Shown: positions 1 through 62,242, counted from the stretch's first letter. The stretch is 62,242 nt of DNA from a virus (IMGVR_UViG_3300027608_000031:1-62242), one strand, 5' to 3'. Translations and numbers: made by a program. Notes: generated by a model not told the origin, from the sequence alone.

Positions 1-1
1 G

Positions 2-208
2 CCGCAACCCGAGGGCGGCTCAAGGCGCGACTCTTTCTGCGCCCGCATGAGTGGGATGAAAAAGAAACTGACATCCGCAAAAACAGCGAACGACCCGAAT
101 TCTAGGATTAATAAAAGTCTTAGAGCATGGAACTGCGCTGAAGGCGGGTATGTGAACTCAGCAGACGGAATTGCCCAAAAGGGTAAAACCAAAGGAAGGA
201 TGTGCTGA
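2..208 (+). CDS. Partial small virion-associated protein with shared basic C-terminal tail
   Basis: The reading frame is open from the left edge, so the start is missing; 68 codons are visible. It contains FCARMSGMKKKLTS followed by NDPNSRINKSLRAWNC, a cysteine-flanked basic segment that I recall from small proteins of T4-like cyanophages and other aquatic phages (DUF6321-like). It ends in GGYVNSADGIAQKGKTKGRMC. The same ending recurs on the genes at 932, 1681 and 3457. The stop lies one base before the next start. The function is unknown; small size, basic charge and position in the late gene block suggest a minor virion or DNA-associated protein. Confidence 0.75.
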   Translation, partial: PQPEGGSRRDSFCARMSGMKKKLTSAKTANDPNSRINKSLRAWNCAEGGYVNSADGIAQKGKTKGRMC

Positions 209-209
209 T

Positions 210-401
210 ATGGAAGGCAATGAAATTAAAGCAATTGCTGACGGGGCTGCTCTAACAGTTACGTTCTCTGGCGTAATGGGTTGGATGACTCCAGTAGCCA
301 CGCTAGTTGGTAGCCTTTTGGGTATCGTGTGGATGTGTATTCGCATATACGAGACTGCAACAGTTCAAAAGCTGGTAAAGAAATATGCCAGCAGTAAGTG
401 A
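210..401 (+). CDS. Small membrane protein, holin-like
   Basis: This is a 63-residue protein. A short N-terminus is followed by a hydrophobic stretch around residues 13-40 (TFSGVMGWMTPVATLVGSLLGIVWMCIRI) that could be one long or two short membrane helices, then a basic tail with KLVKKYASSK. Size and layout fit small phage holins, but the true lysis cassette, with a 3TM holin and endolysin, lies at 11.9-14.2 kb, so this could be a second holin or an unrelated membrane protein. The ATG at 210 is preferred over the in-frame ATG at 171 because that one would overlap the upstream gene. Its end overlaps the next gene by 17 bases. Confidence 0.55.
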   Translation: MEGNEIKAIADGAALTVTFSGVMGWMTPVATLVGSLLGIVWMCIRIYETATVQKLVKKYASSK

Positions 402-921
402 GAAACAGAAGAAATTCATGGACGCGGTAGCCCACAACAAAGGGTTTGCCAAGAAAGTGGGTGTACCCCAATCTGTTGGCGCTGAGTTCAGTGACAAGAG
501 TAAGGGAATGAAATTTGGTTCTGGTGGCAGTGGCACTAGAGCAGATCGTCAAGTAGTAAACCAGCCAAAGACCGATCACGGTGCAGCGGCACTTTTTAAA
601 AAAGGTGGAAGTATGGCAAGCAAAATGAACCCCGGATTTATGGCAATGATGGCTAAAAAGAAGGACGCAAAGCCTTCAGCAATGGGCAAGCCAACAATGA
701 AGGCTGGCATGAGCACTGCTAAGGACGGCATGAAAAAAGCTACTCCTATGGCTGACATGGCAGGTATGAAAAAAGGCGGTATGCCCATGAAAATGAAAGA
801 CGGTAAAAAAGTACCTGCTTTTATGAACAAAGGCGGTATGGCTAAAGGTGGTGGTGTTGAGTCCAAGGGTAAAACCAAAGGCTCAATGATTAAAATGAAC
901 AGAGGCGGCAAAGCCTGCTAA
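385..921 (+). CDS. Met/Lys/Gly-rich conserved phage protein
   Basis: This protein has 178 residues. The N-terminal ~45 residues (SEKQKKFMDAVAHNKGFAKKVGVPQSVGAEFS) form a recognisable small domain of unknown function seen in many phages. The remainder is low complexity and very rich in Met, Lys and Gly, with repeated MKKGG, FKKGG and KGGMA elements. The end (ESKGKTKGSM, then GGKAC) is related to the basic tails of neighbouring proteins. It overlaps the end of the upstream membrane protein gene and is followed by another small virion-type gene. I infer a minor, disordered, possibly DNA-binding virion protein; no enzymatic motif is visible. Confidence 0.65.
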   Translation: MPAVSEKQKKFMDAVAHNKGFAKKVGVPQSVGAEFSDKSKGMKFGSGGSGTRADRQVVNQPKTDHGAAALFKKGGSMASKMNPGFMAMMAKKKDAKPSAMGKPTMKAGMSTAKDGMKKATPMADMAGMKKGGMPMKMKDGKKVPAFMNKGGMAKGGGVESKGKTKGSMIKMNRGGKAC

Positions 922-931
922 GGAGCACATC

Positions 932-1678
932 ATGGCAAGAGGAAAAGATTTAGCAGGATTAGCCGCTCTTGGAGCCTTGGGCATGATGCTGTCCAAAGGT
1001 AAAAAGGGCGCAGATCGTGATACTGATACCGGCGTTGATGTACAACCATCTTATGCCACTCGTGACCCACTTGAGGCCGCAAACAGTTCCCAAGATGCAA
1101 TGGATATTCGTGATTCATTGACTCGCGGTGCCCCCGGCACTTCGGAGACTGTTACCCCCAGCCGTAAGCCAACCGCTCCACGCGCACGCGCAACCGCTCC
1201 CAGTTCTAGATCTACTATTTCTGCTGACGATGAAGCTGGTATGAGTCGTGGCACTCGCCCCCGTGATCCCCGTAATGCTGAGGCTGGTATGAGTCGTGGT
1301 ACTCGTACAACTTCAATGGCTGGCGCTGGTCGTGGTGTAACTATGCCAACCCAACCACAAGCAAACAGTACGACTGAAGCGGGGATGCGTAACTATGTTC
1401 CACGTCGTACGCCACAAGCCAACAGCACTACCGAAGAAGGTATGCGTAACTATGTGTCTCGTGCCCCCACAGGCATGGAGCGTGATACTTCTGAAGTTGA
1501 CCGCGTTCGTAACCTCGCTGGCGCGTTTAATGTACCTATACGCCCTCGTGGTAGTGAAGACGGCTTCAAAAAAGGCGGCGCAGTCAAGAAGATGGCTTCT
1601 GGCGGCATGGCTTCCTCTGCTTCTAAACGCGCTGATGGTATTGCTCAAAAGGGTAAAACCCGTGGAAAGATGTGCTAA
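932..1678 (+). CDS. Repeat-containing protein with ADGIAQKGKTRGKMC tail
   Basis: This 248-residue protein has an N-terminal hydrophobic patch (LAGLAALGALGMMLS), a long disordered Arg/Ser/Thr/Pro-rich middle with two internal duplications (EAGMSRGTR twice; QANSTTE[AE]GMRNYV twice, residues ~105-180), then FKKGGAVKKMASGGMASSASKRADGIAQKGKTRGKMC split over the last 37 residues. The tail is shared with the genes at 2, 1681 and 3457. A GGAGCACATC segment before the ATG supplies the ribosome site. The function is unknown; the architecture suggests a membrane- or virion-anchored flexible linker with a basic terminus. Confidence 0.7.
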   Translation: MARGKDLAGLAALGALGMMLSKGKKGADRDTDTGVDVQPSYATRDPLEAANSSQDAMDIRDSLTRGAPGTSETVTPSRKPTAPRARATAPSSRSTISADDEAGMSRGTRPRDPRNAEAGMSRGTRTTSMAGAGRGVTMPTQPQANSTTEAGMRNYVPRRTPQANSTTEEGMRNYVSRAPTGMERDTSEVDRVRNLAGAFNVPIRPRGSEDGFKKGGAVKKMASGGMASSASKRADGIAQKGKTRGKMC

Positions 1679-1680
1679 TC

Positions 1681-1992
1681 ATGGCTGACATTAAATACAA
1701 AGACTCCACTCCGGTGGATGAGCCAATCCCCAAAGGGAAAGTAAAGGCTGTAGAACCCGGCAGTGGTATTCGCGTTGACGGTAAGCCTCTAAAGGCTGAA
1801 GGTTACGCTAAACCCCCAGCCGAACGTGCGGGTAGAAACCCAGCAGAAGGTTTTGCAAAGCCGCCGTCAAGCAATACAGAGACTAGCAAAACAAATGCTA
1901 TGGGTAACAACTACGCTAAAGGCGGTATGACTGCTTCTTCCCGCGCAGACGGATGTTGCGTTAAGGGTAAAACCCGTGGGAAGGTGTGCTAA
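1681..1992 (+). CDS. Small Pro/Lys-rich protein with shared basic tail
   Basis: This 103-residue protein has two imperfect repeats (GYAKPPAERAGRNP and GFAKPP) and ends in NYAKGGMTASSRADGCCVKGKTRGKVC, split here as AKGGMTASSRADG followed by GKTRGKVC. The IAQ of the other tails is replaced by CCV, giving three cysteines in all. The ATG at 1681 directly follows the upstream stop; an in-frame ATG at 1672 lies inside the previous gene and is less likely. The next start follows the stop with no gap, indicating translational coupling. The function is unknown. Confidence 0.65.
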   Translation: MADIKYKDSTPVDEPIPKGKVKAVEPGSGIRVDGKPLKAEGYAKPPAERAGRNPAEGFAKPPSSNTETSKTNAMGNNYAKGGMTASSRADGCCVKGKTRGKVC

Positions 1993-2280
1993 ATGATGTC
2001 AAGTCGCGGTATGGGCGCTATCAGCCGCTCAAAGATGCCCAAAGGCAAGAGAACTGCCCGAAGGGATGATACCGACTTCACACAGTACGCTGAAGGTGGC
2101 AAGACCAAGTCCAAAGTAAATGAGGCTGGTAACTACACCAAGCCAGAGTTACGCAAACGTATTTTTAACAGCGTCAAAGCTGCGGCAATCGTAGGTACTG
2201 GTGCAGGACAGTGGTCAGCACGCAAGGCTCAAGTTATGGCTAAACGCTATAAGGCCGCAGGTGGGGGTTACAGAGATTGA
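1993..2280 (+). CDS. Conserved protein with GQWSARKAQ motif
   Basis: This 95-residue basic protein's C-terminal half contains KPELRKRIFNSVKA, then GQWSARKAQVMAKRYKAAGGGYRD. I recall this motif from DUF5872-type proteins of phages and large algal viruses; the assignment is from memory. YAEGGKTKSK in the first half matches the AKGG/AEGG element of neighbouring proteins. Its stop overlaps a TTG start of the next gene, whose sequence looks like the other half of the same conserved module. Function is unknown; the charge suggests nucleic-acid association. Confidence 0.65.
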   Translation: MMSSRGMGAISRSKMPKGKRTARRDDTDFTQYAEGGKTKSKVNEAGNYTKPELRKRIFNSVKAAAIVGTGAGQWSARKAQVMAKRYKAAGGGYRD

Positions 2281-2510
2281 AAGCGCCACAACAGTCTTTA
2301 AAAAACTGGGGCGACCAAAAATGGAGAACCAAAAGTGGAAAACCGTCTAGTAAAACAGGTGAGCGCTACCTTCCAGAAGCTGCGATCAAAAGCCTCAGCG
2401 CTAGTGAGTATGCTGCAACAACGCGTGCGAAACGCGCTGGCAAAAAAGCCGGAAAACAATTCGTAGCACAACCCAAAACGATCGCAAAGAAAACAGCAGG
2501 ATTTAGATAA
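2277..2510 (+). CDS. Conserved basic protein, TTG start, partner of upstream gene
   Basis: This 77-residue protein is very rich in Lys and Arg. It starts at a TTG that overlaps the previous stop (TTGA); no in-frame ATG occurs early enough to preserve the conserved start SLKNWGDQKWRTKSGKPS. It continues with TGERYLPEAAIKSLSASEYAATTRAKRAGKK split over residues 26-56. Similar sequences stand next to, or fused with, the WSARKAQ-type domain encoded just upstream, so the pair looks like one module on two coupled genes. Its stop overlaps the next ATG (TAATG). Function is unknown. Confidence 0.65.
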   Translation: MKAPQQSLKNWGDQKWRTKSGKPSSKTGERYLPEAAIKSLSASEYAATTRAKRAGKKAGKQFVAQPKTIAKKTAGFR

Positions 2511-3454
2511 TGGCAAACACCTCCGGAGCGTCCGCATTTAACCTTGACCTATCTGAGTTGGTCGAGGAGGCGTTTGAACGCGCTGGTAGTGAAATGCGCA
2601 CTGGATATGACCTGCGTACTGCACGTCGTAGCCTCAACATCATGTTTGCTGACTGGGCAAACCGTGGCATCAATCTATGGACAATCGAGACAGGGTCTAT
2701 TACCCTAGTTCAGGGGCAGAACACGTACCCCTTACCAAACGATACGATCGACCTTCTTGAGCATTTGATTCGTACTGACGCAAACAGCACGTCTAATCAA
2801 GCCGACCTAACAATCACACGGATTAGCGTTAGCACCTACGCTACGATCCCAAACAAATTAACCCAAGCCAGACCTATTCAGGTTTGGATTCAGCGTTACA
2901 ACGGGCAGGCTAGTCCCATCTCTGCTACGCTGACTACAACTATTACAAGTACATCAGACACAATCGTGCTGAGTGATGTTACAGGTTTACCCGCAGCGGG
3001 GTTTATAAAGATTGATGATGAGATTATCAATTACGGGTATATCACTCAGAACACAAACGCCGTTAGTGGCACTCTATCTAGTTGCTTCCGTGGTCAGCAA
3101 AATACGATTGCTGTAGCGCACACGGCTGCGGCTACTGTGTACTGGCAACAAGTGCCAGCGGTAACCGTTTGGCCTACCCCCGATAACGTACAGCCATACA
3201 CATTTGTTTACTGGCGTCTACGCCGCACGCAGGACGCTGGTGGCGGTGTGAACATTATGGACGTACCGTTTAGATTTATCCCATGTATGGCGGCTGGTCT
3301 GTCGTACTACATCGCTGGCAAAGTACCGCAAGGTATGGAGCGTATTGGCATGTTGAAAGCTCAGTATGACGAGGCATGGGAACTGGCTGCGTATGAAGAC
3401 CATGAGAAGGCAGCTCTTCGGTTAGTTCCTAGACAGACCTACATTGGGAGGTAG
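2510..3454 (+). CDS. Putative head-to-tail connector / tail accessory protein
   Basis: This 314-residue protein starts LDLSELVEEAFERAGSEMRT, followed by DLRTARRSLNIMFADWANRG and LWTIETGSITLVQGQNTYPLP. This pattern is typical of podovirus neck proteins (P22 gp4 or T7 gp11-like; family placement is from memory). A helical N-terminal region precedes a beta-rich middle containing a Thr-rich insertion (residues ~145-175), and the C-terminus returns to helical repeats around YDEAWELAAYEDHEKAALRL. The start overlaps the previous stop as TAATG. Genomic position near a second adaptor-type gene at 4702 supports a role in closing the portal and joining the tail. Confidence 0.65.
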   Translation: MANTSGASAFNLDLSELVEEAFERAGSEMRTGYDLRTARRSLNIMFADWANRGINLWTIETGSITLVQGQNTYPLPNDTIDLLEHLIRTDANSTSNQADLTITRISVSTYATIPNKLTQARPIQVWIQRYNGQASPISATLTTTITSTSDTIVLSDVTGLPAAGFIKIDDEIINYGYITQNTNAVSGTLSSCFRGQQNTIAVAHTAAATVYWQQVPAVTVWPTPDNVQPYTFVYWRLRRTQDAGGGVNIMDVPFRFIPCMAAGLSYYIAGKVPQGMERIGMLKAQYDEAWELAAYEDHEKAALRLVPRQTYIGR

Positions 3455-3456
3455 TC

Positions 3457-3867
3457 GTGGCTAAAGATGATGATTCCGTAGCCTCTCGTTCTCGTGAATC
3501 GCTTGCAGATTCCGGTCCAAGGGCAATTCCTATAGACGAAGCGACTGGTCGTCCTAGGATGGTTCCTATAGATATGTCTCAAGTCCGAGAAGGCGTTATG
3601 TATATGCCTAGGTATTTGTCGGTTGACAAAGATAGTCAAGCCCTTGGGTCAAGACTTATGGGCACAAAGAAGTTAGGCAAAGATACGGCTTTGCAAGGTT
3701 ATTACGACGTTGATACAACAAATGATAAATTCAGCGGTGTAAAGAACCGCCGTGGCGGTGCTGGAGTTACTTTGATGCATAGTTTTGCCAAGGGTGGCAA
3801 GGTGACGGCTTCAACCCGTGCAGATGGGATTGCCCAGCGCGGAAAGACAAAAGGTAGGGTTATCTAA
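3457..3867 (+). CDS. Small protein with ADGIAQRGKTKGRVI tail, GTG start
   Basis: This 136-residue protein starts at GTG three bases after the previous stop, behind GGGAGGTAG, a strong ribosome site. The N-terminal part is acidic and disordered. The middle contains MVPIDMSQVREGVMYMPRYLS (split), perhaps a small folded core. The C-terminus reads FAKGGKVTASTRADG then IAQRGKTKGRVI, the fourth example of the shared tail; here the last residue is Ile rather than Cys. Function is unknown. Its position between two neck-like genes suggests a virion component. Confidence 0.65.
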   Translation: MAKDDDSVASRSRESLADSGPRAIPIDEATGRPRMVPIDMSQVREGVMYMPRYLSVDKDSQALGSRLMGTKKLGKDTALQGYYDVDTTNDKFSGVKNRRGGAGVTLMHSFAKGGKVTASTRADGIAQRGKTKGRVI

Positions 3868-4256
3868 TGGGTAATCGTTTTGCTTCTGGCAAAAATGCAA
3901 TTTCGGAGTGTGACCGCTGTGGTCAGCGGTTCAAGTTAAAGGTTCTGAAGACTGAGATTATCAAGTTAAAGAACTACAACTTGTTGGTGTGTCCAGAGTG
4001 TTGGGACCCAGACCATCCGCAGTTGCAGTTGGGTATGTTTCCTGTAGACGACCCGCAGGCTTTGAGGAATCCACGTCCAGATAGAAGCTATACGGTTTCT
4101 GGTCTGTTAGCGGATGGGTATAGCGGTGGTGGTAGCCGAATCTTTCAATGGGGCTGGAATCCTGTTGGTGGGGCAAGTAGTTTTGATGCGGCGTTGACAC
4201 CAAATAATTTGAATTTGGTTGTACAACTTGGTACAGTAACGGTTAGCGTAACTTAG
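3867..4256 (+). CDS. Zinc-ribbon conserved phage protein
   Basis: This 129-residue protein has CDRCG (C15, C18) and CPECW (C42, C45), which form a four-cysteine zinc ribbon. It is followed by DPDHPQLQLGMFPVDDPQALRNPRPD (split here), a strongly conserved signature of aquatic phage virion-region proteins. The C-terminus is a beta-rich, Gly/Ser segment (WNPVGG). The start overlaps the previous stop (TAATG). The role is unknown; a structural zinc-stabilised neck or fibre-attachment protein is one possibility. Confidence 0.7.
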   Translation: MGNRFASGKNAISECDRCGQRFKLKVLKTEIIKLKNYNLLVCPECWDPDHPQLQLGMFPVDDPQALRNPRPDRSYTVSGLLADGYSGGGSRIFQWGWNPVGGASSFDAALTPNNLNLVVQLGTVTVSVT

Positions 4257-4265
4257 GAGTTAAAA

Positions 4266-4445
4266 ATGGACAAGAAAGACTTAAAGCAGGACAAGAAAAT
4301 GATTGCTGGTGCAGTGCACAAGCATGAGAAAAAGTTGCATCCCGGCAAGCCAATGACTAAGCTCAAAAAGGGCGGCCCTACTTCTGAAGACCGTATGCGT
4401 CAAGGACGTAACATGTCCCGTGCAACGAATCAGGGGAGCAAGTAA
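4266..4445 (+). CDS. Small basic protein (59 residues)
   Basis: An ATG behind TAGGAGTTAAAA opens a 59-residue frame. The product starts MDKKDLKQDKKMIAGAVHKHE and continues with KKLHPGKPMTKLKKGG, a highly basic helix-forming sequence, then ends RMRQGRNMSRATNQGSK. The stop overlaps the next ATG as TAATG, the coupling used throughout this operon, which supports its being a gene despite its size. It carries the LKKGG element common to its neighbours. Function is unknown. Confidence 0.7.
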   Translation: MDKKDLKQDKKMIAGAVHKHEKKLHPGKPMTKLKKGGPTSEDRMRQGRNMSRATNQGSK

Positions 4446-4705
4446 TGGCTACTTTTAGCAAAAAAATTATGGGTAAAGAAGTTGGTGACGCCAGCGTTTA
4501 TGCCCAGCCACACGACATGTCTGGTAAAGCACTTAAAGCAGGACTACCTACAGAGACTGGTGCTCAGTGCATGACAGAGATGAATCCGTCTATTAGCGGT
4601 ATCAGCAAAGGCAACTATGCTCCAGTTAACCCATATGGTGTTGGCGTGATGCGTGGATACGGCGCTGCAACCAAAGGGCGCAAAATTAGCGGGAAAATGG
4701 GATGA
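4445..4705 (+). CDS. Small conserved virion-region protein
   Basis: This 86-residue protein contains FSKKIMGKEVGDASVYAQPHD and PYGVGVMRGYGAATKGRKISGKMG, split here over the two ends. The basic end (KGRKISGKMG) resembles the KGKTRGKM ending of nearby proteins but lacks the ADGIAQ part. Translationally coupled on both sides: TAATG at its start, and a 4-base ATGA overlap with the next gene at its end. No motif of known function is visible. Confidence 0.6.
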   Translation: MATFSKKIMGKEVGDASVYAQPHDMSGKALKAGLPTETGAQCMTEMNPSISGISKGNYAPVNPYGVGVMRGYGAATKGRKISGKMG

Positions 4706-5424
4706 ACTATTCCGAGTTAGTAACGGCAATTCAGACCTACACGGAGAACAACTTTCCCACCACTACGTTGGCGGATAGTACAGTTGTGACTTCAACGACT
4801 CAGATTAACCGTCTGATTACGCAGGCAGAGCAACGCATTTATAACTCGGTACAGTTCCCATCTATTCGTAAAAATGTAACGGGGGTTATGGCGTACAACA
4901 ATAAATATTTAAATTGCCCCACAGATTTTTTATCCACGTATTCAATAGCAACTATAGACCCAACTACAGGGGCGTACACATTTTTACTAAATAAAGATGT
5001 TAACTTTCTTCGTGAAGCATATCCAACTCCTACAGACCTTGGCGCCCCTAAATACTACGCGCTATTTGGTCCACAGTCTGGTAACGCGGCGGAACTAACA
5101 TTTATTATTGGCCCAACACCTGACGCATCCTATAGTGTTGAACTGCATTATTACTATTACCCAGAGTCAATCACTACTGGTAGTATTCCTACGTACACAA
5201 CTTGGTTGGGAGATAACTTTGACACAGTCCTTTTATATGGCTCATTAGTTGAAGCGTACACGTACATGAAAGGTGAGCAAGATTTAATCGTGCTTTACGA
5301 CACTAAGTACAAGGAAGCATTGGCCTTGGCTAAACGCCTCGGAGATGGTCTAGAGCGTAGCGATGCTTACCGTAGTGGTCAGTATCGTGAAGCTCCTCTG
5401 CCACAGAACACTGGAATTAGATAA
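4702..5424 (+). CDS. Head-tail adaptor protein (T7 gp11 / SU10 adaptor-like)
   Basis: This 240-residue protein begins with MNYSELVTAIQTYTENNF and an INRLITQAEQRIYNSVQFPSIRK helix (split), followed by a beta-rich region, LHYYYYPESI, and a helical C-terminus with LVEAYTYMKGEQDLIVLYDTKYKEA (split). This is the expected pattern of podovirus adaptor proteins, in which a helical bundle docks below the portal and the beta domain contacts the tail nozzle. Length fits T7 gp11 (about 196) and SU10-type adaptors. The start overlaps the previous gene (ATGA), and the stop overlaps the next (TAATG). Confidence 0.75.
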   Translation: MNYSELVTAIQTYTENNFPTTTLADSTVVTSTTQINRLITQAEQRIYNSVQFPSIRKNVTGVMAYNNKYLNCPTDFLSTYSIATIDPTTGAYTFLLNKDVNFLREAYPTPTDLGAPKYYALFGPQSGNAAELTFIIGPTPDASYSVELHYYYYPESITTGSIPTYTTWLGDNFDTVLLYGSLVEAYTYMKGEQDLIVLYDTKYKEALALAKRLGDGLERSDAYRSGQYREAPLPQNTGIR

Positions 5425-5846
5425 TGGCGTTCACAGGCAACTTCACCTGCAATACGTTTAAGACGGGCTTGATGAATGGCACGTTTAACTTTACGTCTGG
5501 TAGTTTTTATTTGGCGTTGTATACCAACTCAGCCGCTCTCAATGAAGACACAACTGCGTACACTGCCACAGGCGAAGCGTCTGGTGGCAACTATGTAGCG
5601 GGCGGTAATTTGTTGACCATAGCTCAAGTCCCAACGGTCGGTAATGGAGACACAGCGTACATATCATTTGATAACACATCATGGACAGGCGCAATAACTG
5701 CACGGGGTGCGTTAATCTATCTAAGCGGTGGTGGAAACCCAGCAGTTTGTGTATTAGATTTTGGCGCAGATAAGACTTCTACTGCAACATTTACCGTACA
5801 ATTCCCCGCAGTTACCAACACTTCAGCAATCATAAGGATTACGTAA
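5424..5846 (+). CDS. Beta-rich virion protein, paralogue of the gene at 6051
   Basis: This 140-residue protein is Thr/Ser/Gly-rich with predicted beta strands. It shares with the gene at 6051 the order FK-L-N, then a YLALYTNSA / YLASATINA block, then YTATGEASGGNYVAGG versus YSATGEVSGTGYSAGG, and a C-terminal F-T-x-x-x-P strand. The two are therefore diverged duplicates with one small gene between them. I infer a tail or fibre accessory structural protein. It is TAATG-coupled on both sides. Confidence 0.6.
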   Translation: MAFTGNFTCNTFKTGLMNGTFNFTSGSFYLALYTNSAALNEDTTAYTATGEASGGNYVAGGNLLTIAQVPTVGNGDTAYISFDNTSWTGAITARGALIYLSGGGNPAVCVLDFGADKTSTATFTVQFPAVTNTSAIIRIT

Positions 5847-6040
5847 TGGCACTTATAAATACAATTCATGGTGAGATGGACACCTCTCTGCTTGAAAAAA
5901 GAGAAGGTTCACTTGACAACGAAAATGAAACTACCACATGGGTAGAGTATTGGTTGGATGATGAACTTGTTCATCGTTCAGTTGACATGGCATTAAAACG
6001 CTCTGTAATCGGCACGCCAGTGGCGGCATCTTTAGCTTAA
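5846..6040 (+). CDS. Small acidic conserved protein
   Basis: This 64-residue protein is acidic, with LLEKREGSLDNENETTTWVEYWLDDELVHRSV split over residues 15-46. The ETTTWVEYWLDDELVHRSVD section looks like a compact beta-hairpin module, and the last 15 residues are hydrophobic/Ala-rich. It lies between two paralogous structural genes and is TAATG-coupled to the first. Function is unknown; it may assist assembly of the fibre proteins. Confidence 0.55.
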   Translation: MALINTIHGEMDTSLLEKREGSLDNENETTTWVEYWLDDELVHRSVDMALKRSVIGTPVAASLA

Positions 6041-6050
6041 AGGAAATATC

Positions 6051-6512
6051 ATGGCTAATACCCAAGCAATGTGCACATCGTTCAAGGTTGACCTATTCAA
6101 CGCTGTTCACGCGTTCAACGCCACAGGCATCCCCGCCCATACTGCGGCTACAGCGGATACATTCAAAGCAGCTTTGTATTTGGCTTCTGCCACAATTAAC
6201 GCAGCCACCACAGTTTACAGCGCAACAGGCGAAGTCTCTGGTACTGGCTATTCTGCGGGCGGCGTAACTGTTACGTTTGGTACTGCGCCAACGTCTACAT
6301 CGACTACTGCGTTTATTACACCATCCGCTTCAATTGTTTACAGCACCGTAACCCTTTCTACAGCTTTTGATTGTGTGTTTATTTATAACTCTACACAGTC
6401 CAACAAAGCCGTTAGTGTTCATACATTCGGTTCGCAAACAATTACAGCGGGTACCTTTACCCTGACAATGCCAACCAACGACTCAACCAACGCGTTGCTT
6501 CGTTTGGCTTAA
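6051..6512 (+). CDS. Beta-rich virion protein, paralogue of the gene at 5424
   Basis: This 153-residue protein is preceded by AAAGGAAATATC, a good ribosome site. It has the same core order as the 5424 product (FKVDLFN, FKAALYLASA, YSATGEVSGTGYSAGG, then a Thr-rich beta C-terminus) with an inserted segment near residues 20-35. The composition (Ala, Thr, Ser and Gly above half) is typical of secreted-surface or virion proteins. I infer a tail/fibre structural component; no catalytic motif is visible. Confidence 0.6.
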   Translation: MANTQAMCTSFKVDLFNAVHAFNATGIPAHTAATADTFKAALYLASATINAATTVYSATGEVSGTGYSAGGVTVTFGTAPTSTSTTAFITPSASIVYSTVTLSTAFDCVFIYNSTQSNKAVSVHTFGSQTITAGTFTLTMPTNDSTNALLRLA

Positions 6513-6534
6513 ACCTTAGCTACGGAGGTAGCTA

Positions 6535-7290
6535 ATGTTTGGTTTTGTCCCGTTATCTGCTAATCCATTTAGCGATGTCCCTTTAATCGTTAGCGCAGCG
6601 CTGACGGGTAACGCCGCGACCGGGGCGGTTGGGACTGTTGCTAACGGGGGCGTAGTTGTAGCCATAACTGAGGTAAATGCCACAGGGTCAGTTGGGACCG
6701 CAGGTATAGACTATGCTTTTGGTCTTACTGGTAATTCCGCTACTGGAGATGTTGGAACAGTAAGCCAAGGCACCTCTATGGGTGTTACGGGGGTATCAGC
6801 AACGGGTTCTGTAGGAACAGACCCGCCCAATGAAATTGTCGCTATATCTGGTGTATCAGCTACTGGTGCTGTTGGTACCGTTGGTACTATTGTTAGTGTC
6901 AACGTCAACCTAACGGGGGTTTCGGCAACCGGCGAAGTTGGTTCGCTAACAGGCACACAAGAACTGACCGGAGTTTCTGCCACAGGGTCTGTAGGCACGG
7001 TTGCATTTATACGGTCGTTCCCGATAACGGGCGTGTCTGCCACAGGTGAGGCTGGTGTTCTAAATACAGGTGTTGAAGCTACAGGATCGGTTGGTTCTGT
7101 TTCGTTAGGTACTGAATTTGCCATTACTGGAGTTTCTTCCACCGGTTCGGTTGGAACAATAACAATTAGCAGAACACTCGCTTTGACTGGCGTATCTGCC
7201 ACAGGGTCTGTTGGAAATGTTTACCCCGCGTATTGGATTCCAATACCTACCACACAAACACCTAGCTGGACTACAATCAGCACGCCTTAA
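6535..7290 (+). CDS. Virion protein with 11 GVSATGSVGT repeats
   Basis: This 251-residue protein consists mostly of about eleven copies of a [VN]SATG[SAE]VG[TS] element separated by 8-20 variable hydrophobic/Thr residues. A perfect ribosome site (CGGAGGTAGCTA) precedes the ATG. Similar VSATG repeats are frequent in marine and freshwater phage structural proteins; the regular spacing suggests a stacked beta fold such as a fibre shaft or head decoration. The C-terminus (WIPIPTTQTPSW) is different and may be the attachment point. It lies directly before the S74 fibre gene. Confidence 0.65.
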   Translation: MFGFVPLSANPFSDVPLIVSAALTGNAATGAVGTVANGGVVVAITEVNATGSVGTAGIDYAFGLTGNSATGDVGTVSQGTSMGVTGVSATGSVGTDPPNEIVAISGVSATGAVGTVGTIVSVNVNLTGVSATGEVGSLTGTQELTGVSATGSVGTVAFIRSFPITGVSATGEAGVLNTGVEATGSVGSVSLGTEFAITGVSSTGSVGTITISRTLALTGVSATGSVGNVYPAYWIPIPTTQTPSWTTISTP

Positions 7291-7302
7291 AAGGAAGAAA
7301 TC

Positions 7303-8370
7303 ATGGCACTTGTACTAGCGGATCGCGTTCAAGAAACTACCACTACAACAGGTACCGGCACAGTTACGCTTGCCGGTGCAGTATCAGGCTTTCAATCTTT
7401 TGCAGCCGTAGGTGATGCTAACACTACGTACTACACAATTGCAGGGCAGACCACCTCCGAGTTTGAAATTGGGATTGGTACATATACTACTTCTGGTACA
7501 ACTTTATCTAGAGATACGATACTTACTTCTAGTAATTCTAATTTAGCAGTTAACTTTAGCGCAGGTACTAAAAATGTATTTGTTACTTACCCAGCTAGCC
7601 GTTCTGTGTATGTTAATGGCACAACATTAACTGCATCAAATAGTTCTATTTTACCCGTTGGTAGCGGCGGTACAGGAATTACAACAACCCCGACTAACGG
7701 GCAACTATTAGTTGGTAACGGAACAAATTACACCGTAGCCACTTTAGGTTCTGGTACCGGTATTAGCACCACAACAGGCGCTGGTACTCTAACTGTCAAC
7801 AATACTGGCGTTACTTCCAACGTGGCAGGTACGGGTATTTCCGTATCAGGCGCAACTGGTGCAGTAACAATTACCAACTCAGGTGTTACATCCAACGTAG
7901 CTGGTACAGGTGTTACCGTGTCTGGTGCAACGGGCGCGGTTACAGTTTCTATTGGTCAGGCTGTTGCTACATCATCCAACGTCCAGTTCAACTCACTTGG
8001 TGTGGGTACGGCGGGTTCAGCTACTGCTGGCGAGATTCGCGCAACCAACAACATTACTGCGTACTACTCTGACGAGCGCTTAAAAACCAAAATAGGCGAT
8101 ATTGAAGACCCCCTTGGCAAAGTCCACGCAATCAAGACTATGCTGTACCACGCTAATGAAATAGCGGTGTCTCTTGGTTACGATGCGTCTATTCAAGAGG
8201 TTGGTGTAAGTGCTCAATCGGTACAAGCAGTTCAACCAGAAGCAGTGGCTCCAGCGCCTATTGATGAGCGATACTTAACTGTGCGGTATGAAAAACTTGT
8301 ACCATTGCTAATTGAAGCAATAAAAGCACTTGACCATAAGGTCACTGCACTTGCAAAGGAACTTAAATGA
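7303..8370 (+). CDS. Tail fibre with C-terminal peptidase S74 chaperone domain
   Basis: This 355-residue protein has a beta-rich repetitive shaft with GSGGTGITT and repeated TSNVAGTG[IV][ST]VSGATGAV elements (~115-215). The C-terminal ~100 residues form an intramolecular chaperone and auto-protease: SDERLK (Ser256-Asp257) marks the catalytic start, and a long helix rich in [19 protein letters not shown] ends the protein. In this family the chaperone domain trimerises the fibre and then cuts itself off before the Ser. The ATG follows AAAAGGAAGAAATC. Its stop overlaps the next ATG (ATGA). Confidence 0.85.
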
Positions 8371-9017
8371 GCAGTACCTATTCAACCAACCTAGCCATTG
8401 AACTTATTGGCGCTGGCGACCAAGCGGGTAACTGGGGTTCCACGACCAACACCAACCTCGGCACGCTGATTGAGCAAGCTATCTCAGGCTACACAACCCA
8501 AGTAATGACTGGGGGCACTGACACTCTGCTAATGACCAGTGGCGCGTCAGCCACGGCTAGAAATATGTTCTTGGAGTTGACCACCACAGGCGGTGGAACG
8601 CTAGTAGTACCAGCTAATAAAAAGCTGTACTTCATCTACAACAACTGTTCCAGCGGCGCGGTAACTGTAAAGGTAACCGGCCTGACTGGAGTAGCAGTAC
8701 CCAACGGTAAAAAAATGTTGTTAGTGTCCAACGGTACAGATATTGTGACGGCTACCAACTACATGGTTGGGGACATTGTTGGCAACGTAACGGGTAACGT
8801 GACTGGAAACGTCACAGGCAATTTAACGGGTAACGTGACGGGAAACGTAACTGGAAACACAAGCGGTAGTGCTGGTAGCTTGGCTACAACCAATTTTTCA
8901 ATTGTAGAGTCGGGCGGTAAACTGTACTTTAAGTACGGAGCTACCAACATTGCCTCGATGGATTCTTCGGGCAACTTTATCATGCTTGCTAACGTAACAG
9001 GCTATGGCACGCCATAA
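8367..9017 (+). CDS. Tail fibre / fibre-tip protein with NVTG repeats
   Basis: This 216-residue protein starts [20 protein letters not shown] then [14 protein letters not shown], a common N-terminus of phage fibre proteins. Residues ~130-165 are a short tandem array of GN[VL]T units (about seven), followed by a compact beta C-terminus ([20 protein letters not shown]). It overlaps the S74 fibre gene by 4 bases, so the two are probably made in a fixed ratio. I infer a second fibre segment or fibre-linked structural protein. Confidence 0.7.
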
Positions 9018-9026
9018 GGAGCAAAA

Positions 9027-9962
9027 ATGACATTACCAGTTGTACCCGGAAGTTCGCTGTCGTTTTCTCAGGTCAATACTGAGTTATCACTTAGTTCGAC
9101 AGCCACAATTTCTTTGAACGATGCAGCAGTGCGTACGCTTGCTGCTGTGGGCGCAAGTCCAGCTACGATTGCTATCACCAATTTAAGTGGCAAATCCAAC
9201 TCATTCCCTCTTAGTATTTCATCTAATCAAACCAACGCCAACTTACGTACTCTAGCAATAAACGCGGGATGGCCCGGAACAGCTCAAGTCATTGCCACTA
9301 TTAGTCCCGGAATATTTGTTTATTCCACAAGCACAGGAACACCAGCACTTACTATAGACGGCGCTTTCCCCAATGGGGTAAAACTTACAAACAACGGTAC
9401 TATTCAAGGCATGGGTGGTGGTGGTGGTAGCGGTGCCGGGATACAAAATTTTCCCAATCCCAACGCCCGCCCGGGGTCTGATGGGGCTGCTGGGGGGTTA
9501 GCCCTTAGCGTTAGTGTTGCCGTTACTATTGATAATGGTCCGGGGCGCATTGCAGGTGGAGGTGGAGGCGGCGGTGGTGGTAAGGCAACAGCCTTCTCTG
9601 TTGGCAAAGGTTTTAGTACCTATACGGGCGGTGGAGGTGGGGGTGGTTTAGGTGGAAACGGCGGTGCTGGAGGTGCAGGCGGATCGGGCGGTGGTTGGAG
9701 TCCATCTTGGAACGCCCCTACCGCCCCTAGTGGTTCGCAGGCCGCAGCCGGTTCCGGCGGTCCCGGGGGTAGTGGTTCGCCATTTCCCGGAGGCTCGGGC
9801 GGAAGTTATGGCGCTGCGGGGTCAACTGGCACTGGCGGCCCTCCCAACGGAAACTATTTTTATGTGGGTCCGTATTCGGGCGGCGCAGGCGGCGGTGCAA
9901 TAACCGGAAATTCAAATATTACATATATAGCAGTTGGAACTCGTAATGGAGGTATATCGTAA
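9027..9962 (+). CDS. Polyglycine-rich adhesin-like fibre tip
   Basis: This 311-residue protein has an N-terminal ~60 residues (PVVPGSSLSFSQVNTELSLS, then ATIAITNLSGKSN) typical of phage fibre attachment segments. From about residue 130 to 295 there are many Gly runs (up to nine in a row) separated by short variable loops with Asn, Trp and Tyr. This resembles the glycine-rich sandwich of T-even gp38-type receptor-binding tips, so host recognition is a reasonable inference. A GGAGCAAAA ribosome site precedes the ATG. The stop lies within a 33-bp tandem duplication shared with the next gene start. Confidence 0.65.
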   Translation: MTLPVVPGSSLSFSQVNTELSLSSTATISLNDAAVRTLAAVGASPATIAITNLSGKSNSFPLSISSNQTNANLRTLAINAGWPGTAQVIATISPGIFVYSTSTGTPALTIDGAFPNGVKLTNNGTIQGMGGGGGSGAGIQNFPNPNARPGSDGAAGGLALSVSVAVTIDNGPGRIAGGGGGGGGGKATAFSVGKGFSTYTGGGGGGGLGGNGGAGGAGGSGGGWSPSWNAPTAPSGSQAAAGSGGPGGSGSPFPGGSGGSYGAAGSTGTGGPPNGNYFYVGPYSGGAGGGAITGNSNITYIAVGTRNGGIS

Positions 9963-10010
9963 TGGACTATCAAATTTAATGGAGGCATATCGTAATGGAC
10001 TATCAAATTA
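9945..10010 (+). repeat. 33-bp tandem duplication at a gene junction
   Basis: Two adjacent 33-base copies (9945-9977 and 9978-10010) differ at only two positions. Each carries a GGAGG ribosome site and ATGGACTATCAAATT. The first copy starts a five-codon frame (MDYQI, stop at 9977-9979); the second gives the real start at 9995. The first copy also contains the stop codon of the upstream adhesin gene. Confidence 0.95.
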
Positions 10011-10384
10011 TTCGTACAACGCCCGAAATTGGGCAAATTGAAGTTTTGTACAAACAAGACGGGCAACCTATTGCGGTTTTTGCAATAGACGTACCTATTG
10101 TTGACGGCGCATATATAACAGGAGAAGTGCTAGACGCAGAAATTCTTCACCGTGCTCCAACATGGCTTGTTGAACGTAAACAGGCGGCAGTTTCTGCTAC
10201 GGGCTTTGAACAGATTGTTGCAATTGCCCAGCCTATATCTGCAAATGAACCGGAAACAGCGGAACAACAAGCAAATAAAGCTATGTGGGAACAGGCTGCA
10301 TACGAACAAAAACTAGCTAAAGCGCTTGTTAAGTTCGGTGTTCTCTCTGAAGACCCAACAACCATTAACATAGCTAACCTCTGA
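9995..10384 (+). CDS. Hypothetical protein after adhesin; possible fibre assembly factor
   Basis: This 129-residue protein has a beta-rich N-terminal half (IIRTTPEIGQIEVLYKQDGQP and following) and a helical, Gln/Glu/Ala-rich C-terminal half (EQQANKAMWEQAAYEQKLAKA, split). This strand-then-helix arrangement and position just after the receptor-binding gene are typical of fibre assembly chaperones, but I recognise no specific family. The start is set by the second copy of the 33-bp duplication. The stop overlaps the next ATG (TGATG). Confidence 0.5.
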   Translation: MDYQIIRTTPEIGQIEVLYKQDGQPIAVFAIDVPIVDGAYITGEVLDAEILHRAPTWLVERKQAAVSATGFEQIVAIAQPISANEPETAEQQANKAMWEQAAYEQKLAKALVKFGVLSEDPTTINIANL

Positions 10385-10956
10385 TGCGCGTAGAGGTCAT
10401 AAAAAACTTTTTGCCCCACGCGGATATAGCCGAGCTAAACGTTTGGGTTGAAGAGGGGGTGAAAAAGAAATGGTTGGATATAGGGTTTACTGCTCGTGGG
10501 CAACCAACAACGCCTGACACGCGTGTTACATCTAGGCTATACGGTGCTAGGTTTAACTATCCTGAAGTCGCCCTTCGCACGTCCAATAAGGTTAGAGAGT
10601 ACTGTGGCATCTTTAATGCACCGTTAATTGAAGGGCACGGTAAAGATGGCATAGTAGTAAGCTGCACATTCCCCGGTGGGGATGTGTACGCCCATAGAGA
10701 CCCCAGAATGTACGAACATTCAGTTTTGCGCTGCAACATAATGACTCAAGGCGCGGACGTTGGTGGAGTTCTGTACGTTGGGGGTCAGCCTGTACCTATT
10801 GAAGTTGGTGACTTACACTGCTATTTAGCATCCGAACATGAGCATTATGTGACCACGGTAGGGGGTAACACACCCCGTGTGTTATGGATGTTTGGTGGCT
10901 GTGTCCTAGCCGAGAATTGGGACACGGGCAGAATCAAAATAGGGGAAACAGCATGA
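10384..10956 (+). CDS. 2-oxoglutarate/Fe(II)-dependent oxygenase-like protein
   Basis: This 190-residue protein has H104-R-D106, the iron-binding HxD pair in the fragment VYAHRDPRMYEHSVLRCNI. This is followed by GGVLYVGGQPVPIEVGDLHCYL, with the distal His near 152-154 (SEHEHYV) and a candidate 2-oxoglutarate-binding Arg at 165 (TPRVLWMFGG). This is the double-stranded beta-helix order of the superfamily. The substrate is unknown. It is the first of three coupled genes (oxygenase, cupin, oxygenase) inserted between fibre and lysis genes. It overlaps the next start by 4 bases. Confidence 0.7.
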   Translation: MRVEVIKNFLPHADIAELNVWVEEGVKKKWLDIGFTARGQPTTPDTRVTSRLYGARFNYPEVALRTSNKVREYCGIFNAPLIEGHGKDGIVVSCTFPGGDVYAHRDPRMYEHSVLRCNIMTQGADVGGVLYVGGQPVPIEVGDLHCYLASEHEHYVTTVGGNTPRVLWMFGGCVLAENWDTGRIKIGETA

Positions 10957-11312
10957 ACTACCCAGAAACAAAAATGACGTGTGTCTCAAACTTGTGGGTT
11001 CGTATGATGCACTTTGTAAAAGCTGGTGACCGCAACGAGGGACATGTGCACAATTTTGACCACGTTACTTTGCTCTCAAAAGGCAGCGTGGAAGTAGACG
11101 TTGAAGGCAACAAGACAATCTTCAAAGCGCCGCACATGATCTACATTGCCAAAGGTAAAAGACATTTCATAACAGCGCTTGAGGACGACACGATCGCCTC
11201 GTGTTTGCACGCTCTGCGTACCGGGGAACGTGAGGAAGACGTTCTTGACCCGTCAATGATTCCAGCGGGTATTGATAACCCCCTGCAAGCTGGCTTGGCG
11301 GTGCCGCTATGA
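10953..11312 (+). CDS. Cupin-domain protein
   Basis: This 119-residue protein is about the size of one cupin barrel. Motif 1 is GHVHNFDHVTLLSKGSVEV, with H31, H33 and H37 as likely metal ligands. Motif 2 is KAPHMIYIAKGKRHFI with H71. The ATG at 10953 follows GGGGAAACAGC and overlaps the preceding stop, so upstream in-frame starts inside the oxygenase gene are rejected. It overlaps the following oxygenase gene by 4 bases (ATGA). Cupins can be dioxygenases, isomerases or binding proteins; the substrate cannot be read from the sequence. Confidence 0.75.
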   Translation: MNYPETKMTCVSNLWVRMMHFVKAGDRNEGHVHNFDHVTLLSKGSVEVDVEGNKTIFKAPHMIYIAKGKRHFITALEDDTIASCLHALRTGEREEDVLDPSMIPAGIDNPLQAGLAVPL

Positions 11313-11878
11313 GTGCTGTTTTTGTTAGTAATAATGCGTACTGGCTTTGGGAATCTTGTGTTCCAAAAGAAACTTGTAAAAAGTTTATTGAAGCTCACTT
11401 TGATGTTGAGCACGTTATGGATGGTGGGTATCACGACGGCGTTAAGATGGTTATTGGGGATAAGAGAAAAACAAAAATATGCTGGGCACACCAAGAAACT
11501 TTTCTTGGAGCAAAACTCCTGTCTTATATTTTGATGGCTAACCAAAAAGCCAATTGGTACTTTGATATTGACGGCACGGAGAATATTCAGTTAGGTCGAT
11601 ACGGTGTTGGTGGACATTACGATTGGCATACAGACGGCGCTATACATCAAAAAGATTTGACTGGGATGCAACGTAAATTGAGCGTGTCTTTATTTTTGTC
11701 AGACCCTGCGGACTACGACGGCGGGGACTTTTTGTTCCGGGGGTCCGACATACCTATCACCCGCGCACAAGGTTCAATCCTCGTGTTCCCTTCACTTATT
11801 GAGCACACTGTGACTCCGGTTACTAGGGGGGAGAGATACTCCGCCGTAACATGGGCGCAGGGGCCAAACTTTAGGTAA
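11309..11878 (+). CDS. 2OG-Fe(II) oxygenase, PKHD/prolyl-hydroxylase type
   Basis: This 189-residue protein carries the full set of residues: HTD (H107, D109), the RKLSVSLFLSDPADYDGGDF core, distal H166 (IEHTV) and R176 (GERYSAV), the usual 2-oxoglutarate anchor. Length and motif spacing match the P4Hc/PKHD hydroxylases often carried by marine and freshwater phages. It hydroxylates an unknown target, perhaps a host or virion protein. It is coupled by 4 bases to the cupin gene. Its end is followed after 8 bases by the GTG of the next gene. Confidence 0.85.
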   Translation: MSAVFVSNNAYWLWESCVPKETCKKFIEAHFDVEHVMDGGYHDGVKMVIGDKRKTKICWAHQETFLGAKLLSYILMANQKANWYFDIDGTENIQLGRYGVGGHYDWHTDGAIHQKDLTGMQRKLSVSLFLSDPADYDGGDFLFRGSDIPITRAQGSILVFPSLIEHTVTPVTRGERYSAVTWAQGPNFR

Positions 11879-11886
11879 ACACGAAT

Positions 11887-12609
11887 GTGGACCCTTTCAC
11901 TCTTCTCATGGCGGCCCAAACCGCCGTTGGTTTTATCAAGCAGGGGTGTGCTCTCCTGCATGAAGGGCGTATGGAGTTGGAAGGGGCCAAGAAGACAGCC
12001 GAGCAGGTCATTGGCGATGTCAAAGCAATCAAGGGCATTTTTGATTGGTTCATTGGTCTATTCGTTAGTAAACCAGCCAAGCCAGACGAAGCGCCCAAGC
12101 CTGTGGCAAAAGCGAAAGCCAAAGCCACAACCAAACAGCAACAGTCTTACGAGGAACTTGAACTCAAACTCATCAAAGACATCGGGGACAACATTGGTGT
12201 CCTCTTTGACACGCAACAACAGATTACAAACTTCTACCTTGAACTAGAGGAGACATCAAAGACCAACTACGACCCAACGCAAAACACCAGCAAAAAAGCC
12301 ATTGAGCGTGCGCTGATTGAATTGCAGATGGAGAAGTTGATGGAGCAAACAAGGGAAGCAATGGTCTATGCGCCTCCTGAGTTGAAGGACTTGTATAGCC
12401 GATTCCTCAAGATGCACGCCCGAATAGAACAAGAACAAGCATGGGCAAGGTCAGAAACGATACGCAGGAATAGGCTGGCAAGGTGGAAGCAAGAGCAAGA
12501 CGAGATTCGGGTTATTGAAACAATAAGTGGGGTGATTGCCGTGATGTTTATATCAATGTTTTTTGGGTGGTTCATGTGGCAACTACGAAGCTGGTCTACT
12601 GGATATTGA
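11887..12609 (+). CDS. Coiled-coil membrane protein at head of lysis block
   Basis: This 240-residue protein starts at GTG; an ATG two bases earlier is in another frame. A short hydrophobic N-terminus (FTLLMAAQTAVGFIKQG) and amphipathic IFDWFIGLFV precede a Lys/Ala-rich linker (KPVAKAKAKATTKQQQ), a long charged coiled coil (~85-205), and one C-terminal membrane helix (VIAVMFISMFFGWFMW). Related proteins occur before holin/endolysin genes in many uncultured phages. It may anchor to the inner membrane and assist lysis or DNA ejection; the role is not established. Confidence 0.65.
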   Translation: MDPFTLLMAAQTAVGFIKQGCALLHEGRMELEGAKKTAEQVIGDVKAIKGIFDWFIGLFVSKPAKPDEAPKPVAKAKAKATTKQQQSYEELELKLIKDIGDNIGVLFDTQQQITNFYLELEETSKTNYDPTQNTSKKAIERALIELQMEKLMEQTREAMVYAPPELKDLYSRFLKMHARIEQEQAWARSETIRRNRLARWKQEQDEIRVIETISGVIAVMFISMFFGWFMWQLRSWSTGY

Positions 12610-12743
12610 TAGGAGTGGCGATATGCGTAATTGTTGGAGTGACCTCAATGGCATACGTAGAAACCCTATATATGAAAGCGCAGCTCAAGCAGGAAATCAA
12701 AGAGTTGCGTAAATTGAAACGGGAACTAAAGGAATCAAAATGA
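12576..12743 (+). CDS. Small membrane protein, possible inner-membrane spanin
   Basis: This 55-residue frame starts at GTG 12576 inside the end of the previous gene and overlaps the next ATG (ATGA). After VATTK comes a membrane helix (LVYWILIGVAICVIVGVTSM), then a charged coil (KAQLKQEIKELRKLKRELKE). One N-terminal helix followed by a coiled coil is the plan of a small i-spanin, but it is short and no outer-membrane partner is evident. Start choice is uncertain; 12615 GTG or 12648 ATG would cut the helix. Confidence 0.55.
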   Translation: MATTKLVYWILIGVAICVIVGVTSMAYVETLYMKAQLKQEIKELRKLKRELKESK

Positions 12744-13195
12744 TTGACCTTGCCAAAACTATTGGAGCGGTTGCCGCTAGTATTGCCGCATTAGGGGGCA
12801 GTTACACACTTGCCGATAAATTTGGTTTTTTTGACCGAGCCATCATTGAGTGGACTCCAGAGCATTTTAAAATCGTGTCAGAGGTTGGACAGCCCATCAA
12901 TGTCACAGTTGCACGAATAAAGAAGCGGGACGATTGTTCTGTTGAGAGTTTTACGCCAAGTATTCGTGATGCGGCAGGCATGGTGCATGAGGCGACCACC
13001 ACCGCAAGCAAGTTTAGCGGCCCAGCAGGGCCAGAGATTGACACATTTACATACCAACTCACAATGGTAGGTAAAGAAAAAATTGCTGGTGGTAAAGCAA
13101 CTTTGCTGGCAACCATTAAATACAAATGCCCTGAAGGGGAGCGTGTTGTGCAATACCCCCGTCATGCAAATCTAAGTTTTGAATTGAAAGGCTAA
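12740..13195 (+). CDS. Conserved phage protein with N-terminal membrane anchor
   Basis: This 151-residue protein begins with a signal-anchor-like helix (LAKTIGAVAASIAALGGSYT), followed by KFGFFDRAIIEWTPEHF and a beta-rich domain with two cysteines (DDCSVE near 73 and YKCPEGE near 136) that could pair in the periplasm. I recall close relatives in marine uncultured phages beside lysis genes, without known function. It is coupled to the small membrane protein upstream by 4 bases. A periplasmic lysis accessory role is inferred from position. Confidence 0.6.
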   Translation: MIDLAKTIGAVAASIAALGGSYTLADKFGFFDRAIIEWTPEHFKIVSEVGQPINVTVARIKKRDDCSVESFTPSIRDAAGMVHEATTTASKFSGPAGPEIDTFTYQLTMVGKEKIAGGKATLLATIKYKCPEGERVVQYPRHANLSFELKG

Positions 13196-13198
13196 AAA

Positions 13199-13705
13199 AT
13201 GATGACACTATTCTCAACCCTACTGTCTTTCCTGATGGGCGGTTTACCCAAACTGATGGACTTCTTCCAAGACCGTGCTGACAAGTCGCATGAACTAGCC
13301 TTGGCGCAGATGCAGACCGAAAGAGAACTGGCTTTACGTAAGGCCGGTTTAGAAGCCCAAGAGCGCATCGAGCATATCCAAACAGAGCAGATTCAGATTA
13401 ACGCTGAAGTGACCAACGCACAGACTGCTATGCAAGAGCGTCAAGCCCTATATGCCCACGACATTGCTATCGGTCAAGGAGCCAGCCAGTGGGTAACTAA
13501 CGCCCGTGCTATGGTGCGTCCTGCCATAACCTATGGCTTGTTCATATTGTTTGCCTTTGTAGAAATCTTTGGCTTTTGGTTTGCTTTCTACAAGGAAGTG
13601 CCATTTGAAGTTGCACTAGATTTGCTGTGGGATAACGAGACACAAATCATTTGGGCGTCTGTAGTGTCGTTCTGGTTTGGCACTCAAGCCTTTGGCAAGA
13701 AATGA
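13199..13705 (+). CDS. Holin of the 3TM (GTA_holin_3TM-like) family
   Basis: This 168-residue protein has an N-terminal hydrophobic patch (LFSTLLSFLMGGLPKLMDFF), a long charged coiled coil (~25-95), then AMVRPAITYGLFILFAFVEI and IIWASVVSFWFGTQAFGKK as two membrane segments. The RPAITYGLF and SFWFGTQA signatures are typical of 3TM holins that sit next to endolysins in phages and gene transfer agents. It would form the inner-membrane lesion that releases the lysozyme. Its stop overlaps the endolysin ATG (ATGA). Confidence 0.8.
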   Translation: MMTLFSTLLSFLMGGLPKLMDFFQDRADKSHELALAQMQTERELALRKAGLEAQERIEHIQTEQIQINAEVTNAQTAMQERQALYAHDIAIGQGASQWVTNARAMVRPAITYGLFILFAFVEIFGFWFAFYKEVPFEVALDLLWDNETQIIWASVVSFWFGTQAFGKK

Positions 13706-14178
13706 ACCTGTCAGACAAAGCCCTCAAGATGATTACGCACCATGAAGGTGTGCGTCAAAAGCCTTATCGTTGCCCAGCCAAGCTGTGGACGGTGGGGGTG
13801 GGGCATGTCTTGTACCCAGAGCAGGGCAAGATGAAGATAGAAGACCGTGATGGGTTTGCCCTTAAAAACGCAGACAACCGCACGTTTAGCATGGAAGAAG
13901 TCAATGGAATTCTTAAAGCAGATTTGGCTAGGTTTGAGCGAGGTGTGGTTCAGTTCTGTCCTGTCCCCCTCACTCAAGGTCAATATGATGCTCTCATATC
14001 TTTTAGTTTCAATGTTGGTCTGGGAACACTACAGCGTTCAACCCTCCGTCAGAAGGTTCTGCGTGGGGATATGGAAGGCGCTGCGGAAGAACTCTTGAAG
14101 TATTGCAAGGCGGGTGGCAAAATACTCAAAGGGTTGGAGAATCGTCGTAAAGACGAACGCGCCCTGTTCTTAGGATAA
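13702..14178 (+). CDS. Endolysin, GH24 (T4-type) lysozyme
   Basis: This 158-residue protein cleaves the peptidoglycan glycan backbone. The catalytic motif is E15, C24 and T30 in HHEGVRQKPYRCPAKLWTVG, with spacing E-8-C-5-T as in RrrD/R21-type lysozymes, followed by GVGH. C-terminal helices contain SFNVGLGTLQRSTLRQKVLRG and ENRRKDERALFLG. No signal peptide is visible, so release depends on the holin immediately upstream. The ATG at 13702 is chosen for its 4-base overlap with the holin stop; an earlier in-frame start at 13651 lies inside the holin gene. Confidence 0.9.
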   Translation: MNLSDKALKMITHHEGVRQKPYRCPAKLWTVGVGHVLYPEQGKMKIEDRDGFALKNADNRTFSMEEVNGILKADLARFERGVVQFCPVPLTQGQYDALISFSFNVGLGTLQRSTLRQKVLRGDMEGAAEELLKYCKAGGKILKGLENRRKDERALFLG

Positions 14179-14181
14179 AAC

Positions 14182-16518
14182 ATGCCATTACAGAAACTTG
14201 CATTTAGACCCGGCGTTAACCGCGAAGGCACTACCCTCTCCAACGAGGGTGGCTATTTTGACTGCGACAAAATTCGTTTCCGTTCCGGCTTCCCTGAGAA
14301 AATTGGTGGCTGGCAAAAAGACGCTGGGCTTGCATCCACTACTTGCCCAACAAGTACATTTGTTTCTAGCGGAACATCTACTCAGGCTACCGTTACTAAC
14401 GGAGTGTTTTGGGGTGTAACCAAGGGTTTGTGGAACTGGATTAACTTAACGGGCTATAACTTACTTGGCATTGGTACAAGCCTTAAATACTACATACAAA
14501 ACTCTTCTGGCGGCACGTACAACGATGTGACTCCTATCCGTGTAACCACTTCTGCTGGCGCAGTCACTTTTGCCGCAACATCTGGCTCTACCACTCTTGT
14601 AGTTACTAACAATTCACATGGCGCACAGGCGGGAGATTTTGTTTGTTTTACTGGCGCTGTAACCCTTGGCGGAGCCATTGATGCAACTGTTCTTAACAGA
14701 GAGTATCAAGTTCAAACCGTTACAAGTAACAATACATACACAATTACTTCTTCTGTTGCTGCTAACGCTAGTGATATAGGTAATGGCGGCGGTTCTGTTA
14801 TAGGTAACTATCAATTAACCACTGGTTTCACAACATTCACGCTAGGTACGGGCTGGGGCGCTGGTGGCTGGGGCGGCTCGGTTGGGCCAAGTGCTGCAAC
14901 TGCGTTGACTGCAAGCATTGCTGACGGTACTACTACTGCGGCTGTTTCTGTAACGTCTACAACAGGTTTTGCGGCAAGTGGGTTAATCTACATTGGTTCT
15001 GAGGGTATCTCTTACCCATCAACAACGGGAACTACATTTGCCTCGCCTGTAATCCGTGGATTTAACACTACAGCGACAGCACACACTAACGGGGATGCCG
15101 TCTATCAATACCCTGCTACGGCTACTGGCTGGGGTTCTCCTGCAACTACAGGTATTGGTATTCAGTTGCGCCTGTGGAGCCAATCTAATTACGGAGAAGA
15201 TTTAGTTATTAACCCCCGTGGTGGAGCGATGTATTACTGGGCTAATAACGCTAGTGTTAACGTCTATGACCGTTGCCAAATTATTAAAGCATCTACAGGC
15301 ATAGTTACCAAAGCAGGCACAATAACGCCAGACACAACTTGCCCTTCGTTTGCTAATTTTGTGCTGATTTCAGACTCTTCACGTTTTACTTTTGCGTTTG
15401 GAACTAACGACCCAACCGGAACATACGCAACAACCGCACAAGACCCAATGCAAGTGCGCTGGTCTGACCAAAACAGCGTAGCCACATGGACACCATCTGT
15501 TACTAATCAAGCGGGCGGTATAAAGTTAAGCCACGGTTCACAGATTATTACTGCTATACAGACGCGCCAAGAAATCTTGGTCCTTACTGATGCCGCGCTT
15601 TACTCGTTCCAGTACCTCGGAGCGCCGTATGTTTGGGGTAATCAACTTCTTGGTGACAATATTTCTGTCGCTGGACCTAACGTAATAGCAGTGGTAAACA
15701 ATGTCACTTATTGGATGGGTACAGATAAATTCTACGTTTACTCTGGACGGATTGAAACCCTACCTTGTTCGTTGCGCCAATTTGTATTTGACAACATTAA
15801 CTTGACTGAATCGTATCAATTCTGTGTTGGCACTAGCGAGGGTTACAGCGAAGTGTGGTGGTTCTACTGCTCTATGACAGGTACTACGTCTACTGGGGGA
15901 AACAGCACAGGCACACCAGCATCACCTAATCGTATGCTCGACCGCTACGTCATCTATAACCATTTAGAAAAAGTTTGGTACTACGGTACTTGGAACTGCA
16001 CTAGCGCCCGCCCACGTACTGCTTGGCTAGACAGCCCGCTACGCGCTCAACCAATTGCTGGAATTGCGTACAACTCTAGTAATGTGTATCAAAACGCAGA
16101 TGTGGTCTACCATGAAACAACTGTGGACAACAACGAGACTAGCACGCCCACTGCTATTGATGCTTATGTTCAATCCTCGGACTTTGATATTGGGGACGGT
16201 CATAATTTTGGTTTTGTTTGGAGACTTATTCCAGACATTACCTTTGATAGTTCCACAGTGGTAGCACCTTCTGTTGACTTTACTGTAAGACCGCGTGCCT
16301 TCCCCGGTTCAAGCTACGGCTCGTCTGGCATCAGAGGGGTTACAAGTTCGCAATCGTTTGCAAGTACAAATGTCTATAACGTGCAGTTGTTTACTGAACA
16401 GGTGTATGTACGTATTCGCGGTAGGCAGATGGCGTTTAAGATTTCATCTAGCACTCTTGGTGTTCAGTGGCAGTTGGGTATCCCACGTATTGATATTCGT
16501 CCTGACGGCAGGAGATAA
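14182..16518 (+). CDS. Tail nozzle / tail tubular protein (T7 gp12, P22 gp10-like)
   Basis: This 778-residue protein starts KLAFRPGVNREGTTLSNEGG, then YFDCDKIRFRSGFPEKIGGW, the hallmark N-terminus of podovirus nozzle proteins. The body is Thr/Ser/Gly-rich beta structure with an inserted immunoglobulin-like repeat region (~120-310), then ILVLTDAALYSFQYLGAPYVWG and YWMGTDKFYVYSG, typical propeller-blade strands. The length is close to T7 gp12 (794). Placement after lysis genes is unusual but the strand and neighbours fit a late structural gene. It forms the DNA exit channel below the adaptor. Confidence 0.75.
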   Translation: MPLQKLAFRPGVNREGTTLSNEGGYFDCDKIRFRSGFPEKIGGWQKDAGLASTTCPTSTFVSSGTSTQATVTNGVFWGVTKGLWNWINLTGYNLLGIGTSLKYYIQNSSGGTYNDVTPIRVTTSAGAVTFAATSGSTTLVVTNNSHGAQAGDFVCFTGAVTLGGAIDATVLNREYQVQTVTSNNTYTITSSVAANASDIGNGGGSVIGNYQLTTGFTTFTLGTGWGAGGWGGSVGPSAATALTASIADGTTTAAVSVTSTTGFAASGLIYIGSEGISYPSTTGTTFASPVIRGFNTTATAHTNGDAVYQYPATATGWGSPATTGIGIQLRLWSQSNYGEDLVINPRGGAMYYWANNASVNVYDRCQIIKASTGIVTKAGTITPDTTCPSFANFVLISDSSRFTFAFGTNDPTGTYATTAQDPMQVRWSDQNSVATWTPSVTNQAGGIKLSHGSQIITAIQTRQEILVLTDAALYSFQYLGAPYVWGNQLLGDNISVAGPNVIAVVNNVTYWMGTDKFYVYSGRIETLPCSLRQFVFDNINLTESYQFCVGTSEGYSEVWWFYCSMTGTTSTGGNSTGTPASPNRMLDRYVIYNHLEKVWYYGTWNCTSARPRTAWLDSPLRAQPIAGIAYNSSNVYQNADVVYHETTVDNNETSTPTAIDAYVQSSDFDIGDGHNFGFVWRLIPDITFDSSTVVAPSVDFTVRPRAFPGSSYGSSGIRGVTSSQSFASTNVYNVQLFTEQVYVRIRGRQMAFKISSSTLGVQWQLGIPRIDIRPDGRR

Positions 16519-16520
16519 AT

Positions 16521-16832
16521 ATGGCAAACAAAGGTGTAGTAGCTCCACGACTTCCGCTTGCTCCAGTTGAGTATGACCAAAGGTTTATGGATGTGTTGCT
16601 TGGTATTTTGCGTCAGTACTTCAATGCGCTAGATAACCCCGGACCCATTCTTGCGGCAACAGAGAGAACAACAAACCCCACAGAAGTTATCTCTGCATTA
16701 AGTTGTTCTACACCAGATATAAATGGTTCTCCAACTGTTAGTCTACCAACACAGGCTGATCTTGCTAACTTGCGTTTAGGGGATATTTACTACGACACCA
16801 CTGCTGGTAATGTTCTAAAGATTAAAGTTTAG
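16521..16832 (+). CDS. Small conserved protein following the nozzle gene
   Basis: This 103-residue protein contains LPLAPVEYDQRFMDVLLGILRQYFNALDNPGP (split), an amphipathic helix that could trimerise, and a C-terminal beta element ending LRLGDIYYDTTAGNVLKIKV. This layout recurs in small phage proteins next to nozzle genes; its function is not known. A tail-tip or fibre-attachment role is possible. It starts three bases after the nozzle stop. Confidence 0.6.
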   Translation: MANKGVVAPRLPLAPVEYDQRFMDVLLGILRQYFNALDNPGPILAATERTTNPTEVISALSCSTPDINGSPTVSLPTQADLANLRLGDIYYDTTAGNVLKIKV

Positions 16833-16889
16833 TTGTTCCCAACGACCTAACATGATAAACTCAATTAACCCCCCATTTACGAGGCAAAA

Positions 16890-19169
16890 ATGAGCCTACA
16901 ACTAGCTGCCCAACATTTAGCCGATAAAGGTCGTGGACCTGATACTACGCTTGTTCACATGTCGAACAAAGAGGTCAAGAGCCTCAATGACTTGGCTATG
17001 GCGCATGGTGGTCAACTAACTATTAACCCACAGACTGGGCTACCCGAAGCTGGCTTTCTTTCTGCTATCTTGCCTCTGGTCGCAGGCGCGGCTCTTGGTC
17101 CCGCTGGTTTTGGTTTGACCGCTATGCAAGCTGGTTTGCTTGTTGGTGCAGGGTCGTATGCGTTAAATCCTAAAGGGGGTTTGATGGGTGGCTTGTCAGC
17201 AGGTCTTGGCGGTTATGGTGGCGCTGGGTTAGGGGCGGGGTTGTCAGGTCTTGCTACTTCTGAAGCTGGAGCCTCTGTTCAAAACGTTGCTAATGAAGGT
17301 GCTCAACAAGAACTAGCAAGACAAACTGCGCAACAACAGGCACAGCAAGCAATAATAAACGCGTCTCCCGAAGCGGCTGGATTTGCTACCCCATCAGCAT
17401 TACCATCAGCAGACCAGCTTGCAACGATAAAAAGCAATATCGTAAATGAACAACTGTTGGCTAATCCACCGCCTACAGGGTTTGACGCAGTGAAACAAGG
17501 CGCTAAGTCTTTATTTACTGACCCAACAGCAGATAAATTCAAAGCCTTGGGTGGTGGAAGCTACTCTGGTTTAGCCAGAATGGGGTTAGCGGCTGCGGCT
17601 CCTGCGGCGGGCGAACAGGCAAAATTTACACCTCCCCCTACATCTGCTACCGCTGGAAAACAAGTTGTACCGCATTACAAGTTCAGTCCCGGTATGCAAA
17701 CACCTACACCTACTGCCAGTCCAACTGGCGTAGAAAACGTATATTTCAAGCCACAGTACACAGCCCTTTCTGATGAAGAGGCTAAACAGATGTACCCCGG
17801 TTATGGCGCGTATGTTCCCCCCACTACCGCCGCAGATGGTGGACTTATGGGCTACACAGGTGGCGGCCCAGTTGAGCAGATGTCCACTAACGCCATGATG
17901 GGGGTAAACACAATGTACCCGATGGCAAATATTGCCCCATTTGGTGGCGGCGCGATGAACATGATGTCAGGCGGGCAAAGAATGGCGGATGGCGGTGTGT
18001 CTTATGACCCCAAGACCCAACGATACTCAAAAGGGATTTCCGAAGCCCTTAGACCAGAAAACCGTGATGTAAACATCTACAACGATACAGGTGGTATCGG
18101 TTCTGGCGGCGGTCCAGCTTCCGCCTCATCGTCCTCATCTTCTACTGGTTCTCCGACCGGTTCGACGATAGGTGATATAGGCTACGCCATATCTAATCAG
18201 TCTATTTCTCCTATGGCAGCCGCGATTGCACAAGCGGCAATGGATGCCATGTCTCCAACAAGTAACACCTCGGCTAACGCAGTAAATGGTATGGACGCGG
18301 CAAGTGATGCCGCTTCTGCCGCTTCTGCTGCTGCCGCAGCCGCTGACGCTAGTGGTGGTGCCCCCGGTATGGGTGGTGGCTCTGATGCTTCTTCTGGCGA
18401 TAGTGGAGCCGCAGGTGGTGGCGGCGGTGGCGACGCTGGTGGTGAAGCTCGTGGTGGCTTGTCCCCACGCTTTACACACCATATGGCTGACGGCGGTATT
18501 TCCGGTAGAGGTCATCTTGATTTAAATATTCCACTTGACTTTGGTAACGGAAGCAGTGGTGGCTTTGGCGGCGGTGGCGCTAATGGTTACAGTGCCGCAG
18601 GCTCTGGTGGCGGAAGTCAGACTGGGTTCACTGGGCAGAACAATACTGCTATTGGCGCAAAAGGCGGAGCCGGGTTATCACCACTTTTTAATACCGGTCA
18701 AACTCCTTTTGACAACACATTCGAAGGCGATACGTTCCAACCTCAAGGTACACGCGCTTTTGGTGGTAACCCACAGCAAATGATAGGGTTGCTATCTTCT
18801 TTGATGCAAGGCCAGCAGTCGGGTAACGCATCTGCTCCACAACCTATGCAGATGGCTTCGGGAGGTATCTCAGATGCGGGATATAACTTGGGTGGCTATT
18901 CTGATGGTGGGCGCTTACTTCGCGGGCCGGGAGATGGCGTATCTGATTCAATTCCTGCCGTGATTGGCAAAAGACAACCTGCTCGTTTGGCTGATGGTGA
19001 GTTCGTAGTCCCAGCCCGTATCGTGTCAGAGTTGGGTAATGGCTCAACCGAGGCTGGCGCACGCAAACTGTACGCCATGATGGACAGAATCCAAGCGGCT
19101 CGTGGTAAGACTGTGGGTAAAGGTAGAGTGGCAAAAAATAGTCGGTCTGAGAAGTATCTACCTGCGTAG
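16890..19169 (+). CDS. Internal virion-type protein with ADGG motifs
   Basis: This 759-residue protein begins MSLQLAAQHLADKGRGPDTT then LVHMSNKEVKSLNDLAMAHGG, a conserved N-terminus, followed by a Gly/Ala hydrophobic stretch (~50-115) that could insert into membrane. The middle is low complexity (poly-Ser, poly-Ala, poly-Gly). AADGG, MADGG, MASGG and GGISGRG elements are scattered through it. The C-terminal ~80 residues (GPGDGVSDSIPAVIGKRQPA, then LADGEFVVPARIVSELGNGS) form a domain common to podovirus virion proteins. It is probably ejected with the genome; the exact role is unknown. Confidence 0.6.
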   Translation: MSLQLAAQHLADKGRGPDTTLVHMSNKEVKSLNDLAMAHGGQLTINPQTGLPEAGFLSAILPLVAGAALGPAGFGLTAMQAGLLVGAGSYALNPKGGLMGGLSAGLGGYGGAGLGAGLSGLATSEAGASVQNVANEGAQQELARQTAQQQAQQAIINASPEAAGFATPSALPSADQLATIKSNIVNEQLLANPPPTGFDAVKQGAKSLFTDPTADKFKALGGGSYSGLARMGLAAAAPAAGEQAKFTPPPTSATAGKQVVPHYKFSPGMQTPTPTASPTGVENVYFKPQYTALSDEEAKQMYPGYGAYVPPTTAADGGLMGYTGGGPVEQMSTNAMMGVNTMYPMANIAPFGGGAMNMMSGGQRMADGGVSYDPKTQRYSKGISEALRPENRDVNIYNDTGGIGSGGGPASASSSSSSTGSPTGSTIGDIGYAISNQSISPMAAAIAQAAMDAMSPTSNTSANAVNGMDAASDAASAASAAAAAADASGGAPGMGGGSDASSGDSGAAGGGGGGDAGGEARGGLSPRFTHHMADGGISGRGHLDLNIPLDFGNGSSGGFGGGGANGYSAAGSGGGSQTGFTGQNNTAIGAKGGAGLSPLFNTGQTPFDNTFEGDTFQPQGTRAFGGNPQQMIGLLSSLMQGQQSGNASAPQPMQMASGGISDAGYNLGGYSDGGRLLRGPGDGVSDSIPAVIGKRQPARLADGEFVVPARIVSELGNGSTEAGARKLYAMMDRIQAARGKTVGKGRVAKNSRSEKYLPA

Positions 19170-19171
19170 AC

Positions 19172-19579
19172 ATGCCACTTCACCATGTCCACCCTAACTA
19201 TCTGCCCAATGTATGGCCTGTTGCTTTACCGTTGCTAAAGAAGGCAATGGACTTAGAGCCGGGGTCGCATAACGAGCAGTTTATTGAGTACAGCATCCGT
19301 ACAGGTAAGACACACTTGTTGGTGTGGGAAGAGCCTGATGAGGGCATTACTGGTGCATGTACGATTGAATTTATTGACTACCCGATGGAGCGCGTAGCGC
19401 ATGTAAACCTGATGGGTGGCAAAGGGATTGTTAGAGACTATGTGTTTGATGAGGCCAAAAACTTCATGCGACTCAATGGTGCCAAAAAAGCTCAGTGCTG
19501 GGCAAGGGGCACACTGGTTGATATGTACAAGAAAATGGGTATGGAAAACACCCACCAAGTAATGAGGGTTGATCTATGA
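19172..19579 (+). CDS. GNAT-fold protein, T7 gp13-like assembly factor
   Basis: This 135-residue protein has the strand/helix order of an acetyltransferase: THLLVWEEPDEGITGACTIEF (split), VNLMGGKGIVRDYVFDEAKNFMRLNG (split), and WARGTLVDMYKKMGMENTHQVM. A clear acetyl-CoA loop is absent, so it may be non-catalytic. T7 gp13, a GNAT-like protein needed for internal core assembly, sits in the same relative place before the internal virion genes, which suggests an analogous role. It overlaps the next gene by 4 bases (ATGA). Confidence 0.6.
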   Translation: MPLHHVHPNYLPNVWPVALPLLKKAMDLEPGSHNEQFIEYSIRTGKTHLLVWEEPDEGITGACTIEFIDYPMERVAHVNLMGGKGIVRDYVFDEAKNFMRLNGAKKAQCWARGTLVDMYKKMGMENTHQVMRVDL

Positions 19580-22014
19580 GAACAAGTTATTCACGCCGTG
19601 AACTCTACGCATTTGGCGAGCCGCTTGGGGATAGCGCCACCTATTTAAAAGCCGATGGCGGTCTCATTCTTGGTGATGGAGGCGGGGGTGGCGGCGGTTC
19701 ACAACCTGCATCGTCTACTACACAAACCCAAGACTTACCTGATTGGGCGAAGCCGTATGCGCAAGACGTACTGTCTAAGGGTAAGGCAGTAACTGACCTT
19801 GACCAAAATCCATACCAACCCTATGGCGGTGAGCGTATTGCTGGGTTTGACCCGATGCAACAACAATCGTTCCAAGGCGCAAGGGATATGAGAGTTGCGC
19901 CTCAAATTGGTCAGGCTACTGCTGCATCGGTCGGTGCGGGTTTGGGTGGGTTTGATGTAGCTGGTCAGGCTAATCAGTATGGATTCCAGAATCAAGTAGG
20001 TGGGTACATGAACCCCTACTTGCAGATGTCTTTGGCTCCTCAAATTGCTGAAGCCAACCGTGCGTACGACATTACTGGTACTAGACAACAGTCTGCGGCT
20101 ACTCAAGCAGGTGCATTTGGTGGCTCACGTGAAGCAATCATGGCGGCTGAAAACGAACGCAACCGCAATACAGGTATCAATCAGATTGTTGGTCAAGGCT
20201 ACAACACCGCGTTTACTAACGCACAGAACCAGTACAACCAGAACTTGCAGAATCAACTTGCAGGTTACGGCATGGCTAATCAAGCCGCTGGTCAGTTGGG
20301 TAACTTAGGGCAGAGCCAGTATCAGCAGGGCATGGGCATCAACGCCTTGCAAAACCAATACGGTGCGCAACAGCAAGCCCAGCAACAAAGAGGTCTGGAC
20401 ACTGCATACCAAGACTTCCTCACACAGAAGAACTATCCATACCAACAACTCAGTTACATGTCTAACTTGGTTCGTGGTACCCCAATGGGCATGAACACGC
20501 AGTCGCAGGTCTATCAAGCACCTCCAAGTACTATGGGTCAGCTTGCTGGTCTGGGTATGGGTGCCTATGGTCTAAGCAGAATGGCTGAGGGTGGCTTGGC
20601 GTTTGGTGAAGGCGGGGACATTTCTGAAAAAATGAATGACCCTGCGGCTATGGCGGCACAGGTTGACAAGTTGTCAGATGAGCAACTCCAAGCAATTATT
20701 CAGAACCCTACAACACAGGTTGAGTTAGTAGCCGCCCAACAAGAACTTGCCATGCGTGCATCCGAGCGTGGTGGTATGGCAGCGGCGTATAACCAGTTAC
20801 CCCAACAACAGCAACAAGGCGTAGTTCAAGCCGCTAATGGCGGCATCCTTGCGTTTGCAGATGGTGACTTAATTACAGACCCACAATTTGGTGGCTCAAT
20901 TGGTACATACGAAACACCTAAAAAACTTCCTATGAGTGAAGTGCAAAAAATAGTTAGTGATTTAAAAGACCAAGGAAAGACTGTAGGGCTTTCAGATGTG
21001 CAAGACATTATGTATGGTAAATACGTTGTAGATAAGCCAACAGCTCCGGTAGCTAAACCAACGACTTCGGTTAGTGAACCATACAACGCCGCTACTGCAA
21101 CACGTCGCGTGGACTTTGAAAGTAAAGACAAACCAAAAGTTAGCCCACAAATCTTCTCTGGCATTACTCAGTTGTCCAAGGATAGTGGCGTACCCGCTGT
21201 TTCTTTAATGGATGAGTACACCAAAATGCGCAACATGCTCAAAGCCGAGAGCAAGGGCGACATGGACACATTGAACAAGATGCTGGAAAAATCCGCCGGA
21301 CGTTCAAAAGAAATTAAAGACAAAGGCTTTGGTAAAGCACTGGCTGAGTTTGGTTTTCAAATGGCGGCTAATGCCGCTGAACCCGGTCAAGCGGGTAACA
21401 AAGGTATCTTTGGTGTAATACGAAGTGCCGCAAAAGCATCTCCAACACTTGCCGCATCGGTTGCTAAGACTAATGAGTTGGCTCAAGCCGCAGATGACAA
21501 CCAGCAAAAACTTGCGATTGCTATGCAACAGTTCCAAATGGCGCAACGTAAGGGTGATAACGCTACAGCCCTAGGCTGGGCAACACAAGTACGTCAACTA
21601 CAGCAAGTGGACAAACAAATCGCAGTACAGCGTGAACAACTTGACGTACAACGTCAACAATACGCCTCACAAGCTGGCCTCGGTGCCGCACAACTGGCAC
21701 AGAAAGAACGTCAGTTTAGTTCTCTCATGGACTACCGCAACAAAGCCGCAGACGCTCAAGGATTTGCGGCCAAAGCACGCATGAATGATGTGCGACGTAA
21801 AGCCACGCTTGACTTTGATAGCGCCAACAAGCGTAAAGAAGCGGAACTCATACAACAGTATGGTCCTATTCAGGGTAAATACCAATATAACCAAATCCGC
21901 AACAACTACATCAATGATGTAATGCAATCTACGCGTGACCAACGTGGGGATATGGCTTCCGCAACAGGCGGTGGGGATACAAAATCGTATTTTGATCTTA
22001 TGAACATGGAATAA
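19576..22014 (+). CDS. Internal virion / DNA-ejection protein
   Basis: This 812-residue protein has an N-terminal Gly run, then DLPDWAKPYAQDVLSKGKAV and YGGERIAGFDPMQQQSF, a conserved motif of podovirus internal virion proteins. Residues ~110-290 are Gln/Asn/Gly-rich helical repeats (NQYNQNLQNQLAGYGMANQA). RMAEGGLAFGEGG and AANGGILAFADGD give two more ADGG-type elements. The C-terminal third is a long Gln-rich coiled coil (~640-760). It is likely part of the ejected core that spans the periplasm. Coupled to the gp13-like gene. Confidence 0.6.
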   Translation: MRTSYSRRELYAFGEPLGDSATYLKADGGLILGDGGGGGGGSQPASSTTQTQDLPDWAKPYAQDVLSKGKAVTDLDQNPYQPYGGERIAGFDPMQQQSFQGARDMRVAPQIGQATAASVGAGLGGFDVAGQANQYGFQNQVGGYMNPYLQMSLAPQIAEANRAYDITGTRQQSAATQAGAFGGSREAIMAAENERNRNTGINQIVGQGYNTAFTNAQNQYNQNLQNQLAGYGMANQAAGQLGNLGQSQYQQGMGINALQNQYGAQQQAQQQRGLDTAYQDFLTQKNYPYQQLSYMSNLVRGTPMGMNTQSQVYQAPPSTMGQLAGLGMGAYGLSRMAEGGLAFGEGGDISEKMNDPAAMAAQVDKLSDEQLQAIIQNPTTQVELVAAQQELAMRASERGGMAAAYNQLPQQQQQGVVQAANGGILAFADGDLITDPQFGGSIGTYETPKKLPMSEVQKIVSDLKDQGKTVGLSDVQDIMYGKYVVDKPTAPVAKPTTSVSEPYNAATATRRVDFESKDKPKVSPQIFSGITQLSKDSGVPAVSLMDEYTKMRNMLKAESKGDMDTLNKMLEKSAGRSKEIKDKGFGKALAEFGFQMAANAAEPGQAGNKGIFGVIRSAAKASPTLAASVAKTNELAQAADDNQQKLAIAMQQFQMAQRKGDNATALGWATQVRQLQQVDKQIAVQREQLDVQRQQYASQAGLGAAQLAQKERQFSSLMDYRNKAADAQGFAAKARMNDVRRKATLDFDSANKRKEAELIQQYGPIQGKYQYNQIRNNYINDVMQSTRDQRGDMASATGGGDTKSYFDLMNME

Positions 22015-22026
22015 CGCGGAGCAAAC

Positions 22027-25000
22027 ATGGTTATTACTCTGCCTAAAGTCGGGAACGTTGAGTTCCCTGACAACTTGTCTCCAGAACAACTCGACGTCAT
22101 GTTGAATAATTTGGCTAGGAAGTATGACTTCAGCCTTCCCAAACCTGATGTTGGTTTAGGTGAGATTGGTAAACGCGGTGCCATGCGTGGTTTGGGAGAA
22201 ATTGGTATTGCTATAGGCGATACCCTTCCCGGTATGGTAGGCAGTGCCATAGGTGCAAACGACTACGCTGAACGCCAAATGAAGGAAGCGGAAGCAAGCC
22301 GCCAACTTCTACAGCAGAAATACCCAACGCGTTTTAAATCATATAAAGACATCAACAGCCCGTTTGAGGCACTTGAGTACGGCGTTGAAACTTTGGGTGA
22401 ACTTACACCTACTCTTGCTACTTCAATAGTTCCCGGTGTAGGGGGCAGTGTGTTGGGCGGGCGCTTGGCTGGCGGCGCGGCTTTCAAGGCGGCTACTGCC
22501 GCTGGCGTTCCTACCCGTGCAGGTCTAGCTGGTGTTGAGACTGCCGCAAAAGCTGGTGCACAAAAGGGTATGTATGGTGGCGTGTTCATGGGTTCATTTG
22601 CTCAAAACGCACCCGAAGTATTTGAGAATATTTATCAAGAAACTGGCAAGTTTGAACCCGGTGTTGCCGCCCTAGCAGGTGGCTTCAGTGCCGTGTTGGA
22701 CTCTGTGTTGCCCGTTGGTGTTCTTAACTCGCTGGGTAGTTACGGCAAACTAAAAGTCATTGAGCAAATGGCTAAAGAGTCTGGTGCCGCACCAAAAGTT
22801 TGGAAATATCTTGGCAAAGAAGTTAGCAAGTCTGCCGCTACTGAAGGTCTTACCGAGAGCGCACAAGAAGCCATAAGCGCATATGCCGCACAAGTTGCTG
22901 GCAGTACAAAAGGTTTGCTCGACCCTGAGAACGTACAAAAGTACAAGGAAGCGTTTGTCAAAGGTGCTGTGGGTGGTGCTGGCTTTGGAATTCCGGGTGG
23001 CATAGCCGCTGGTCGCACAGCCAAGAAAGATTACTCAAACACGCAAGAAGCCAAAGAAGCGTTGAATCAGTTAGCCGCACAAGAAGAAGCGGCACGACTG
23101 CAACCTACTGGCTTGCAAAACCAAATCGAAGGACAGTTCCCAACAGCGGGCAATACGCAAGCTGATATGGAAGCCGCCCTTGCGGAGAACGATGCACGCA
23201 AAGCGCGTGAGATTGAAATCAATGCCTTGCAAGCCCGCATGGATGAGCAACGTCCCGGTTCACGAGCCTACGCTGACTTAGAAGACGCAATTAAAAAAGC
23301 CAAGGCTAAAGACGCTGACGAAAATGCGGCTAAAGCGTCAGAGAGCGCGTTTGCTACTGCCAAGCCAACACCCGGTACGGGCGGCATGTTTATGCCCGGA
23401 GTTGAGAAGCAACGTGTTGAGAACAAAATTAGCCAAGAGCAAGGTATGCGTGGGTTTGCCTTTGGCGACATGGGTGCACAGAACGCACCGAAAGACCCAG
23501 TGACAACACAAGTGCTCAAAGCCTTGCGTATATCTGACCGCTCACAACTTGGTTTGGATTTACTGGGTACCGACATGGCTACGCCCGAAGGCGTGCGCAA
23601 ATTTATACAGACAATGGAAGACCCACAAAAGACGGGCACCATTAACGTCAATGAAGATAACTATCAAAAAGTACTTGACAGCCTATACGCTGACGGTCGT
23701 GGTGGTGAAGTCGAAGCCGCCCGTGCGGAGTTACAAGCGGAGCCTATCTCTGAGAAAACACAGAAGCAACAATCAGCAACGCGTCAATTCGCCTTTGGAG
23801 ATACCAATGCTGGACAACCTAACACCCCAACAGATAGAGCAAGCACTAGCGTGGCTCCATCACCCGATCAAGAAAGCGCCGCCGCAGGAGTTGGAGCACC
23901 TACAGGAGATGGAGTGGTTCTTACTAAGCCGGATGCTGGACTGCCTGTTGTCAGAAAAGCTGAACAGTCCGTTGCAGTAGAAGACCAAAATGCGGCTCCT
24001 GTTGCTACCACTACTACTGATACTGCTCCTCCTGTTGTATCTGCTAAGAGACGAAAGACTACTCCTGTCAAGGCTACTGAAATTGCCCCTGCCGAAACGG
24101 TGGAAGCACAGGATATTGCTAAGGTTAATAAAACTATAAAGTTTGGTGAAGACCTCAAGATTGCCGCTGAGAAATTAGGTCGCACTGCATCCCTCAAAGG
24201 GATGACTGAACTTGCCAAAGACGCCCACGCTTATTTCAGCAAGGTTCTACCTGAGTTGGCGCTTAAAGCGATTGCTAACGACTTGGTGTATCAGCCTACT
24301 GCCTATCGCAATTCCAAAATGAAGGCGTTCAAGGGCGACCCCGAGATGACATTCGGCACACAAGCCGAGGCTGAGTTCTTCAAAGGACAAGGTGGTATAC
24401 ACGCTAAGAACGCCGCACAGTGGGTGCGTCAGAACCTGTCGCCCGAAGCAATCGCATTCATGGATAAGCAGATTGCCCTGTACGAAAAAGAGAACGCCAG
24501 TTCTCAAGTGCACTACTCCAGAATTGATAAACAGCAAGGGGTCAAGAAAGCGACTAAGAAGCAGTTAGCGGCTGAGGCTAAAGAAGCCGCCGCAGACAAG
24601 AAGAAAGTTTCTGTACAGAAGACGATTGATGACATCTACCTTGATGACGCAATTGAGACTTCTTACGATGACTTTATAAACAGAGGACGCGGTGAGGGAT
24701 ACTTTGCATCGCCTGAGATTGCCGCCCTGCATGGCGAGGCGCATCCAGTTGTCCTACACATGTTGGAGCGGGGTGATGTTGCAGGTGCTCTACAAGCTCT
24801 TGCAGATTCCGGTTCTTCTGGTTTGGTACAACGTATTGCTGGTTCTTTGGTTAAGTACTTAGGTGATGTGAAATTGGCGGTGGGCGAAGCCCGCTACGAC
24901 CCAAAGACAAACACTATCTACTTGCCTGCAAACGCCAGCGAGTACGAGATTTTGCATGAGGCCGCTCACGCCGCACTATCACATGTTTTGGCAAACCCAT

Positions 25001-28000
25001 CACATCCGATCACCCGGAAGTTAAACAAACTCTTTGAGCAAATCAAGGGTGATATTGAAGGCGCGTATGGCGCTACAGACTTGCAAGAGTTTGCCGCTGA
25101 AATGTGGAGTAACGAAGTCTTTCGCACCCGCTTAAAGGAAATGCGCACTGAGTCCCCTAACCTGTCAATGTGGGACAAGATTGTTAACGTCCTACGTAAA
25201 CTGATGGGTTACGAGCCAAAGCAAACAAGTGTGGTAGATGCAGTTGACCAGATGCTCAGTGCGATTATGGGTGCACCTCCTGCCGCACGCTACGGCGAGT
25301 CCATGTATGCGCAGTCCATCCACAAACCCAATGTGGCACAGCAGATGATGACTGGTATGGGTAATATCATTTCCAACCAGCCCGCCATGAACAGTGAACG
25401 CGCTGTGAAGTTTCTTGCCGCTACAGAACGCATGGGAATTAGTTTCCGCGAGGCTACTCAACGCTTCCTGAACTTGTCTGCTCTGGGTGAAGTTGGTGAA
25501 AAGATATTGGGTAAAGACTCAATGGACTTCGCCCGCTCTGTGGATGGCATGATTGGTTACCGTGAAGAGTTGCGTGCCAAACTAAAGCCTATTGCTGACC
25601 GTCTAAACAAATACCGTCAGAACGCTAACTATGACGCATGGTCACGCCTTGTGCATGAATCGTCACGCTTGGACGTAAATCCAGAGGCTCCTATTAGCCA
25701 GTACAAGGGCGCACCTGAGAGAGAAGCAGCCCATCGTCAATTCTCTGCTGAGTTCAACAAACTCAATGACGAAGAAAAGCAGTTGTACCGTGACACATTC
25801 GGTGCATACCGTGGCTTGTTCAAAGAGTTGAAGGGGTCGTTGTATAGCAGTCTGAAGGAAACTTTCCCTGATGAGCAAGCGGCGCTAAGTGCGTACAACA
25901 AGATCATTGACCAAATCACGAAGATGGGCATTGACCACTACGTGCCTTTGTACCGTCAGGGTACTTACTGGTTGACCTACACCGACAAGACTAACGATGC
26001 TGTGTCTGAGTTGTATAACAGCCAAGCTGAACGTGACTTTGCACGCCGCAAGTTGGAAGCAGAAGGCAATACAAACTTTGATGAGTTCTCCCGCATTGAC
26101 CAGTTCACCGTGAAGAATGTTCCACGTGGAACTATGGCGGCTCAGATTGTGAAGATCATGCGTGAAGGCAACGCCGATGATGAGGCTGTCAATAAGTTCT
26201 TGCAGTTAATCGTTGCCGCTATGCCCGAGGCTAGTTTGCTCAAGTCTTTCCAAACACGTAAGGGTACGCTTGGTTATGAGAACGATGTTGCCTTGGCATT
26301 TGGTAATGTGACTCAGAACGTGACCCGCCAGTTGTCCTTGATGCGCTACGGTGATCGTATGCGCCGCTTGGTTAGCAACATGAAAGAAACTGCCGCAGGA
26401 CTACGTGGGCAGAATCAAGACCGTGCTATTGAATTGATTAACGAGTTTGAAGCACGCCAAGAATACGCCATGAACCCCAAGGTATCTGATTGGGCACGCT
26501 ACGCAAGTACTGGCGCGTTCTACTTCAACTTGGCTGGTAACGCATCGTCTGCCGTAGTCAACACGTTGCAAACTCCTATGATTGTCTACCCGCTTTTGGG
26601 TGGTAAGTATGGTTGGAAAGACTCAGGACTTGCATTGTTGGCGGCGTTGAAGTTGTATAGAACTAGCGGTGCCAAGCGCGAAGTAATTGATATTAACGGC
26701 AACAAGTCCATGCAAGATAGTTGGTTGGAAGTCGGCCTATCTATCGACAACACGGTCAGTATGGGCAAAGCCCCGCAGTATGCCGCCTTGATGCAACGAC
26801 TCAAAGACCTTGGGTTCTTACAAACATCAACAGCTTATGACGCGTTGGATGTAAACGATAGGCCCGGGAAAGCGATTGATAAGACTTCTAACCTAGCGCA
26901 CAAAACTGCGGTTATTTCCACATACATGTTCCACCATGCCGAGCGTATGAACCGTGAAATCACGGCAGTTGCCGCCTATGAGTTGGAGATGGGACGCCTC
27001 AAGAATAACAAGAAGTTGTCCGATGCCGAGAAGCAAGCACAAGCGATTGAAGAAGCCATCAAAATGGTTACCTTTGCGCATGGTGCTGGTCATACTGAAT
27101 CTGGGCCCAGCATTGGTCATTCAGACATAGGTAAAGTTCTTACTGTGTTTAAGCGGTTTGGCTTCACCATGTACTACATGTTGTTTAACACCATGAATCG
27201 TGCGCTGCCAGTTCAAGGTGCCACAGGACAACAACTTGAGGAAATACAAGCCGCCCGTCGTCAGTTGTTAGGCATATACGGCACTGCCGCATTGTTTGCT
27301 GGTGCTAAGGGTTTACCCATGTATTGGATTATGGAAGCCGCCTACAACGCGCTCAATGATGACGACGAGGATGACTTTGATACAGTCATGCGTAAATATC
27401 TTGGTGAGTTTGCGTTTAAGGGCCCAGTCAACTACATCACGAACCTTGGTATTGCTGACCGTGTGGGTTGGACTGACTTAATCTACCGCGAAAACAAGGG
27501 TGGCAAAGCAGACGCTAGTGCGTTGAGCCAAATTACCGAGGCGATACTGGGCGCACCATATGCCATAGTAAACAACATGTTCCGTGCGGCTGAACTTGCC
27601 AATGATGGTCACATGGAGCGTGCCATCGAGACTGCCCTACCTATTGCGCTACGCAACGTGCTCAAGGGTGTCCGCTACGCCACCGAGGGTGTAAATACTC
27701 TACGTGGAGACCCAGTGATGGGGGATGTGAATGGATACAACGCAGCGTTGCAGGTCTTAGGTTTCGCACCTGCTGACTTGTTGGCACAATATGAGATTAA
27801 CGCCACCGCTAAAAAGATGGGCGATGTGATTACTAAGGAAGAGCAGTCCTTGCTCAAGAAGTACTACGTTGCCCAGCGTGAAGGTGACTTTGAGCGTGCA
27901 GATATGTTGGAAGAAAAACTATTTAAGTTGGGCGATAAGTACCCTGAGTTGAAGATAACTGCCAACACGCTCAAAAAGTCTGTAACAGCACGAGACAGAA

Positions 28001-28086
28001 TCTCAGAAGACATGTACCACGGGGTGCAGTTGAACAAGAAGTTGCGTCCTCTCATCGAGCAGTCAATCCGCGAACTGGAAGACTAA
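22027..28086 (+). CDS. Giant polyvalent internal virion protein with zinc-peptidase motif
   Basis: At 2019 residues this is the largest product in the window. The N-terminus (LPKVGNVEFPDNLSPEQLDV) is typical of ejection proteins, and hydrophobic Gly/Ala-rich segments occur around 60-80, 140-170 and 215-240. Low-complexity linkers follow (~370-700). Around residue 977, EYEILHEAAHAALSHVL is an HExxH zinc-peptidase motif, with EFAAEMW ~45 residues later as a possible third ligand. The stretch from ~1487 (WARYASTGAFYFNLAGNASS) to the end resembles LPD38-type domains of large polyvalent phage proteins. It is probably co-ejected, clearing or modifying host targets. Confidence 0.7.
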   Translation: MVITLPKVGNVEFPDNLSPEQLDVMLNNLARKYDFSLPKPDVGLGEIGKRGAMRGLGEIGIAIGDTLPGMVGSAIGANDYAERQMKEAEASRQLLQQKYPTRFKSYKDINSPFEALEYGVETLGELTPTLATSIVPGVGGSVLGGRLAGGAAFKAATAAGVPTRAGLAGVETAAKAGAQKGMYGGVFMGSFAQNAPEVFENIYQETGKFEPGVAALAGGFSAVLDSVLPVGVLNSLGSYGKLKVIEQMAKESGAAPKVWKYLGKEVSKSAATEGLTESAQEAISAYAAQVAGSTKGLLDPENVQKYKEAFVKGAVGGAGFGIPGGIAAGRTAKKDYSNTQEAKEALNQLAAQEEAARLQPTGLQNQIEGQFPTAGNTQADMEAALAENDARKAREIEINALQARMDEQRPGSRAYADLEDAIKKAKAKDADENAAKASESAFATAKPTPGTGGMFMPGVEKQRVENKISQEQGMRGFAFGDMGAQNAPKDPVTTQVLKALRISDRSQLGLDLLGTDMATPEGVRKFIQTMEDPQKTGTINVNEDNYQKVLDSLYADGRGGEVEAARAELQAEPISEKTQKQQSATRQFAFGDTNAGQPNTPTDRASTSVAPSPDQESAAAGVGAPTGDGVVLTKPDAGLPVVRKAEQSVAVEDQNAAPVATTTTDTAPPVVSAKRRKTTPVKATEIAPAETVEAQDIAKVNKTIKFGEDLKIAAEKLGRTASLKGMTELAKDAHAYFSKVLPELALKAIANDLVYQPTAYRNSKMKAFKGDPEMTFGTQAEAEFFKGQGGIHAKNAAQWVRQNLSPEAIAFMDKQIALYEKENASSQVHYSRIDKQQGVKKATKKQLAAEAKEAAADKKKVSVQKTIDDIYLDDAIETSYDDFINRGRGEGYFASPEIAALHGEAHPVVLHMLERGDVAGALQALADSGSSGLVQRIAGSLVKYLGDVKLAVGEARYDPKTNTIYLPANASEYEILHEAAHAALSHVLANPSHPITRKLNKLFEQIKGDIEGAYGATDLQEFAAEMWSNEVFRTRLKEMRTESPNLSMWDKIVNVLRKLMGYEPKQTSVVDAVDQMLSAIMGAPPAARYGESMYAQSIHKPNVAQQMMTGMGNIISNQPAMNSERAVKFLAATERMGISFREATQRFLNLSALGEVGEKILGKDSMDFARSVDGMIGYREELRAKLKPIADRLNKYRQNANYDAWSRLVHESSRLDVNPEAPISQYKGAPEREAAHRQFSAEFNKLNDEEKQLYRDTFGAYRGLFKELKGSLYSSLKETFPDEQAALSAYNKIIDQITKMGIDHYVPLYRQGTYWLTYTDKTNDAVSELYNSQAERDFARRKLEAEGNTNFDEFSRIDQFTVKNVPRGTMAAQIVKIMREGNADDEAVNKFLQLIVAAMPEASLLKSFQTRKGTLGYENDVALAFGNVTQNVTRQLSLMRYGDRMRRLVSNMKETAAGLRGQNQDRAIELINEFEARQEYAMNPKVSDWARYASTGAFYFNLAGNASSAVVNTLQTPMIVYPLLGGKYGWKDSGLALLAALKLYRTSGAKREVIDINGNKSMQDSWLEVGLSIDNTVSMGKAPQYAALMQRLKDLGFLQTSTAYDALDVNDRPGKAIDKTSNLAHKTAVISTYMFHHAERMNREITAVAAYELEMGRLKNNKKLSDAEKQAQAIEEAIKMVTFAHGAGHTESGPSIGHSDIGKVLTVFKRFGFTMYYMLFNTMNRALPVQGATGQQLEEIQAARRQLLGIYGTAALFAGAKGLPMYWIMEAAYNALNDDDEDDFDTVMRKYLGEFAFKGPVNYITNLGIADRVGWTDLIYRENKGGKADASALSQITEAILGAPYAIVNNMFRAAELANDGHMERAIETALPIALRNVLKGVRYATEGVNTLRGDPVMGDVNGYNAALQVLGFAPADLLAQYEINATAKKMGDVITKEEQSLLKKYYVAQREGDFERADMLEEKLFKLGDKYPELKITANTLKKSVTARDRISEDMYHGVQLNKKLRPLIEQSIRELED

Positions 28087-28088
28087 AG

Positions 28089-28118
28089 AAAAAAACCCCC
28101 CAACTTTTGGTCGGGGGG
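28089..28118 (-). terminator. Intrinsic terminator ending the minus-strand early operons
   Basis: Read on the - strand, a GC stem (six C:G pairs plus AC/GT with one mismatch, loop of five) is followed by seven T. It lies between the converging + and - transcription units, with the U-run only on the - side. Confidence 0.8.
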
Positions 28119-28180
28119 CTAGGAGAAGGCAACTACAAAGGAGAGAGGAGATCAGTTGCTAGGCGAACTCTAACACAAGA

Positions 28181-28384
28181 TCATTTGACACGCCAGAACC
28201 TCACTCCATGCGTAGTGCCTTCGACACAAAAACGAAACTTGACTTTCATGCCCCGTTCCTTCGCGGCAGTGTCTACTTCGCCTGATAACACGTTAGGTGT
28301 TAACGTCGGTATATAGAACGAGCTGCCAACTACGAATTTATGCCATTCAATAACAATAGGTACGTTGCTATTATAAATCGTCAT
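28181..28384 (-). CDS. Small hypothetical protein downstream of primase-helicase
   Basis: This 67-residue protein starts 14 bases inside the end of the primase-helicase gene. IEWHKFVVGSSFYIPTL is followed by AAKERGMKVKFRFCVEGTTHG (split) and ends in VRFWRVK. This beta-rich basic pattern is common for small phage DNA-metabolism accessories. It is the last gene before the terminator at 28089-28118. Function is unknown. Confidence 0.65.
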   Translation of the reverse strand: MTIYNSNVPIVIEWHKFVVGSSFYIPTLTPNVLSGEVDTAAKERGMKVKFRFCVEGTTHGVRFWRVK

Positions 28385-31244
28385 CGCTAGGAGCGGGTAC
28401 AGGAGTGCTATCTTCGGGGTCTAGGGCTGTTGCTTTTGCGCAATCAATCACCAATGCACTCACAGGGGGTGTGGACATTGCAGACCCACGAGACATGGCT
28501 TTCTTCAAAGTTCCAATGCAAGCACCCATCTTGTACAGGTCGTCCACCAGCCCTTTGTAAGAGACTTGGTTCTCGCTACACCACTCGCGCAAGAGTTTCA
28601 CCGTCACGAACAAGTGCTTGGTGTCAGGCTCATAGCGGGTAATAAGTTCACCACGGGGTTCTCGTATTGGCGCTTCGGTAAGTCCTGAGCGTTTGTCCAC
28701 TGTGCTGTTGATGACCAGCATATTGTTGTTGTGCTCATTAAGAAATAATCCCATGTGTGCGAGCGGACCCGATATTCCCGGGCGTACTTCAACTCGCATC
28801 CTGCCAATAGTTTGTACAGCCCATGCGTAAATGTTTTCTACGGCAATGTTATGCAGACCTAGTTTCTTAGCAATCAAACCAGCAGTTATGGCACATGCGG
28901 CATTAGCAGACCAAAACCGCTCACGCTGAGTGAGACCAGCCGCTTTGTCAAACTTACGCTGGATTTTCTCCAACAACTTCTTGACCTCGGGTAAGTTGGC
29001 AATCACGTAGCGTATAAAGATTTCACCAGCCACGCCGTAGTTATCGTACATAGCGTTGAACGCGTTATCGGATTCAGCCTTGGACATGTCATCAGTCTTG
29101 GATACATTGAACTCCAGTATCCGCATCAACTCACCTTCGGGAAAGTCCTTCAAGTTGTACAACTGGTCGTACAAACTTTTGTTACCCGACGTAATCGCAA
29201 TCATCGCCCAGCGCAACGTGTTACTTCGTTCAGCGTTAACTTGTGACTGCATCCGGTTGCGCCCTCTACCATGCGTAATGCCATACGCCATGTTGCTAAC
29301 CTCTTCGTCAGCCATGTTGGTCAGTTCGTCAATCGTCACCGAGATGTTGCCAAGCACAGAGATACGGTGCATACGAGCCAAGTACTTATCTTCTTGGTTC
29401 ATCAGGGTTTCCAATGGACGCCCCCAAATGCTGTTGACCATGTGCTGAATAGTTGTCTTACCCACGCCTGAGCCGTTGTTGGTCAGGTGAATAATTGAGC
29501 CACTTAGTTTGGTGAACTTGAACAGGGCAGACCCAAACCCAGCAAACAGGGTAAACGCACGCACTTCGTTACCTTCACGGGCGTAGTTGTTAGCCACCCT
29601 AGACCACTCGTGTATCGTGCCCTTCTTTGTATACATCGTCGCCAACTCTGCGGTTGCTTGCGATGACGGGCTGTAGTTCACCCCTGCGGCAGTTATCTCA
29701 CGGTTACCAACTACAAACTTCGTGTCGTCCTCACACCATCCAAATTGTTGTCGGGCTTTCTCAGCCTCTGCAAGTTGTTGCAATTCACCTACCCAACGGG
29801 TTACATAAGCCATAAGTCCATCCAGTTTCTTGTTGTATGCAGTCACGCCTTGAAAGGCAATAATTTCTCTAAATCTGTCTCTCGACAGAACACTTGCTAA
29901 AGGCGCAGAGAACTCCCGTATACCGTCCTTGGGCATATGCAAGCGCATCCATAAAGATTCACCAGCATCAGGGTCAGTTAGCCTTTTGACCACGTAGAAG
30001 TCGTACTCATAAATGAGGTGGTCGCGTTCTTCTTCTGTCTCCTCGTCCTCTTTTTTCTTGGCTTTCTCAGAGGGCAAGCCACGCTTGTATACCCCACCGT
30101 TTTTGCCACGAAAGTATGGGAACGGATACTCAGGAATCTCAACCGTAATGTCTTCTTCTAGCGTAGCGTTGCGCATCACCACGATGTTGTCTTCTGCCGT
30201 AGCCGCCGCGATTTGTGACCCAATCTGTATGGGCGATGTAATCTTGTTGCGGTTTGGACAGTCAGTGCACCCTGTGGAATTTAGGCTGTGGAATGTCGCG
30301 CACTTATAAGGCTTACCAAATAGGGCATCTGCCTTTACCTTGGTGTCCTGTGGGTCGTACTCCTCATGGGCATGAGAAATCTTGTGGATTGCCAACTCAC
30401 CGTCTTCACAGTTAATGGCAATAGAGAGCCCCGCTCTCCACAAAGGCTCTTCAACATCTTGCTGGTTGCGGTATATATGCACGAGCTGCGCACAACCTTT
30501 ACCTTCAGCACTCTTACGCATGATTGTCCCAAAGCGAGACACGCTGTTTCCCATCAAGGCGCGAGTGGTCGCATCTATTGGTCGGCGTTGCGTAGGTACG
30601 GCAAAACCCAGTTCGTTGTTGACTTCTTCCTCAGTACCCGCACCGACAATCGCTTGGAATCGGGAGAACTCCATAGCGCCAGAAGAAACCAGCACATCAA
30701 CTCGTGACGGTGGAGAATCTTTATGGTTGAGTGTTTCGGGGATACGTAGGATACGAGCCGCATCTGCGGTTACCGCAGGGTCAGCCTTTAAGTCGTAAGC
30801 CGCACAGAATTTTTTGAACGCTTCAGCCGTGGGCTTCCAATCGTTGTAGAAAACTGCTTTGGTTAGTGTCCAGTAGGCGTGTACGCCACGGCCTGAGTTC
30901 ACTATCGTTGGGCGTGGTAGCCCTGTGTCCTTAACAAACTGCTTGAGTGCATCTAAAGCAACGGCTTGTGTTTCGTAAGGTTTATTCTCACCGCAGTCTA
31001 AGTCAACCCAAAAGGCTTTGAACCATTTTGCGTTTTGTGCGGTACGCCCTTCTGAGGCGTTTAAATATTTAGCACATCCAAAGTACGCGTCGTACCCCTG
31101 TGCTAACAGCCCTTCTACTACACCATCTATTTCTTCAATCGTCTCTACAAAAGTTTGCCTCGGGGCACCTTTCTTTAATCCCACCACACAGTACATGCCT
31201 TCTTCGGCAAGCACGGAGGAGAGAAAGGGAATCCTTGAGGTCAT
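28371..31244 (-). CDS. Primase-helicase (AEP-type primase with AAA+/SF3-like helicase)
   Basis: This 957-residue protein has an N-terminal primase region with FWVDLDCGE (D81, D83 as metal-binding pair), SGRGVHAYW (117-125) and DPAVTADAARILRIPETLNH, the pattern of archaeo-eukaryotic/RepB-type primases. A linker with CTDCPNR Cys pairs follows. The C-terminal half has a Walker A GSGVGKT near 590-597, Walker B VTIDEL about 50 residues later, and a DUF927-like context. It would prime and unwind phage DNA. It lies in the same operon as the SSB-like, polymerase and nuclease genes. Confidence 0.8.
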   Translation of the reverse strand: MTSRIPFLSSVLAEEGMYCVVGLKKGAPRQTFVETIEEIDGVVEGLLAQGYDAYFGCAKYLNASEGRTAQNAKWFKAFWVDLDCGENKPYETQAVALDALKQFVKDTGLPRPTIVNSGRGVHAYWTLTKAVFYNDWKPTAEAFKKFCAAYDLKADPAVTADAARILRIPETLNHKDSPPSRVDVLVSSGAMEFSRFQAIVGAGTEEEVNNELGFAVPTQRRPIDATTRALMGNSVSRFGTIMRKSAEGKGCAQLVHIYRNQQDVEEPLWRAGLSIAINCEDGELAIHKISHAHEEYDPQDTKVKADALFGKPYKCATFHSLNSTGCTDCPNRNKITSPIQIGSQIAAATAEDNIVVMRNATLEEDITVEIPEYPFPYFRGKNGGVYKRGLPSEKAKKKEDEETEEERDHLIYEYDFYVVKRLTDPDAGESLWMRLHMPKDGIREFSAPLASVLSRDRFREIIAFQGVTAYNKKLDGLMAYVTRWVGELQQLAEAEKARQQFGWCEDDTKFVVGNREITAAGVNYSPSSQATAELATMYTKKGTIHEWSRVANNYAREGNEVRAFTLFAGFGSALFKFTKLSGSIIHLTNNGSGVGKTTIQHMVNSIWGRPLETLMNQEDKYLARMHRISVLGNISVTIDELTNMADEEVSNMAYGITHGRGRNRMQSQVNAERSNTLRWAMIAITSGNKSLYDQLYNLKDFPEGELMRILEFNVSKTDDMSKAESDNAFNAMYDNYGVAGEIFIRYVIANLPEVKKLLEKIQRKFDKAAGLTQRERFWSANAACAITAGLIAKKLGLHNIAVENIYAWAVQTIGRMRVEVRPGISGPLAHMGLFLNEHNNNMLVINSTVDKRSGLTEAPIREPRGELITRYEPDTKHLFVTVKLLREWCSENQVSYKGLVDDLYKMGACIGTLKKAMSRGSAMSTPPVSALVIDCAKATALDPEDSTPVPAPSDDDL

Positions 31245-31290
31245 TGTTCGCTCTTTTGAAAACCGTAGTCTGCTGGCGGCAGACGGTCGG

Positions 31291-31536
31291 TCAGGGTTTT
31301 TTAGATTTGAGTGTCTTAATCAGGTCACGTATGGTGTCGCGCATAGTGGGGTGGGGAAATGACTTCCCCAAGAACCACATGTAAACAGCCTGTCGCGATA
31401 CCGATAAATACTCTGCTACGTCTTGCACGGGTATGTCTCTCGAAACGCATATGCGCCCAAGTTGTACACCGATGTGCTCGTTGTCAGCCGTTTTGTTTGC
31501 TTGTACAAACTTACGGGAGTAACCTTTGTTGTTCAT
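31291..31536 (-). CDS. Helix-turn-helix DNA-binding protein
   Basis: This 81-residue protein has IPVQDVAEYLSVSRQAVYMWF, a clear helix-turn-helix of the Cro/XRE type; the flanking basic residues (C-terminal KTLKSKKP) fit DNA contact. The ATG at 31536 is chosen for its 4-base overlap with the upstream stop; an earlier in-frame start at 31566 would overlap further. It is a candidate repressor or activator of phage promoters and could be the protein that reads the 17-bp palindromes, although nothing in the sequence proves this. Confidence 0.75.
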   Translation of the reverse strand: MNNKGYSRKFVQANKTADNEHIGVQLGRICVSRDIPVQDVAEYLSVSRQAVYMWFLGKSFPHPTMRDTIRDLIKTLKSKKP

Positions 31537-31958
31537 GGTCTCTGCATTGCTCCATAGTTGTCCCAATATTCTTTATCAAGGACTACATCTTTCACACTGC
31601 CTATCGTTACTTGTATGGAATCAGTTTCAACCACTATGCCGTCTTTACACCATATGATTTTTGGTACAGCATGTGTCCCTGCAAGGAAGTCCCTACCCGC
31701 CTGTGTGATACGGTACATCCCTGAGCGCGTTGCTCCATGTTCTGCTAAACCAAACCAAACTAAACGGCTTGCATGTGCCTCTGCCCTATAAGGGGCGCGA
31801 ACAGAAACGCCATTAACAATGACGCCATGTCCATGTTGGGCAACTACCCAGTCATCAGCCTTAGCCATGATTTCAAGCACAGTAACTTTGTGTTTGCACA
31901 TTCGGTGTGGGTTTAATTTCCGAATCTTTTGCCCACAACATTCACAAATTTTTGCCAT
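31533..31958 (-). CDS. Zinc-finger/winged-helix-like hypothetical protein
   Basis: This 141-residue protein's N-terminal CECCGQKIRKLNPHRMCKHK (C5, C7, C8, H18, C21, H23) suggests a small zinc site. Residues ~26-90 (VTVLEIMAKADDWVVAQHGH, then HASRLVWFGLAEH and MYRITQAGRDFL) look like a winged helix reading module, and a beta-rich C-terminus follows. It is translationally coupled to the downstream helix-turn-helix gene. A DNA- or RNA-binding regulatory role is inferred. The strong hairpin at 31976-31993 lies just upstream of its ribosome site (AAAGGAGG). Confidence 0.65.
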   Translation of the reverse strand: MAKICECCGQKIRKLNPHRMCKHKVTVLEIMAKADDWVVAQHGHGVIVNGVSVRAPYRAEAHASRLVWFGLAEHGATRSGMYRITQAGRDFLAGTHAVPKIIWCKDGIVVETDSIQVTIGSVKDVVLDKEYWDNYGAMQRP

Positions 31959-31975
31959 TAGTAGCCTCCTTTGTA

Positions 31976-31993
31976 GGGGGGCATAAGCCCCCC
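31976..31993 (+). terminator. Hairpin with T-rich tail on the + strand
   Basis: GGGGGGC, loop ATAA, GCCCCCC, followed on the + strand by GTTGTTTTT. The surrounding genes run on the - strand, where no T-run follows. It could block antisense transcription or act as a - strand mRNA hairpin before the ribosome site of the downstream gene. Confidence 0.55.
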
Positions 31994-32000
31994 GTTGTTT

Positions 32001-32870
32001 TTACTCAGCCCAGTCGTCCAAGATTTCGCTCACATCTTTCGGTGCGGCTTTCTTAGCGCGTTTGGTTGGTTCAGCTTCTTCGGCTGATACGTCTTCTGCT
32101 TTTGCTACAGGTGCAGGTGCGGCTACTGCTTTTGGTTTTGCGCCGTCCAGTGTTGCAGGGGTTGATGCAATCGCAGACTTGGCTTCTGCTGATTGACCCT
32201 TCTCTTGTGCCAATGCCATCTCGTCGGCTTCCAAAGGACGTAGTGCCTTGAACGTTAACTTAGGTGTAGCACTTGCTGTATCGAAACGCATCTCGGTCAC
32301 AACTGCTGTGATTGGCAAACCGTGGCTACCCAAGAACTTAGCATATGCTTGCAAAGGCATTTTGCCGCCCTCAACATTACCAAAGATTGACTGTGCGGGG
32401 AGTGTTAGTTGATACACATCTCCTTTGAGGTCGTTCTCAAGGGTAACTGCCAAGCGTTGGCTGTAACGGCAAGCACGTCCAGCGCCCTGAGTTGCAGAGC
32501 CAGCAATGTTTTGTGCACATGTTGCGCACTTGCCGGACTGTGGTTCGCTGACTTTGGAATCAGGTGAGACTCCATCGTTTGACCAGCATGAGGGGGCGAG
32601 GACTTGTCCTTCAACATAAGTTTCTGCATAGTAACTACGGGATACATGCGGGTTAGCCGCAACAATAACAATCGGCATGGCGCGGTCTTCGTTTTGCGCA
32701 ATTTCTTTGCCGTCAACAATCATGCGGAATACACCGCCTTTGATTGATATACGCTTGCCTGAGCCACCACCCGAACCCATCAAGGCTTTGGTAGTTGCGT
32801 CCAGTTCAAGGTTACGCAAGTGTGCGGGTAGGGTATTGCCACCCTTGGCAAATAAAGTCATTTCACTCAT
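32001..32870 (-). CDS. Putative single-stranded DNA-binding protein
   Basis: This 289-residue protein has a core with KRISIKGGVFRMIVDGKEIA, then RAMPIVIVAANPHVSRSYYA, APSCWSNDG, CATC (about 115-118) and GRACRYSQRLAV, which suggests an OB-type beta barrel with a possible four-cysteine zinc site. The C-terminus is a disordered Ala/Pro/Lys linker ending in the acidic SEILDDWAE, like SSB tails that recruit partners. Relatives in aquatic phages are usually unannotated; the SSB assignment is inference from architecture and position beside replication genes. Confidence 0.6.
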   Translation of the reverse strand: MSEMTLFAKGGNTLPAHLRNLELDATTKALMGSGGGSGKRISIKGGVFRMIVDGKEIAQNEDRAMPIVIVAANPHVSRSYYAETYVEGQVLAPSCWSNDGVSPDSKVSEPQSGKCATCAQNIAGSATQGAGRACRYSQRLAVTLENDLKGDVYQLTLPAQSIFGNVEGGKMPLQAYAKFLGSHGLPITAVVTEMRFDTASATPKLTFKALRPLEADEMALAQEKGQSAEAKSAIASTPATLDGAKPKAVAAPAPVAKAEDVSAEEAEPTKRAKKAAPKDVSEILDDWAE

Positions 32871-33061
32871 ATAGTTTCTCCTGTGGTTGGTTTGGTTTGG
32901 GTATTTGTCATGGCGTCGAGGTCTGCACGTTTAATGCGTACCTTTGTGCCTACTTTGAAGTGCGGGATTTTTCCCTCACGTATCAGGGTGTAGACTGTTT
33001 GTCGGGAAACCCGCAAGTATTTTGCGACCTCCAAAACAGTCAGGGTTGTTTCAGCTTCCAC
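32867..33061 (-). CDS. Excisionase/MerR-like helix-turn-helix protein
   Basis: This 64-residue protein is essentially one winged helix: TVLEVAKYLRVSRQTVYTLI, then REGKIPHFKVGTKVRIKRAD, matching the HTH_17/excisionase family. No integrase is visible, so excision is unlikely; a transcription factor or DNA-bending replication accessory is more plausible. It overlaps the SSB-like gene by 4 bases and the upstream gene by 11. Confidence 0.8.
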   Translation of the reverse strand: MEAETTLTVLEVAKYLRVSRQTVYTLIREGKIPHFKVGTKVRIKRADLDAMTNTQTKPTTGETI

Positions 33062-33458
33062 TTGTGCTTCTCCTTACAGTAACTGAGTATTTGCTATCTA
33101 CATTGACGCCCGGGGGCATCAGGTCAGGACTCTCCTCCAAAAGTTGTTTCAGTGTGGCTTGACTAATGCGCTTTTCCAAAAGGTCAGGCATTTGATGTTC
33201 CAAAATGAATTTGTGCATGGACGCCCAATCACTTGTCCAGTAACGGGTTTTGACACCACGTATAACCGTCCCGTGCTTGGTCTTGAGGCTATCGGCACCG
33301 ACGGTCTTGCAGAGGTCAAGTAACTTGCTCTCCACCATTTCCATCTGTGTCTTAACCGAACCATCTTCTTCTTCGTAACCACGTAGAAGTTCGGCTCTCT
33401 TGTCGCGCATCTTTATGTAGACGGCGACGAGTTTGTCGGCTGAAATGTCTTCAGTCAT
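33051..33458 (-). CDS. Conserved coiled-coil phage protein
   Basis: This 135-residue protein has a helical N-terminus (AVYIKMRDKRAELLRGYEEE), a second helix, then GTVIRGVKTRYWTSDWASMHKF (split) and QATLKQLLEESPDLMPPGVN with a final SVTVRR strand. The pattern (helical hairpin, TKYWTSDW, LPPGVN, VxVRR) recurs in many phage early regions, sometimes labelled as a Gam-like nuclease inhibitor; I would not assign that firmly. It is the first gene behind the promoter at 33488-33515. RBS GAGAGAACA is adequate. Confidence 0.65.
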   Translation of the reverse strand: MTEDISADKLVAVYIKMRDKRAELLRGYEEEDGSVKTQMEMVESKLLDLCKTVGADSLKTKHGTVIRGVKTRYWTSDWASMHKFILEHQMPDLLEKRISQATLKQLLEESPDLMPPGVNVDSKYSVTVRRSTSGS

Positions 33459-33487
33459 TGTTCTCTCCTTCTCTCTTTGTGTTGTCC

Positions 33488-33515
33488 ATCATACCGCTAA
33501 ATTTAACATTGTCAA
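33488..33515 (-). promoter_or_regulatory. Sigma-70 type promoter before replication subset
   Basis: On the - strand, TTGACA (33515-33510), a 16-base spacer, and TATGAT (33493-33488). It lies in the 63-base gap before the gene starting at 33458 and should drive 33458 to 28181. Confidence 0.75.
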
Positions 33516-33521
33516 GTATTG

Positions 33522-35069
33522 TTAACTCAGTATTTCCCCGTATAGGTCAATAATTTTGTGGTGAATATCAACTTTGTTATTCAACATGGTGTACATGCGG
33601 CGTTCTACACCACTACCCTGCAAGTGCACTACAACTGATGGGTTCTTTTGCCCTGCCCTATGGACTCGTGCGTTGCATTGCAAATATGTCTCTACGGACA
33701 TTACTGGACTCCAATACACAATCGTGTTTGCGGCATGTAGGGTAACCCCGTGTGACGCCGCTTGCGGTTGTATGACTAACACTTGTGGGCTGGCAGTCGT
33801 TTGGAATCTCTCAAAAATTTCTGTGCGTTTGCTTGCGGCTACCCCGCCATGAATGACTGCGGTTGCATACCCATGCTTCTTTAAGTCTTCTAGTACAACT
33901 TCAATCGCATGTCTAAACGGTACGAACACCAGCACCTTGTGGCTGGACTCCTCAATAACTTCACGCAAGACGGCTAGGCGGTTGCTTGCATCGAACTGCA
34001 CAACTTCGCCTGTATCGGAATACACCGCACCACCTGATAGTTGTAGTAACTTGTTTAAGTTAGCGGCGGCGTTGACTGTTGTTATCTCTTCACCAGCCGC
34101 TTGTACGATTAACTGACGGCGAAGTAACTCATAGTATTTCTCTTGCTGTGCAGTAAGCGGTACGTCTCGCGTTACGTAGGTCATCTCAGGTAAATCTAAA
34201 CATTGCTCTTTCGTAAAACGTATCGCAGGTTGTAGTGCTTTGTATACCGTGTCGTTCGCATCGGGCTTCGGCACCCACTTGAACTGCGTGACTTTGTTCA
34301 TCACTTGGTCTCTGAACCCACCAAAGAATCGTGGGATATTGTTGGGGTTGACTAACTTTGCTATGCCATACGCATCTACTGGAGACTGTGAAGCTGGCGT
34401 TCCTGTCAACATCCATAGCCATGACGTAGGCTGGAGTAATTTACTCAAGATTTTCCAACGCTTCGTCTGAGGATTTTTATATGCGTTCGCCTCGTCAACC
34501 ACGATTAAATCAAAGCCACCCTGTACAACGGCTTCCGCTACGATTTCTAAACCGTCGTAGTTAATGATGACGAACTCTGCATCACCCTTAATTATTTCTC
34601 TACGTTTCTCAGGCTTGCCATACGCGACATCTACTCTGCGGTGCATCGCAAATCTAAACAAGTCATTACGCCATGCCGAGTCCATGATGGACAAGGGGCA
34701 GATTACAAGCACGCGCTTGATAATCTTTTGCATCATTAGATAGTCTGCCGACCATATAACACTAGCCGTTTTGCCTGTGCCCTGTTCGTTAAAACAGAAC
34801 GCACGGCGGTGCATGGTTAAAAAAGACGATGTAACTTTTTGATGGTCAAATGGTTTATAAAGCCCCGGCCACTTATACGTTCCATTGATAGGTGACGGTA
34901 CGTTGATACGTAAGTTTTTCAACACTAGAGTCTCTTCCAAGCCCCAGTTCACTAACACACTTGCTGAGTTCTCATCTCTCTCCAACACCTTGCTCTTTGG
35001 AATCACCGTAGTGATTCTGTCGGGGTGTTTTACCTTGAGCAGTATTGCTCTGTTCTCAATAATCTCCAT
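33522..35069 (-). CDS. SNF2-family DNA helicase/translocase
   Basis: This 515-residue protein has the SF2/SNF2 motifs in order: I NEQGTGKTAS (~94-103), II VVDEANAYKN, III MLTGTPASQSP, IV/V VLVFVPFRHAIEVV and IQPQAASHGVTLHAANTIVY (split), VI NARVHRAGQK. The motif II variant DEAN is normal for phage SNF2 proteins. It probably remodels or translocates on DNA during replication or recombination. The ATG at 35069 is preferred because CGGAGAGAGC precedes it; an upstream in-frame start at 35129 has no good site. A structured 205-base leader precedes it. Confidence 0.9.
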   Translation of the reverse strand: MEIIENRAILLKVKHPDRITTVIPKSKVLERDENSASVLVNWGLEETLVLKNLRINVPSPINGTYKWPGLYKPFDHQKVTSSFLTMHRRAFCFNEQGTGKTASVIWSADYLMMQKIIKRVLVICPLSIMDSAWRNDLFRFAMHRRVDVAYGKPEKRREIIKGDAEFVIINYDGLEIVAEAVVQGGFDLIVVDEANAYKNPQTKRWKILSKLLQPTSWLWMLTGTPASQSPVDAYGIAKLVNPNNIPRFFGGFRDQVMNKVTQFKWVPKPDANDTVYKALQPAIRFTKEQCLDLPEMTYVTRDVPLTAQQEKYYELLRRQLIVQAAGEEITTVNAAANLNKLLQLSGGAVYSDTGEVVQFDASNRLAVLREVIEESSHKVLVFVPFRHAIEVVLEDLKKHGYATAVIHGGVAASKRTEIFERFQTTASPQVLVIQPQAASHGVTLHAANTIVYWSPVMSVETYLQCNARVHRAGQKNPSVVVHLQGSGVERRMYTMLNNKVDIHHKIIDLYGEILS

Positions 35070-35274
35070 GCTCTCTCCGATTGTTATGCACTCCAAACAC
35101 GGTCTGTGTTTAGAGGAAATTGGTGGCACCTTGCGGGTGCCATTCGGTTAAATCACCTACCTCTAGAAAGGGGAGCGGTAGGCTCTAACTGATGCGGTTT
35201 TCGTTTCCATGAGGGGATTGACAGCCCCCGCGCTACTTAACACTCACACCTAACTCAGTAGCGCATATCTAAAA
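35070..35274 (-). ncRNA. Multi-hairpin untranslated segment before SNF2 gene
   Basis: Read on the - strand, four stems follow one another: GCGCTACT/AGTAGCGC (35264-35257 with 35237-35230), GGGG/CCCC just after it, CCTACC/GGTAGG, and TGGCACC/GGTGCCA (35142-35124, loop CGCAA). No U-run follows, so these are not terminators. It could be a cis-regulatory leader or an independent RNA. No known riboswitch class recognised. Confidence 0.5.
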
Positions 35275-35535
35275 TTACTTCATTGACTTGTCGGGATTCC
35301 TTTTGAACGAACGGTTCTTTGCGGGGGCTTGCAAGGTGTAACCCTCTTTGTTAGTGCCACCCTTACTCAGCGCAACCTTGTGGGCAACATCTTTACCCTT
35401 GCGGTCTACGCCCTTCTTGTCCAGCGCACGTCTAGCGCGTTGGCGTTCCATGCGTGCTTCGTGCGCACCCGCACGTTTTTTTTCCAGTTCATACTCATGC
35501 TTGGCATCGCGGTCTGATTTGTTTTTGTATGTCAT
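35275..35535 (-). CDS. Small basic protein with HNH-like remnant
   Basis: This 86-residue, very basic protein (about one third Lys/Arg) has a charged helix (KHEYELEKKRAGAHEARMER), then GVDRKGKDVAHKVALSKGGT followed by N and GYTLQAPAKNRSFKRNPDKS. The order VAH-x-SKGG-x-N-x-L-x-x-NRS resembles a reduced HNH nuclease fold in which catalytic residues are partly replaced, so I do not call it an active nuclease. Nucleic-acid binding is likely. It is TAATG-like coupled to the upstream nuclease gene. Confidence 0.6.
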   Translation of the reverse strand: MTYKNKSDRDAKHEYELEKKRAGAHEARMERQRARRALDKKGVDRKGKDVAHKVALSKGGTNKEGYTLQAPAKNRSFKRNPDKSMK

Positions 35536-36221
35536 TACTCATTCCTTCCGTTGTGTGGGCATATAAGCACGGGGCACCATGCTTTACATGTGAAGTTTTT
35601 CTTTGGATTAAACACGCCTGACTCGTATGCTGTTTCACGGGTCACCAACATGTTATCCAGTTGTGCAAATATGTTAAGCCCAGTAGCCACCTTGTACTGC
35701 GCCCTGATGAAGTCACCCACCACGACAAACAGTAGTCCACCCTTGACAGTTTCTATCTCAGGGAAATGCACGAATATGCAAGCCGCCATGAGTGCAAGTT
35801 GTTTAGGGTCAGCGTACTTACTGCTCTTGCCTGTTTTGTAATCAATTACACGGGCTTCTTTCTTTTCTTTATTGATAACGATTAGGTCAGCAACACCACG
35901 ATACCAAACTTCTTTATCAAAGAATCCACAAGGTACAAGGCGTCCATCTTCTTTCTTGATGCCCATCTTGAGTTCACAATGCTTCTCGCCTTTCATGTTC
36001 TTCAACACGTCCAACATCGGCAATATGTAGTCGTACTTTGCAGGTAGTGGTTTGTCGTCCCGTATGTAGTGCTCTGCGGCAGAGTGCAAGTCTTTGCCAT
36101 ACATCATCGCGTCGCTCTCAGGTTCCTTGATGTCCTTCGCCACTCGCAAGTGGTAATATTTTTTAGGGCACTGGTCGAACAGCGTGATGCTTGAGTAACT
36201 CCATGCGGGTGCTTTGTTCAT
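35535..36221 (-). CDS. Cas4/RecB-like PD-(D/E)XK nuclease with Fe-S cysteines
   Basis: This 228-residue protein has WSYSSITLFDQCPKKYYHLR at the N-terminus (first Cys), YGKDLHSAAEHYI (His), VWYRGVADLIV (Asp), ARVIDYKTGK (D-x-K) and a C-terminal FTCKAWCPVLICPHNG cluster with three Cys. One N-terminal plus three C-terminal cysteines around a RecB nuclease is the arrangement of Cas4-type 4Fe-4S exonucleases. The start at 36221 overlaps the upstream stop as TAATG. No CRISPR array or other cas gene is present, so a replication or recombination exonuclease role is likely. Confidence 0.8.
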   Translation of the reverse strand: MNKAPAWSYSSITLFDQCPKKYYHLRVAKDIKEPESDAMMYGKDLHSAAEHYIRDDKPLPAKYDYILPMLDVLKNMKGEKHCELKMGIKKEDGRLVPCGFFDKEVWYRGVADLIVINKEKKEARVIDYKTGKSSKYADPKQLALMAACIFVHFPEIETVKGGLLFVVVGDFIRAQYKVATGLNIFAQLDNMLVTRETAYESGVFNPKKNFTCKAWCPVLICPHNGRNE

Positions 36222-36382
36222 TAGTTTGTAGCCCCTATGTGAACCCAACGCATTACAGTCTCGTCGTAAATCATTGACGGCATAACGGGATGCTTAATGA
36301 CTACCTCATTAGCGGAAGTAAGCACCATCTCGGTCTTCTCGTCGTACCCAAGTGGGAACGTAGTAATAGGTTGCGGTGTCAT
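36221..36382 (-). CDS. Small hypothetical protein between polymerase and nuclease
   Basis: This 53-residue frame begins directly after the polymerase stop and ends overlapping the nuclease start (TAATG). The product runs MTPQPITTFPLGYDEKTEMV, then LTSANEVVIKHPVMPS, then MIYDETVMRWVHIGATN. Tight coupling on both sides supports a real gene. There is no recognisable domain; it may be a small accessory or inhibitor. Confidence 0.7.
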   Translation of the reverse strand: MTPQPITTFPLGYDEKTEMVLTSANEVVIKHPVMPSMIYDETVMRWVHIGATN

Positions 36383-38215
36383 TTAACAATCTCCATAACT
36401 ATCTCCATAGCCAGCCTCACAATTTAATGGTATGCCTTTTGCCCATTCGGGTACGTAGCGCATACAGTCCATCACGTATTGCTTGGCTTCTTCAGCTTCT
36501 TCTTTTGGAGCAACACATGCCACGGCATCGTGAACAGTAAGCACGACACAGTATCTCTTTGCAATTCTCAACATCTGTTCGCCAATGATGCAACGTGCCA
36601 AACCCTGACAAACGTTCTCTGTCAACTTGCCACCATACAGTTTTACTATGCCCTTACGGGAGTCATAGACGTACTGCGTCTTGCCTTGGTCGTCCACCAT
36701 TTTTCGCAAGTTTGGATACCGTTGGTACAAACCGTTAGGCATGAGGATACCATCTTTATGTATCTCAATGCAACCGTTGCCCCACTTGGTTGTTTGCCCG
36801 TTTGCTAGAGCCGTAATCGCCGTGGAGCCTGCTTGCCATAGGGCGGGAATATAGGGGTAGGTTTCTCGATAGGTTTTGATAATCCCTGCGGCTTCTCCCT
36901 CAGTAACTGTGACGTCAAACGTCTTGAGTTGCGCTTGGAACTTCGTACCGCCCATGCCATAACCCGCTCCAAGAATTGTGGTTTTACCCACAAACCGTTC
37001 GGGGTTCGCCTTAGTATCCAAGACTTCTTCGATGGGCTTGCGGTAAATCTGCGATGCCATGATTTTGTATACGTCCTCGCCATTCGCAAATGCCTCCATT
37101 AAGTCTGTTTGTCCCGCAAACCAAGCAAGCACACGGGCTTCAATCTGCGATGAGTCGCAGTCAATAATCACATACCCTTCGGGGGCTAGGATTGCGTTCT
37201 TCAATACCCCCGCGTTCTCGCCACGTGAGGGAAAGTTTTGGAAGTTCAGTTTGTCCGACCCACCCCACCGTCCCGTGTGTGCGGCGTAGTATGAGAGGGG
37301 TACAGGTATCAGTCCTCTTGTGGCAATCCCAATCAACCGCTCGGTGCGCGTCTCTTCAAGCGTAGTCTTATTGCCAAGCCGTGCGGCAACCAGTGCTTGC
37401 ACTCGTATATCTTTGTGGTCAGCCATCGCCTTGAACTCTTCGTCGTTCTTAGCCAGTGCAAGCGTCTCCTTGCCCGTAGTTGGACTTATCTTCATAGGCG
37501 GTTCAACACCCAACTTGCGTAGAACTTCTGCAAACTTCTTGTTGGACATTAAATCTTCGATAGAACAACCTGCTGCTGCAAGTGACTTAGCCTTCCTATC
37601 ACGTACTTGTACAAGATGTTTTTCAAGTAGACCCGGATCGAGCCTTAAAACTGGTTCTGTAAACATCCTGATAGTTGTATCAATCAACTTCAACTCCACC
37701 ATCTTGAATGAAGGTAGTAGTGTTCGGAATAAGTCGTATGTAAGTGTTACGTCGTTCTTACAGTAGTCACCATACGCATCAAGTTGTCGCGTTGTGAAGT
37801 CCTCGCGCTTCAAGTCAATAGCCGCCACAACTTCTCTACCCTTGACGCCAAGCCCATAGTGCACAGCCAACTTCTCAAGACTGCCACCCACCTCAGTACC
37901 ATGCACGGCACGCGCCATGCTCAACGTGTCACCGATAGCCATAGGCTTGATGTTGTAGTGCCAACTTAGTATTGCCATATCAAACATGGCATTGTGTGCA
38001 ACCGCCATGCTGTTAGCCCAGTCAAATCGTTTTAGGAACTCGTAGGTCTGCATGTAGTTACCACTGAACCACTCAGGCTTGCCACCATCCATTTGCACCG
38101 ACACACCAATCACATGGAATCGCGGGTCACGCACATACTCTTCAGTGGTCTGCTTCTTGAACCCTAAGTCCCCACTGGTGTAGTACGTCTCAAAATCTAC
38201 GGTCAATACGTTCAT
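36383..38215 (-). CDS. Family A DNA polymerase with 3'-5' exonuclease domain
   Basis: This 610-residue protein has an N-terminal DEDD exonuclease starting VDFETYY (residues 6-12) with AHNAMFDMAIL and a C-terminal YGDYCKNDV motif. The polymerase domain shows motif A DCDSSQIEARVLAW, the motif B region FVGKTTILGAGYGMGGTKFQ and motif C VLTVHDAV. It replicates phage DNA. The ATG at 38215 is selected because the exonuclease begins immediately after it, and a longer version from 38275 would extend far into the upstream sigma-like gene. It overlaps that gene by 26 bases. Confidence 0.92.
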   Translation of the reverse strand: MNVLTVDFETYYTSGDLGFKKQTTEEYVRDPRFHVIGVSVQMDGGKPEWFSGNYMQTYEFLKRFDWANSMAVAHNAMFDMAILSWHYNIKPMAIGDTLSMARAVHGTEVGGSLEKLAVHYGLGVKGREVVAAIDLKREDFTTRQLDAYGDYCKNDVTLTYDLFRTLLPSFKMVELKLIDTTIRMFTEPVLRLDPGLLEKHLVQVRDRKAKSLAAAGCSIEDLMSNKKFAEVLRKLGVEPPMKISPTTGKETLALAKNDEEFKAMADHKDIRVQALVAARLGNKTTLEETRTERLIGIATRGLIPVPLSYYAAHTGRWGGSDKLNFQNFPSRGENAGVLKNAILAPEGYVIIDCDSSQIEARVLAWFAGQTDLMEAFANGEDVYKIMASQIYRKPIEEVLDTKANPERFVGKTTILGAGYGMGGTKFQAQLKTFDVTVTEGEAAGIIKTYRETYPYIPALWQAGSTAITALANGQTTKWGNGCIEIHKDGILMPNGLYQRYPNLRKMVDDQGKTQYVYDSRKGIVKLYGGKLTENVCQGLARCIIGEQMLRIAKRYCVVLTVHDAVACVAPKEEAEEAKQYVMDCMRYVPEWAKGIPLNCEAGYGDSYGDC

Positions 38216-38660
38216 GCGTTCTTTTCTTTCTGTTAGTTGGTTCGTAGCAGTCTTCGGGTGCAAAGACTTCTGCAAGTTTAAGTTCGGGGTGCTTCAGTTT
38301 ACGTATTGCCTTCATCTCAATCTGTCGAATACGCTCCCTTGTTACGTCGTACATCTTTGCTATTTCCTCAAGCATAAAATCGTTGTCAAGATTAATACCA
38401 AATCTAAAGCGCAACACTTTGGATTCTCTAGGCGTTAGCACGTCAAGTATTTCTTGTACAAACGCTGAGACTTCTTTCCTGTACAACTCTTCTTCGGGGC
38501 ACACGTATTCTGTGGGCTGTGGTGGGCATGGCAACTCAGGAAACTCGTCGTCATTTTTATACCCGCCGTAGTAGGCTTGGCGCAATTCATAACCAGCATT
38601 TACCATCGTGCCGTAGGGTATGGTGTGCCCCTTGTTTATTTTGCCGTATGGTCTAGCCAT
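38190..38660 (-). CDS. Sigma-70 region 4-only transcription factor
   Basis: This 156-residue protein's residues 75-125 read LTPRESKVLRFRFGINLDND, then FMLEEIAKMYDVTRERIRQI and EMKAIRKLKHPEL, an almost textbook region 4 including the -35-reading helix-turn-helix. Regions 1-3, including the -10 binding region 2, are absent. The N-terminal 60 residues are Pro/Tyr-rich (GKINKGHTIPYGT). It could redirect host RNA polymerase to phage late promoters, work as a half-sigma with another protein, or compete with host sigma. It overlaps the polymerase gene. Confidence 0.85.
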   Translation of the reverse strand: MARPYGKINKGHTIPYGTMVNAGYELRQAYYGGYKNDDEFPELPCPPQPTEYVCPEEELYRKEVSAFVQEILDVLTPRESKVLRFRFGINLDNDFMLEEIAKMYDVTRERIRQIEMKAIRKLKHPELKLAEVFAPEDCYEPTNRKKRTHERIDRRF

Positions 38661-38814
38661 TTTTTTCTTTCAGTTTGGCTTCAATGTACTCACGCAGTTC
38701 GTCAATCTCTTCATGTAACCGCTGTTGAATCATTGAGTTGCTAATCATCCCGTCTTGATGGTCGGGGTGTTCATCACAGCGTTGATAGAAGTCTTTGATG
38801 TCTTCGTATTTCAT
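38653..38814 (-). CDS. Small acidic coiled-coil protein
   Basis: This 53-residue protein starts at an ATG behind AAGGAGAAGAACAC and contains MISNSMIQQRLHEEIDELRE then YIEAKLKEKNG. The final EAKLKEKN is shared with the next upstream gene, a sign of recent duplication or a shared coupling element. It overlaps the sigma-like gene by 8 bases. Function is unknown. Confidence 0.6.
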   Translation of the reverse strand: MKYEDIKDFYQRCDEHPDHQDGMISNSMIQQRLHEEIDELREYIEAKLKEKNG

Positions 38815-38972
38815 GTGTTCTTCTCCTTGAGTTTGGCTTCTACTGCTCTTGCTAACGCAACATAGTGTGGCTTCATACCAAACACAGCGTCTTGTATGTC
38901 TTCTATTTCTTCGGCTCGTAATCCAACCCAAGGCTTCTTGTAGTCTTGGATGTCATCGTCTTCTTCAGTCAT
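38811..38972 (-). CDS. Small acidic protein sharing EAKLKEKN end with neighbour
   Basis: This 53-residue protein starts MTEEDDDIQDYKKPWVGLRA, contains EEIEDIQDAVFGM, and ends RAVEAKLKEKNT. The ATG at 38972 is behind AAGGGGACAAGC. It overlaps both neighbours by 4 bases (ATGA). The end EAKLKEKNT matches the downstream gene's end. Function is unknown. Confidence 0.6.
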   Translation of the reverse strand: MTEEDDDIQDYKKPWVGLRAEEIEDIQDAVFGMKPHYVALARAVEAKLKEKNT

Positions 38973-39304
38973 GCTTGTCCCCTTGCTCTGATTGCTTTTA
39001 CGTAAGCCAACAACATTTCTGCAACCCAACTCTGTATTGCTGGGTTATCTTTTAGTCCACTTAAGTCTGTTGTTTCTAATAACTTTGCACACGCCTCGCG
39101 CTCTGCTTCTATCGCGGGCTTCAGCATATCTATCGCAGTCTCATGCAACTTCTGTTGTATCTCTAACATCTCTGTTAACTTGACAATCTGTTCTTTGTGT
39201 GGTGGTTCAAAATAAAACCTAACATGATGCCCTTCTTTGTGCGGGTCACTTACTTCAACAAAGTGTTCTGTCCACCTAGCGTCTGTATGTAAAAAGTCAG
39301 TCAT
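38969..39304 (-). CDS. Hypothetical protein, helical C-terminus
   Basis: This 111-residue protein's N-terminus contains WTEHFVEVSDPHKEGHHVRF followed by YFEPPHKEQI, a beta element; the C-terminal two thirds is a long helix (LTEMLEIQQKLHETAIDMLK, then PAIEAEREACAKLLE). AIEAEREACAKL is a phrase common in small phage early proteins. It is coupled to both neighbours by 4-base overlaps. Function is unknown. Confidence 0.6.
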   Translation of the reverse strand: MTDFLHTDARWTEHFVEVSDPHKEGHHVRFYFEPPHKEQIVKLTEMLEIQQKLHETAIDMLKPAIEAEREACAKLLETTDLSGLKDNPAIQSWVAEMLLAYVKAIRARGQA

Positions 39305-39477
39305 GTGTTCTTCTCCTTGCTTCTGTCCCACTTCTCTCCAAACAGTTCGTCAGCCATAGCCCACTGCAAGAGCATGGTGTACATAAGTCCTTCCGAACCC
39401 ACGTTGCAAGCCTGCTCTGCCCAGTACAAACTGTTGTGCTTTGCGCCTTCTATGTATTCCTCTCTAGTTTGGTTCAT
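39301..39477 (-). CDS. Small hypothetical protein (58 residues)
   Basis: An ATG at 39477 behind GGAGGAGAACAA opens a 58-residue frame: MNQTREEYIEGAKHNSLYWA, EQACNVGSEGLMYTMLLQWA, MADELFGEKWDRSKEKNT. It overlaps the genes on both sides by 4 bases (ATGA), a strong sign that it is translated. Probably helical; no known family. Confidence 0.7.
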   Translation of the reverse strand: MNQTREEYIEGAKHNSLYWAEQACNVGSEGLMYTMLLQWAMADELFGEKWDRSKEKNT

Positions 39478-39719
39478 TTGTTCTCCTCCGCTTTAGTAAC
39501 TTCGGGGCGTGCTAACCCACCGACACCAACTCTGCTTGCACGTTTTAAATCCTCAACTGCTTTGTGCTGTGCAACGATTTCGGGGTACGCCTCTTGCAAC
39601 CACTTATCACGCTCGAACATAATTTCCCAACGCTTCCACATGGCTTTCATTGTTTCGTTCTGCAAACTGATACGGTCGTCAAGACGTTTTAACTCTTCTC
39701 TTGTTTCGTCTGCGTTCAT
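39474..39719 (-). CDS. Coiled-coil protein, paralogue of the next gene
   Basis: This 81-residue, highly charged helical protein contains ETREELKRLDDRISLQNETM and DKWLQEAYPEIVAQHKAVED. The EAYPEIVAQHKAVEDLKRA segment matches EAYPDIIKQYDAIRELEKA in the gene at 39716, showing a tandem duplication. It is coupled by 4-base overlaps. Function is unknown. Confidence 0.65.
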   Translation of the reverse strand: MNADETREELKRLDDRISLQNETMKAMWKRWEIMFERDKWLQEAYPEIVAQHKAVEDLKRASRVGVGGLARPEVTKAEENK

Positions 39720-39982
39720 TTGATTTCTCCAAAAAACGGTTCAGTGTTTTTGTCTGCCCATGCAGACTGGTCGGCCTTCTCAAGTTCACGTATGGCGTCG
39801 TACTGCTTGATGATGTCGGGGTATGCTTCTGCTATCCAATCCAACTTCCTACCCTCAAATATTTGAAACAACTTCAACTCTTGTATATCGGTTTCTAGTT
39901 TACTTATGTGTTTACGTACGTCAGGGTGTAGGAATGGGTTGGTCTGCCACTCCCCAAGTTCTTGCTCTTTCATCTTGGTCAT
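39716..39982 (-). CDS. Coiled-coil protein, paralogue of the 39474 gene
   Basis: This 88-residue protein contains NPFLHPDVRKHISKLETDIQ, then ELKLFQIFEGRKLDWIAEAY and PDIIKQYDAIRELEKADQ. It shares the EAYP[ED]I segment and overall heptad pattern with its downstream neighbour but is about 10 residues longer at the N-terminus. Both start with weak but acceptable ribosome sites and 4-base couplings. Function is unknown. Confidence 0.65.
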   Translation of the reverse strand: MTKMKEQELGEWQTNPFLHPDVRKHISKLETDIQELKLFQIFEGRKLDWIAEAYPDIIKQYDAIRELEKADQSAWADKNTEPFFGEIK

Positions 39983-40179
39983 GCCTCCCTCACTTTCATC
40001 ATTGCGTCTGCTAGTTGATAGGCTTTTCTTGCCATGTCTTCAAAACTTTTGACGTTCCATGAACTACCCATGAAACCTTGCATAGCTTTAGCCGCAAAGT
40101 AATCACGTAAGGTCATGCCTTCTTGTGCAAACTGTGATGTGCCGCTATATGGTCTTGGAAATGCTGGTATATCTTTCAT
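39979..40179 (-). CDS. Conserved small phage protein, TLRDYFAAKAMQG type
   Basis: This 66-residue protein contains MKDIPAFPRPYSGTSQF and EGMTLRDYFAAKAMQGFMGS. GMTLRDYFA-KAMQ is one of the most common signatures of small phage early proteins and has no assigned function. The ATG at 40179, behind TGGAGGTTGAT, is preferred to the in-frame TTG at 40191. Confidence 0.7.
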   Translation of the reverse strand: MKDIPAFPRPYSGTSQFAQEGMTLRDYFAAKAMQGFMGSSWNVKSFEDMARKAYQLADAMMKVREA

Positions 40180-40180
40180 A

Positions 40181-40762
40181 TCAACCTCCAAAGATTTGCT
40201 TCAGTCGGTCATACAACTCACGCGCTTGTATAACTGATAGTGAGTTAATCACATCATCGGCTCTCCACCGTAATGTTCTGTGCTCAAATTTCTCTGCCAC
40301 CTTCTCAGGTACCAAGTCGCTAATGCCAACCTGTGTAGCCCTCGCTTCGTTCTTTGCTATCTTTGCCGCACGCGCCATAGCCGCACGCGCGACCATACCT
40401 TTACGTTTGTTCTTCTCCGCTCTTCTACGTGCTATGCGTTCTTCATCAGGCACAACGGTGTAGGTATAGGTGTTGCGTATGCCCCTTGATGTTTCATGCG
40501 TGGTGCTTTGTCGGGCTAAGTAGTTCGCATCGGTCAACTGCTTGAGGATTGATGCAATGTTTTTAAAGGTAATGTTGGGGTACTTCTGCGCTACCCTGTC
40601 ACGTAGTGCAGTGCTCTCGATGTGTGGGTTGTCGCGTATGAACCCAACAATTTTTGCTGTAGTTGTTTGTTTCTTTTCCACGGTCTTCTCCTGTATAGGT
40701 TGTTCGTCTTCTTTATCCCACTCTTGTATGACTTTCGCCATTTGTTCTCTTAAAGTTCCCAT
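40181..40762 (-). CDS. Winged-helix DNA-binding protein
   Basis: This 193-residue protein's residues ~35-90 (AKIVGFIRDNPHIESTALRD, then VAQKYPNITFKNIASILKQL and TDANYLARQ) form a winged helix. They are followed by a very basic helix (RIARRRAEKNKRKGMVARAA) and a C-terminal helical domain ending IQARELYDRLKQIF. The ATG at 40762 sits behind AGGAGGAG and overlaps the VRR-NUC stop. It is a candidate phage regulator, possibly of the early genes. Confidence 0.65.
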   Translation of the reverse strand: MGTLREQMAKVIQEWDKEDEQPIQEKTVEKKQTTTAKIVGFIRDNPHIESTALRDRVAQKYPNITFKNIASILKQLTDANYLARQSTTHETSRGIRNTYTYTVVPDEERIARRRAEKNKRKGMVARAAMARAAKIAKNEARATQVGISDLVPEKVAEKFEHRTLRWRADDVINSLSVIQARELYDRLKQIFGG

Positions 40763-41061
40763 CACTCCTCCTGTAAAATTACATCTAATATTTCCTGCAA
40801 CTCGTGCAGGTTCTCTTCATTGACAACGATGGCTATACCCTCCGCGTCTCTGATTTGTTTCAAGTTCTTGTCCTGTAGTGCGGTTGTCTTACCCTTACCT
40901 GCCTTGCACTCAACGGCTATGAAATAACCGCGATAGCAAACCACAATATCAGGTATACCCGCCGCACCATACCCACCCATCACTGGGTAAAAGTAATACA
41001 AGTTCTTGTATAGTTTCAGCATCTTTACGACTGCGTTTTTTACTTTCTTCTCAGGTGTCAT
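40762..41061 (-). CDS. VRR-NUC domain nuclease
   Basis: This 99-residue protein is essentially one VRR-NUC domain: PVMGGYGAAGIPDIVVCYRG, then YFIAVECKAGKGKTTALQ. D and E-x-K (IPDIV, VECK) are the catalytic residues of this PD-(D/E)XK branch, and the Q of ALQ is conserved. It acts on branched DNA in other systems and would resolve replication or recombination intermediates before packaging. The ATG follows AGGAGGTAATCA. Confidence 0.85.
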   Translation of the reverse strand: MTPEKKVKNAVVKMLKLYKNLYYFYPVMGGYGAAGIPDIVVCYRGYFIAVECKAGKGKTTALQDKNLKQIRDAEGIAIVVNEENLHELQEILDVILQEE

Positions 41062-41305
41062 TGATTACCTCCTTTAGTTTCTGCATGTAGTGCCGTGCTT
41101 TACCCGCATCGTCACTGCCTTCTTTCCGTCCCGCACGTAGGGAATATTTAATTACGTTGCCCTTGAGAAATCCAATGAACTCCTCACGGGTAAGCACCGA
41201 CTCCATCACATGCCACGGTTGCACTGGCATATCTTTGTAGTGGTTACCGCTCACCTGTATATCGTCGGCTGTCGTGCCGTTGAAACCTAACTTCTCCTGT
41301 GTCAT
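41051..41305 (-). CDS. DUF3310-family protein
   Basis: This 84-residue protein contains VSGNHYKDMPVQPWHVME, then REEFIGFLKGNVIKYSLRAG and GKARHYMQKLKEVI. HY-x-PVQPW-VME and F-x-GN-IKY-LRAG are the defining motifs of DUF3310, often mislabelled as nucleotide kinase. No nucleotide-binding motif is seen. It overlaps the nuclease gene by 11 bases. An RBS (AAGGAGAAAAACAC) is present. Confidence 0.85.
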   Translation of the reverse strand: MTQEKLGFNGTTADDIQVSGNHYKDMPVQPWHVMESVLTREEFIGFLKGNVIKYSLRAGRKEGSDDAGKARHYMQKLKEVINDT

Positions 41306-41526
41306 GTGTTTTTCTCCTTTCTTATGTCAACACATGCTTTACATACGTATTTATGAATACCACTCTGAAAAGACATGATGCATCCTCTTTCGGGTATTGA
41401 TTCTTTTTGACATCGCCAACATAACTTTCCCTGTATGTACATCCAACGTTCAGTTTGTTGTTTTGCTCTTAGTGCGTTCTGTCCTTGACCCATAGGGCTA
41501 AATGTTTGTGCTTGATATTTACTCAT
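41302..41526 (-). CDS. Small zinc-ribbon protein
   Basis: This 74-residue protein has CWRCQ (C36, C39) and CKAC (C62, C65), which form a four-cysteine ribbon; C49 lies between. The N-terminal 30 residues are polar. It is coupled by ATGA to the overlapping frame that ends at 41523 and by ATGA to the DUF3310 gene. Function is unknown; such ribbons in phage early regions often bind host RNA polymerase or nucleic acids. Confidence 0.65.
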   Translation of the reverse strand: MSKYQAQTFSPMGQGQNALRAKQQTERWMYIQGKLCWRCQKESIPERGCIMSFQSGIHKYVCKACVDIRKEKNT

Positions 41527-41714
41527 AGCAGTGCTTCTCCATAGTTATTGATTTGCTTTTTAGTATTCTCGATATGTAGTATTTCTAAAACGCTTGGGGT
41601 CGCTCTTTCGAATGGGTTCCAGTCGTTTTTGGTTATTCTCGAGATGAGTTCTTCTCTCTTCGTCGATTGCCTCTTGCGGGACAATGACTTCTTGGGTTGT
41701 AAATCTGTGTTCAT
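41523..41714 (-). CDS. Candidate gene overprinted on the NrdR-like gene
   Basis: This 63-residue frame begins at an ATG behind a strong GGAGGGAG site (7-base spacer) lying inside the NrdR-like gene, in another frame. It runs past that gene's stop and ends by overlapping the next ATG (ATGA). The product is basic and polar (MNTDLQPKKSLSRKRQSTKR, then SVLEILHIENTKKQ). The purine-rich ribosome site could be a by-product of the RRRE codons of the NrdR-like protein, so I give it moderate weight only. Confidence 0.4.
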   Translation of the reverse strand: MNTDLQPKKSLSRKRQSTKREELISRITKNDWNPFERATPSVLEILHIENTKKQINNYGEALL

Positions 41715-41805
41715 TAGCGCACTCCCTCCTTCTTGTATACCCAAACGTGGGCGAATCTCTTGTTGTCCTTACTGATGACCACGTGTTGCATATAGGGCAT
41801 TTCAT
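41560..41805 (-). CDS. NrdR-like zinc-ribbon protein without ATP-cone
   Basis: This 81-residue protein opens MKCPICNTWSSVRTTRDSPT, then YTRRRECANEHRFTTQEV. C3, C6, C29 and H33 form the ribbon; RRRECxxxxRFTT is the signature of the NrdR repressor N-terminus. The ATP-cone that follows in NrdR is absent and replaced by a charged helix. Such truncated versions occur in phages and may compete with NrdR at ribonucleotide reductase promoters or act as stand-alone regulators. The ATG overlaps the preceding stop. Confidence 0.75.
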   Translation of the reverse strand: MKCPICNTWSSVRTTRDSPTFGYTRRRECANEHRFTTQEVIVPQEAIDEERRTHLENNQKRLEPIRKSDPKRFRNTTYREY

Positions 41806-42011
41806 TCTTCATCCTCGTAAATATCTTTACGTGGTGTCATAGGTAAATTACCTAGCGTTCCCGCATCAAGCATCTGCCGCATCACTTGCATGTGTGCCGC
41901 ACTCACCAATAACTTTGTGGGTTCTGATAGGTTGCTTATCGTGGGGAATACCTCTTTCATCTGCGCTATAACGTCTTCTATGGTTAGGTTTTTATTTACT
42001 TCGTTACTCAT
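41802..42011 (-). CDS. Small hypothetical protein
   Basis: This 69-residue protein contains MSNEVNKNLTIEDVIAQMKE, then LSEPTKLLVSAAHMQVMRQM and ends DIYEDEE. It is probably helical. Coupled to both neighbours by 4-base overlaps. No family recognised. Confidence 0.6.
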   Translation of the reverse strand: MSNEVNKNLTIEDVIAQMKEVFPTISNLSEPTKLLVSAAHMQVMRQMLDAGTLGNLPMTPRKDIYEDEE

Positions 42012-42226
42012 GTCTTCATTCCCCTTACAAATATTGCAAAACTGTTAGTCGTGTCTATGCCAAACGCGGGAGTGAATCCCTCAATCTCCTTGGCAATTTC
42101 TTCTATGATTTCATTGCGGTATATAGATAGTTCACTGTCTAGGTTTGTCATAACTTGTTTTAGTTTGTCTCTACCTAGCCGACTCTCTAACTCTTTAAAC
42201 GCTTCGTCTTCGTAATCGTCATTCAT
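42008..42226 (-). CDS. Small acidic hypothetical protein
   Basis: This 72-residue protein is acidic and helical (YEDEAFKELESRLGRDKLKQ, then RNEIIEEIAKEIEGF), with a short C-terminal beta element (SFAIFVRGM). It overlaps both neighbours by 4 bases. Function is unknown. Confidence 0.6.
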   Translation of the reverse strand: MNDDYEDEAFKELESRLGRDKLKQVMTNLDSELSIYRNEIIEEIAKEIEGFTPAFGIDTTNSFAIFVRGMKT

Positions 42227-42327
42227 ATATCCTCTCTAGAAATCATCACGATTGCTATGCCCACGGCAACAACTATTATTGCGCCAAGGCACATAAAAAA
42301 TACTATCCATGCGATTGTTTCAAGCAT
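42223..42327 (-). CDS. Single-helix membrane peptide (34 residues)
   Basis: An ATG at 42327 behind GGAGAAACCAA opens a 34-residue frame: METs aside, it reads MLETIAWIVFFMCLGAIIVV then AVGIAIVMISREDI, one strong membrane helix. It starts inside the end of the upstream gene and ends overlapping the next start (ATGA). A tiny inner-membrane protein of the early region, perhaps involved in host takeover or superinfection exclusion, is inferred. Confidence 0.6.
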   Translation of the reverse strand: MLETIAWIVFFMCLGAIIVVAVGIAIVMISREDI

Positions 42328-42646
42328 TTGGTTTCTCCAGTTCTTTAAGTTTCTCTTCAAGCCTACGAATACGTTGACGGTTGTACTCCACAATACTCGT
42401 CGCATACTCAAGTGTTTTTTCTGCATCCATCTTCGAGATATAAGCCTCACGTAGTTCAATGTTTATCATCTCTTGCAAGGTGCGTGGGCGCAACATGTCT
42501 TTTAAAAAAGCAATGATGGTTTCGCGTTTAGTCATAGTTTTTTCCTTTCGTGATGGCTCGTGTGGATGCCACCATTTTTTGTTATCGAACGCTTCAGCTA
42601 ACGTACGTGGGAACGTACGTGTAGTCGTGTTTAGTTCTTCATTCAT
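42320..42646 (-). CDS. Hypothetical helical protein; possible internal start
   Basis: This 108-residue protein has an N-terminus TTTRTFPRTLAEAFDNKKWW then HPHEPSRKEKT that looks like an independent short peptide of a type common in phages. From the in-frame ATG at 42535 (behind AAGGAAAAAACT) begins MTKRETIIAFLKDMLRPRTL, then a coiled coil (TSIVEYNRQRIRRLEEKLKE). The frame may produce both a long and a short form. Direct ACGTACGT repeats at 42601-42620 fall in its coding sequence. Confidence 0.55.
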   Translation of the reverse strand: MNEELNTTTRTFPRTLAEAFDNKKWWHPHEPSRKEKTMTKRETIIAFLKDMLRPRTLQEMINIELREAYISKMDAEKTLEYATSIVEYNRQRIRRLEEKLKELEKPNA

Positions 42647-43073
42647 TGTTAGTCCTCTCTTTGATGTAATACAACTTGTCGTGTATTTTCATGCCCAGTT
42701 CATCTACCTTCTCGTTAGCATCACTGATACGCAACATGGATACGCTCTCCATTATCCATTGCGGTACATCTACTTGTGCTAGGTTTTTCTTTATCCTACC
42801 TTCAGAACTTGGCAGTGTAAAGTCTACGATATTAAACGTCCCGTCCTCATTGATAGAAACCCTTAATACATCTTGCGATAGGTTGTCGGCAACCATGCCG
42901 TGTCCCCCTACCAACATGTTGTACACACTTACTGCGTCATACCAAATACCTGAGAACCGCATGTCTAGGCTAATAGATTGGGACAACGGTGTCGGTGCTT
43001 CGGGGTGGTTAATCATCCGCTCATAGTCTTCCCACTCGACAAACGGCGGTGCGCCGTTCTTAGGAATAATCAT
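42639..43073 (-). CDS. Hypothetical protein, C-terminus paralogous to next gene
   Basis: This 144-residue protein's last ~40 residues (VDVPQWIMESVSMLRISDAN, then EKVDELGMKIHDKLYYI) match VPEFIMDKVSVLQIGSEGKP... of the gene at 43070, indicating duplication of a shared C-terminal module. The N-terminal part (FVEWEDYERMINHPEAPTPL, then LDMRFSGIWYDAVSV) is unrelated. Coupled to both neighbours. Function is unknown; the shared end may bind a common partner. Confidence 0.6.
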   Translation of the reverse strand: MIIPKNGAPPFVEWEDYERMINHPEAPTPLSQSISLDMRFSGIWYDAVSVYNMLVGGHGMVADNLSQDVLRVSINEDGTFNIVDFTLPSSEGRIKKNLAQVDVPQWIMESVSMLRISDANEKVDELGMKIHDKLYYIKERTNNE

Positions 43074-43957
43074 AGGAATATCCAGTATGTTGTGTTATCA
43101 ATCTTCACGCCAACGTCCATGATTGGCTTGCCTTCGCTACCGATTTGTAGGACGGACACCTTGTCCATTATGAACTCGGGCACATCTTGTAGGTTGTACA
43201 CCACCTTGCGCTCTTCGCCCTCGACCTGATACTCAATCTTGTCCTTCTTAGCCCACACAAAACATGACTTGGGTTTGTAATTCAATACAGTTTGTATCTC
43301 AGCATCTTCCTCTTTGAGAACGTGCATGGCGTCTGTGAATGCGGGTGTGACTGGTACATAACCCATGCGCACCATGTTGCGTATTTCATCAATGATGATG
43401 TGGCGTCCCATGTTTGATACACCATACAACTTCTCCTTGGACGGAGCACGTAGGTTTTCTATTGCGCTGTTGAATTCCAAGTCATGCTTGCTCCTCATCT
43501 CCTCGAACAACATGGGCTTCAAGAACTGCACAGCGTTCTTCACAGCATTGGTAAAGTTCTTCGTCTTCTTAACTCTGTACCCCTTGCTGTACGACGCAAA
43601 CTTATCGTTCTGTATGCGCTCTGATGTGACGGTATACATCAACTCACCATGCGCACCACCATCGTTCTCCAACCCAATAATCCCCACTTGAATCTCAGGG
43701 CAGTCCTTGTAGGCGATGCCTAAGTCAGCGAACACACGATAGTCTTTGCCGTTGTAGAAACTCGCATGGGTATCGAACCGAACCACAATGTCAGGACGCT
43801 TGTGCTTCAACTCGTTGTAGAACTTCAATGTGTTATGTGCTACGGGAATCTCATCGTTAATCCAATGAGTATGCCCCTTGGCACGCGCTTCGTTCACTAA
43901 CGAAACGTACCTATCGTATGGCGTCTTGCTACCTACATAGTCTTCTTGCTTAATCAT
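43070..43957 (-). CDS. Hypothetical early protein (295 residues)
   Basis: This 295-residue protein contains VFADLGIAYKDCPEIQVGII, MYTVTSERIQNDKFASYSKG, MLFEEMRSKHDLEFNSAIEN and a C-terminal module (QDVPEFIMDKVSVLQIGSEG, then DVGVKIDNTTYWIFL) shared with the downstream gene. It has mixed alpha/beta character with no catalytic motif I recognise. It belongs to the run of large unknown proteins (42.6-45.1 kb) that precedes the VWA/MoxR module, and may work with it. Confidence 0.6.
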   Translation of the reverse strand: MIKQEDYVGSKTPYDRYVSLVNEARAKGHTHWINDEIPVAHNTLKFYNELKHKRPDIVVRFDTHASFYNGKDYRVFADLGIAYKDCPEIQVGIIGLENDGGAHGELMYTVTSERIQNDKFASYSKGYRVKKTKNFTNAVKNAVQFLKPMLFEEMRSKHDLEFNSAIENLRAPSKEKLYGVSNMGRHIIIDEIRNMVRMGYVPVTPAFTDAMHVLKEEDAEIQTVLNYKPKSCFVWAKKDKIEYQVEGEERKVVYNLQDVPEFIMDKVSVLQIGSEGKPIMDVGVKIDNTTYWIFL

Positions 43958-44153
43958 GGTTAACTCCCTTCATACTGGTTATTCTTGCCTTAGTAATGAC
44001 TGCATCTGCAAGCAAGTCATATAAATCCAAGGCGCTTGCTTCGTCCAACCTACCTCTGTCGGCAACTGCTAACAACTCTTGGACGGTTGTTTCTATATAC
44101 GCTAGGCCGCGTTGACGTTCTTCTAAACTCATCTCTCTTAAATATCTTGGCAT
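43950..44153 (-). CDS. Small helical hypothetical protein
   Basis: This 67-residue protein contains YLREMSLEERQRGLAYIETT, then VQELLAVADRGRLDEASALD, with an all-helical pattern. RBS AGGGAGTAAAAC. It overlaps the 43070 gene by 8 bases and starts 3 bases after the 44157 gene stop. Function is unknown. Confidence 0.6.
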   Translation of the reverse strand: MPRYLREMSLEERQRGLAYIETTVQELLAVADRGRLDEASALDLYDLLADAVITKARITSMKGVNHD

Positions 44154-44156
44154 GTT

Positions 44157-45131
44157 TTACTCCCTGTAGTTGTTATAAAACGGCGTACCTATTGGCACGC
44201 TCTCTCGTCTGAACGGACGCGCTAGTCGATACACCTTCTCGTTGCGTTTGTAGTCAGCACGCAATGTTTCTGCGGTAGGCACATGGTATTTGTAAGTCCA
44301 CTTGTTAGTGTTTGCTTCCCAAGAACTTTGGTAACTCGTGTGTTTGACCAACATTGCTTGTATACCCTCAACCCAACGCTCACCGTATGGCTCACCATCT
44401 TTGCGTGCAAGCCAATTCGACTCACTTAAATACTCTGTGGCTTTCTCTTTCTTTTGCCATGACGTAGCACCCTCAGTAGTTGGGTCAAAGCCAAGCAAGT
44501 CAGCCATTGGTTGAAAGTAATCTAAGAACGCTTTGAAATCTTCTCGTACTATCTTGGCTCTCTCGCGGTTTAGCACTATCTTGGACTCTTGCACCGTGCC
44601 GTGTGTTGGCTCATAGTACCTAACACCATCTCTTTCGTACGGTACGAAAGTCATATCCAACCCGTTGTTGAAGTAATACATAGGCTCTTGCCCATCGGGT
44701 CGTGTGCACTTGAAATACACCTTAGCCCCATACTTTACAAACTTAATACTCTCAGGCAACAACGCTGAAATGGTTAGGTATGTGGAATAACTATACATGT
44801 AGGTCGGAGTAAAGCGTAACGCGCCATGCTCATTCATCATAAGCAGAGGCCGTGCCGTATCGTGATACTTTTTAAACACGTACTCTTTGGTGAGTGGGTC
44901 TTGCTCACTCTCACGGTGGATAGAACGAAACGCCATACCTACCCAACCATCTTTCTCAAACCAAGTCTCGAATGTGCGTCTGCGTACAGTCAATGGTCGG
45001 CAGTCAACGCCCCCTTTCTTTTTGTGCCCTTGTATTGGTTTGGTTGTGTCGTATAAATGCTTGACCGTCTTGTAGTCAACCATGCGAATGTTGTACCCAT
45101 AAAAATGTTTTGCGTTGTATTCGTTGCTCAT
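44157..45131 (-). CDS. Hypothetical early protein carrying an internal palindrome
   Basis: This 324-residue protein is rich in Tyr, Trp, Arg and Lys (FYGYNIRMVDYKTVKHLYDT; RRRTFETWFEKDGWVGMAFR; PMYYFNNGLDMTFVPYERDG). No recognisable fold or active site. A complete 17-bp palindrome (44633-44649) lies in the codons of TFVPYER. A strong RBS (GGAGGTGGAAA) is present. It overlaps the next upstream gene by 4 bases. Aromatic, basic composition is compatible with nucleic-acid binding but this is not shown. Confidence 0.6.
   Translation of the reverse strand: MSNEYNAKHFYGYNIRMVDYKTVKHLYDTTKPIQGHKKKGGVDCRPLTVRRRTFETWFEKDGWVGMAFRSIHRESEQDPLTKEYVFKKYHDTARPLLMMNEHGALRFTPTYMYSYSTYLTISALLPESIKFVKYGAKVYFKCTRPDGQEPMYYFNNGLDMTFVPYERDGVRYYEPTHGTVQESKIVLNRERAKIVREDFKAFLDYFQPMADLLGFDPTTEGATSWQKKEKATEYLSESNWLARKDGEPYGERWVEGIQAMLVKHTSYQSSWEANTNKWTYKYHVPTAETLRADYKRNEKVYRLARPFRRESVPIGTPFYNNYRE
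44633..44649. promoter_or_regulatory. Palindromic site A (TTTCGTAC-G-GTACGAAA)
   Basis: Perfect 8-bp arms around one base, extended to 9-bp arms by flanking C/G. It lies inside the coding sequence of the 44157-45131 gene, in a reading frame different from the other intragenic copies. Confidence 0.85.
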
Positions 45132-45346
45132 TTTCCACCTCCATAAAAATATTTAAGTTCAGACTTCAAGTTGTCTATCTCAATTTGTTTTGGGTCGTCA
45201 TAGTCCAAACTTTCAGTCACGATATAGCCACCACTCTTGGCTAACTTTTCAAGTGCGGGTAAGCACGCCATGTAGGTTGCTTCCTCATCAAACTGCGCAA
45301 CCATGTGCGCCCCCGCTTTTGCTTCAAAATAAACTGCTACTGCCAT
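45128..45346 (-). CDS. Small hypothetical protein upstream of unknown 324-residue gene
   Basis: This 72-residue protein has a beta-rich N-terminus (AVAVYFEAKAGAHMVAQFDE), a helix (ATYMACLPALEKLAKSGGYI), then SLDYDDPKQIEIDNLKSELK. It lies between the VWA gene and the 324-residue gene. RBS GAGGACTTT. Function is unknown. Confidence 0.6.
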   Translation of the reverse strand: MAVAVYFEAKAGAHMVAQFDEEATYMACLPALEKLAKSGGYIVTESLDYDDPKQIEIDNLKSELKYFYGGGK

Positions 45347-45373
45347 AAAGTCCTCGCTTTCTTGATACCTGTA

Positions 45374-46549
45374 TTAACTAACATAGATTGCTTTGCCGAC
45401 GGACGGCGTAGGCTTGTACCCACCTGTGATAGCCCAAAGAACTGGGTGTTCCCATGTACCCCACCCACCAACATATCCATCGGTGAGCACTACGACACAC
45501 TCAGGCTTCAAGCCCTTGTCTTTGATGTATCGCGGTATACATGATGGGTCAGTACCCCCACCACCTTCGGGCTTCGTAGACTTAACCAAGTCACCCAACT
45601 TGTCGCGTCCATATATCTCATGCGATGCCACCTCGGTATCCCAATACAACAAGTCAACTAACTCGGGTTGCACATTGATACAGATGGCTTGCACTTCTGA
45701 CAAGAACTCATTGAGTGCTTCACCACCGATAGAACCTGATGTGTCGATAGCGATGACGATGCGCCCCATAGATTCTGATAGCGTGCTTGGCATATACATA
45801 TCGTGTTGCAACCAACGACGATTGACCTTCTGCCATGTGGATACATCTTTACCATCGGCTAGTGAGTTGATGTAGTCACGCAACTGCTCACGCCAATCAA
45901 CCTTGGGCTCAACCAATTCACCCAATGCTCGTGACTGATTGCCACCCATCTTGCCCGCCATAAGTTGACCTTGACGGATAGCCTGATTGACTTCCTTGAT
46001 GTGCTCTTCAATTTCTTTCTGAGTCATACCCGATGGAGTCCAGTCATGCGAATCCAAACCCGCACCTTCGTCACCATCACCACCCTCGCCCTGTCCCTCG
46101 TCCATCAAGATGTCAAACACTTCTTGTGAGTTCATGTCACGGAAACGCTCATCAAGTAGTCCGACCTTGGGCAAGGTCACGAACCCACGCGATGCTTGAG
46201 AGATGTCGTAGATGATGAGGTTAATCACATAGTCGCACGCCATGTTTGCGCACCGCGCGTTCTCCTCGTACAAGTGACGCCACAAGAATGTATGTTGGAA
46301 TGTCTTGTGAAGATTTTCGTGCATGATTAGTCCACGCAAGTCGCTGTCCGATAAGTCACCTATGAACTTACTGCCATACATACAGTCGATGCCGTTGGTA
46401 CAAGCAGTAGGTATATCGTCCGACACCTTGTACTTCCCGACCATGATGATGCTCGCATACTCCATAGTATCTTTGTGTGCCATGAGTTCAACATGGGCTC
46501 GCTCAATCCGCTTGATTGCGGGTAGTGCTTGGGTTGCTGTTACAAACAT
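45374..46549 (-). CDS. VWA-domain protein with HExxH metallopeptidase-like N-terminus
   Basis: This 391-residue protein's residues ~70-110 contain MHENLH (H77, E78, H81), an HExxH zinc motif as in DUF2201-type putative peptidases. A Gly/Asp-rich hinge (150-170) follows. The C-terminal VWA-like domain has the MIDAS motif DTSGS (269-273), T333 (GGGTDPS) and D357 (LTDG). Such VWA proteins act together with MoxR AAA+ ATPases, and one is encoded just upstream with a 44-residue gene between. Substrate and role in the phage are unknown; a chaperone or protein-remodelling task is inferred. RBS GAAGGAGAGAACTAA. Confidence 0.85.
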   Translation of the reverse strand: MFVTATQALPAIKRIERAHVELMAHKDTMEYASIIMVGKYKVSDDIPTACTNGIDCMYGSKFIGDLSDSDLRGLIMHENLHKTFQHTFLWRHLYEENARCANMACDYVINLIIYDISQASRGFVTLPKVGLLDERFRDMNSQEVFDILMDEGQGEGGDGDEGAGLDSHDWTPSGMTQKEIEEHIKEVNQAIRQGQLMAGKMGGNQSRALGELVEPKVDWREQLRDYINSLADGKDVSTWQKVNRRWLQHDMYMPSTLSESMGRIVIAIDTSGSIGGEALNEFLSEVQAICINVQPELVDLLYWDTEVASHEIYGRDKLGDLVKSTKPEGGGGTDPSCIPRYIKDKGLKPECVVVLTDGYVGGWGTWEHPVLWAITGGYKPTPSVGKAIYVS

Positions 46550-46684
46550 TTAGTTCTCTCCTTCTTCGGTTGGTTCATCATTGACTTCGATACTGAGGAT
46601 ACGAACACCCTCAAATATCTCCACGATTTCATATTCAATATCTGCCTTGTCAAGCAAGTCATACAGTTCTGTTGGTGTTTTCAT
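46550..46684 (-). CDS. Small acidic protein between VWA and MoxR genes
   Basis: This 44-residue frame begins behind AAGGGGGTTAT and ends directly before the VWA ATG. The product is MKTPTELYDLLDKADIEYEI, VEIFEGVRILSIEVNDEPTE, EGEN: a helix, then two strands, then an acidic tail. Its position inside the two-component module suggests a small adaptor or modulator, but this is inference only. Confidence 0.65.
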   Translation of the reverse strand: MKTPTELYDLLDKADIEYEIVEIFEGVRILSIEVNDEPTEEGEN

Positions 46685-46693
46685 ATAACCCCC

Positions 46694-47773
46694 TTACTTA
46701 CGAGCAAACAGATAGTTGTTATCTGCCGCCCACTTAGCGAACATGGGGTTAGTTGCCGCGACCGTACGCTTGGGGCACATGTCACTCATCACGCTTCGTG
46801 CAAACAAACCTTGCGACTCCTTGCTCATGCGTGGTAAGAACTCCATCCATGCGTTCATCGTTGCCTTCTCAATACGCTGTACTGCCTTGGCAATCAACAT
46901 ACACGCCGCCGCCGCACTCGTTGGTACAACCGCAGTTGTTGGTGCTTTGATTAGGTCGTCCCATGAGGTTAGTTGTGTATCCAATGTCACCATCGTCAAC
47001 ATGTTGTGCATAGCCTTCTCACCCACCGAACCCTTCAACGCATGGCACATGATGTCGTTGCCAAGAATCATTGTGTCGTTGATGACGTCCGATGCAGTCT
47101 CCAATGAACGCGGAGTAACGACTGCCATACGAACATCTCGTGGGTCATTGATATACATGTTCTGCTCAGGCTTCTCGTAGTCCTCGAACGATGCCAACAT
47201 CTCAGGGAACTCTTGGATAGTCGCAATGACAATCGGATTCCAGTTGTTGTTGATTGCATAGGTAATCAACTCCTCTGCGTTGGGCTTACCCACTCGTGTC
47301 TGAATCACACGGTTGCGTGCATGTGGCGGTACATTGTCACCAATACCCTCGACACTCAGGTTAGTAGTGGCGAACACGATGCCGTCCAAGTCATACACAC
47401 CAAGCGAACGCTCTTGCATAAGTCGTAGACATGCGTTCATCACGCCACCCTTAGCCTTGCCCAACTCATCGAGCATCATCACAATCTTCTTGCCCTTGAA
47501 GTGCAAGCCGAACTCCTCGTTAGGTACAAAGCGACACACCTCGTTGCCGTCGATGTCCTTAATCTTCGGCACCATGAAGTCGCCAACATCTTTCGTTGTG
47601 ATGTCAACATAGCAGAAGAAGTAGTCCTTCAACTCAGGTTTGTTGCGCAACATCTTGAGGATTGATGACTTACCAATACCCATTTCACCTTGCGCTAAGA
47701 CAGTCCGCTTGTGACCGACCGCCAAGATTAGGTCAGCCGTTTGTTGCAGAGATAAAGATTTATATAAAGACAT
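46694..47773 (-). CDS. MoxR-type AAA+ ATPase
   Basis: This 359-residue protein has Walker A GEMGIGKS (29-36) and Walker B VMMLDEL with D102 and E103, followed by KGGVMNACLRLMQERSLGVY, the MoxR-like presensor region. Sensor 1 falls in VFATTNLS, and an Arg finger probably in ARNRVIQTRVG. MoxR ATPases work as hexamers with VWA partners to remodel proteins or load cofactors. Here the VWA gene lies downstream and a DUF3150-like gene upstream, forming a compact module. RBS AAGGGGAATCAC. Confidence 0.88.
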   Translation of the reverse strand: MSLYKSLSLQQTADLILAVGHKRTVLAQGEMGIGKSSILKMLRNKPELKDYFFCYVDITTKDVGDFMVPKIKDIDGNEVCRFVPNEEFGLHFKGKKIVMMLDELGKAKGGVMNACLRLMQERSLGVYDLDGIVFATTNLSVEGIGDNVPPHARNRVIQTRVGKPNAEELITYAINNNWNPIVIATIQEFPEMLASFEDYEKPEQNMYINDPRDVRMAVVTPRSLETASDVINDTMILGNDIMCHALKGSVGEKAMHNMLTMVTLDTQLTSWDDLIKAPTTAVVPTSAAAACMLIAKAVQRIEKATMNAWMEFLPRMSKESQGLFARSVMSDMCPKRTVAATNPMFAKWAADNNYLFARK

Positions 47774-47789
47774 GTGATTCCCCTTTAAG

Positions 47790-48014
47790 TTAATGTGTGT
47801 TGGTTTGGTTGTAGATACCGCGAACGGTATTTGTGAATCTGCTGATTGCTTGGTGCTGAGTCAGCCCTTGAGTTCTGCAATAGACAGCAAGTGTTGATGC
47901 AAGTACGCCCGACGCTAGTGCGGGTGGCATACCCTTACTCATAAGTAAGTCGGTTATCTCCAAACTTATGTTCTTGATTACCTCCTCAGTAAACATGTCT
48001 AAGTTATCGTCCAT
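47790..48014 (-). CDS. Small helical protein of the MoxR/VWA module
   Basis: This 74-residue protein contains FTEEVIKNISLEITDLLMSK then ALASGVLASTLAVYCRTQGL and HQAISRFTNTVRGIYNQ, an all-helical sequence with a hydrophobic face. RBS AAAGGAGAAAATC. Palindromic site B lies 33 bases upstream of its ATG. Function is unknown; neighbours suggest association with the MoxR ATPase. Confidence 0.6.
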   Translation of the reverse strand: MDDNLDMFTEEVIKNISLEITDLLMSKGMPPALASGVLASTLAVYCRTQGLTQHQAISRFTNTVRGIYNQTNTH

Positions 48015-48046
48015 GATTTTCTCCTTTGATAAAAAAACAAATCAAC

Positions 48047-48063
48047 TTTCGTACGGTACGAAA
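48047..48063. promoter_or_regulatory. Palindromic site B (TTTCGTAC-G-GTACGAAA)
   Basis: Perfect copy in the 63-base gap upstream of the 47790-48014 gene. A possible weak promoter, TTGACA-N15-TTTAAT (48097-48071, - strand), ends just upstream, so the site could cover the transcription start. Confidence 0.85.
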
Positions 48064-48077
48064 CCGTACGATTAAAC

Positions 48078-48947
48078 TCACATCGAAAACTTGTCAAGCA
48101 TGGCGTCAACCTTCTGCTTGGTCTGCTCTCGTGTTAAGTCACTCTCACGCAATACCGATGCGTCAATGCCACGCATGGTTTCCTCCAACTCCATACGCAT
48201 TGCTTCCATGCGTACGTCCCCTGTGATATTGAAGTGTCGCAACAACCCACAAACTTCTATAGCGTTCTCAACTAACGAGTCCCTGAATATCTTGCGCTTG
48301 CCATCTTCTGTATCAGACAGTCGCTCACTCATGCGAGTCAACACATCGTGCAATCTATCCCAAGCATCTTGCATGGCGTCAGTCACACGGGTACTCAACA
48401 CATCTTCGTAGTGCTGTTTCATCTCGCGTAGTCCCTCCTCACCAATGTCTACACGAAAGTCACCCGCAGTAGGTAGTGGGGTAAACGCATAGCGAAACCC
48501 AAACTTACTAACAACTTGCTCACGCATGGGGTAGTCCTCACGATTGAACAAGTCCCCTAGTTGGAAAGCGGCGGACGATACAAGCGTGTCGTACTCATTC
48601 AAGAACGCGTTGACACATGTTGTGAACTGTTGCTCGTACTCAGTCAGTCGTGACTTGTAGTCAATGAATGTTGCCATGTTCAATACCCTGTCACCGTTGT
48701 CACCCCAAGGTTGCGTCACCGTGTAGTGCCATGTACGCACAGCGTTTGCCACCTTGGTTATCTCCTCCAACTTGCCCGAACCCGCCAACAAGTTCTTGTG
48801 ATAGTTACCCGCACGGGTACGGGTAGAGTTCTGTTGGTCAACCGCTTCGCTCACACGCTTGTCCAACTTGCGCCCTGTCCATACAGACAGAGATAGGTTA
48901 ACGATGAGGGCAGAGCCCGACAATTTAGATACAACAACTTCTTCCAT
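48078..48947 (-). CDS. DUF3150-like protein
   Basis: This 289-residue protein opens with LSLSVWTGRKLDKRVSEAVD, then AGNYHKNLLAGSGKLEEITK and RTWHYTVTQPWGDNGDRVLN, the features I associate with DUF3150, a family found next to MoxR/VWA genes in phages and plasmids. The C-terminal half is a long coiled coil (HYEDVLSTRVTDAMQDAWDR, MEAMRMELEETMRGIDASVL). It may be the third partner or substrate of the ATPase. The start codon lies 10 bases after palindromic site C, which overlaps its ribosome site. Confidence 0.7.
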   Translation of the reverse strand: MEEVVVSKLSGSALIVNLSLSVWTGRKLDKRVSEAVDQQNSTRTRAGNYHKNLLAGSGKLEEITKVANAVRTWHYTVTQPWGDNGDRVLNMATFIDYKSRLTEYEQQFTTCVNAFLNEYDTLVSSAAFQLGDLFNREDYPMREQVVSKFGFRYAFTPLPTAGDFRVDIGEEGLREMKQHYEDVLSTRVTDAMQDAWDRLHDVLTRMSERLSDTEDGKRKIFRDSLVENAIEVCGLLRHFNITGDVRMEAMRMELEETMRGIDASVLRESDLTREQTKQKVDAMLDKFSM

Positions 48948-48956
48948 TTGATTCCC

Positions 48957-48973
48957 TTTCGTACGGTACGAAA
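48957..48973. promoter_or_regulatory. Palindromic site C (TTTCGTAC-G-GTACGAAA)
   Basis: Perfect copy in the untranslated leader of the DUF3150-like gene, about +39 to +55 from the predicted start of the 49018-49046 promoter. It abuts the GAAAGGGAA ribosome site. Confidence 0.88.
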
Positions 48974-49017
48974 CCGCGTTTGATTAACTTACACACAATA
49001 CTAACTAACAAGCCTAT

Positions 49018-49046
49018 AGTATAACAACTTTACATGAGTATGTCAA
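49018..49046 (-). promoter_or_regulatory. Near-consensus sigma-70 promoter (MoxR/VWA module)
   Basis: On the - strand, TTGACA (49046-49041), 17-base spacer, TATACT (49023-49018). The -35 box overlaps the stop codon of the 49043-49207 gene. It should transcribe the DUF3150-like, MoxR and VWA genes. Confidence 0.85.
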
Positions 49047-49207
49047 GTAGCGTCCTTCCCAAACACCTCTTGCACCCAACACCCATTCGCATCGAACGCC
49101 ACTTGCATGGTTTCGCACGACTCAGTTATGGCTTGCACCTTGGCATCTGCTTCGGGGCTGTTGGGGTCTTCGATACCCTCGAATTCAAAAACAACTAGCA
49201 CTTTCAT
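49043..49207 (-). CDS. Small hypothetical protein
   Basis: This 54-residue frame starts MKVLVVFEFEGIEDPNSPEA, then contains MQVAFDANGCWVQEVFGKDA. This beta-alpha-beta pattern with VLVVFEFEG is common among tiny phage proteins of unknown function. Its ATG overlaps the upstream stop (ATATGA), and its own stop overlaps the -35 box of the promoter at 49018-49046. Confidence 0.65.
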   Translation of the reverse strand: MKVLVVFEFEGIEDPNSPEADAKVQAITESCETMQVAFDANGCWVQEVFGKDAT

Positions 49208-49440
49208 ATATCACTCCCTAAGTTCTTTTGGTTTGTTTGTTTTAGAGTGGTACTTGCTGCCGCTTGTGTAACGAACATGTACCCACCCTTGCCGTACTCT
49301 TGCACCACAGTCCATGACTTGCGCTCTGCCCGTGCAAAATCTTCTCCGCAAAACAAACACATGCGGTATCCCAATGCCCAACGCTCAGTCGGGAACTCAT
49401 CGCCACATATGTTGCACTCTCTGTAGTTACCAAAACTCAT
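49204..49440 (-). CDS. Small zinc-ribbon protein
   Basis: This 78-residue protein has CNICGDEF (C9, C12) and CLFCGEDF (C28, C31), which make a treble-clef-like ribbon, followed by ARAERKSWTVVQEYGKGGYM. The C-terminus is polar. It is ATGA-coupled to the gene upstream. It may bind nucleic acid or a host protein; no closer family recognised. Confidence 0.65.
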   Translation of the reverse strand: MSFGNYRECNICGDEFPTERWALGYRMCLFCGEDFARAERKSWTVVQEYGKGGYMFVTQAAASTTLKQTNQKNLGSDI

Positions 49441-49784
49441 GCTTCTTCTCCTTTGTTTGCTCTTTCAATTAAACCTACGCCACCAGTCACGGCAACAACT
49501 CGCATGTCCTCCACACTACACTTCACGGTCTGCACACCTGTCGGTCTGCATTGGGTTCGGTGTCGGCTTGTCGTTTGGCTGAACTGGCTGTCGTTCTCGT
49601 ACCAAACATCTGCCGCGTGGTCATACACAAATAGAGGCCATGTGTATCGGTAGGAATAAACGCCATACAACTTGTTGTCGTACGAGTTCACGCCCCACTC
49701 ACCCCACACATTGCTACCTCTGAACGCTTGGCGGTTCTCCACCCTCTCCCTAGCCTTGCCGTTTGCAATCATTTTGATACTCAT
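49437..49784 (-). CDS. Hypothetical protein, Tyr/Trp-rich
   Basis: This 115-residue protein contains ENRQAFRGSNVWGEWGVNSY, then VYSYRYTWPLFVYDHAADVW, CRPTGVQTVKCSVEDMRVVA (Cys pair). Beta-rich. The ATG at 49784 is supported by GGGGAACTAT; an earlier in-frame start at 49811 lacks a site. I recall similar early phage proteins of unknown function. Confidence 0.65.
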   Translation of the reverse strand: MSIKMIANGKARERVENRQAFRGSNVWGEWGVNSYDNKLYGVYSYRYTWPLFVYDHAADVWYENDSQFSQTTSRHRTQCRPTGVQTVKCSVEDMRVVAVTGGVGLIERANKGEEA

Positions 49785-49801
49785 ATAGTTCCCCTGTTTA
49801 G

Positions 49802-49966
49802 TTACTTCCACTCTTGTCTTTCAAGTTTCAAGCGGTCACGCTCTTCTGCTTTCGTACGGTACGAATGTTCCCGTGGTACTTTCTTATCCACGAACATGCC
49901 AACCCACAACATCTTGTGCTGTGTATGCTTACGATTAGATTCTTTGCGTTCCAATTTATTCTGCAT
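49802..49966 (-). CDS. Small basic protein carrying palindromic site D
   Basis: This 54-residue frame starts behind AGGAGTTGATG: MQNKLERKESNRKHTQHKML, WVGMFVDKKVPREHSYRTKA, EERDRLKLERQEWK. Very basic. Codons HSYRTKA contain palindrome D. It overlaps the end of the upstream membrane protein gene by 11 bases. An alternative start is the ATG immediately upstream (49969). Function is unknown. Confidence 0.65.
   Translation of the reverse strand: MQNKLERKESNRKHTQHKMLWVGMFVDKKVPREHSYRTKAEERDRLKLERQEWK
49850..49866. promoter_or_regulatory. Palindromic site D (one end mismatch)
   Basis: TTTCGTAC-G-GTACGAAT; the last base breaks symmetry. It is inside the 49802-49966 gene. Confidence 0.75.
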
Positions 49967-50126
49967 CATCAACTCCTACTTCGCTGAGGGCAACCCAAGC
50001 AACTGCACCGATGAGTGCACCCGCGAACACCATGCCCGCTTCAAACAACCAACCATCTTTGTCGTGGCATAACACCAACATAACAAACGACATTATTAAA
50101 TACGCAATCATTTCAACTTTACTCAT
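49956..50126 (-). CDS. Small two-helix membrane protein
   Basis: This 56-residue protein has VEMIAYLIMSFVMLVLCH, then FEAGMVFAGALIGAVAWVAL: two membrane helices joined by DKDGWL, with acidic C-terminus (VGVDDAE). The ATG at 50126 follows AAGGAGTATCAA; a longer frame extending to 50246 is rejected because it would overlap another gene. A membrane protein expressed early, perhaps for exclusion or host takeover. Confidence 0.65.
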   Translation of the reverse strand: MSKVEMIAYLIMSFVMLVLCHDKDGWLFEAGMVFAGALIGAVAWVALSEVGVDDAE

Positions 50127-50137
50127 TTGATACTCCT

Positions 50138-50311
50138 TTATAAAACATTCGGACATTCGTCTAACTCTTCTTGTGTAAACCATTGGCGTGCGACCGTATC
50201 GTTTTTCAACTTGTCGTACTCGCCCCATGCTTTGCACACGAAACACGCTTTGTGTATATCAGGGCAACGCTCACCCCAATACTCTGTTATTGCTTCTTCT
50301 ACTTTATTCAT
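50138..50311 (-). CDS. Small Cys-containing hypothetical protein
   Basis: This 57-residue protein: MNKVEEAITEYWGERCPDIH, KACFVCKAWGEYDKLKNDTV, ARQWFTQEELDECPNVL. C16, H20, C23 and C26 could hold a metal. The ATG at 50311 has a GGGAG site at 7-base spacing; the ATG at 50317 would be too close to it. It overlaps the upstream gene's stop by 4 bases. Function is unknown. Confidence 0.65.
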   Translation of the reverse strand: MNKVEEAITEYWGERCPDIHKACFVCKAWGEYDKLKNDTVARQWFTQEELDECPNVL

Positions 50312-50652
50312 TTCCATACTCCCTTCATACTATTAACCTTGGCTTTCGTACCGTACGAATACTCAGGCACATACCAAACATACAACCTATTCTCTTGTTG
50401 CAACATCTTGTCTGCGTATACCTCATCAAGACTATCTTTGTCTATGTATATCGCTTGCTCTGCTTGCGGTATGTTCACTTTGAACTCATTCACTCCACGC
50501 ACATGTGTCGTGCTTGGCACTCCCGATAAGTGCGCCCACTTCTTAGCCAGTATGACCATGCTCATGCGTGATGAACGGTCGGGCAGTTTGATGGTCGTGC
50601 GTTTAAGCACTTGGTTGGTGACTGTATGCACCAGTTCTAAATTGAGTCGCAT
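50308..50652 (-). CDS. Hypothetical protein carrying palindromic site E
   Basis: This 114-residue protein contains LELVHTVTNQVLKRTTIKLP, then RMSMVILAKKWAHLSGVPST and VNIPQAEQAIYIDKDSLDEV, and ends VPEYSYGTKAKVNSMKGVWK. The codons of SYGTKA contain palindrome E. An RBS AAGGAGTAACC precedes the ATG. Function is unknown. Confidence 0.6.
   Translation of the reverse strand: MRLNLELVHTVTNQVLKRTTIKLPDRSSRMSMVILAKKWAHLSGVPSTTHVRGVNEFKVNIPQAEQAIYIDKDSLDEVYADKMLQQENRLYVWYVPEYSYGTKAKVNSMKGVWK
50344..50360. promoter_or_regulatory. Palindromic site E (one end mismatch)
   Basis: TTTCGTAC-C-GTACGAAT inside the 3' part of the 50308-50652 gene. Confidence 0.75.
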
Positions 50653-50661
50653 GGTTACTCC

Positions 50662-50865
50662 TTATTCCAAACATTCAAAGTATTGACCAATAACATCGGT
50701 GTTCTCGAAGTTGTTGGTGTCTGCTTGCAGTTGCTCTGCGTCATGGTCTTGAAACCATAGTGCGTCCGCATATGCGCCCTCAGCGTTGCATCTAACTCCG
50801 TATGCCCAACCATTGCCGTGGCTAGTGATTGTGTATTTCCCATCTGCTGTATCGAATTGAGTCAT
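50662..50865 (-). CDS. Small hypothetical protein, first gene of the main early operon
   Basis: This 67-residue protein: MTQFDTADGKYTITSHGNGW, AYGVRCNAEGAYADALWFQD, HDAEQLQADTNNFENTDVIG. A beta hairpin followed by a helix. The ATG at 50865 follows AAAGGGAACACC; an in-frame start at 50895 is less likely. It is the first gene downstream of the consensus promoter at 50961-50989 and palindrome F. Confidence 0.65.
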   Translation of the reverse strand: MTQFDTADGKYTITSHGNGWAYGVRCNAEGAYADALWFQDHDAEQLQADTNNFENTDVIGQYFECLE

Positions 50866-50900
50866 GGTGTTCCCTTTCTGTTGACCCTTACACATCGGGC

Positions 50901-50917
50901 TTTCGTACCGTACGAAA
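50901..50917. promoter_or_regulatory. Palindromic site F (TTTCGTAC-C-GTACGAAA)
   Basis: Perfect arms in the leader between the 50961-50989 promoter and the gene starting at 50865, about +38 to +54. Almost the same distance as site C from its promoter. Confidence 0.9.
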
Positions 50918-50960
50918 GTTGCCGTGTCACTCGAAACGCTTTTATTCCGAATGAGCCTTA

Positions 50961-50989
50961 ATTATAAGGGATTTACATGGGCTTGTCAA
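50961..50989 (-). promoter_or_regulatory. Perfect-consensus sigma-70 early promoter
   Basis: On the - strand, TTGACA (50989-50984), 17-base spacer, TATAAT (50966-50961). It directly follows the terminator at 51001-51028 and should be the main early promoter, read by unmodified host RNA polymerase. Confidence 0.93.
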
Positions 50990-51000
50990 GTTGTTACTAT

Positions 51001-51028
51001 AAAGAAAAAGCCAGTATTAAACTGGCTT
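51001..51028 (-). terminator. Intrinsic terminator of the 51086-51400 gene
   Basis: On the - strand, AAGCCAGT, loop TTAAT, ACTGGCTT, then TTTTTCTTT. Perfect 8-bp stem. It insulates the early promoter immediately downstream. Confidence 0.88.
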
Positions 51029-51085
51029 AAATGGTGTATGAATATAGAATAACGGTGGGTGTGACTTACTCACACCAAAACTTGT

Positions 51086-51400
51086 TTATACATACTCAAA
51101 TGTATGCCCCATAAATGATGGGCGTCTACCTTTCAGATGGTCGCAAAGGTTTGTGGTGCTTCCACCAAAATGCCGAACAGCATCGCGCTGTGAATCAAAC
51201 AGTTGTTCTGTCTCCTTACAACGAATTCGGGTTGCATGGTTAATGATGCCCTTCAACCCTGCGGTCATTTTGGCTTGCACCTCGGGGGTGCGTGCGTACC
51301 CACTACCTACCTTGTATTTCTCTCTGTCTGCTCGTAGCCCGTTGACATTGCGCACGCCGAGGCTGGTAAGTAGTTCAATCCGTGTCTTTGCGTCTAACAT
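51086..51400 (-). CDS. NUMOD-like DNA-binding protein, monocistronic
   Basis: This 104-residue protein contains GYARTPEVQAKMTAGLKGI, resembling NUMOD3 segments, and LFDSQRDAVRHFGGSTTNLC followed by DHLKGRRPSFMGHTFEYV, a NUMOD1-like helix-turn-helix as found beside homing endonucleases. No nuclease domain is present. The ATG at 51400 follows CGGAGTATCACT. It has its own terminator (51001-51028), so it is probably regulated separately. It is a plausible candidate for binding the hub repeats or palindromes. Confidence 0.7.
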   Translation of the reverse strand: MLDAKTRIELLTSLGVRNVNGLRADREKYKVGSGYARTPEVQAKMTAGLKGIINHATRIRCKETEQLFDSQRDAVRHFGGSTTNLCDHLKGRRPSFMGHTFEYV

Positions 51401-51582
51401 AGTGATACTCCGTTCTAAAAAGGTTTTATCCGTAAAGTGCTCTAAGTTTCTAAGCACGAGAATATTGTAAACCATTTATCCATGCGGTGTACGGGATGAT
51501 AACACCCCTATTATTCCAATATTCTGTGTTTTTTGGATTATGAGCGAGACAAAACAAAGGAAGAGAAAATCTGCATGAATGG

Positions 51583-51599
51583 TTTCGTACGGTACGAAA
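51583..51599. promoter_or_regulatory. Palindromic site G (TTTCGTAC-G-GTACGAAA)
   Basis: Perfect copy next to the A+T-rich segment in the noncoding hub. Confidence 0.88.
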
Positions 51600-51795
51600 G
51601 TTAGGGCTGGTAATGAAATAAAAATTTAGACTTCATATATATTTATTTTATAGAATAATAGAATAATAGGGAATTTTCCAAACGCAAGTGCTTGATTTAA
51701 AAGGCTTTTGTATTATTCTGATAATGAGAATAGATGAGAACTAAATAGAGGATATTACGGCTTACACTAACTTAAACCATCTTGACACTAAACGC

Positions 51796-51836
51796 GTACG
51801 GCCAACTTCGAGGATACAGGTTTCAGGGGAGTAAGG
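51796..51836. repeat. 41-bp direct repeat, copy 1
   Basis: The first 30 bases (GTACGGCCAACTTCGAGG then ATACAGGTTTCA) are identical to copy 2 at 51883; the last 11 differ at three positions. It ends just before palindrome H. Confidence 0.9.
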
Positions 51837-51837
51837 G

Positions 51838-51854
51838 TTTCGTACGGTACGAAA
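51838..51854. promoter_or_regulatory. Palindromic site H (TTTCGTAC-G-GTACGAAA)
   Basis: Perfect copy lying between the two 41-bp direct repeats. Confidence 0.88.
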
Positions 51855-51882
51855 GTTTGCAGGGTGTTTGTGGTGTGATGTT

Positions 51883-51923
51883 GTACGGCCAACTTCGAGG
51901 ATACAGGTTTCAAAGGGGTAAGG
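51883..51923. repeat. 41-bp direct repeat, copy 2
   Basis: Second copy, 87 bases from copy 1 (start to start). A third, degenerate version of its core (17 of 22 bases) lies at 51994-52015. Confidence 0.9.
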
Positions 51924-52035
51924 CTCAAATGGTGAGCCTGCCAGATTGTTTGGCATCGGCACGCGTCAATGTGTTGTAGCATGTTCATAGTGGAACCTTG
52001 GGGGTACAGGTATCACAGCCCAAAATGTTTGGGCG

Positions 52036-52061
52036 AAAAAAAAGCCCCCTTTCGGGGGCTT
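52036..52061 (-). terminator. Intrinsic terminator of the 52076-52594 gene
   Basis: On the - strand, AAGCCCCC, loop GAAA, GGGGGCTT, then eight T. Perfect 8-bp stem with a stable tetraloop, 15 bases after the stop codon. Confidence 0.93.
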
Positions 52062-52075
52062 AGTGGTTTAGGTGT

Positions 52076-52594
52076 TTACTTGATTTCGACGCCTTCAGAT
52101 TCTAGGTAGGATTTCACGCCTTCGAATAAGGTTTTGATTTCGTCATTCTCAAACGATGCTTGCAAGTCGTTGATGAAACCCTCGAAATCAGCGTCTCTAA
52201 AACATGTAGCAAGTTTGGCTGAAAACTCTTTGGTTGCCTTCGCGCCTTTGCTTGCGCCCTTTGCCTTATTCTTTGCGCGTTGGCCGTTCCAGTCTGTTAC
52301 TGGTTTACCGCTTGCTACATGCGCTTTGAATGTAGGTAGGTAGGTTTGTTGCATGGTCGATTGTGTCTTACCCTTTGCAACGCCACCATCTACGAACGCG
52401 GTGGCAATGGCGCAACCCGTGCCGTCCTTCTTATAAGTACCAACAACAACCTTCGCCTTATGTAAGGCGAGAATGTTAGTGTTAGCCAGTTCGCGCTTCT
52501 GCTCAGCCGTTTGTAACGCGCCCGCCATTTCTGCCACCGCGTTGCCACAGTCTGTAGCGAGTTGCACATTAGAGAGAGTAGAGGATTTAGTCAT
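52076..52594 (-). CDS. Hypothetical first early protein, monocistronic
   Basis: This 172-residue protein has a helical N-terminus (MTKSSTLSNVQLATDCGNAV, then ALQTAEQKRELANTNILALH), a middle with VVVGTYKKDGTGCAIATAFV, a Lys/Ala-rich basic linker (RAKNKAKGASKGAKATKEFS), and an acidic helical C-terminus (ADFEGFINDLQASFENDEIK). The ATG at 52594 follows AAGGAAATCAA; a longer frame from 52681 has no site. It has its own strong terminator, and palindrome I lies ~110 bases upstream. It may be an immediate-early regulator, but no DNA-binding motif is visible. Confidence 0.65.
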   Translation of the reverse strand: MTKSSTLSNVQLATDCGNAVAEMAGALQTAEQKRELANTNILALHKAKVVVGTYKKDGTGCAIATAFVDGGVAKGKTQSTMQQTYLPTFKAHVASGKPVTDWNGQRAKNKAKGASKGAKATKEFSAKLATCFRDADFEGFINDLQASFENDEIKTLFEGVKSYLESEGVEIK

Positions 52595-52702
52595 TTGATT
52601 TCCTTTCGTATGACTGTATCTAATCAGAGCCAATCCCTGAGTCGATGGTTGAACTGTATCACAACCAGCAACAACTTGCACGGGATAGATACAAATTTAC
52701 AC

Positions 52703-52719
52703 TTTCGTACAGTACGAAA
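52703..52719. promoter_or_regulatory. Palindromic site I (TTTCGTAC-A-GTACGAAA)
   Basis: Perfect arms with A at the centre, extended by flanking C/G. It lies in the leader region of the 52076-52594 gene. Confidence 0.88.
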
Positions 52720-52942
52720 GTTTGAGCGGTATATCCGACCCCACCCCCCGCTTTTAGGATTAGGTACCATACGCGCTACTACTACTCTAATCCGCTCATT
52801 AGATAATCCATTTTTAGAAATAGGTACTCCAGATCGTCACATCACCACACAATTTTTCCCATAGTCTTAACACACACAAACATCTTGTGGTAAGAACAAA
52901 CTACACAGGGTCCGCAGCTTAATGAGGGGGGAGAGGGGTTCT

Positions 52943-52979
52943 TTTTTAAGTATCCAATCCCAGTTTTTAAGTATCCAAT
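52943..52979. repeat. Two 16-bp direct repeats with 21-bp period
   Basis: TTTTTAAGTATCCAAT occurs at 52943-52958 and 52964-52979. A 21-base period places both copies on the same face of the DNA helix, as expected for cooperative protein binding. Confidence 0.85.
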
Positions 52980-53046
52980 AGACCCCCCCGTCACTTTTTA
53001 TTTTGCCCACCCCCCGGGGGGTATATATTTTTTGGTAAAGTTTCGC

Positions 53047-53057
53047 TGTTGGCAACA
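53047..53057. promoter_or_regulatory. Palindromic site TGTTG-G-CAACA
   Basis: 5-bp arms around one base, upstream of the terminase genes. A partner copy with centre C lies at 53131-53141, 84 bases away. Confidence 0.6.
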
Positions 53058-53130
53058 CGAATACGGGTTAGCTCCGTAGCACTTTTTTTCGTTTGTGTTG
53101 TGCAAGTCAAAACACTGCTTTATGTGAGCG

Positions 53131-53160
53131 TGTTGCCAACACCTATTTCTGTGTTACATT
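53131..53160 (+). promoter_or_regulatory. Palindrome TGTTGCCAACA overlapping a possible late promoter
   Basis: Palindrome at 53131-53141 (6-bp arms if the flanking G/C is included). Its TTGCCA (53133-53138) could be a -35 box, with a 16-base spacer and TACATT (53155-53160). This would start transcription about 25 bases before the small terminase gene. Confidence 0.45.
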
Positions 53161-53191
53161 TCCTGAACTTCGGAGTGCCAACTTTCCTCCT

Positions 53192-53836
53192 ATGATTCTT
53201 GTTACACCAGAACTAAACGTTCCTGCTCCGTTCACCATGACGGATGAAGAGATTCTCAGTATCCATGAGAAGGCTAAACTCGCCTTCAATACAGTAGAGT
53301 TCTTGCGGGCGAATGGGCTCGACGATGCAGAGACCGCCGTAACTACAGAAGACAAGAAGACTGCACGCTCAGTTTTCATGGACAACCCCACCACGACACT
53401 GGCAGATATAAATACACCGGGCAAAGCACTAATGTTGAAGGCTTTGCTGGATGAGTACGATATTGACGTGATTCGTAACGCACAGCAAGTGCGGTCATAC
53501 ATTAAGCTCAAGTTGCTAGAAAAGTCCGACTGTGGGGATAACAAGGTTGAACTGAAAGCCTTGGAGATGCTGGGTAAGATGAGCGACGTCGGAGCATTTA
53601 CCGAACGTGTGGAAATTAACGTCACGCACAGAACCACGGAAGAACTTGAGAACGAGTTGGCTAATAAGCTGTCTCAGTACTTGGGCGACATCATTGATGT
53701 GGAAGCAAAGAATGTGACGAGTATGGATGTGGTGGCTAGAGCGCCAGCAGTTCAGGTAATAGATATAGACGCCGAGTTGGGGTTTGTGGGCGGCGAATTG
53801 ATAGAAGACGGGCAAGAGAATGACAGCACTGAATAG
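53192..53836 (+). CDS. Terminase small subunit
   Basis: This 214-residue protein contains FTMTDEEILSIHEKAKLAFN, then FMDNPTTTLADINTPGKALM, QQVRSYIKLKLLEKSDCGDN and AFTERVEINVTHRTTEELEN. The helical recognition region and the conserved VEINVTHRT strand are typical of small terminase subunits in uncultured aquatic phages. The ATG at 53192 is preferred: a longer frame from 53093 runs through the palindrome and promoter region. The ribosome site is weak. It overlaps the large subunit gene by 17 bases, as usual for the pair. Confidence 0.75.
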   Translation: MILVTPELNVPAPFTMTDEEILSIHEKAKLAFNTVEFLRANGLDDAETAVTTEDKKTARSVFMDNPTTTLADINTPGKALMLKALLDEYDIDVIRNAQQVRSYIKLKLLEKSDCGDNKVELKALEMLGKMSDVGAFTERVEINVTHRTTEELENELANKLSQYLGDIIDVEAKNVTSMDVVARAPAVQVIDIDAELGFVGGELIEDGQENDSTE

Positions 53837-55385
53837 TCTGTTCCAAAATCCAAAGGCGGTCGAGGCAATCCAGAACTTGACCACGCCGCAACTGCAAGCC
53901 CTAATAAAGAGATTCCCTAAAGATGAGCAGGGAGCGATCACCGACATCTTGGAAGAACTGCGGACACGGAAAGTGCGGGTCAAGGCACAAGAAGACTTCA
54001 TGGAGTTCGTTCATGCGGTCTGGCCTGCGTTTATTCATGGCAAACACCACGAGAGAATGGCAAAAGCGTTTGAGGAAGTGGCTAATGGTGAGGTCAAACG
54101 CCTGATTATTAACATGCCGCCCCGTCATACGAAGTCAGAATTTGCCTCATACCTGCTCCCAGCTTGGTTTTTGGGTAAATATCCGCAGAAAAAGGTGATT
54201 CAGACGTCCCATACAGCGGAATTAGCCACTGGGTTTGGTCGAAAAGTGCGTAACTTGGTGGATTCGGACGTTTATAAGAAGATTTTTCCCTTAATTGAGC
54301 TACAAACGGACTCAAAAGCGGCTGGACGGTGGAATACCAACTACGGCGGCGACTATTTTGCGATTGGTGTGGGGGGCGCGGTCACTGGTAAGGGTGCGGA
54401 TGTACTAATAATAGATGACCCGCACTCAGAACAGGAAGCCGCTATGGGTGCGTACAACCCAGAGGTGTACGACAAGGTGTATGAGTGGTATACGTCAGGT
54501 CCGCGTCAGCGTCTCCAGCCGGGTGGGGCGATTGTGATCGTGATGACACGTTGGTCGCTACGGGATTTGACTGCTCAGGTGTTGAAGTCCGCCGCCCAGC
54601 GTGGTGGTGAAGAGTGGAAGGTGATTGAGTTACCTGCGATCTTGCCTAGTGACAAAGCGTTGTGGCCTGAGTTCTGGTCTGAGAAAGAATTGAAGGCGCT
54701 TCGGGAAGAATTGCCCTCAGGCAAGTGGATGGCGCAGTACCAGCAGCAGCCCACCTCAGATACGAACGCTATTATTAAGAGAGAGTGGTGGAAGTGGTGG
54801 GAAGACGACCGTCCTCCATCATGTGAGTTCATCATTCAGTCTTGGGATACGGCACATGAAACACGCAAAGTAAACGACTACTCTGCCGTTACAACATGGG
54901 GTGTGTTCTACAACGAGGAAGACCGAGGTCTACCTAACATCATCTTGCTTAACGCGGGAAAGAAACGGTTGGAGTTCCCCGAATTGAAAAAGTGGGCGCT
55001 TGAAGAATGGGAAGAATGGAGCCCCGACTCATTTCTTGTTGAGAAGAAAGCGGCAGGTGCGCCGTTGATTCAAGAGTTCCGTGCGATGGGTATTCCCGTG
55101 CAGGAATACAGTCCGGGAAAAGGACAAGACAAGATCACCCGACTAAATAGTGTTGCGGATTTATTCGCATCGGGTAAAGTATGGGCACCGCAGACGCGCT
55201 GGGCGGAAGAACTCGTGGACGAGGTTGCGTCCTTTCCATCCGGGGAGCATGATGACTTGGTTGACTCAATGACACTTGCGCTGATGAGGTTCCGCTCAGG
55301 TGGTTACTTGCGTCTACCTAATGATGAACAAGAAGACACCAAATATTTCAAAGGCTACAGCCGTGACAAGTACTACACCGTTTAA
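53820..55385 (+). CDS. Terminase large subunit
   Basis: This 521-residue packaging motor has a Walker A-like INMPPRHTKSE (98-107), unusual in lacking the standard GK[ST] but normal for this terminase clade, and Walker B VLIIDDPH (195-202). The RNase H-like nuclease has IIQSWDTAHE, SFLVEKKAAG and HDDLVDSMTLAL with the expected acidic residues. It cuts and pumps DNA into the procapsid through the portal encoded next. Confidence 0.92.
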   Translation: MTALNSLFQNPKAVEAIQNLTTPQLQALIKRFPKDEQGAITDILEELRTRKVRVKAQEDFMEFVHAVWPAFIHGKHHERMAKAFEEVANGEVKRLIINMPPRHTKSEFASYLLPAWFLGKYPQKKVIQTSHTAELATGFGRKVRNLVDSDVYKKIFPLIELQTDSKAAGRWNTNYGGDYFAIGVGGAVTGKGADVLIIDDPHSEQEAAMGAYNPEVYDKVYEWYTSGPRQRLQPGGAIVIVMTRWSLRDLTAQVLKSAAQRGGEEWKVIELPAILPSDKALWPEFWSEKELKALREELPSGKWMAQYQQQPTSDTNAIIKREWWKWWEDDRPPSCEFIIQSWDTAHETRKVNDYSAVTTWGVFYNEEDRGLPNIILLNAGKKRLEFPELKKWALEEWEEWSPDSFLVEKKAAGAPLIQEFRAMGIPVQEYSPGKGQDKITRLNSVADLFASGKVWAPQTRWAEELVDEVASFPSGEHDDLVDSMTLALMRFRSGGYLRLPNDEQEDTKYFKGYSRDKYYTV

Positions 55386-55394
55386 GGATTTAAT

Positions 55395-57872
55395 ATGGCA
55401 ACAGGCATGATGGACAAAGGTTTATACGTAGCCCCTCTGGGACTTTCCGAACTCACGGACCCCGTGTTGGAAATTGACATTGAGATGGAGTCTATTGATG
55501 GGGACTTGATTGAAGACCTAGATAAAGAAGATACGGCTGATGACTTTGACGCCAACTTAGCGGAGTTCATGGATGACAACGACTTGCAGTCATTGGCAGA
55601 AGACTTGGTTGCGGACTTTGATAAAGACATCATGGACCGCAGAGATTGGATAAAGACATATGTAGATGGTCTTAAATTGTTGGGTCTGAACTACGAAGAG
55701 CGCACCGAACCTTGGCAGGGCGCGTGCGGAGTGTTTCACCCCATGCTCACCGAGTCTGTGGTCAGATTCCAGTCTGAAGGAATTACAGAAACATTCCCAG
55801 CGATGGGGCCTGTGAAGACCGTCATCATTGGTAAAGACACACCTGAGATTGAAGAAGCTGCTGCTCGCGTGCGCGACGACATGAACTACCAGTTGACGGA
55901 AGTGATGTATGAGTACCGCCCAGAGCACGAGAAAATGCTGTGGAACCTACCCATCACTGGTTCAGCATTTAAGAAGGTGTACTACGACCCAAGCAAGGGT
56001 CGTCAGATGGCGGTGTTTATTCCCGCCGAAGACATTGTTGTTCCATACGGTGCAAGTAACCTTGAAACAGCAGAGCGTGTAACGCACGTGATGCGTAAGA
56101 CTGAGAATGAGATTCTCCGCTTACAAGAAGCAGGGTTCTACAGTGATGTAGATATTGGTGAGCCTACGTTTGAGTTGGATGACATTGAGAAGCAAAAGGC
56201 TGAAGAGACTGGCCTGTCTGCGACTGACGATGAGCGTTACCGCATACTTGAGATGCACATTGACTTAGACCTCAAGGGGTTTGAGCACAAGAACAAAAAG
56301 GGCGAGGAGACCGGCATCGGTCTGCCTTATGTTGTAACGGTAGAAAAAGGCACACGTAAAGTGTTAGCCATAAGGAGAAATTGGTATGAAGGAGATGAAC
56401 TTCACCTCAAGCGACAGCACTTCGTCCACTATCAATACATCCCCGGTTTTGGCTTCTACGGGTATGGTCTCATCCACCTTATCGGAGGCTACGCTAAATC
56501 AGCAACGATGCTCATCCGCCAACTTGTTGACGCGGGCACTTTATCTAATCTCCCCGGCGGACTTAAATCAAGAGGACTTCGGATTAAGGGTGATGACACG
56601 CCGATCCAGCCCGGAGAGTTCAGGGACGTAGACGTTCCAAGCGGTTCAATCCGCGACAACATACTCCCCCTGCCTTATAAAGAGCCAAGCCAAACTTTGT
56701 TTGCGCTGTTTCAGCAGATCGTAGAAGAAGGTCGTGCGTTTGCATCAAGTGGCGACATGAACGTGTCCGACATGAGCGCACAGGCTCCCGTTGGTACAAC
56801 ACTGGCTATTCTTGAGAGAACACTCAAAGTAATGGGTGCGGTGCAAGCGCGTATGCACTTCACAATGAGACAAGAGTTCAAGTTACTCAAGGTCATCATC
56901 GCTGACTACACACCTGATGAGTATGACTACGAGCCAGTTGATGGCAGTCGCAAGGCGAAGAAGTCTGACTACGACAAGGTAGACGTGATTCCAGTGAGCG
57001 ACCCTAACGCGTCAACGATGGCGCAGAAGATTGTGCAGTATCAGTCTGCACTACAGCTTGCGCAGTCTGCGCCACAGTTGTATGACTTACCACTCTTGCA
57101 TCGTCAGATGTTGGAGGTGTTGGGTATCAAGAACGCAAACAAACTCATCCCGACTGAGAATGACGTCAAGCCTATTGACCCTGTACAAGAGAACATGAAC
57201 TTGTTGACTATAAAGCCAGTCAAGGCGTTCCTTGAGCAGAACCACCAAGCACACATCGCTGTGCATATGTCTGCGATTCAAGACCCCAAAATCCAGATGA
57301 TGATGCAGAACAATCCGCAAGCCCAAGCAATCATGGCGTCTGCGATGGCTCATATAAATGAGCACGTTGCGTTTGAGTACCGCTTGCAGGTTGAGAAATC
57401 AATGGGTTTCTCGTTGCCACCGATGGAAGACAAACACGAGGACCATCCACCCATACCGAAAGACATGGCAGACCAGATTGCCATCGCCGCCGCGCAAGCG
57501 TCACAACAGTTGTTACAGCAGAACAAACAAGAAGCTGCTCAACAATCCGCACAGCAGAAGGCTATGGACCCAATCGTTCAGATGCAACAGCAAGAGTTGC
57601 AGTTGAAGATGCAAGAGTTCCAGTTGAAACAGCAGAAGCAACAGATTGACGCTGCGGCTAAGGCTGACCAGTTGGAGATCGAGAAGTCCCGTATTGATGC
57701 ACAGATGCAAATTGCAGCTATGCAAGTGGGGGCGCAATCCGCTGCTAAACGTGACCAGTTGCAGAAGCAACAGCAGACCGAAGGTGTGCGTTTAGGTCTT
57801 GATGCCGCGAAGCATAGAGCACAGATGGCTGTGCAGACGGCTCAACGTGCGGCAAAGAAGGAGAATAAGTGA
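55395..57872 (+). CDS. Portal protein
   Basis: This 825-residue protein has an acidic N-terminus, followed by WQGACGVFHPMLTESVVRFQ and KMLWNLPITGSAFKKVYYDP, the portal wing/stem signatures of P22- and SU10-type phages, and AEDIVVPYGASNLETAERVT. The C-terminal ~150 residues form a Gln-rich coiled coil (QQELQLKMQEFQLKQQKQQI) that resembles the long portal barrel of podoviruses. It forms the dodecameric gate. RBS AAGGATTTAAT. It overlaps the next gene's GTG by 4 bases. Confidence 0.9.
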   Translation: MATGMMDKGLYVAPLGLSELTDPVLEIDIEMESIDGDLIEDLDKEDTADDFDANLAEFMDDNDLQSLAEDLVADFDKDIMDRRDWIKTYVDGLKLLGLNYEERTEPWQGACGVFHPMLTESVVRFQSEGITETFPAMGPVKTVIIGKDTPEIEEAAARVRDDMNYQLTEVMYEYRPEHEKMLWNLPITGSAFKKVYYDPSKGRQMAVFIPAEDIVVPYGASNLETAERVTHVMRKTENEILRLQEAGFYSDVDIGEPTFELDDIEKQKAEETGLSATDDERYRILEMHIDLDLKGFEHKNKKGEETGIGLPYVVTVEKGTRKVLAIRRNWYEGDELHLKRQHFVHYQYIPGFGFYGYGLIHLIGGYAKSATMLIRQLVDAGTLSNLPGGLKSRGLRIKGDDTPIQPGEFRDVDVPSGSIRDNILPLPYKEPSQTLFALFQQIVEEGRAFASSGDMNVSDMSAQAPVGTTLAILERTLKVMGAVQARMHFTMRQEFKLLKVIIADYTPDEYDYEPVDGSRKAKKSDYDKVDVIPVSDPNASTMAQKIVQYQSALQLAQSAPQLYDLPLLHRQMLEVLGIKNANKLIPTENDVKPIDPVQENMNLLTIKPVKAFLEQNHQAHIAVHMSAIQDPKIQMMMQNNPQAQAIMASAMAHINEHVAFEYRLQVEKSMGFSLPPMEDKHEDHPPIPKDMADQIAIAAAQASQQLLQQNKQEAAQQSAQQKAMDPIVQMQQQELQLKMQEFQLKQQKQQIDAAAKADQLEIEKSRIDAQMQIAAMQVGAQSAAKRDQLQKQQQTEGVRLGLDAAKHRAQMAVQTAQRAAKKENK

Positions 57873-58063
57873 GCAACCAAACATTTGGGTATTTAGCTTC
57901 GGAGATTGACAAGCTCCGTAGCGATCAAGTTTCCTTCCTCGCAGGAGGAGGTGCAAAAGACTTTGCCGAGTATCGGCATGTTTGCGGGGTCATCCGGGGT
58001 CTGACTCATGCAGAACAACTTGTCAGAGACCTCGTGCAGAAAATGGAGTATTCCGATGAGTGA
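57869..58063 (+). CDS. Small conserved protein after portal, GTG start
   Basis: This 64-residue protein starts at GTG overlapping the portal stop (GTGA), behind AAGGAGAATAA. SNQTFGYLASEIDKLRSDQV, then SFLAGGGAKDFAEYRHVCGV: helical, with an invariant-looking FLAGGGAKDFAEYR core common in phage head modules. Function is unknown, probably a portal or capsid assembly accessory. Confidence 0.7.
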   Translation: MSNQTFGYLASEIDKLRSDQVSFLAGGGAKDFAEYRHVCGVIRGLTHAEQLVRDLVQKMEYSDE

Positions 58064-58466
58064 GTTTGATGTATCCGCTGTGGACCTCTCTGGCGTCCTT
58101 AATACGACCGCCGAAGATAAAGCCAAACAGTTGCCTGATCCTTCTGGTTTTATGTTGCTTTGCGTAGTACCAGAGGCGATGGAAGAGTATGCAGACAGTG
58201 AAGTTGGGCTGATTAAAGACAGTAAGACGATGTACTACGAAGAAGTACTGACCCCAGTGTTATTTGTAGTGAAGTTAGGCCCAGAGGCATACCAAGACAA
58301 GACGCGGTTCCCTAGTGGTGCCCGCTGCAAGCAAGGTGATTTCATCATCGTGCGCCCCAATTCAGGCACCCGCTTGAAAATTCACGGTAGAGAATTTCGC
58401 ATCATCAATGATGATTCGGTCGAAGCCGTTGTTGAAGACCCGCGTGGAATTACCCGCGCTGCATAA
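58056..58466 (+). CDS. GroES-like head-module protein
   Basis: This 136-residue protein contains PDPSGFMLLCVVPEAMEEYA, FPSGARCKQGDFIIVRPNSG and LKIHGREFRIINDDSVEAVV. The order G-x-x-CKxGDxVIVR-x-x-SGTR-x-x-x-x-GxEFR-INDDxxxAVV resembles the GroES/gp31 co-chaperonin barrel. In phages with this fold it may help the host GroEL fold the capsid protein. The ATG at 58056 overlaps the preceding stop by 8 bases. The assignment is by pattern, not by search. Confidence 0.65.
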   Translation: MSEFDVSAVDLSGVLNTTAEDKAKQLPDPSGFMLLCVVPEAMEEYADSEVGLIKDSKTMYYEEVLTPVLFVVKLGPEAYQDKTRFPSGARCKQGDFIIVRPNSGTRLKIHGREFRIINDDSVEAVVEDPRGITRAA

Positions 58467-58479
58467 AAAAGGATAAATC

Positions 58480-59475
58480 ATGGCATTACCAAAATTTGAC
58501 GATGAGTCCTACGAGTTACCCGATCCTGATAAAGCAAAAGCTGTGGTTAAAAAGGACGACAATTTTGAATTAGAGATTGAAGACGATACGCCACCCGAAG
58601 ACCGTGGACGTAAACCTGCTGCTACGCCCCCCGAAGACCCAACAGAAGACGAACTTGCTTCGTACGACGAAAAGGTTCAAGCGCGTATCAAGAAGTTCAC
58701 ACGTGGTTACCACGACGAACGACGCGCCAAAGAATCCGCTGAACGTGAGCGCCAAGCGGCGGAAGATTTTGCACGGCAAGTGTTTGAAGAAAACAAACGT
58801 TTGCAGCAGCAGTTGTCTAATGGTAGTAAAGCATACATTGAGACGTCTAAGGGCGCAGCCCAAGGAGAACTTGATGCCGCTGAGAAACGCTACCGCGATG
58901 CGTATGAGGCTGGCAACGCAGATGAACTTGTAGCCGCGCAAAAGGATATTGCCAAGGCAACCTTGAGGATCGACAAAGCTGAAGGTATGAAGCCTATTGA
59001 GGTAGAAGACCGTCAGTTCACACCCGCTACTCAACCCGCAGAACCCAAAGTAAGCCCAAAGACCAAAAGGTGGCTAGATAGCAACAGTGATTGGTTTGGT
59101 GCCGATGATGAAATGACTATGGCTGCTATGGGGCTTGACAAGCGTTTGCAAAGGGAGTATGGTGCGGACTATATTGGTACAGATGATTACTTCAAGCGAA
59201 TCGACAGTACCATGCGAAAAAGATTTCCTGAGTATTTCGATACCCAGAGCAACGAGGAAGATGACGAGCCTCCGAAAAGGTCATCAGAACCGGTAGATGA
59301 GGAAACTCCCCGCCGTGCACAAAAACCAAGTTCTTCGCCAGTGGCCCCGGCCTCACGAAGCACACCGCCAAGTCGTATAAAACTGAAGCAGTCTCAAGTT
59401 ACGTTAGCCCGTAAACTAGGGATTACCCCAGAACAATACGCTAAACAGGTTGCATTACTTACACGAGGTGAATGA
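58480..59475 (+). CDS. Scaffolding protein
   Basis: This 331-residue protein is highly charged, with an acidic N-terminus, a long coiled coil (RRAKESAERERQAAEDFARQ, ENKRLQQQLSNGSKAYIE), a conserved WLDSNSDWFGADDEMTMAAM patch, a Pro/Ser-rich linker and a short basic helix at the end (LKQSQVTLARKLGITPEQYA). Position between portal and capsid genes fits. It would guide procapsid assembly and be lost before packaging. Confidence 0.8.
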   Translation: MALPKFDDESYELPDPDKAKAVVKKDDNFELEIEDDTPPEDRGRKPAATPPEDPTEDELASYDEKVQARIKKFTRGYHDERRAKESAERERQAAEDFARQVFEENKRLQQQLSNGSKAYIETSKGAAQGELDAAEKRYRDAYEAGNADELVAAQKDIAKATLRIDKAEGMKPIEVEDRQFTPATQPAEPKVSPKTKRWLDSNSDWFGADDEMTMAAMGLDKRLQREYGADYIGTDDYFKRIDSTMRKRFPEYFDTQSNEEDDEPPKRSSEPVDEETPRRAQKPSSSPVAPASRSTPPSRIKLKQSQVTLARKLGITPEQYAKQVALLTRGE

Positions 59476-59933
59476 TTATGGATAAAGCACAGAACAGATT
59501 AAGCCGCGAGTTGGAAAACCGCGTTGTAACTAACCGTCCTACAGCATGGCAGGCTCCTGAAACCCTACCATCGCCTAATCCACGTCCGGGTATTTCTCAC
59601 CGCTGGGTAAGAACCAGTATGGGGGGACAATCTGACGTACAAAACGTCTCTAGTAAGTTAAGGGAAGGGTATGAACCCGTGAAAGCGGAAGACTATCCTG
59701 AAATGATGATGCACGCTACTACCGAAGGTCGCTTTAAGGGCAACATTGAGGTGGGAGGTTTGGTTCTCTGTAGTATTCCGTCAGAATTTTTGGTACAACG
59801 AGATACACACTTCTCGAAAATCAATAAAGAAACGATGGAATCTGTAGATAACAATTTTATGAAAGACAACGATCCACGGATGTCGAAGTTCTCTGAGAAA
59901 TCGACAAAAGTGACGTTTGGTTCCGGTTCTTAA
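59472..59933 (+). CDS. Conserved head-region protein
   Basis: This 153-residue protein contains WQAPETLPSPNPRPGISHRW, then SSKLREGYEPVKAEDYPEMM and VGGLVLCSIPSEFLVQRDTH. This is a known but unnamed family between scaffold and capsid genes in aquatic phages. It overlaps the scaffold gene by 4 bases; the second ATG at 59478 has better ribosome-site spacing and may be the real start. A minor capsid role is inferred. Confidence 0.65.
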   Translation: MIMDKAQNRLSRELENRVVTNRPTAWQAPETLPSPNPRPGISHRWVRTSMGGQSDVQNVSSKLREGYEPVKAEDYPEMMMHATTEGRFKGNIEVGGLVLCSIPSEFLVQRDTHFSKINKETMESVDNNFMKDNDPRMSKFSEKSTKVTFGSGS

Positions 59934-59952
59934 CTTTTTAAAGGAGTCTTAA

Positions 59953-60795
59953 ATGGCTTATCCTGCTGTCAACGCGCCTTACGGGCTGTTGCCGCAGAAC
60001 CTAATTGGTGGTCAAGTATTTGCGGGTTCTACTCGTATGTACCCTATCCAGTACGGTTATGCGACCGACATCTTCTACGGTGATTTCGTCGTACTATCGC
60101 GTGGTTCTGTAACTCGTGCCTCAGTTTCTACTGGCACTGGTTTAAACCAAACGGTTGGTATTTTCTTGGGATGTACTTATACAAACCCGCTAAACAAGCA
60201 AAAGCAATTTGCTCAATACTGGCCTTCAGGAACCCTCGCAGGTGACTGCCAAGCCTATGTATTGGATGATCCTGATGCTGTGTTTAAGGCTGTTGTATGT
60301 TCCGCCACTACTGTTGTTGCTTCCGCTGCTATGGCTATGATTGGTACCAACCTATCTGCCATTAACAATACGGGTAGCACCACCACTGGTAATTCTGCTA
60401 ACGCAGTTTTAGCTCCTACGGCAACTCCCGTAACAACCACCTTACCTTTGCGTTTGGTTGGCTTGGTACAAGAGTCTGCTATCACTGTATCTGCCACTGG
60501 CTCTTCATCTTCTACAACAATTACCTTAACTGGTACTGGCTTGCCTAGCGCAATCCCTATTGGAACAGATGTAGCCTACGTTGCAGCAAATGGACAAATC
60601 ATTCAAACAGGTTCTTTTGTAACCACCGCTGCGGCAGCCGCTGCAACGTCAGTTACGATTAACGCTGCGATTGCAGTCCCCGGCGCTGTTACGGCTATTC
60701 CTAGCGCGTCCACTATTGTGTTCACCCAGTATCCAGAAGTTTTGGTTAAGTTTAACCAAGCACTGCATGGTTACTACTCTGCCACTGGCGCATAA
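59953..60795 (+). CDS. Head fibre/decoration-like protein
   Basis: This 280-residue protein has a conserved N-terminus NAPYGLLPQNLIGGQVFAGS, then MYPIQYGYATDIFYGDFVVL and VGIFLGCTYTNPLNKQKQFA. The C-terminal two thirds is Thr/Ala/Ser-rich beta repeats with an inserted module (SATGSSSSTTITLTGTGLPS). Position directly before the major capsid gene and composition suggest a capsid decoration or head-associated protein. RBS AAAGGAGTCTTAA. Confidence 0.7.
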   Translation: MAYPAVNAPYGLLPQNLIGGQVFAGSTRMYPIQYGYATDIFYGDFVVLSRGSVTRASVSTGTGLNQTVGIFLGCTYTNPLNKQKQFAQYWPSGTLAGDCQAYVLDDPDAVFKAVVCSATTVVASAAMAMIGTNLSAINNTGSTTTGNSANAVLAPTATPVTTTLPLRLVGLVQESAITVSATGSSSSTTITLTGTGLPSAIPIGTDVAYVAANGQIIQTGSFVTTAAAAAATSVTINAAIAVPGAVTAIPSASTIVFTQYPEVLVKFNQALHGYYSATGA

Positions 60796-60807
60796 GGAGC
60801 ATAAATC

Positions 60808-61719
60808 ATGGCTATTTCACGCGCACAACTACTGAAGGAACTCCTTCCGGGTCTTAATGCTTTGTTCGGTCTTGAGTATGCACGCTACGGCGAGCAGCAT
60901 AAAGAGATTTACGAAACAGAAACTTCTGAGCGTTCGTTCGAAGAAGAGACCAAACTGTCTGGCTTCTCTGCCGCACCTGTCAAAAACGAGGGTTCTGCCA
61001 TCGCTTATGACAATGCACAAGAGGCATTTACAACTCGCTACAACCACGAAACCATCGCCTTGGGCTTTGCGATCACTGAAGAAGCTATCGAAGATAACCT
61101 CTACGATTCTTTGTCAGCCCGCTATACCAAAGGTTTGGCTCGTGCTATGGCTTACACCAAGCAAATCAAAGCAGCTTCTGTTTTGAACAACGGCTTCAGC
61201 GCTTCCTATGTTGGCGGTGATGGCGTTGCTCTGTTCAGCACTTCTCATCCTTTGACTGGTGGTGGCGTTAATAGTAATCGCCCAGCTACAGCGGCTGATT
61301 TGAACGAGACTTCTTTGGAAGCCGCCGTTATTCAAATCGCAGCTTGGACTGATGAGCGTGGTCTATTGATCGCTGCAAAGCCTAAGAAGTTGATTATTCC
61401 ACCAGCACTCCAGTTCGTTGCTACTCGTTTGTTAGAAACCAGCCTCCGTGTTGGCACTACTGACAACGATGTCAACGCGTTGAAGAACAATGGTTCAATC
61501 CCTGAAGGCTACACAGTTAACAACTATTTGACCGATACAAGCGGTTGGTATTTGACTACTGATGTGCCTAACGGCTTGAAGCACTTTATCCGTACTCCGC
61601 TGCAAAACAGCATGGACGGTGACTTCGATACTGGCAACGTGCGCTACAAGGCACGCGAGCGTTATTCGTTCGGCTGGTCTGACCCATTAGGAATGTTCGG
61701 TTCGCCCGGTTCGTCCTAA
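60808..61719 (+). CDS. Major capsid protein, Mu-like/HK97 fold
   Basis: This 303-residue protein contains LLPGLNALFGLEYARYGEQH, AYDNAQEAFTTRYNHETIAL, GFAITEEAIEDNLYDSLSAR, LFSTSHPLTGGGVNSNRPAT and FDTGNVRYKARERYSFGWSD. This matches the Mu-like major head protein family of the HK97 fold. No N-terminal scaffold domain is present, consistent with the separate scaffold gene. A strong terminator follows at 61731-61758, as often seen after highly expressed capsid genes. RBS AAGGAGCATAAATC. Confidence 0.9.
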   Translation: MAISRAQLLKELLPGLNALFGLEYARYGEQHKEIYETETSERSFEEETKLSGFSAAPVKNEGSAIAYDNAQEAFTTRYNHETIALGFAITEEAIEDNLYDSLSARYTKGLARAMAYTKQIKAASVLNNGFSASYVGGDGVALFSTSHPLTGGGVNSNRPATAADLNETSLEAAVIQIAAWTDERGLLIAAKPKKLIIPPALQFVATRLLETSLRVGTTDNDVNALKNNGSIPEGYTVNNYLTDTSGWYLTTDVPNGLKHFIRTPLQNSMDGDFDTGNVRYKARERYSFGWSDPLGMFGSPGSS

Positions 61720-61730
61720 GAAAGACTGAG

Positions 61731-61758
61731 AAGGGAGCCTTGTGCTCCCTTTTCTTTT
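61731..61758 (+). terminator. Intrinsic terminator after the capsid gene
   Basis: AAGGGAGC, loop CTTGT, GCTCCCTT, then TTCTTTT. 8-bp stem, 12 bases after the stop codon. Confidence 0.9.
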
Positions 61759-61798
61759 GGTGTATATTTAACTAACCGGAAATTTCGGTGTATCAAAC

Positions 61799-61813
61799 AG
61801 GTCCGGCTGACCT
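61799..61813 (+). promoter_or_regulatory. Leader hairpin before the right-edge gene
   Basis: AGGTC, loop CGGCT, GACCT, in the 94-base gap between the capsid terminator and the ATG at 61853. A nearby CCGGAAATTTCGG element (61777-61789) is also partly palindromic. Function is unknown. Confidence 0.4.
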
Positions 61814-61852
61814 CATGCAGATTGATACGCTATAACGCATGGAGATATTCTT

Positions 61853-62242
61853 ATGGGATTCGCAACGCATTTAGGCCCTTGGTTGTTGGGCACTGTTAAA
61901 AACACAACTGGCTCTACCGCTGGCACTATCCGCAATTTGGGCGCAACTATCGTTGCCCAAACTTATTCGGCTCCTACGTCGGTCATTTTGGCAAGCCCCA
62001 CAGCACAACAAATGTTTGTGCTACCTGCTGGCGCTAAGATTGTTCGCTTCGGACTTGAAGTTAATGTTGCCTTGACAGGCGCATCAAACTGCGGCGTTAC
62101 CATCGGTAGCAGCGGCACTGCCAACCTGTACATGGCTTCGGTCAACACTGGCACTTCAGCGGTTCAAACTTCTCCAGCCACCATCGCAGCGGCTACTTCA
62201 GGTGTTTATGACAGCATCGGCACAACTGATGCAATCATCTTT
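61853..62242 (+). CDS. Partial structural protein, cut by window end
   Basis: The first 130 codons are visible: MGFATHLGPWLLGTVKNTTG, then TAGTIRNLGATIVAQTYSAP and QMFVLPAGAKIVRFGLEVNV, a Thr/Ala/Gly-rich beta sequence typical of small head or tail structural proteins in this phage group. A good ribosome site (GGAGATATTCTT) precedes the ATG. The stop lies outside the window. The function is unknown; a capsid-associated or head-completion protein is likely from position. Confidence 0.65.
   Translation, partial: MGFATHLGPWLLGTVKNTTGSTAGTIRNLGATIVAQTYSAPTSVILASPTAQQMFVLPAGAKIVRFGLEVNVALTGASNCGVTIGSSGTANLYMASVNTGTSAVQTSPATIAAATSGVYDSIGTTDAIIF

What the first reader, a model, noticed from the sequence alone, without database searches (positions are those of the whole stretch)
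2..3867. The same basic tail on at least four otherwise unrelated proteins
The genes ending at 208, 1678, 1992 and 3867 all finish with an AKGG/AEGG element followed by a [SR]ADG[IC][AC]xxGKT[KR]G[KR][MV][CI] tail. The gene ending at 921 has a related ESKGKTKGSM segment and also ends in Cys. The DNA of the tails differs at many wobble positions, so the protein sequence is what is kept. A shared tail suggests a common partner or destination, such as a virion docking or packaging signal, or a membrane or nucleic-acid anchor. ADGG/AKGG elements also occur inside the large internal virion proteins.
Basis: partly seen in the sequence, partly recalled or inferred. Interest (0 to 1): 0.78.

Follow-up and report, generated by a model that had tools for sequence, protein, structure and literature searches.

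The report
Shared C-terminal tag on phage proteins
A large group of uncultured water phages puts the same short C-terminal tail on 1 to 5 otherwise unrelated, mostly basic proteins encoded next to the capsid gene; it looks like an address label, perhaps for loading proteins into the virus particle, but nothing has shown where the tailed proteins go.

Summary
Four window genes (ending 208, 1678, 1992, 3867) end in GG…SxRADG[IC]A[QV][KR]GKT[KR]G[KR][MV][CI]; a fifth (385-921) has a degenerate internal copy. No other copy exists in six frames; 200 shuffles gave none. In IMG/VR relatives the tail is lineage-wide: 35 of 35 loci found through the capsid protein alone, with at least 5 kb downstream, carry it (1-4 copies), and 80 of 80 tails lie between capsid and adaptor genes. 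328 tailed proteins fall into about 108 unrelated body clusters. Codons show the protein is conserved, not the DNA. Module swaps show a discrete part: DUF6321 proteins occur with it (11) or without it (100), and the 3457-3867 body occurs either with the tail or built into a neighbouring phrog_17747 protein. New: the last four codons double as the Shine-Dalgarno site of the next gene, so the extreme C-terminus is doubly constrained. Best reading: a C-terminal address tag working like T4 capsid-targeting sequences or encapsulin cargo peptides, for small basic variable proteins probably carried in the virion. The tag is well supported; the destination is inferred. An ADP-ribosyltransferase-like cargo was suspected but not confirmed. 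Not described in the papers searched.

The parts
2..208 (+). 3' part of a DUF6321 (PF19846 / phrog_727-like) gene with a class-1 tail appended after the RAWNC end where untailed relatives stop; tail about 131-208
   Evidence: full ORF seen in L084:5384-5713
385..921 (+). Basic protein (pI 10.4, N-terminus MPAVSEKQKKFM, phrog_16759) with a degenerate internal class-2 tail (GKTKG at 868-882) and a GGKAC end
   Evidence: relatives form the 70-member class-2 cluster
932..1678 (+). Basic low-complexity protein (pI 10.5) with class-1 tail at about 1589-1678
1681..1992 (+). Small basic protein (first ATG 1681) with class-1 tail at about 1909-1992; the only one of 221 tails with Cys at both -12 and -1
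3457..3867 (+). Small protein with a beta-hairpin-like body and class-1 tail at about 3784-3867; in relatives the body carries the tail or sits inside the phrog_17747 protein
1993..2280 (+). phrog_17747 protein (SRGMG... + GNYTKP...GQWSARKAQ...GGGY domain): one copy in each of 83 loci, the alternative carrier of the 3457-3867 body; C-terminal half modelled as a helix-loop-helix (pLDDT about 80-88)
2277..2510 (+). phrog_14910 protein, basic, 81-90% identical in 9 of 10 tailed genomes compared (no hit in G008); also in HMO-2011-type phages
2510..3454 (+). Adaptor protein (SU10_adaptor, weak); right-hand limit of the tail cluster in the 36 capsid-found loci that hold both genes
189..208 (+). Example of dual coding: AAA GGA AGG ATG TGC TGA encodes KGRMC* and supplies the Shine-Dalgarno (GGAAGG) for the gene starting at 210
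4445..4705 (+). Neighbouring small protein ending RGYGAATKGRKISGKMG: a different C-terminal element, on one protein per genome, vaguely similar to the tail
   Evidence: homology with the tail not established
60808..61719 (+). Major capsid protein (Phage_capsid_4); left-hand limit of the tail cluster and strict genomic companion of the tail
58480..59475 (+). Acidic protein (pI 5.0, net -13) in the scaffold position; a candidate docking partner, untested

Best explanation
The tail is a discrete, protein-level C-terminal address tag of about 18-28 residues. The phages append it to whatever small, mostly basic and disordered proteins currently sit in a fast-changing gene cassette between the capsid/cement genes and the adaptor gene. 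The core SxRADG[IC]AQ[RK]GKT[KR]G is read by one shared partner of the phage, most likely something on the inside of the assembling head (scaffold, capsid inner wall or portal region), so that unrelated proteins are carried in the virion and perhaps delivered to the host. This is functionally like the T4 capsid-targeting sequence or encapsulin cargo-loading peptides. The last four codons also act as the ribosome-binding site of the following gene. Shown here: shared tail, modularity, lineage-wide presence, location, protein-level selection, dual coding (by codon statistics). Inferred: a single partner, virion location, delivery.
For: Tail near-invariant on about 108 unrelated body clusters, mean column identity 8% over whole proteins. 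Universal in the lineage: 35/35 capsid-found loci with at least 5 kb downstream; conversely 21/21 tail-found loci with enough upstream sequence carry this capsid protein at 82-90% identity. 80/80 tails lie between capsid and adaptor. Protein-level constraint: identical residues share codons 46% within a genome, 43% between genomes, 36% expected. Modular gain and loss: DUF6321 11 tailed against 100 untailed; body swapped between tail and phrog_17747 protein; L177 shares a tailed body but has another C-terminus. Tailed proteins are basic (pI 9.6-10.5) while capsid, putative scaffold, portal and adaptor are acidic. T4 internal proteins are likewise basic, variable and united by a short targeting sequence (PMC9026906). 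GG elements abundant in tailed bodies recur in the tape-measure-like protein 16890-19169. The N-terminal element of gene 385-921 matches phage proteins annotated as virion structural.
Against: No proteomics, localisation or partner is available. The cassette also holds a one-TM small protein, so position alone does not prove virion proteins. T4 CTS is N-terminal and cleaved; no prohead protease was recognised here. Some tailed proteins carry the motif 11-20 residues from the stop. Closest cultured relatives with 62-70% identical capsid proteins lack the tail, except Pag-Yong1 with one divergent copy (E 4e-5), so the head itself does not require it.
Confidence: 0.5

Rival explanations
1. The tail is a nucleic-acid-binding extension: a Gly/Lys/Arg-rich peptide that holds these basic proteins on phage DNA (inside or outside the head) with no specific protein partner.
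For: Tail net charge about +4.4 and bodies also basic; at least one Arg is kept at -5/-3 (KK in 6 of 221).
Against: Charge alone does not explain invariant D-14, G-13, G-8 and T-6 or the I/C position -12; no match to a known DNA-binding motif in Pfam or the PDB.
Confidence: 0.2
2. The tail directs proteins to a non-virion site during infection (a host complex, the membrane during lysis, or a phage assembly body), so the cassette is a set of late host-takeover or lysis-helper proteins.
For: The cassette has fast turnover and variable content like accessory genes and includes a one-TM small protein; some bodies look like variable effector domains between constant ends.
Against: Strictly confined to the interval between capsid and adaptor genes; no hydrophobic anchor; terminal Cys present in only 41%.
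Confidence: 0.17
3. The tail is mainly an RNA or translation feature: a ribosome-binding site, translational-coupling or termination element for the next gene, and the peptide is a by-product.
For: Last Gly is GGA/GGG in 153/216 class-1 tails against 8/71 in class 2 and 10/216 at the other Gly of the same tail (P 2e-19 and 3e-51); position -3 is AAG/AGG/CGG; next gene starts at the stop.
Against: The conserved core (-16 to -6) uses ordinary codons with near-independent synonymous choices; class-2 tails lie 11-20 residues before the stop and keep the same core.
Confidence: 0.08
4. The tail is a mobile C-terminal module spread by recombination within the cassette without strong function.
For: It appears on many bodies and can be lost.
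Against: Near-invariant core despite synonymous divergence and presence in every tested genome.
Confidence: 0.05

Closest known systems
T4 capsid-targeting sequence on internal proteins IPI, IPII, IPIII and Alt
   Same: Short shared tag on basic, fast-changing, otherwise unrelated proteins of one phage (PMC9026906).
   Different: T4 tag is N-terminal, about 10 residues, cleaved by gp21; here C-terminal, longer, no protease recognised, packaging not shown; sequence similarity to the T4 tag was not tested.
Encapsulin (Family 1) C-terminal cargo-loading or targeting peptides
   Same: C-terminal peptide on unrelated cargo docking inside an HK97-fold shell (PMC8346489).
   Different: Encapsulins are cellular compartments with enzyme cargo; sequence similarity was not tested; docking not shown here.
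RGxGAATKGxxxRGPMA C-terminus of the small protein next to the adaptor (window 4445-4705) and RGxGAAxRGxxFxG ends in Pelagibacter phage HTVC023P
   Same: Gly/Arg-rich extreme C-terminal element in the same gene region; in HTVC023P on two different proteins.
   Different: One protein per genome in this lineage; profile comparison with the tail is not significant (probability 3%).
Planktothrix phage Pag-Yong1 protein UMO75986.1
   Same: Divergent copy of the tail (...GGMIGRDGCAKRGRTKGRFI) in the same interval of an annotated relative.
   Different: Only one copy in that genome; capsid protein only 70% identical.

Membership tests
T4-type capsid-targeting sequence (CTS) proteins | Same short tag on several otherwise unrelated proteins of one phage | tested here: met
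T4-type capsid-targeting sequence (CTS) proteins | Tag at the N-terminus | tested here: not met
   Tag is C-terminal; so not filed as a CTS member
T4-type capsid-targeting sequence (CTS) proteins | Prohead protease encoded and tag cleaved | tested here: inconclusive
   No protease recognised in the head module by Pfam/PHROGs; cleavage not testable
T4-type capsid-targeting sequence (CTS) proteins | Proteins packaged and ejected | not testable with these tools
   needs virion mass spectrometry
Encapsulin cargo-loading peptides | C-terminal peptide on unrelated proteins encoded beside the shell gene | tested here: met
Encapsulin cargo-loading peptides | Peptide binds the inner surface of the shell protein | not testable with these tools
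   no complex structure; tail profile has no PDB match
DUF6321 (PF19846) | Profile match of the body of the first tailed gene | tested here: met
   2.1e-17 for one DUF6321 member of the scanned set A4; the window fragment scores only 0.071 because it is cut
ADP-ribosyltransferase cargo (T4 Alt-like) in L176/L164 family | Fold or profile match | tested here: inconclusive
   No Pfam hit; model too poor, pLDDT 40

The most novel reading that the evidence does not exclude
An uncultured podovirus lineage uses a C-terminal cargo code: one short peptide, recognised by the assembling head, loads an exchangeable set of 1-5 unrelated proteins per phage into the virion, with over 100 cargo families across the lineage; the code is translationally wired because its last codons are the next gene's ribosome-binding site, and it comes in two coexisting subtypes (I-12/C-1 and C-12/V-1).
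Probability: 0.4. Interest if true: 0.86.

Novelty: new variant of a known kind. Interest (0 to 1): 0.7.

Why it matters
If the tail is a head-loading signal, a tag search would reveal hundreds of candidate virion cargo or ejected proteins that have no recognisable domain, in an abundant aquatic phage lineage without close isolates. It would also give a short C-terminal tag for loading chosen proteins into phage particles, and it makes a testable case for how phages keep a stable address on fast-changing cargo.

Tried and rejected
tblastn of tailed proteins and of the tail in annotated phages: no match, probably length and filtering. Text search for tail strings: nothing. Structure prediction of the ADP-ribosyltransferase-like tailed family: too poor to use, so that lead is not claimed. 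PDB sequence search with the tail profile, the capsid protein and the phrog_17747 profile: no match; Foldseek of phrog_17747: no PDB match, only uncultured-phage homologues. Homology of the tail with the RGxGAATKG end: not significant. The RGKTVGKG end of 16890-19169 looked tail-like but is not conserved in relatives. Genome collection: four stray metagenome-bin contigs only, so no evidence for prophages. Terminal-Cys anchoring as a general feature: rejected because Cys ends only 41% of tails.

Full report
Observation. The fifth gene (385-921) has a degenerate internal copy. The window is a podovirus-like genome: terminase 53820, portal 55395, GroES-like 58008, acidic scaffold-position protein 58480, capsid 60808, cement-like protein from 61853, then after a gap of roughly half a kilobase (bridged by relative L084) the tailed cassette, adaptor 2510 and ejection-type proteins up to 28086.

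Relatives. A scan of IMG/VR with protein 3457-3867 returned over 400 relatives, mostly matching in the tail. In 81 sequences there were 257 motif hits, 256 on the gene strand, 173 of them exactly at the C-terminus and about 73 in a second class with 11-20 extra residues, mostly ending in Cys. Because that scan was selected on the tail, I repeated it with the capsid protein alone: of loci with at least 5 kb beyond the capsid gene, 35 of 35 carried tails, and all 80 tails in loci holding both genes lay between capsid and adaptor. Conversely, 21 of 21 tail-found loci with enough upstream sequence had this capsid protein at 82-90% identity. Eighteen long records (40-67 kb, the window included) all had hits to the tail profile, clustered at one place in each genome apart from a few weak partial ones. 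These loci are related to one another, so the counts are not independent events.

Bodies. Tailed proteins (328 unique) fall into about 108 clusters by blastp; the number is approximate because the bodies are low-complexity. In an alignment of 107 representatives only the tail aligns. Almost none has a known domain. The bodies are rich in K, A, G, S, E, R, P, D, nearly free of Cys (21 of 26,962 residues), and basic in the window; the capsid, putative scaffold, portal and adaptor are acidic.

What is conserved. In 221 class-1 tails D-14, G-13, G-8 and T-6 are invariant and K-7 is nearly so. Identical residues share codons only slightly more often within than between genomes (46% and 43%, 36% expected), so the tails are not recent copies and the protein is what is kept. 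The last four codons are different: Gly -4 is GGA/GGG in 71% against 5% for Gly -8 and 11% at the same Gly in class 2, and the following codon is AAG/AGG/CGG; with the next gene starting at the stop in the window and most examples read, this looks like a Shine-Dalgarno site. The [KR]M[CV] end is therefore partly dictated by translation of the next gene. Cys sits at -12 or -1, both in only one of 221 tails, a window gene (P 3e-12); this marks two coexisting tail subtypes or a compensating pair, which I cannot separate.

Modularity. DUF6321 proteins normally stop at RAWNC or RAWKC; 11 carry the tail beyond it and 100 do not. The beta-hairpin-like body of 3457-3867 is followed by the tail in the window, L004, L005, L007 and L054, but in L006, L010, L012, L014 and L043 it lies inside the phrog_17747 protein, whose C-terminal domain takes the place of the tail. 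In the L164/L176/L190 family the N-terminus and tail are constant while the middle is exchanged, and L177 has such a body with another C-terminus.

Mechanism. These facts fit an address tag. A head-interior address is favoured by gene position, basic small variable proteins beside an acidic frame, GG elements shared with the tape-measure-like protein, and the close functional parallel with T4 internal proteins, described as basic, divergent and carrying CTS-like sequences (PMC9026906), and with C-terminal cargo peptides of HK97-fold encapsulins (PMC8346489). None of this shows where the proteins go; I put virion loading near one half.

Known or new. The tail is absent from the whole records of HTVC023P, HTVC027P, DSL-LC04, CRP-901, QDWS535, HMO-2011 and Caulobacter phage RW, and present once, divergently, in Pag-Yong1. 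No paper in the library prints it. It does not meet the N-terminal criterion for a T4 CTS, so I do not file it there; it works like one at most.

Noticed in passing
window 22027-28086: 2019-aa protein matching DarB-like antirestriction (phrog_10089, 6e-66): a large polyvalent, possibly injected protein.
   Followed up: partly
window 1 and 62242: The window is not closed: relative L084 shows roughly 0.5 kb missing between its end (cement gene) and start (DUF6321 gene).
   Followed up: yes
window 4445-4705; L169 (HTVC023P): A different Gly/Arg C-terminus, RGxGAATKGxxxRGPMA, on one conserved small protein per genome; similar ends on two proteins of HTVC023P.
   Followed up: partly
loci L004-L167: Many long tailed proteins share an N-terminal basic-aromatic-GG motif (KKxKRFDxGG): 36 of 86 against 5 of 1106 other genes.
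   Followed up: partly
class-1 tails: Cys at -12 and at -1 are almost mutually exclusive (both in 1 of 221, window 1681-1992).
   Followed up: partly
L164, L176-L196: Tailed family with constant ends and swapped middle; one middle resembles an ADP-ribosyltransferase by eye, unconfirmed.
   Followed up: partly
L166: 84-kb contig binned with a Chitinophagales MAG carries this capsid protein (86%) and tails, a possible host hint or binning error.
   Followed up: partly
L165:8342-8586: Tail fused to an acyltransferase ORF at the end of a Patulibacter contig where GC drops; probably a chimeric contig end.
   Followed up: partly
window 1993-2280: The NYTKP...GGGY domain also occurs in a 1022-aa 'ParB/Sulfiredoxin' protein of an uncultured phage (A0A6J5PCY7), suggesting a second address-like domain.
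   Followed up: no
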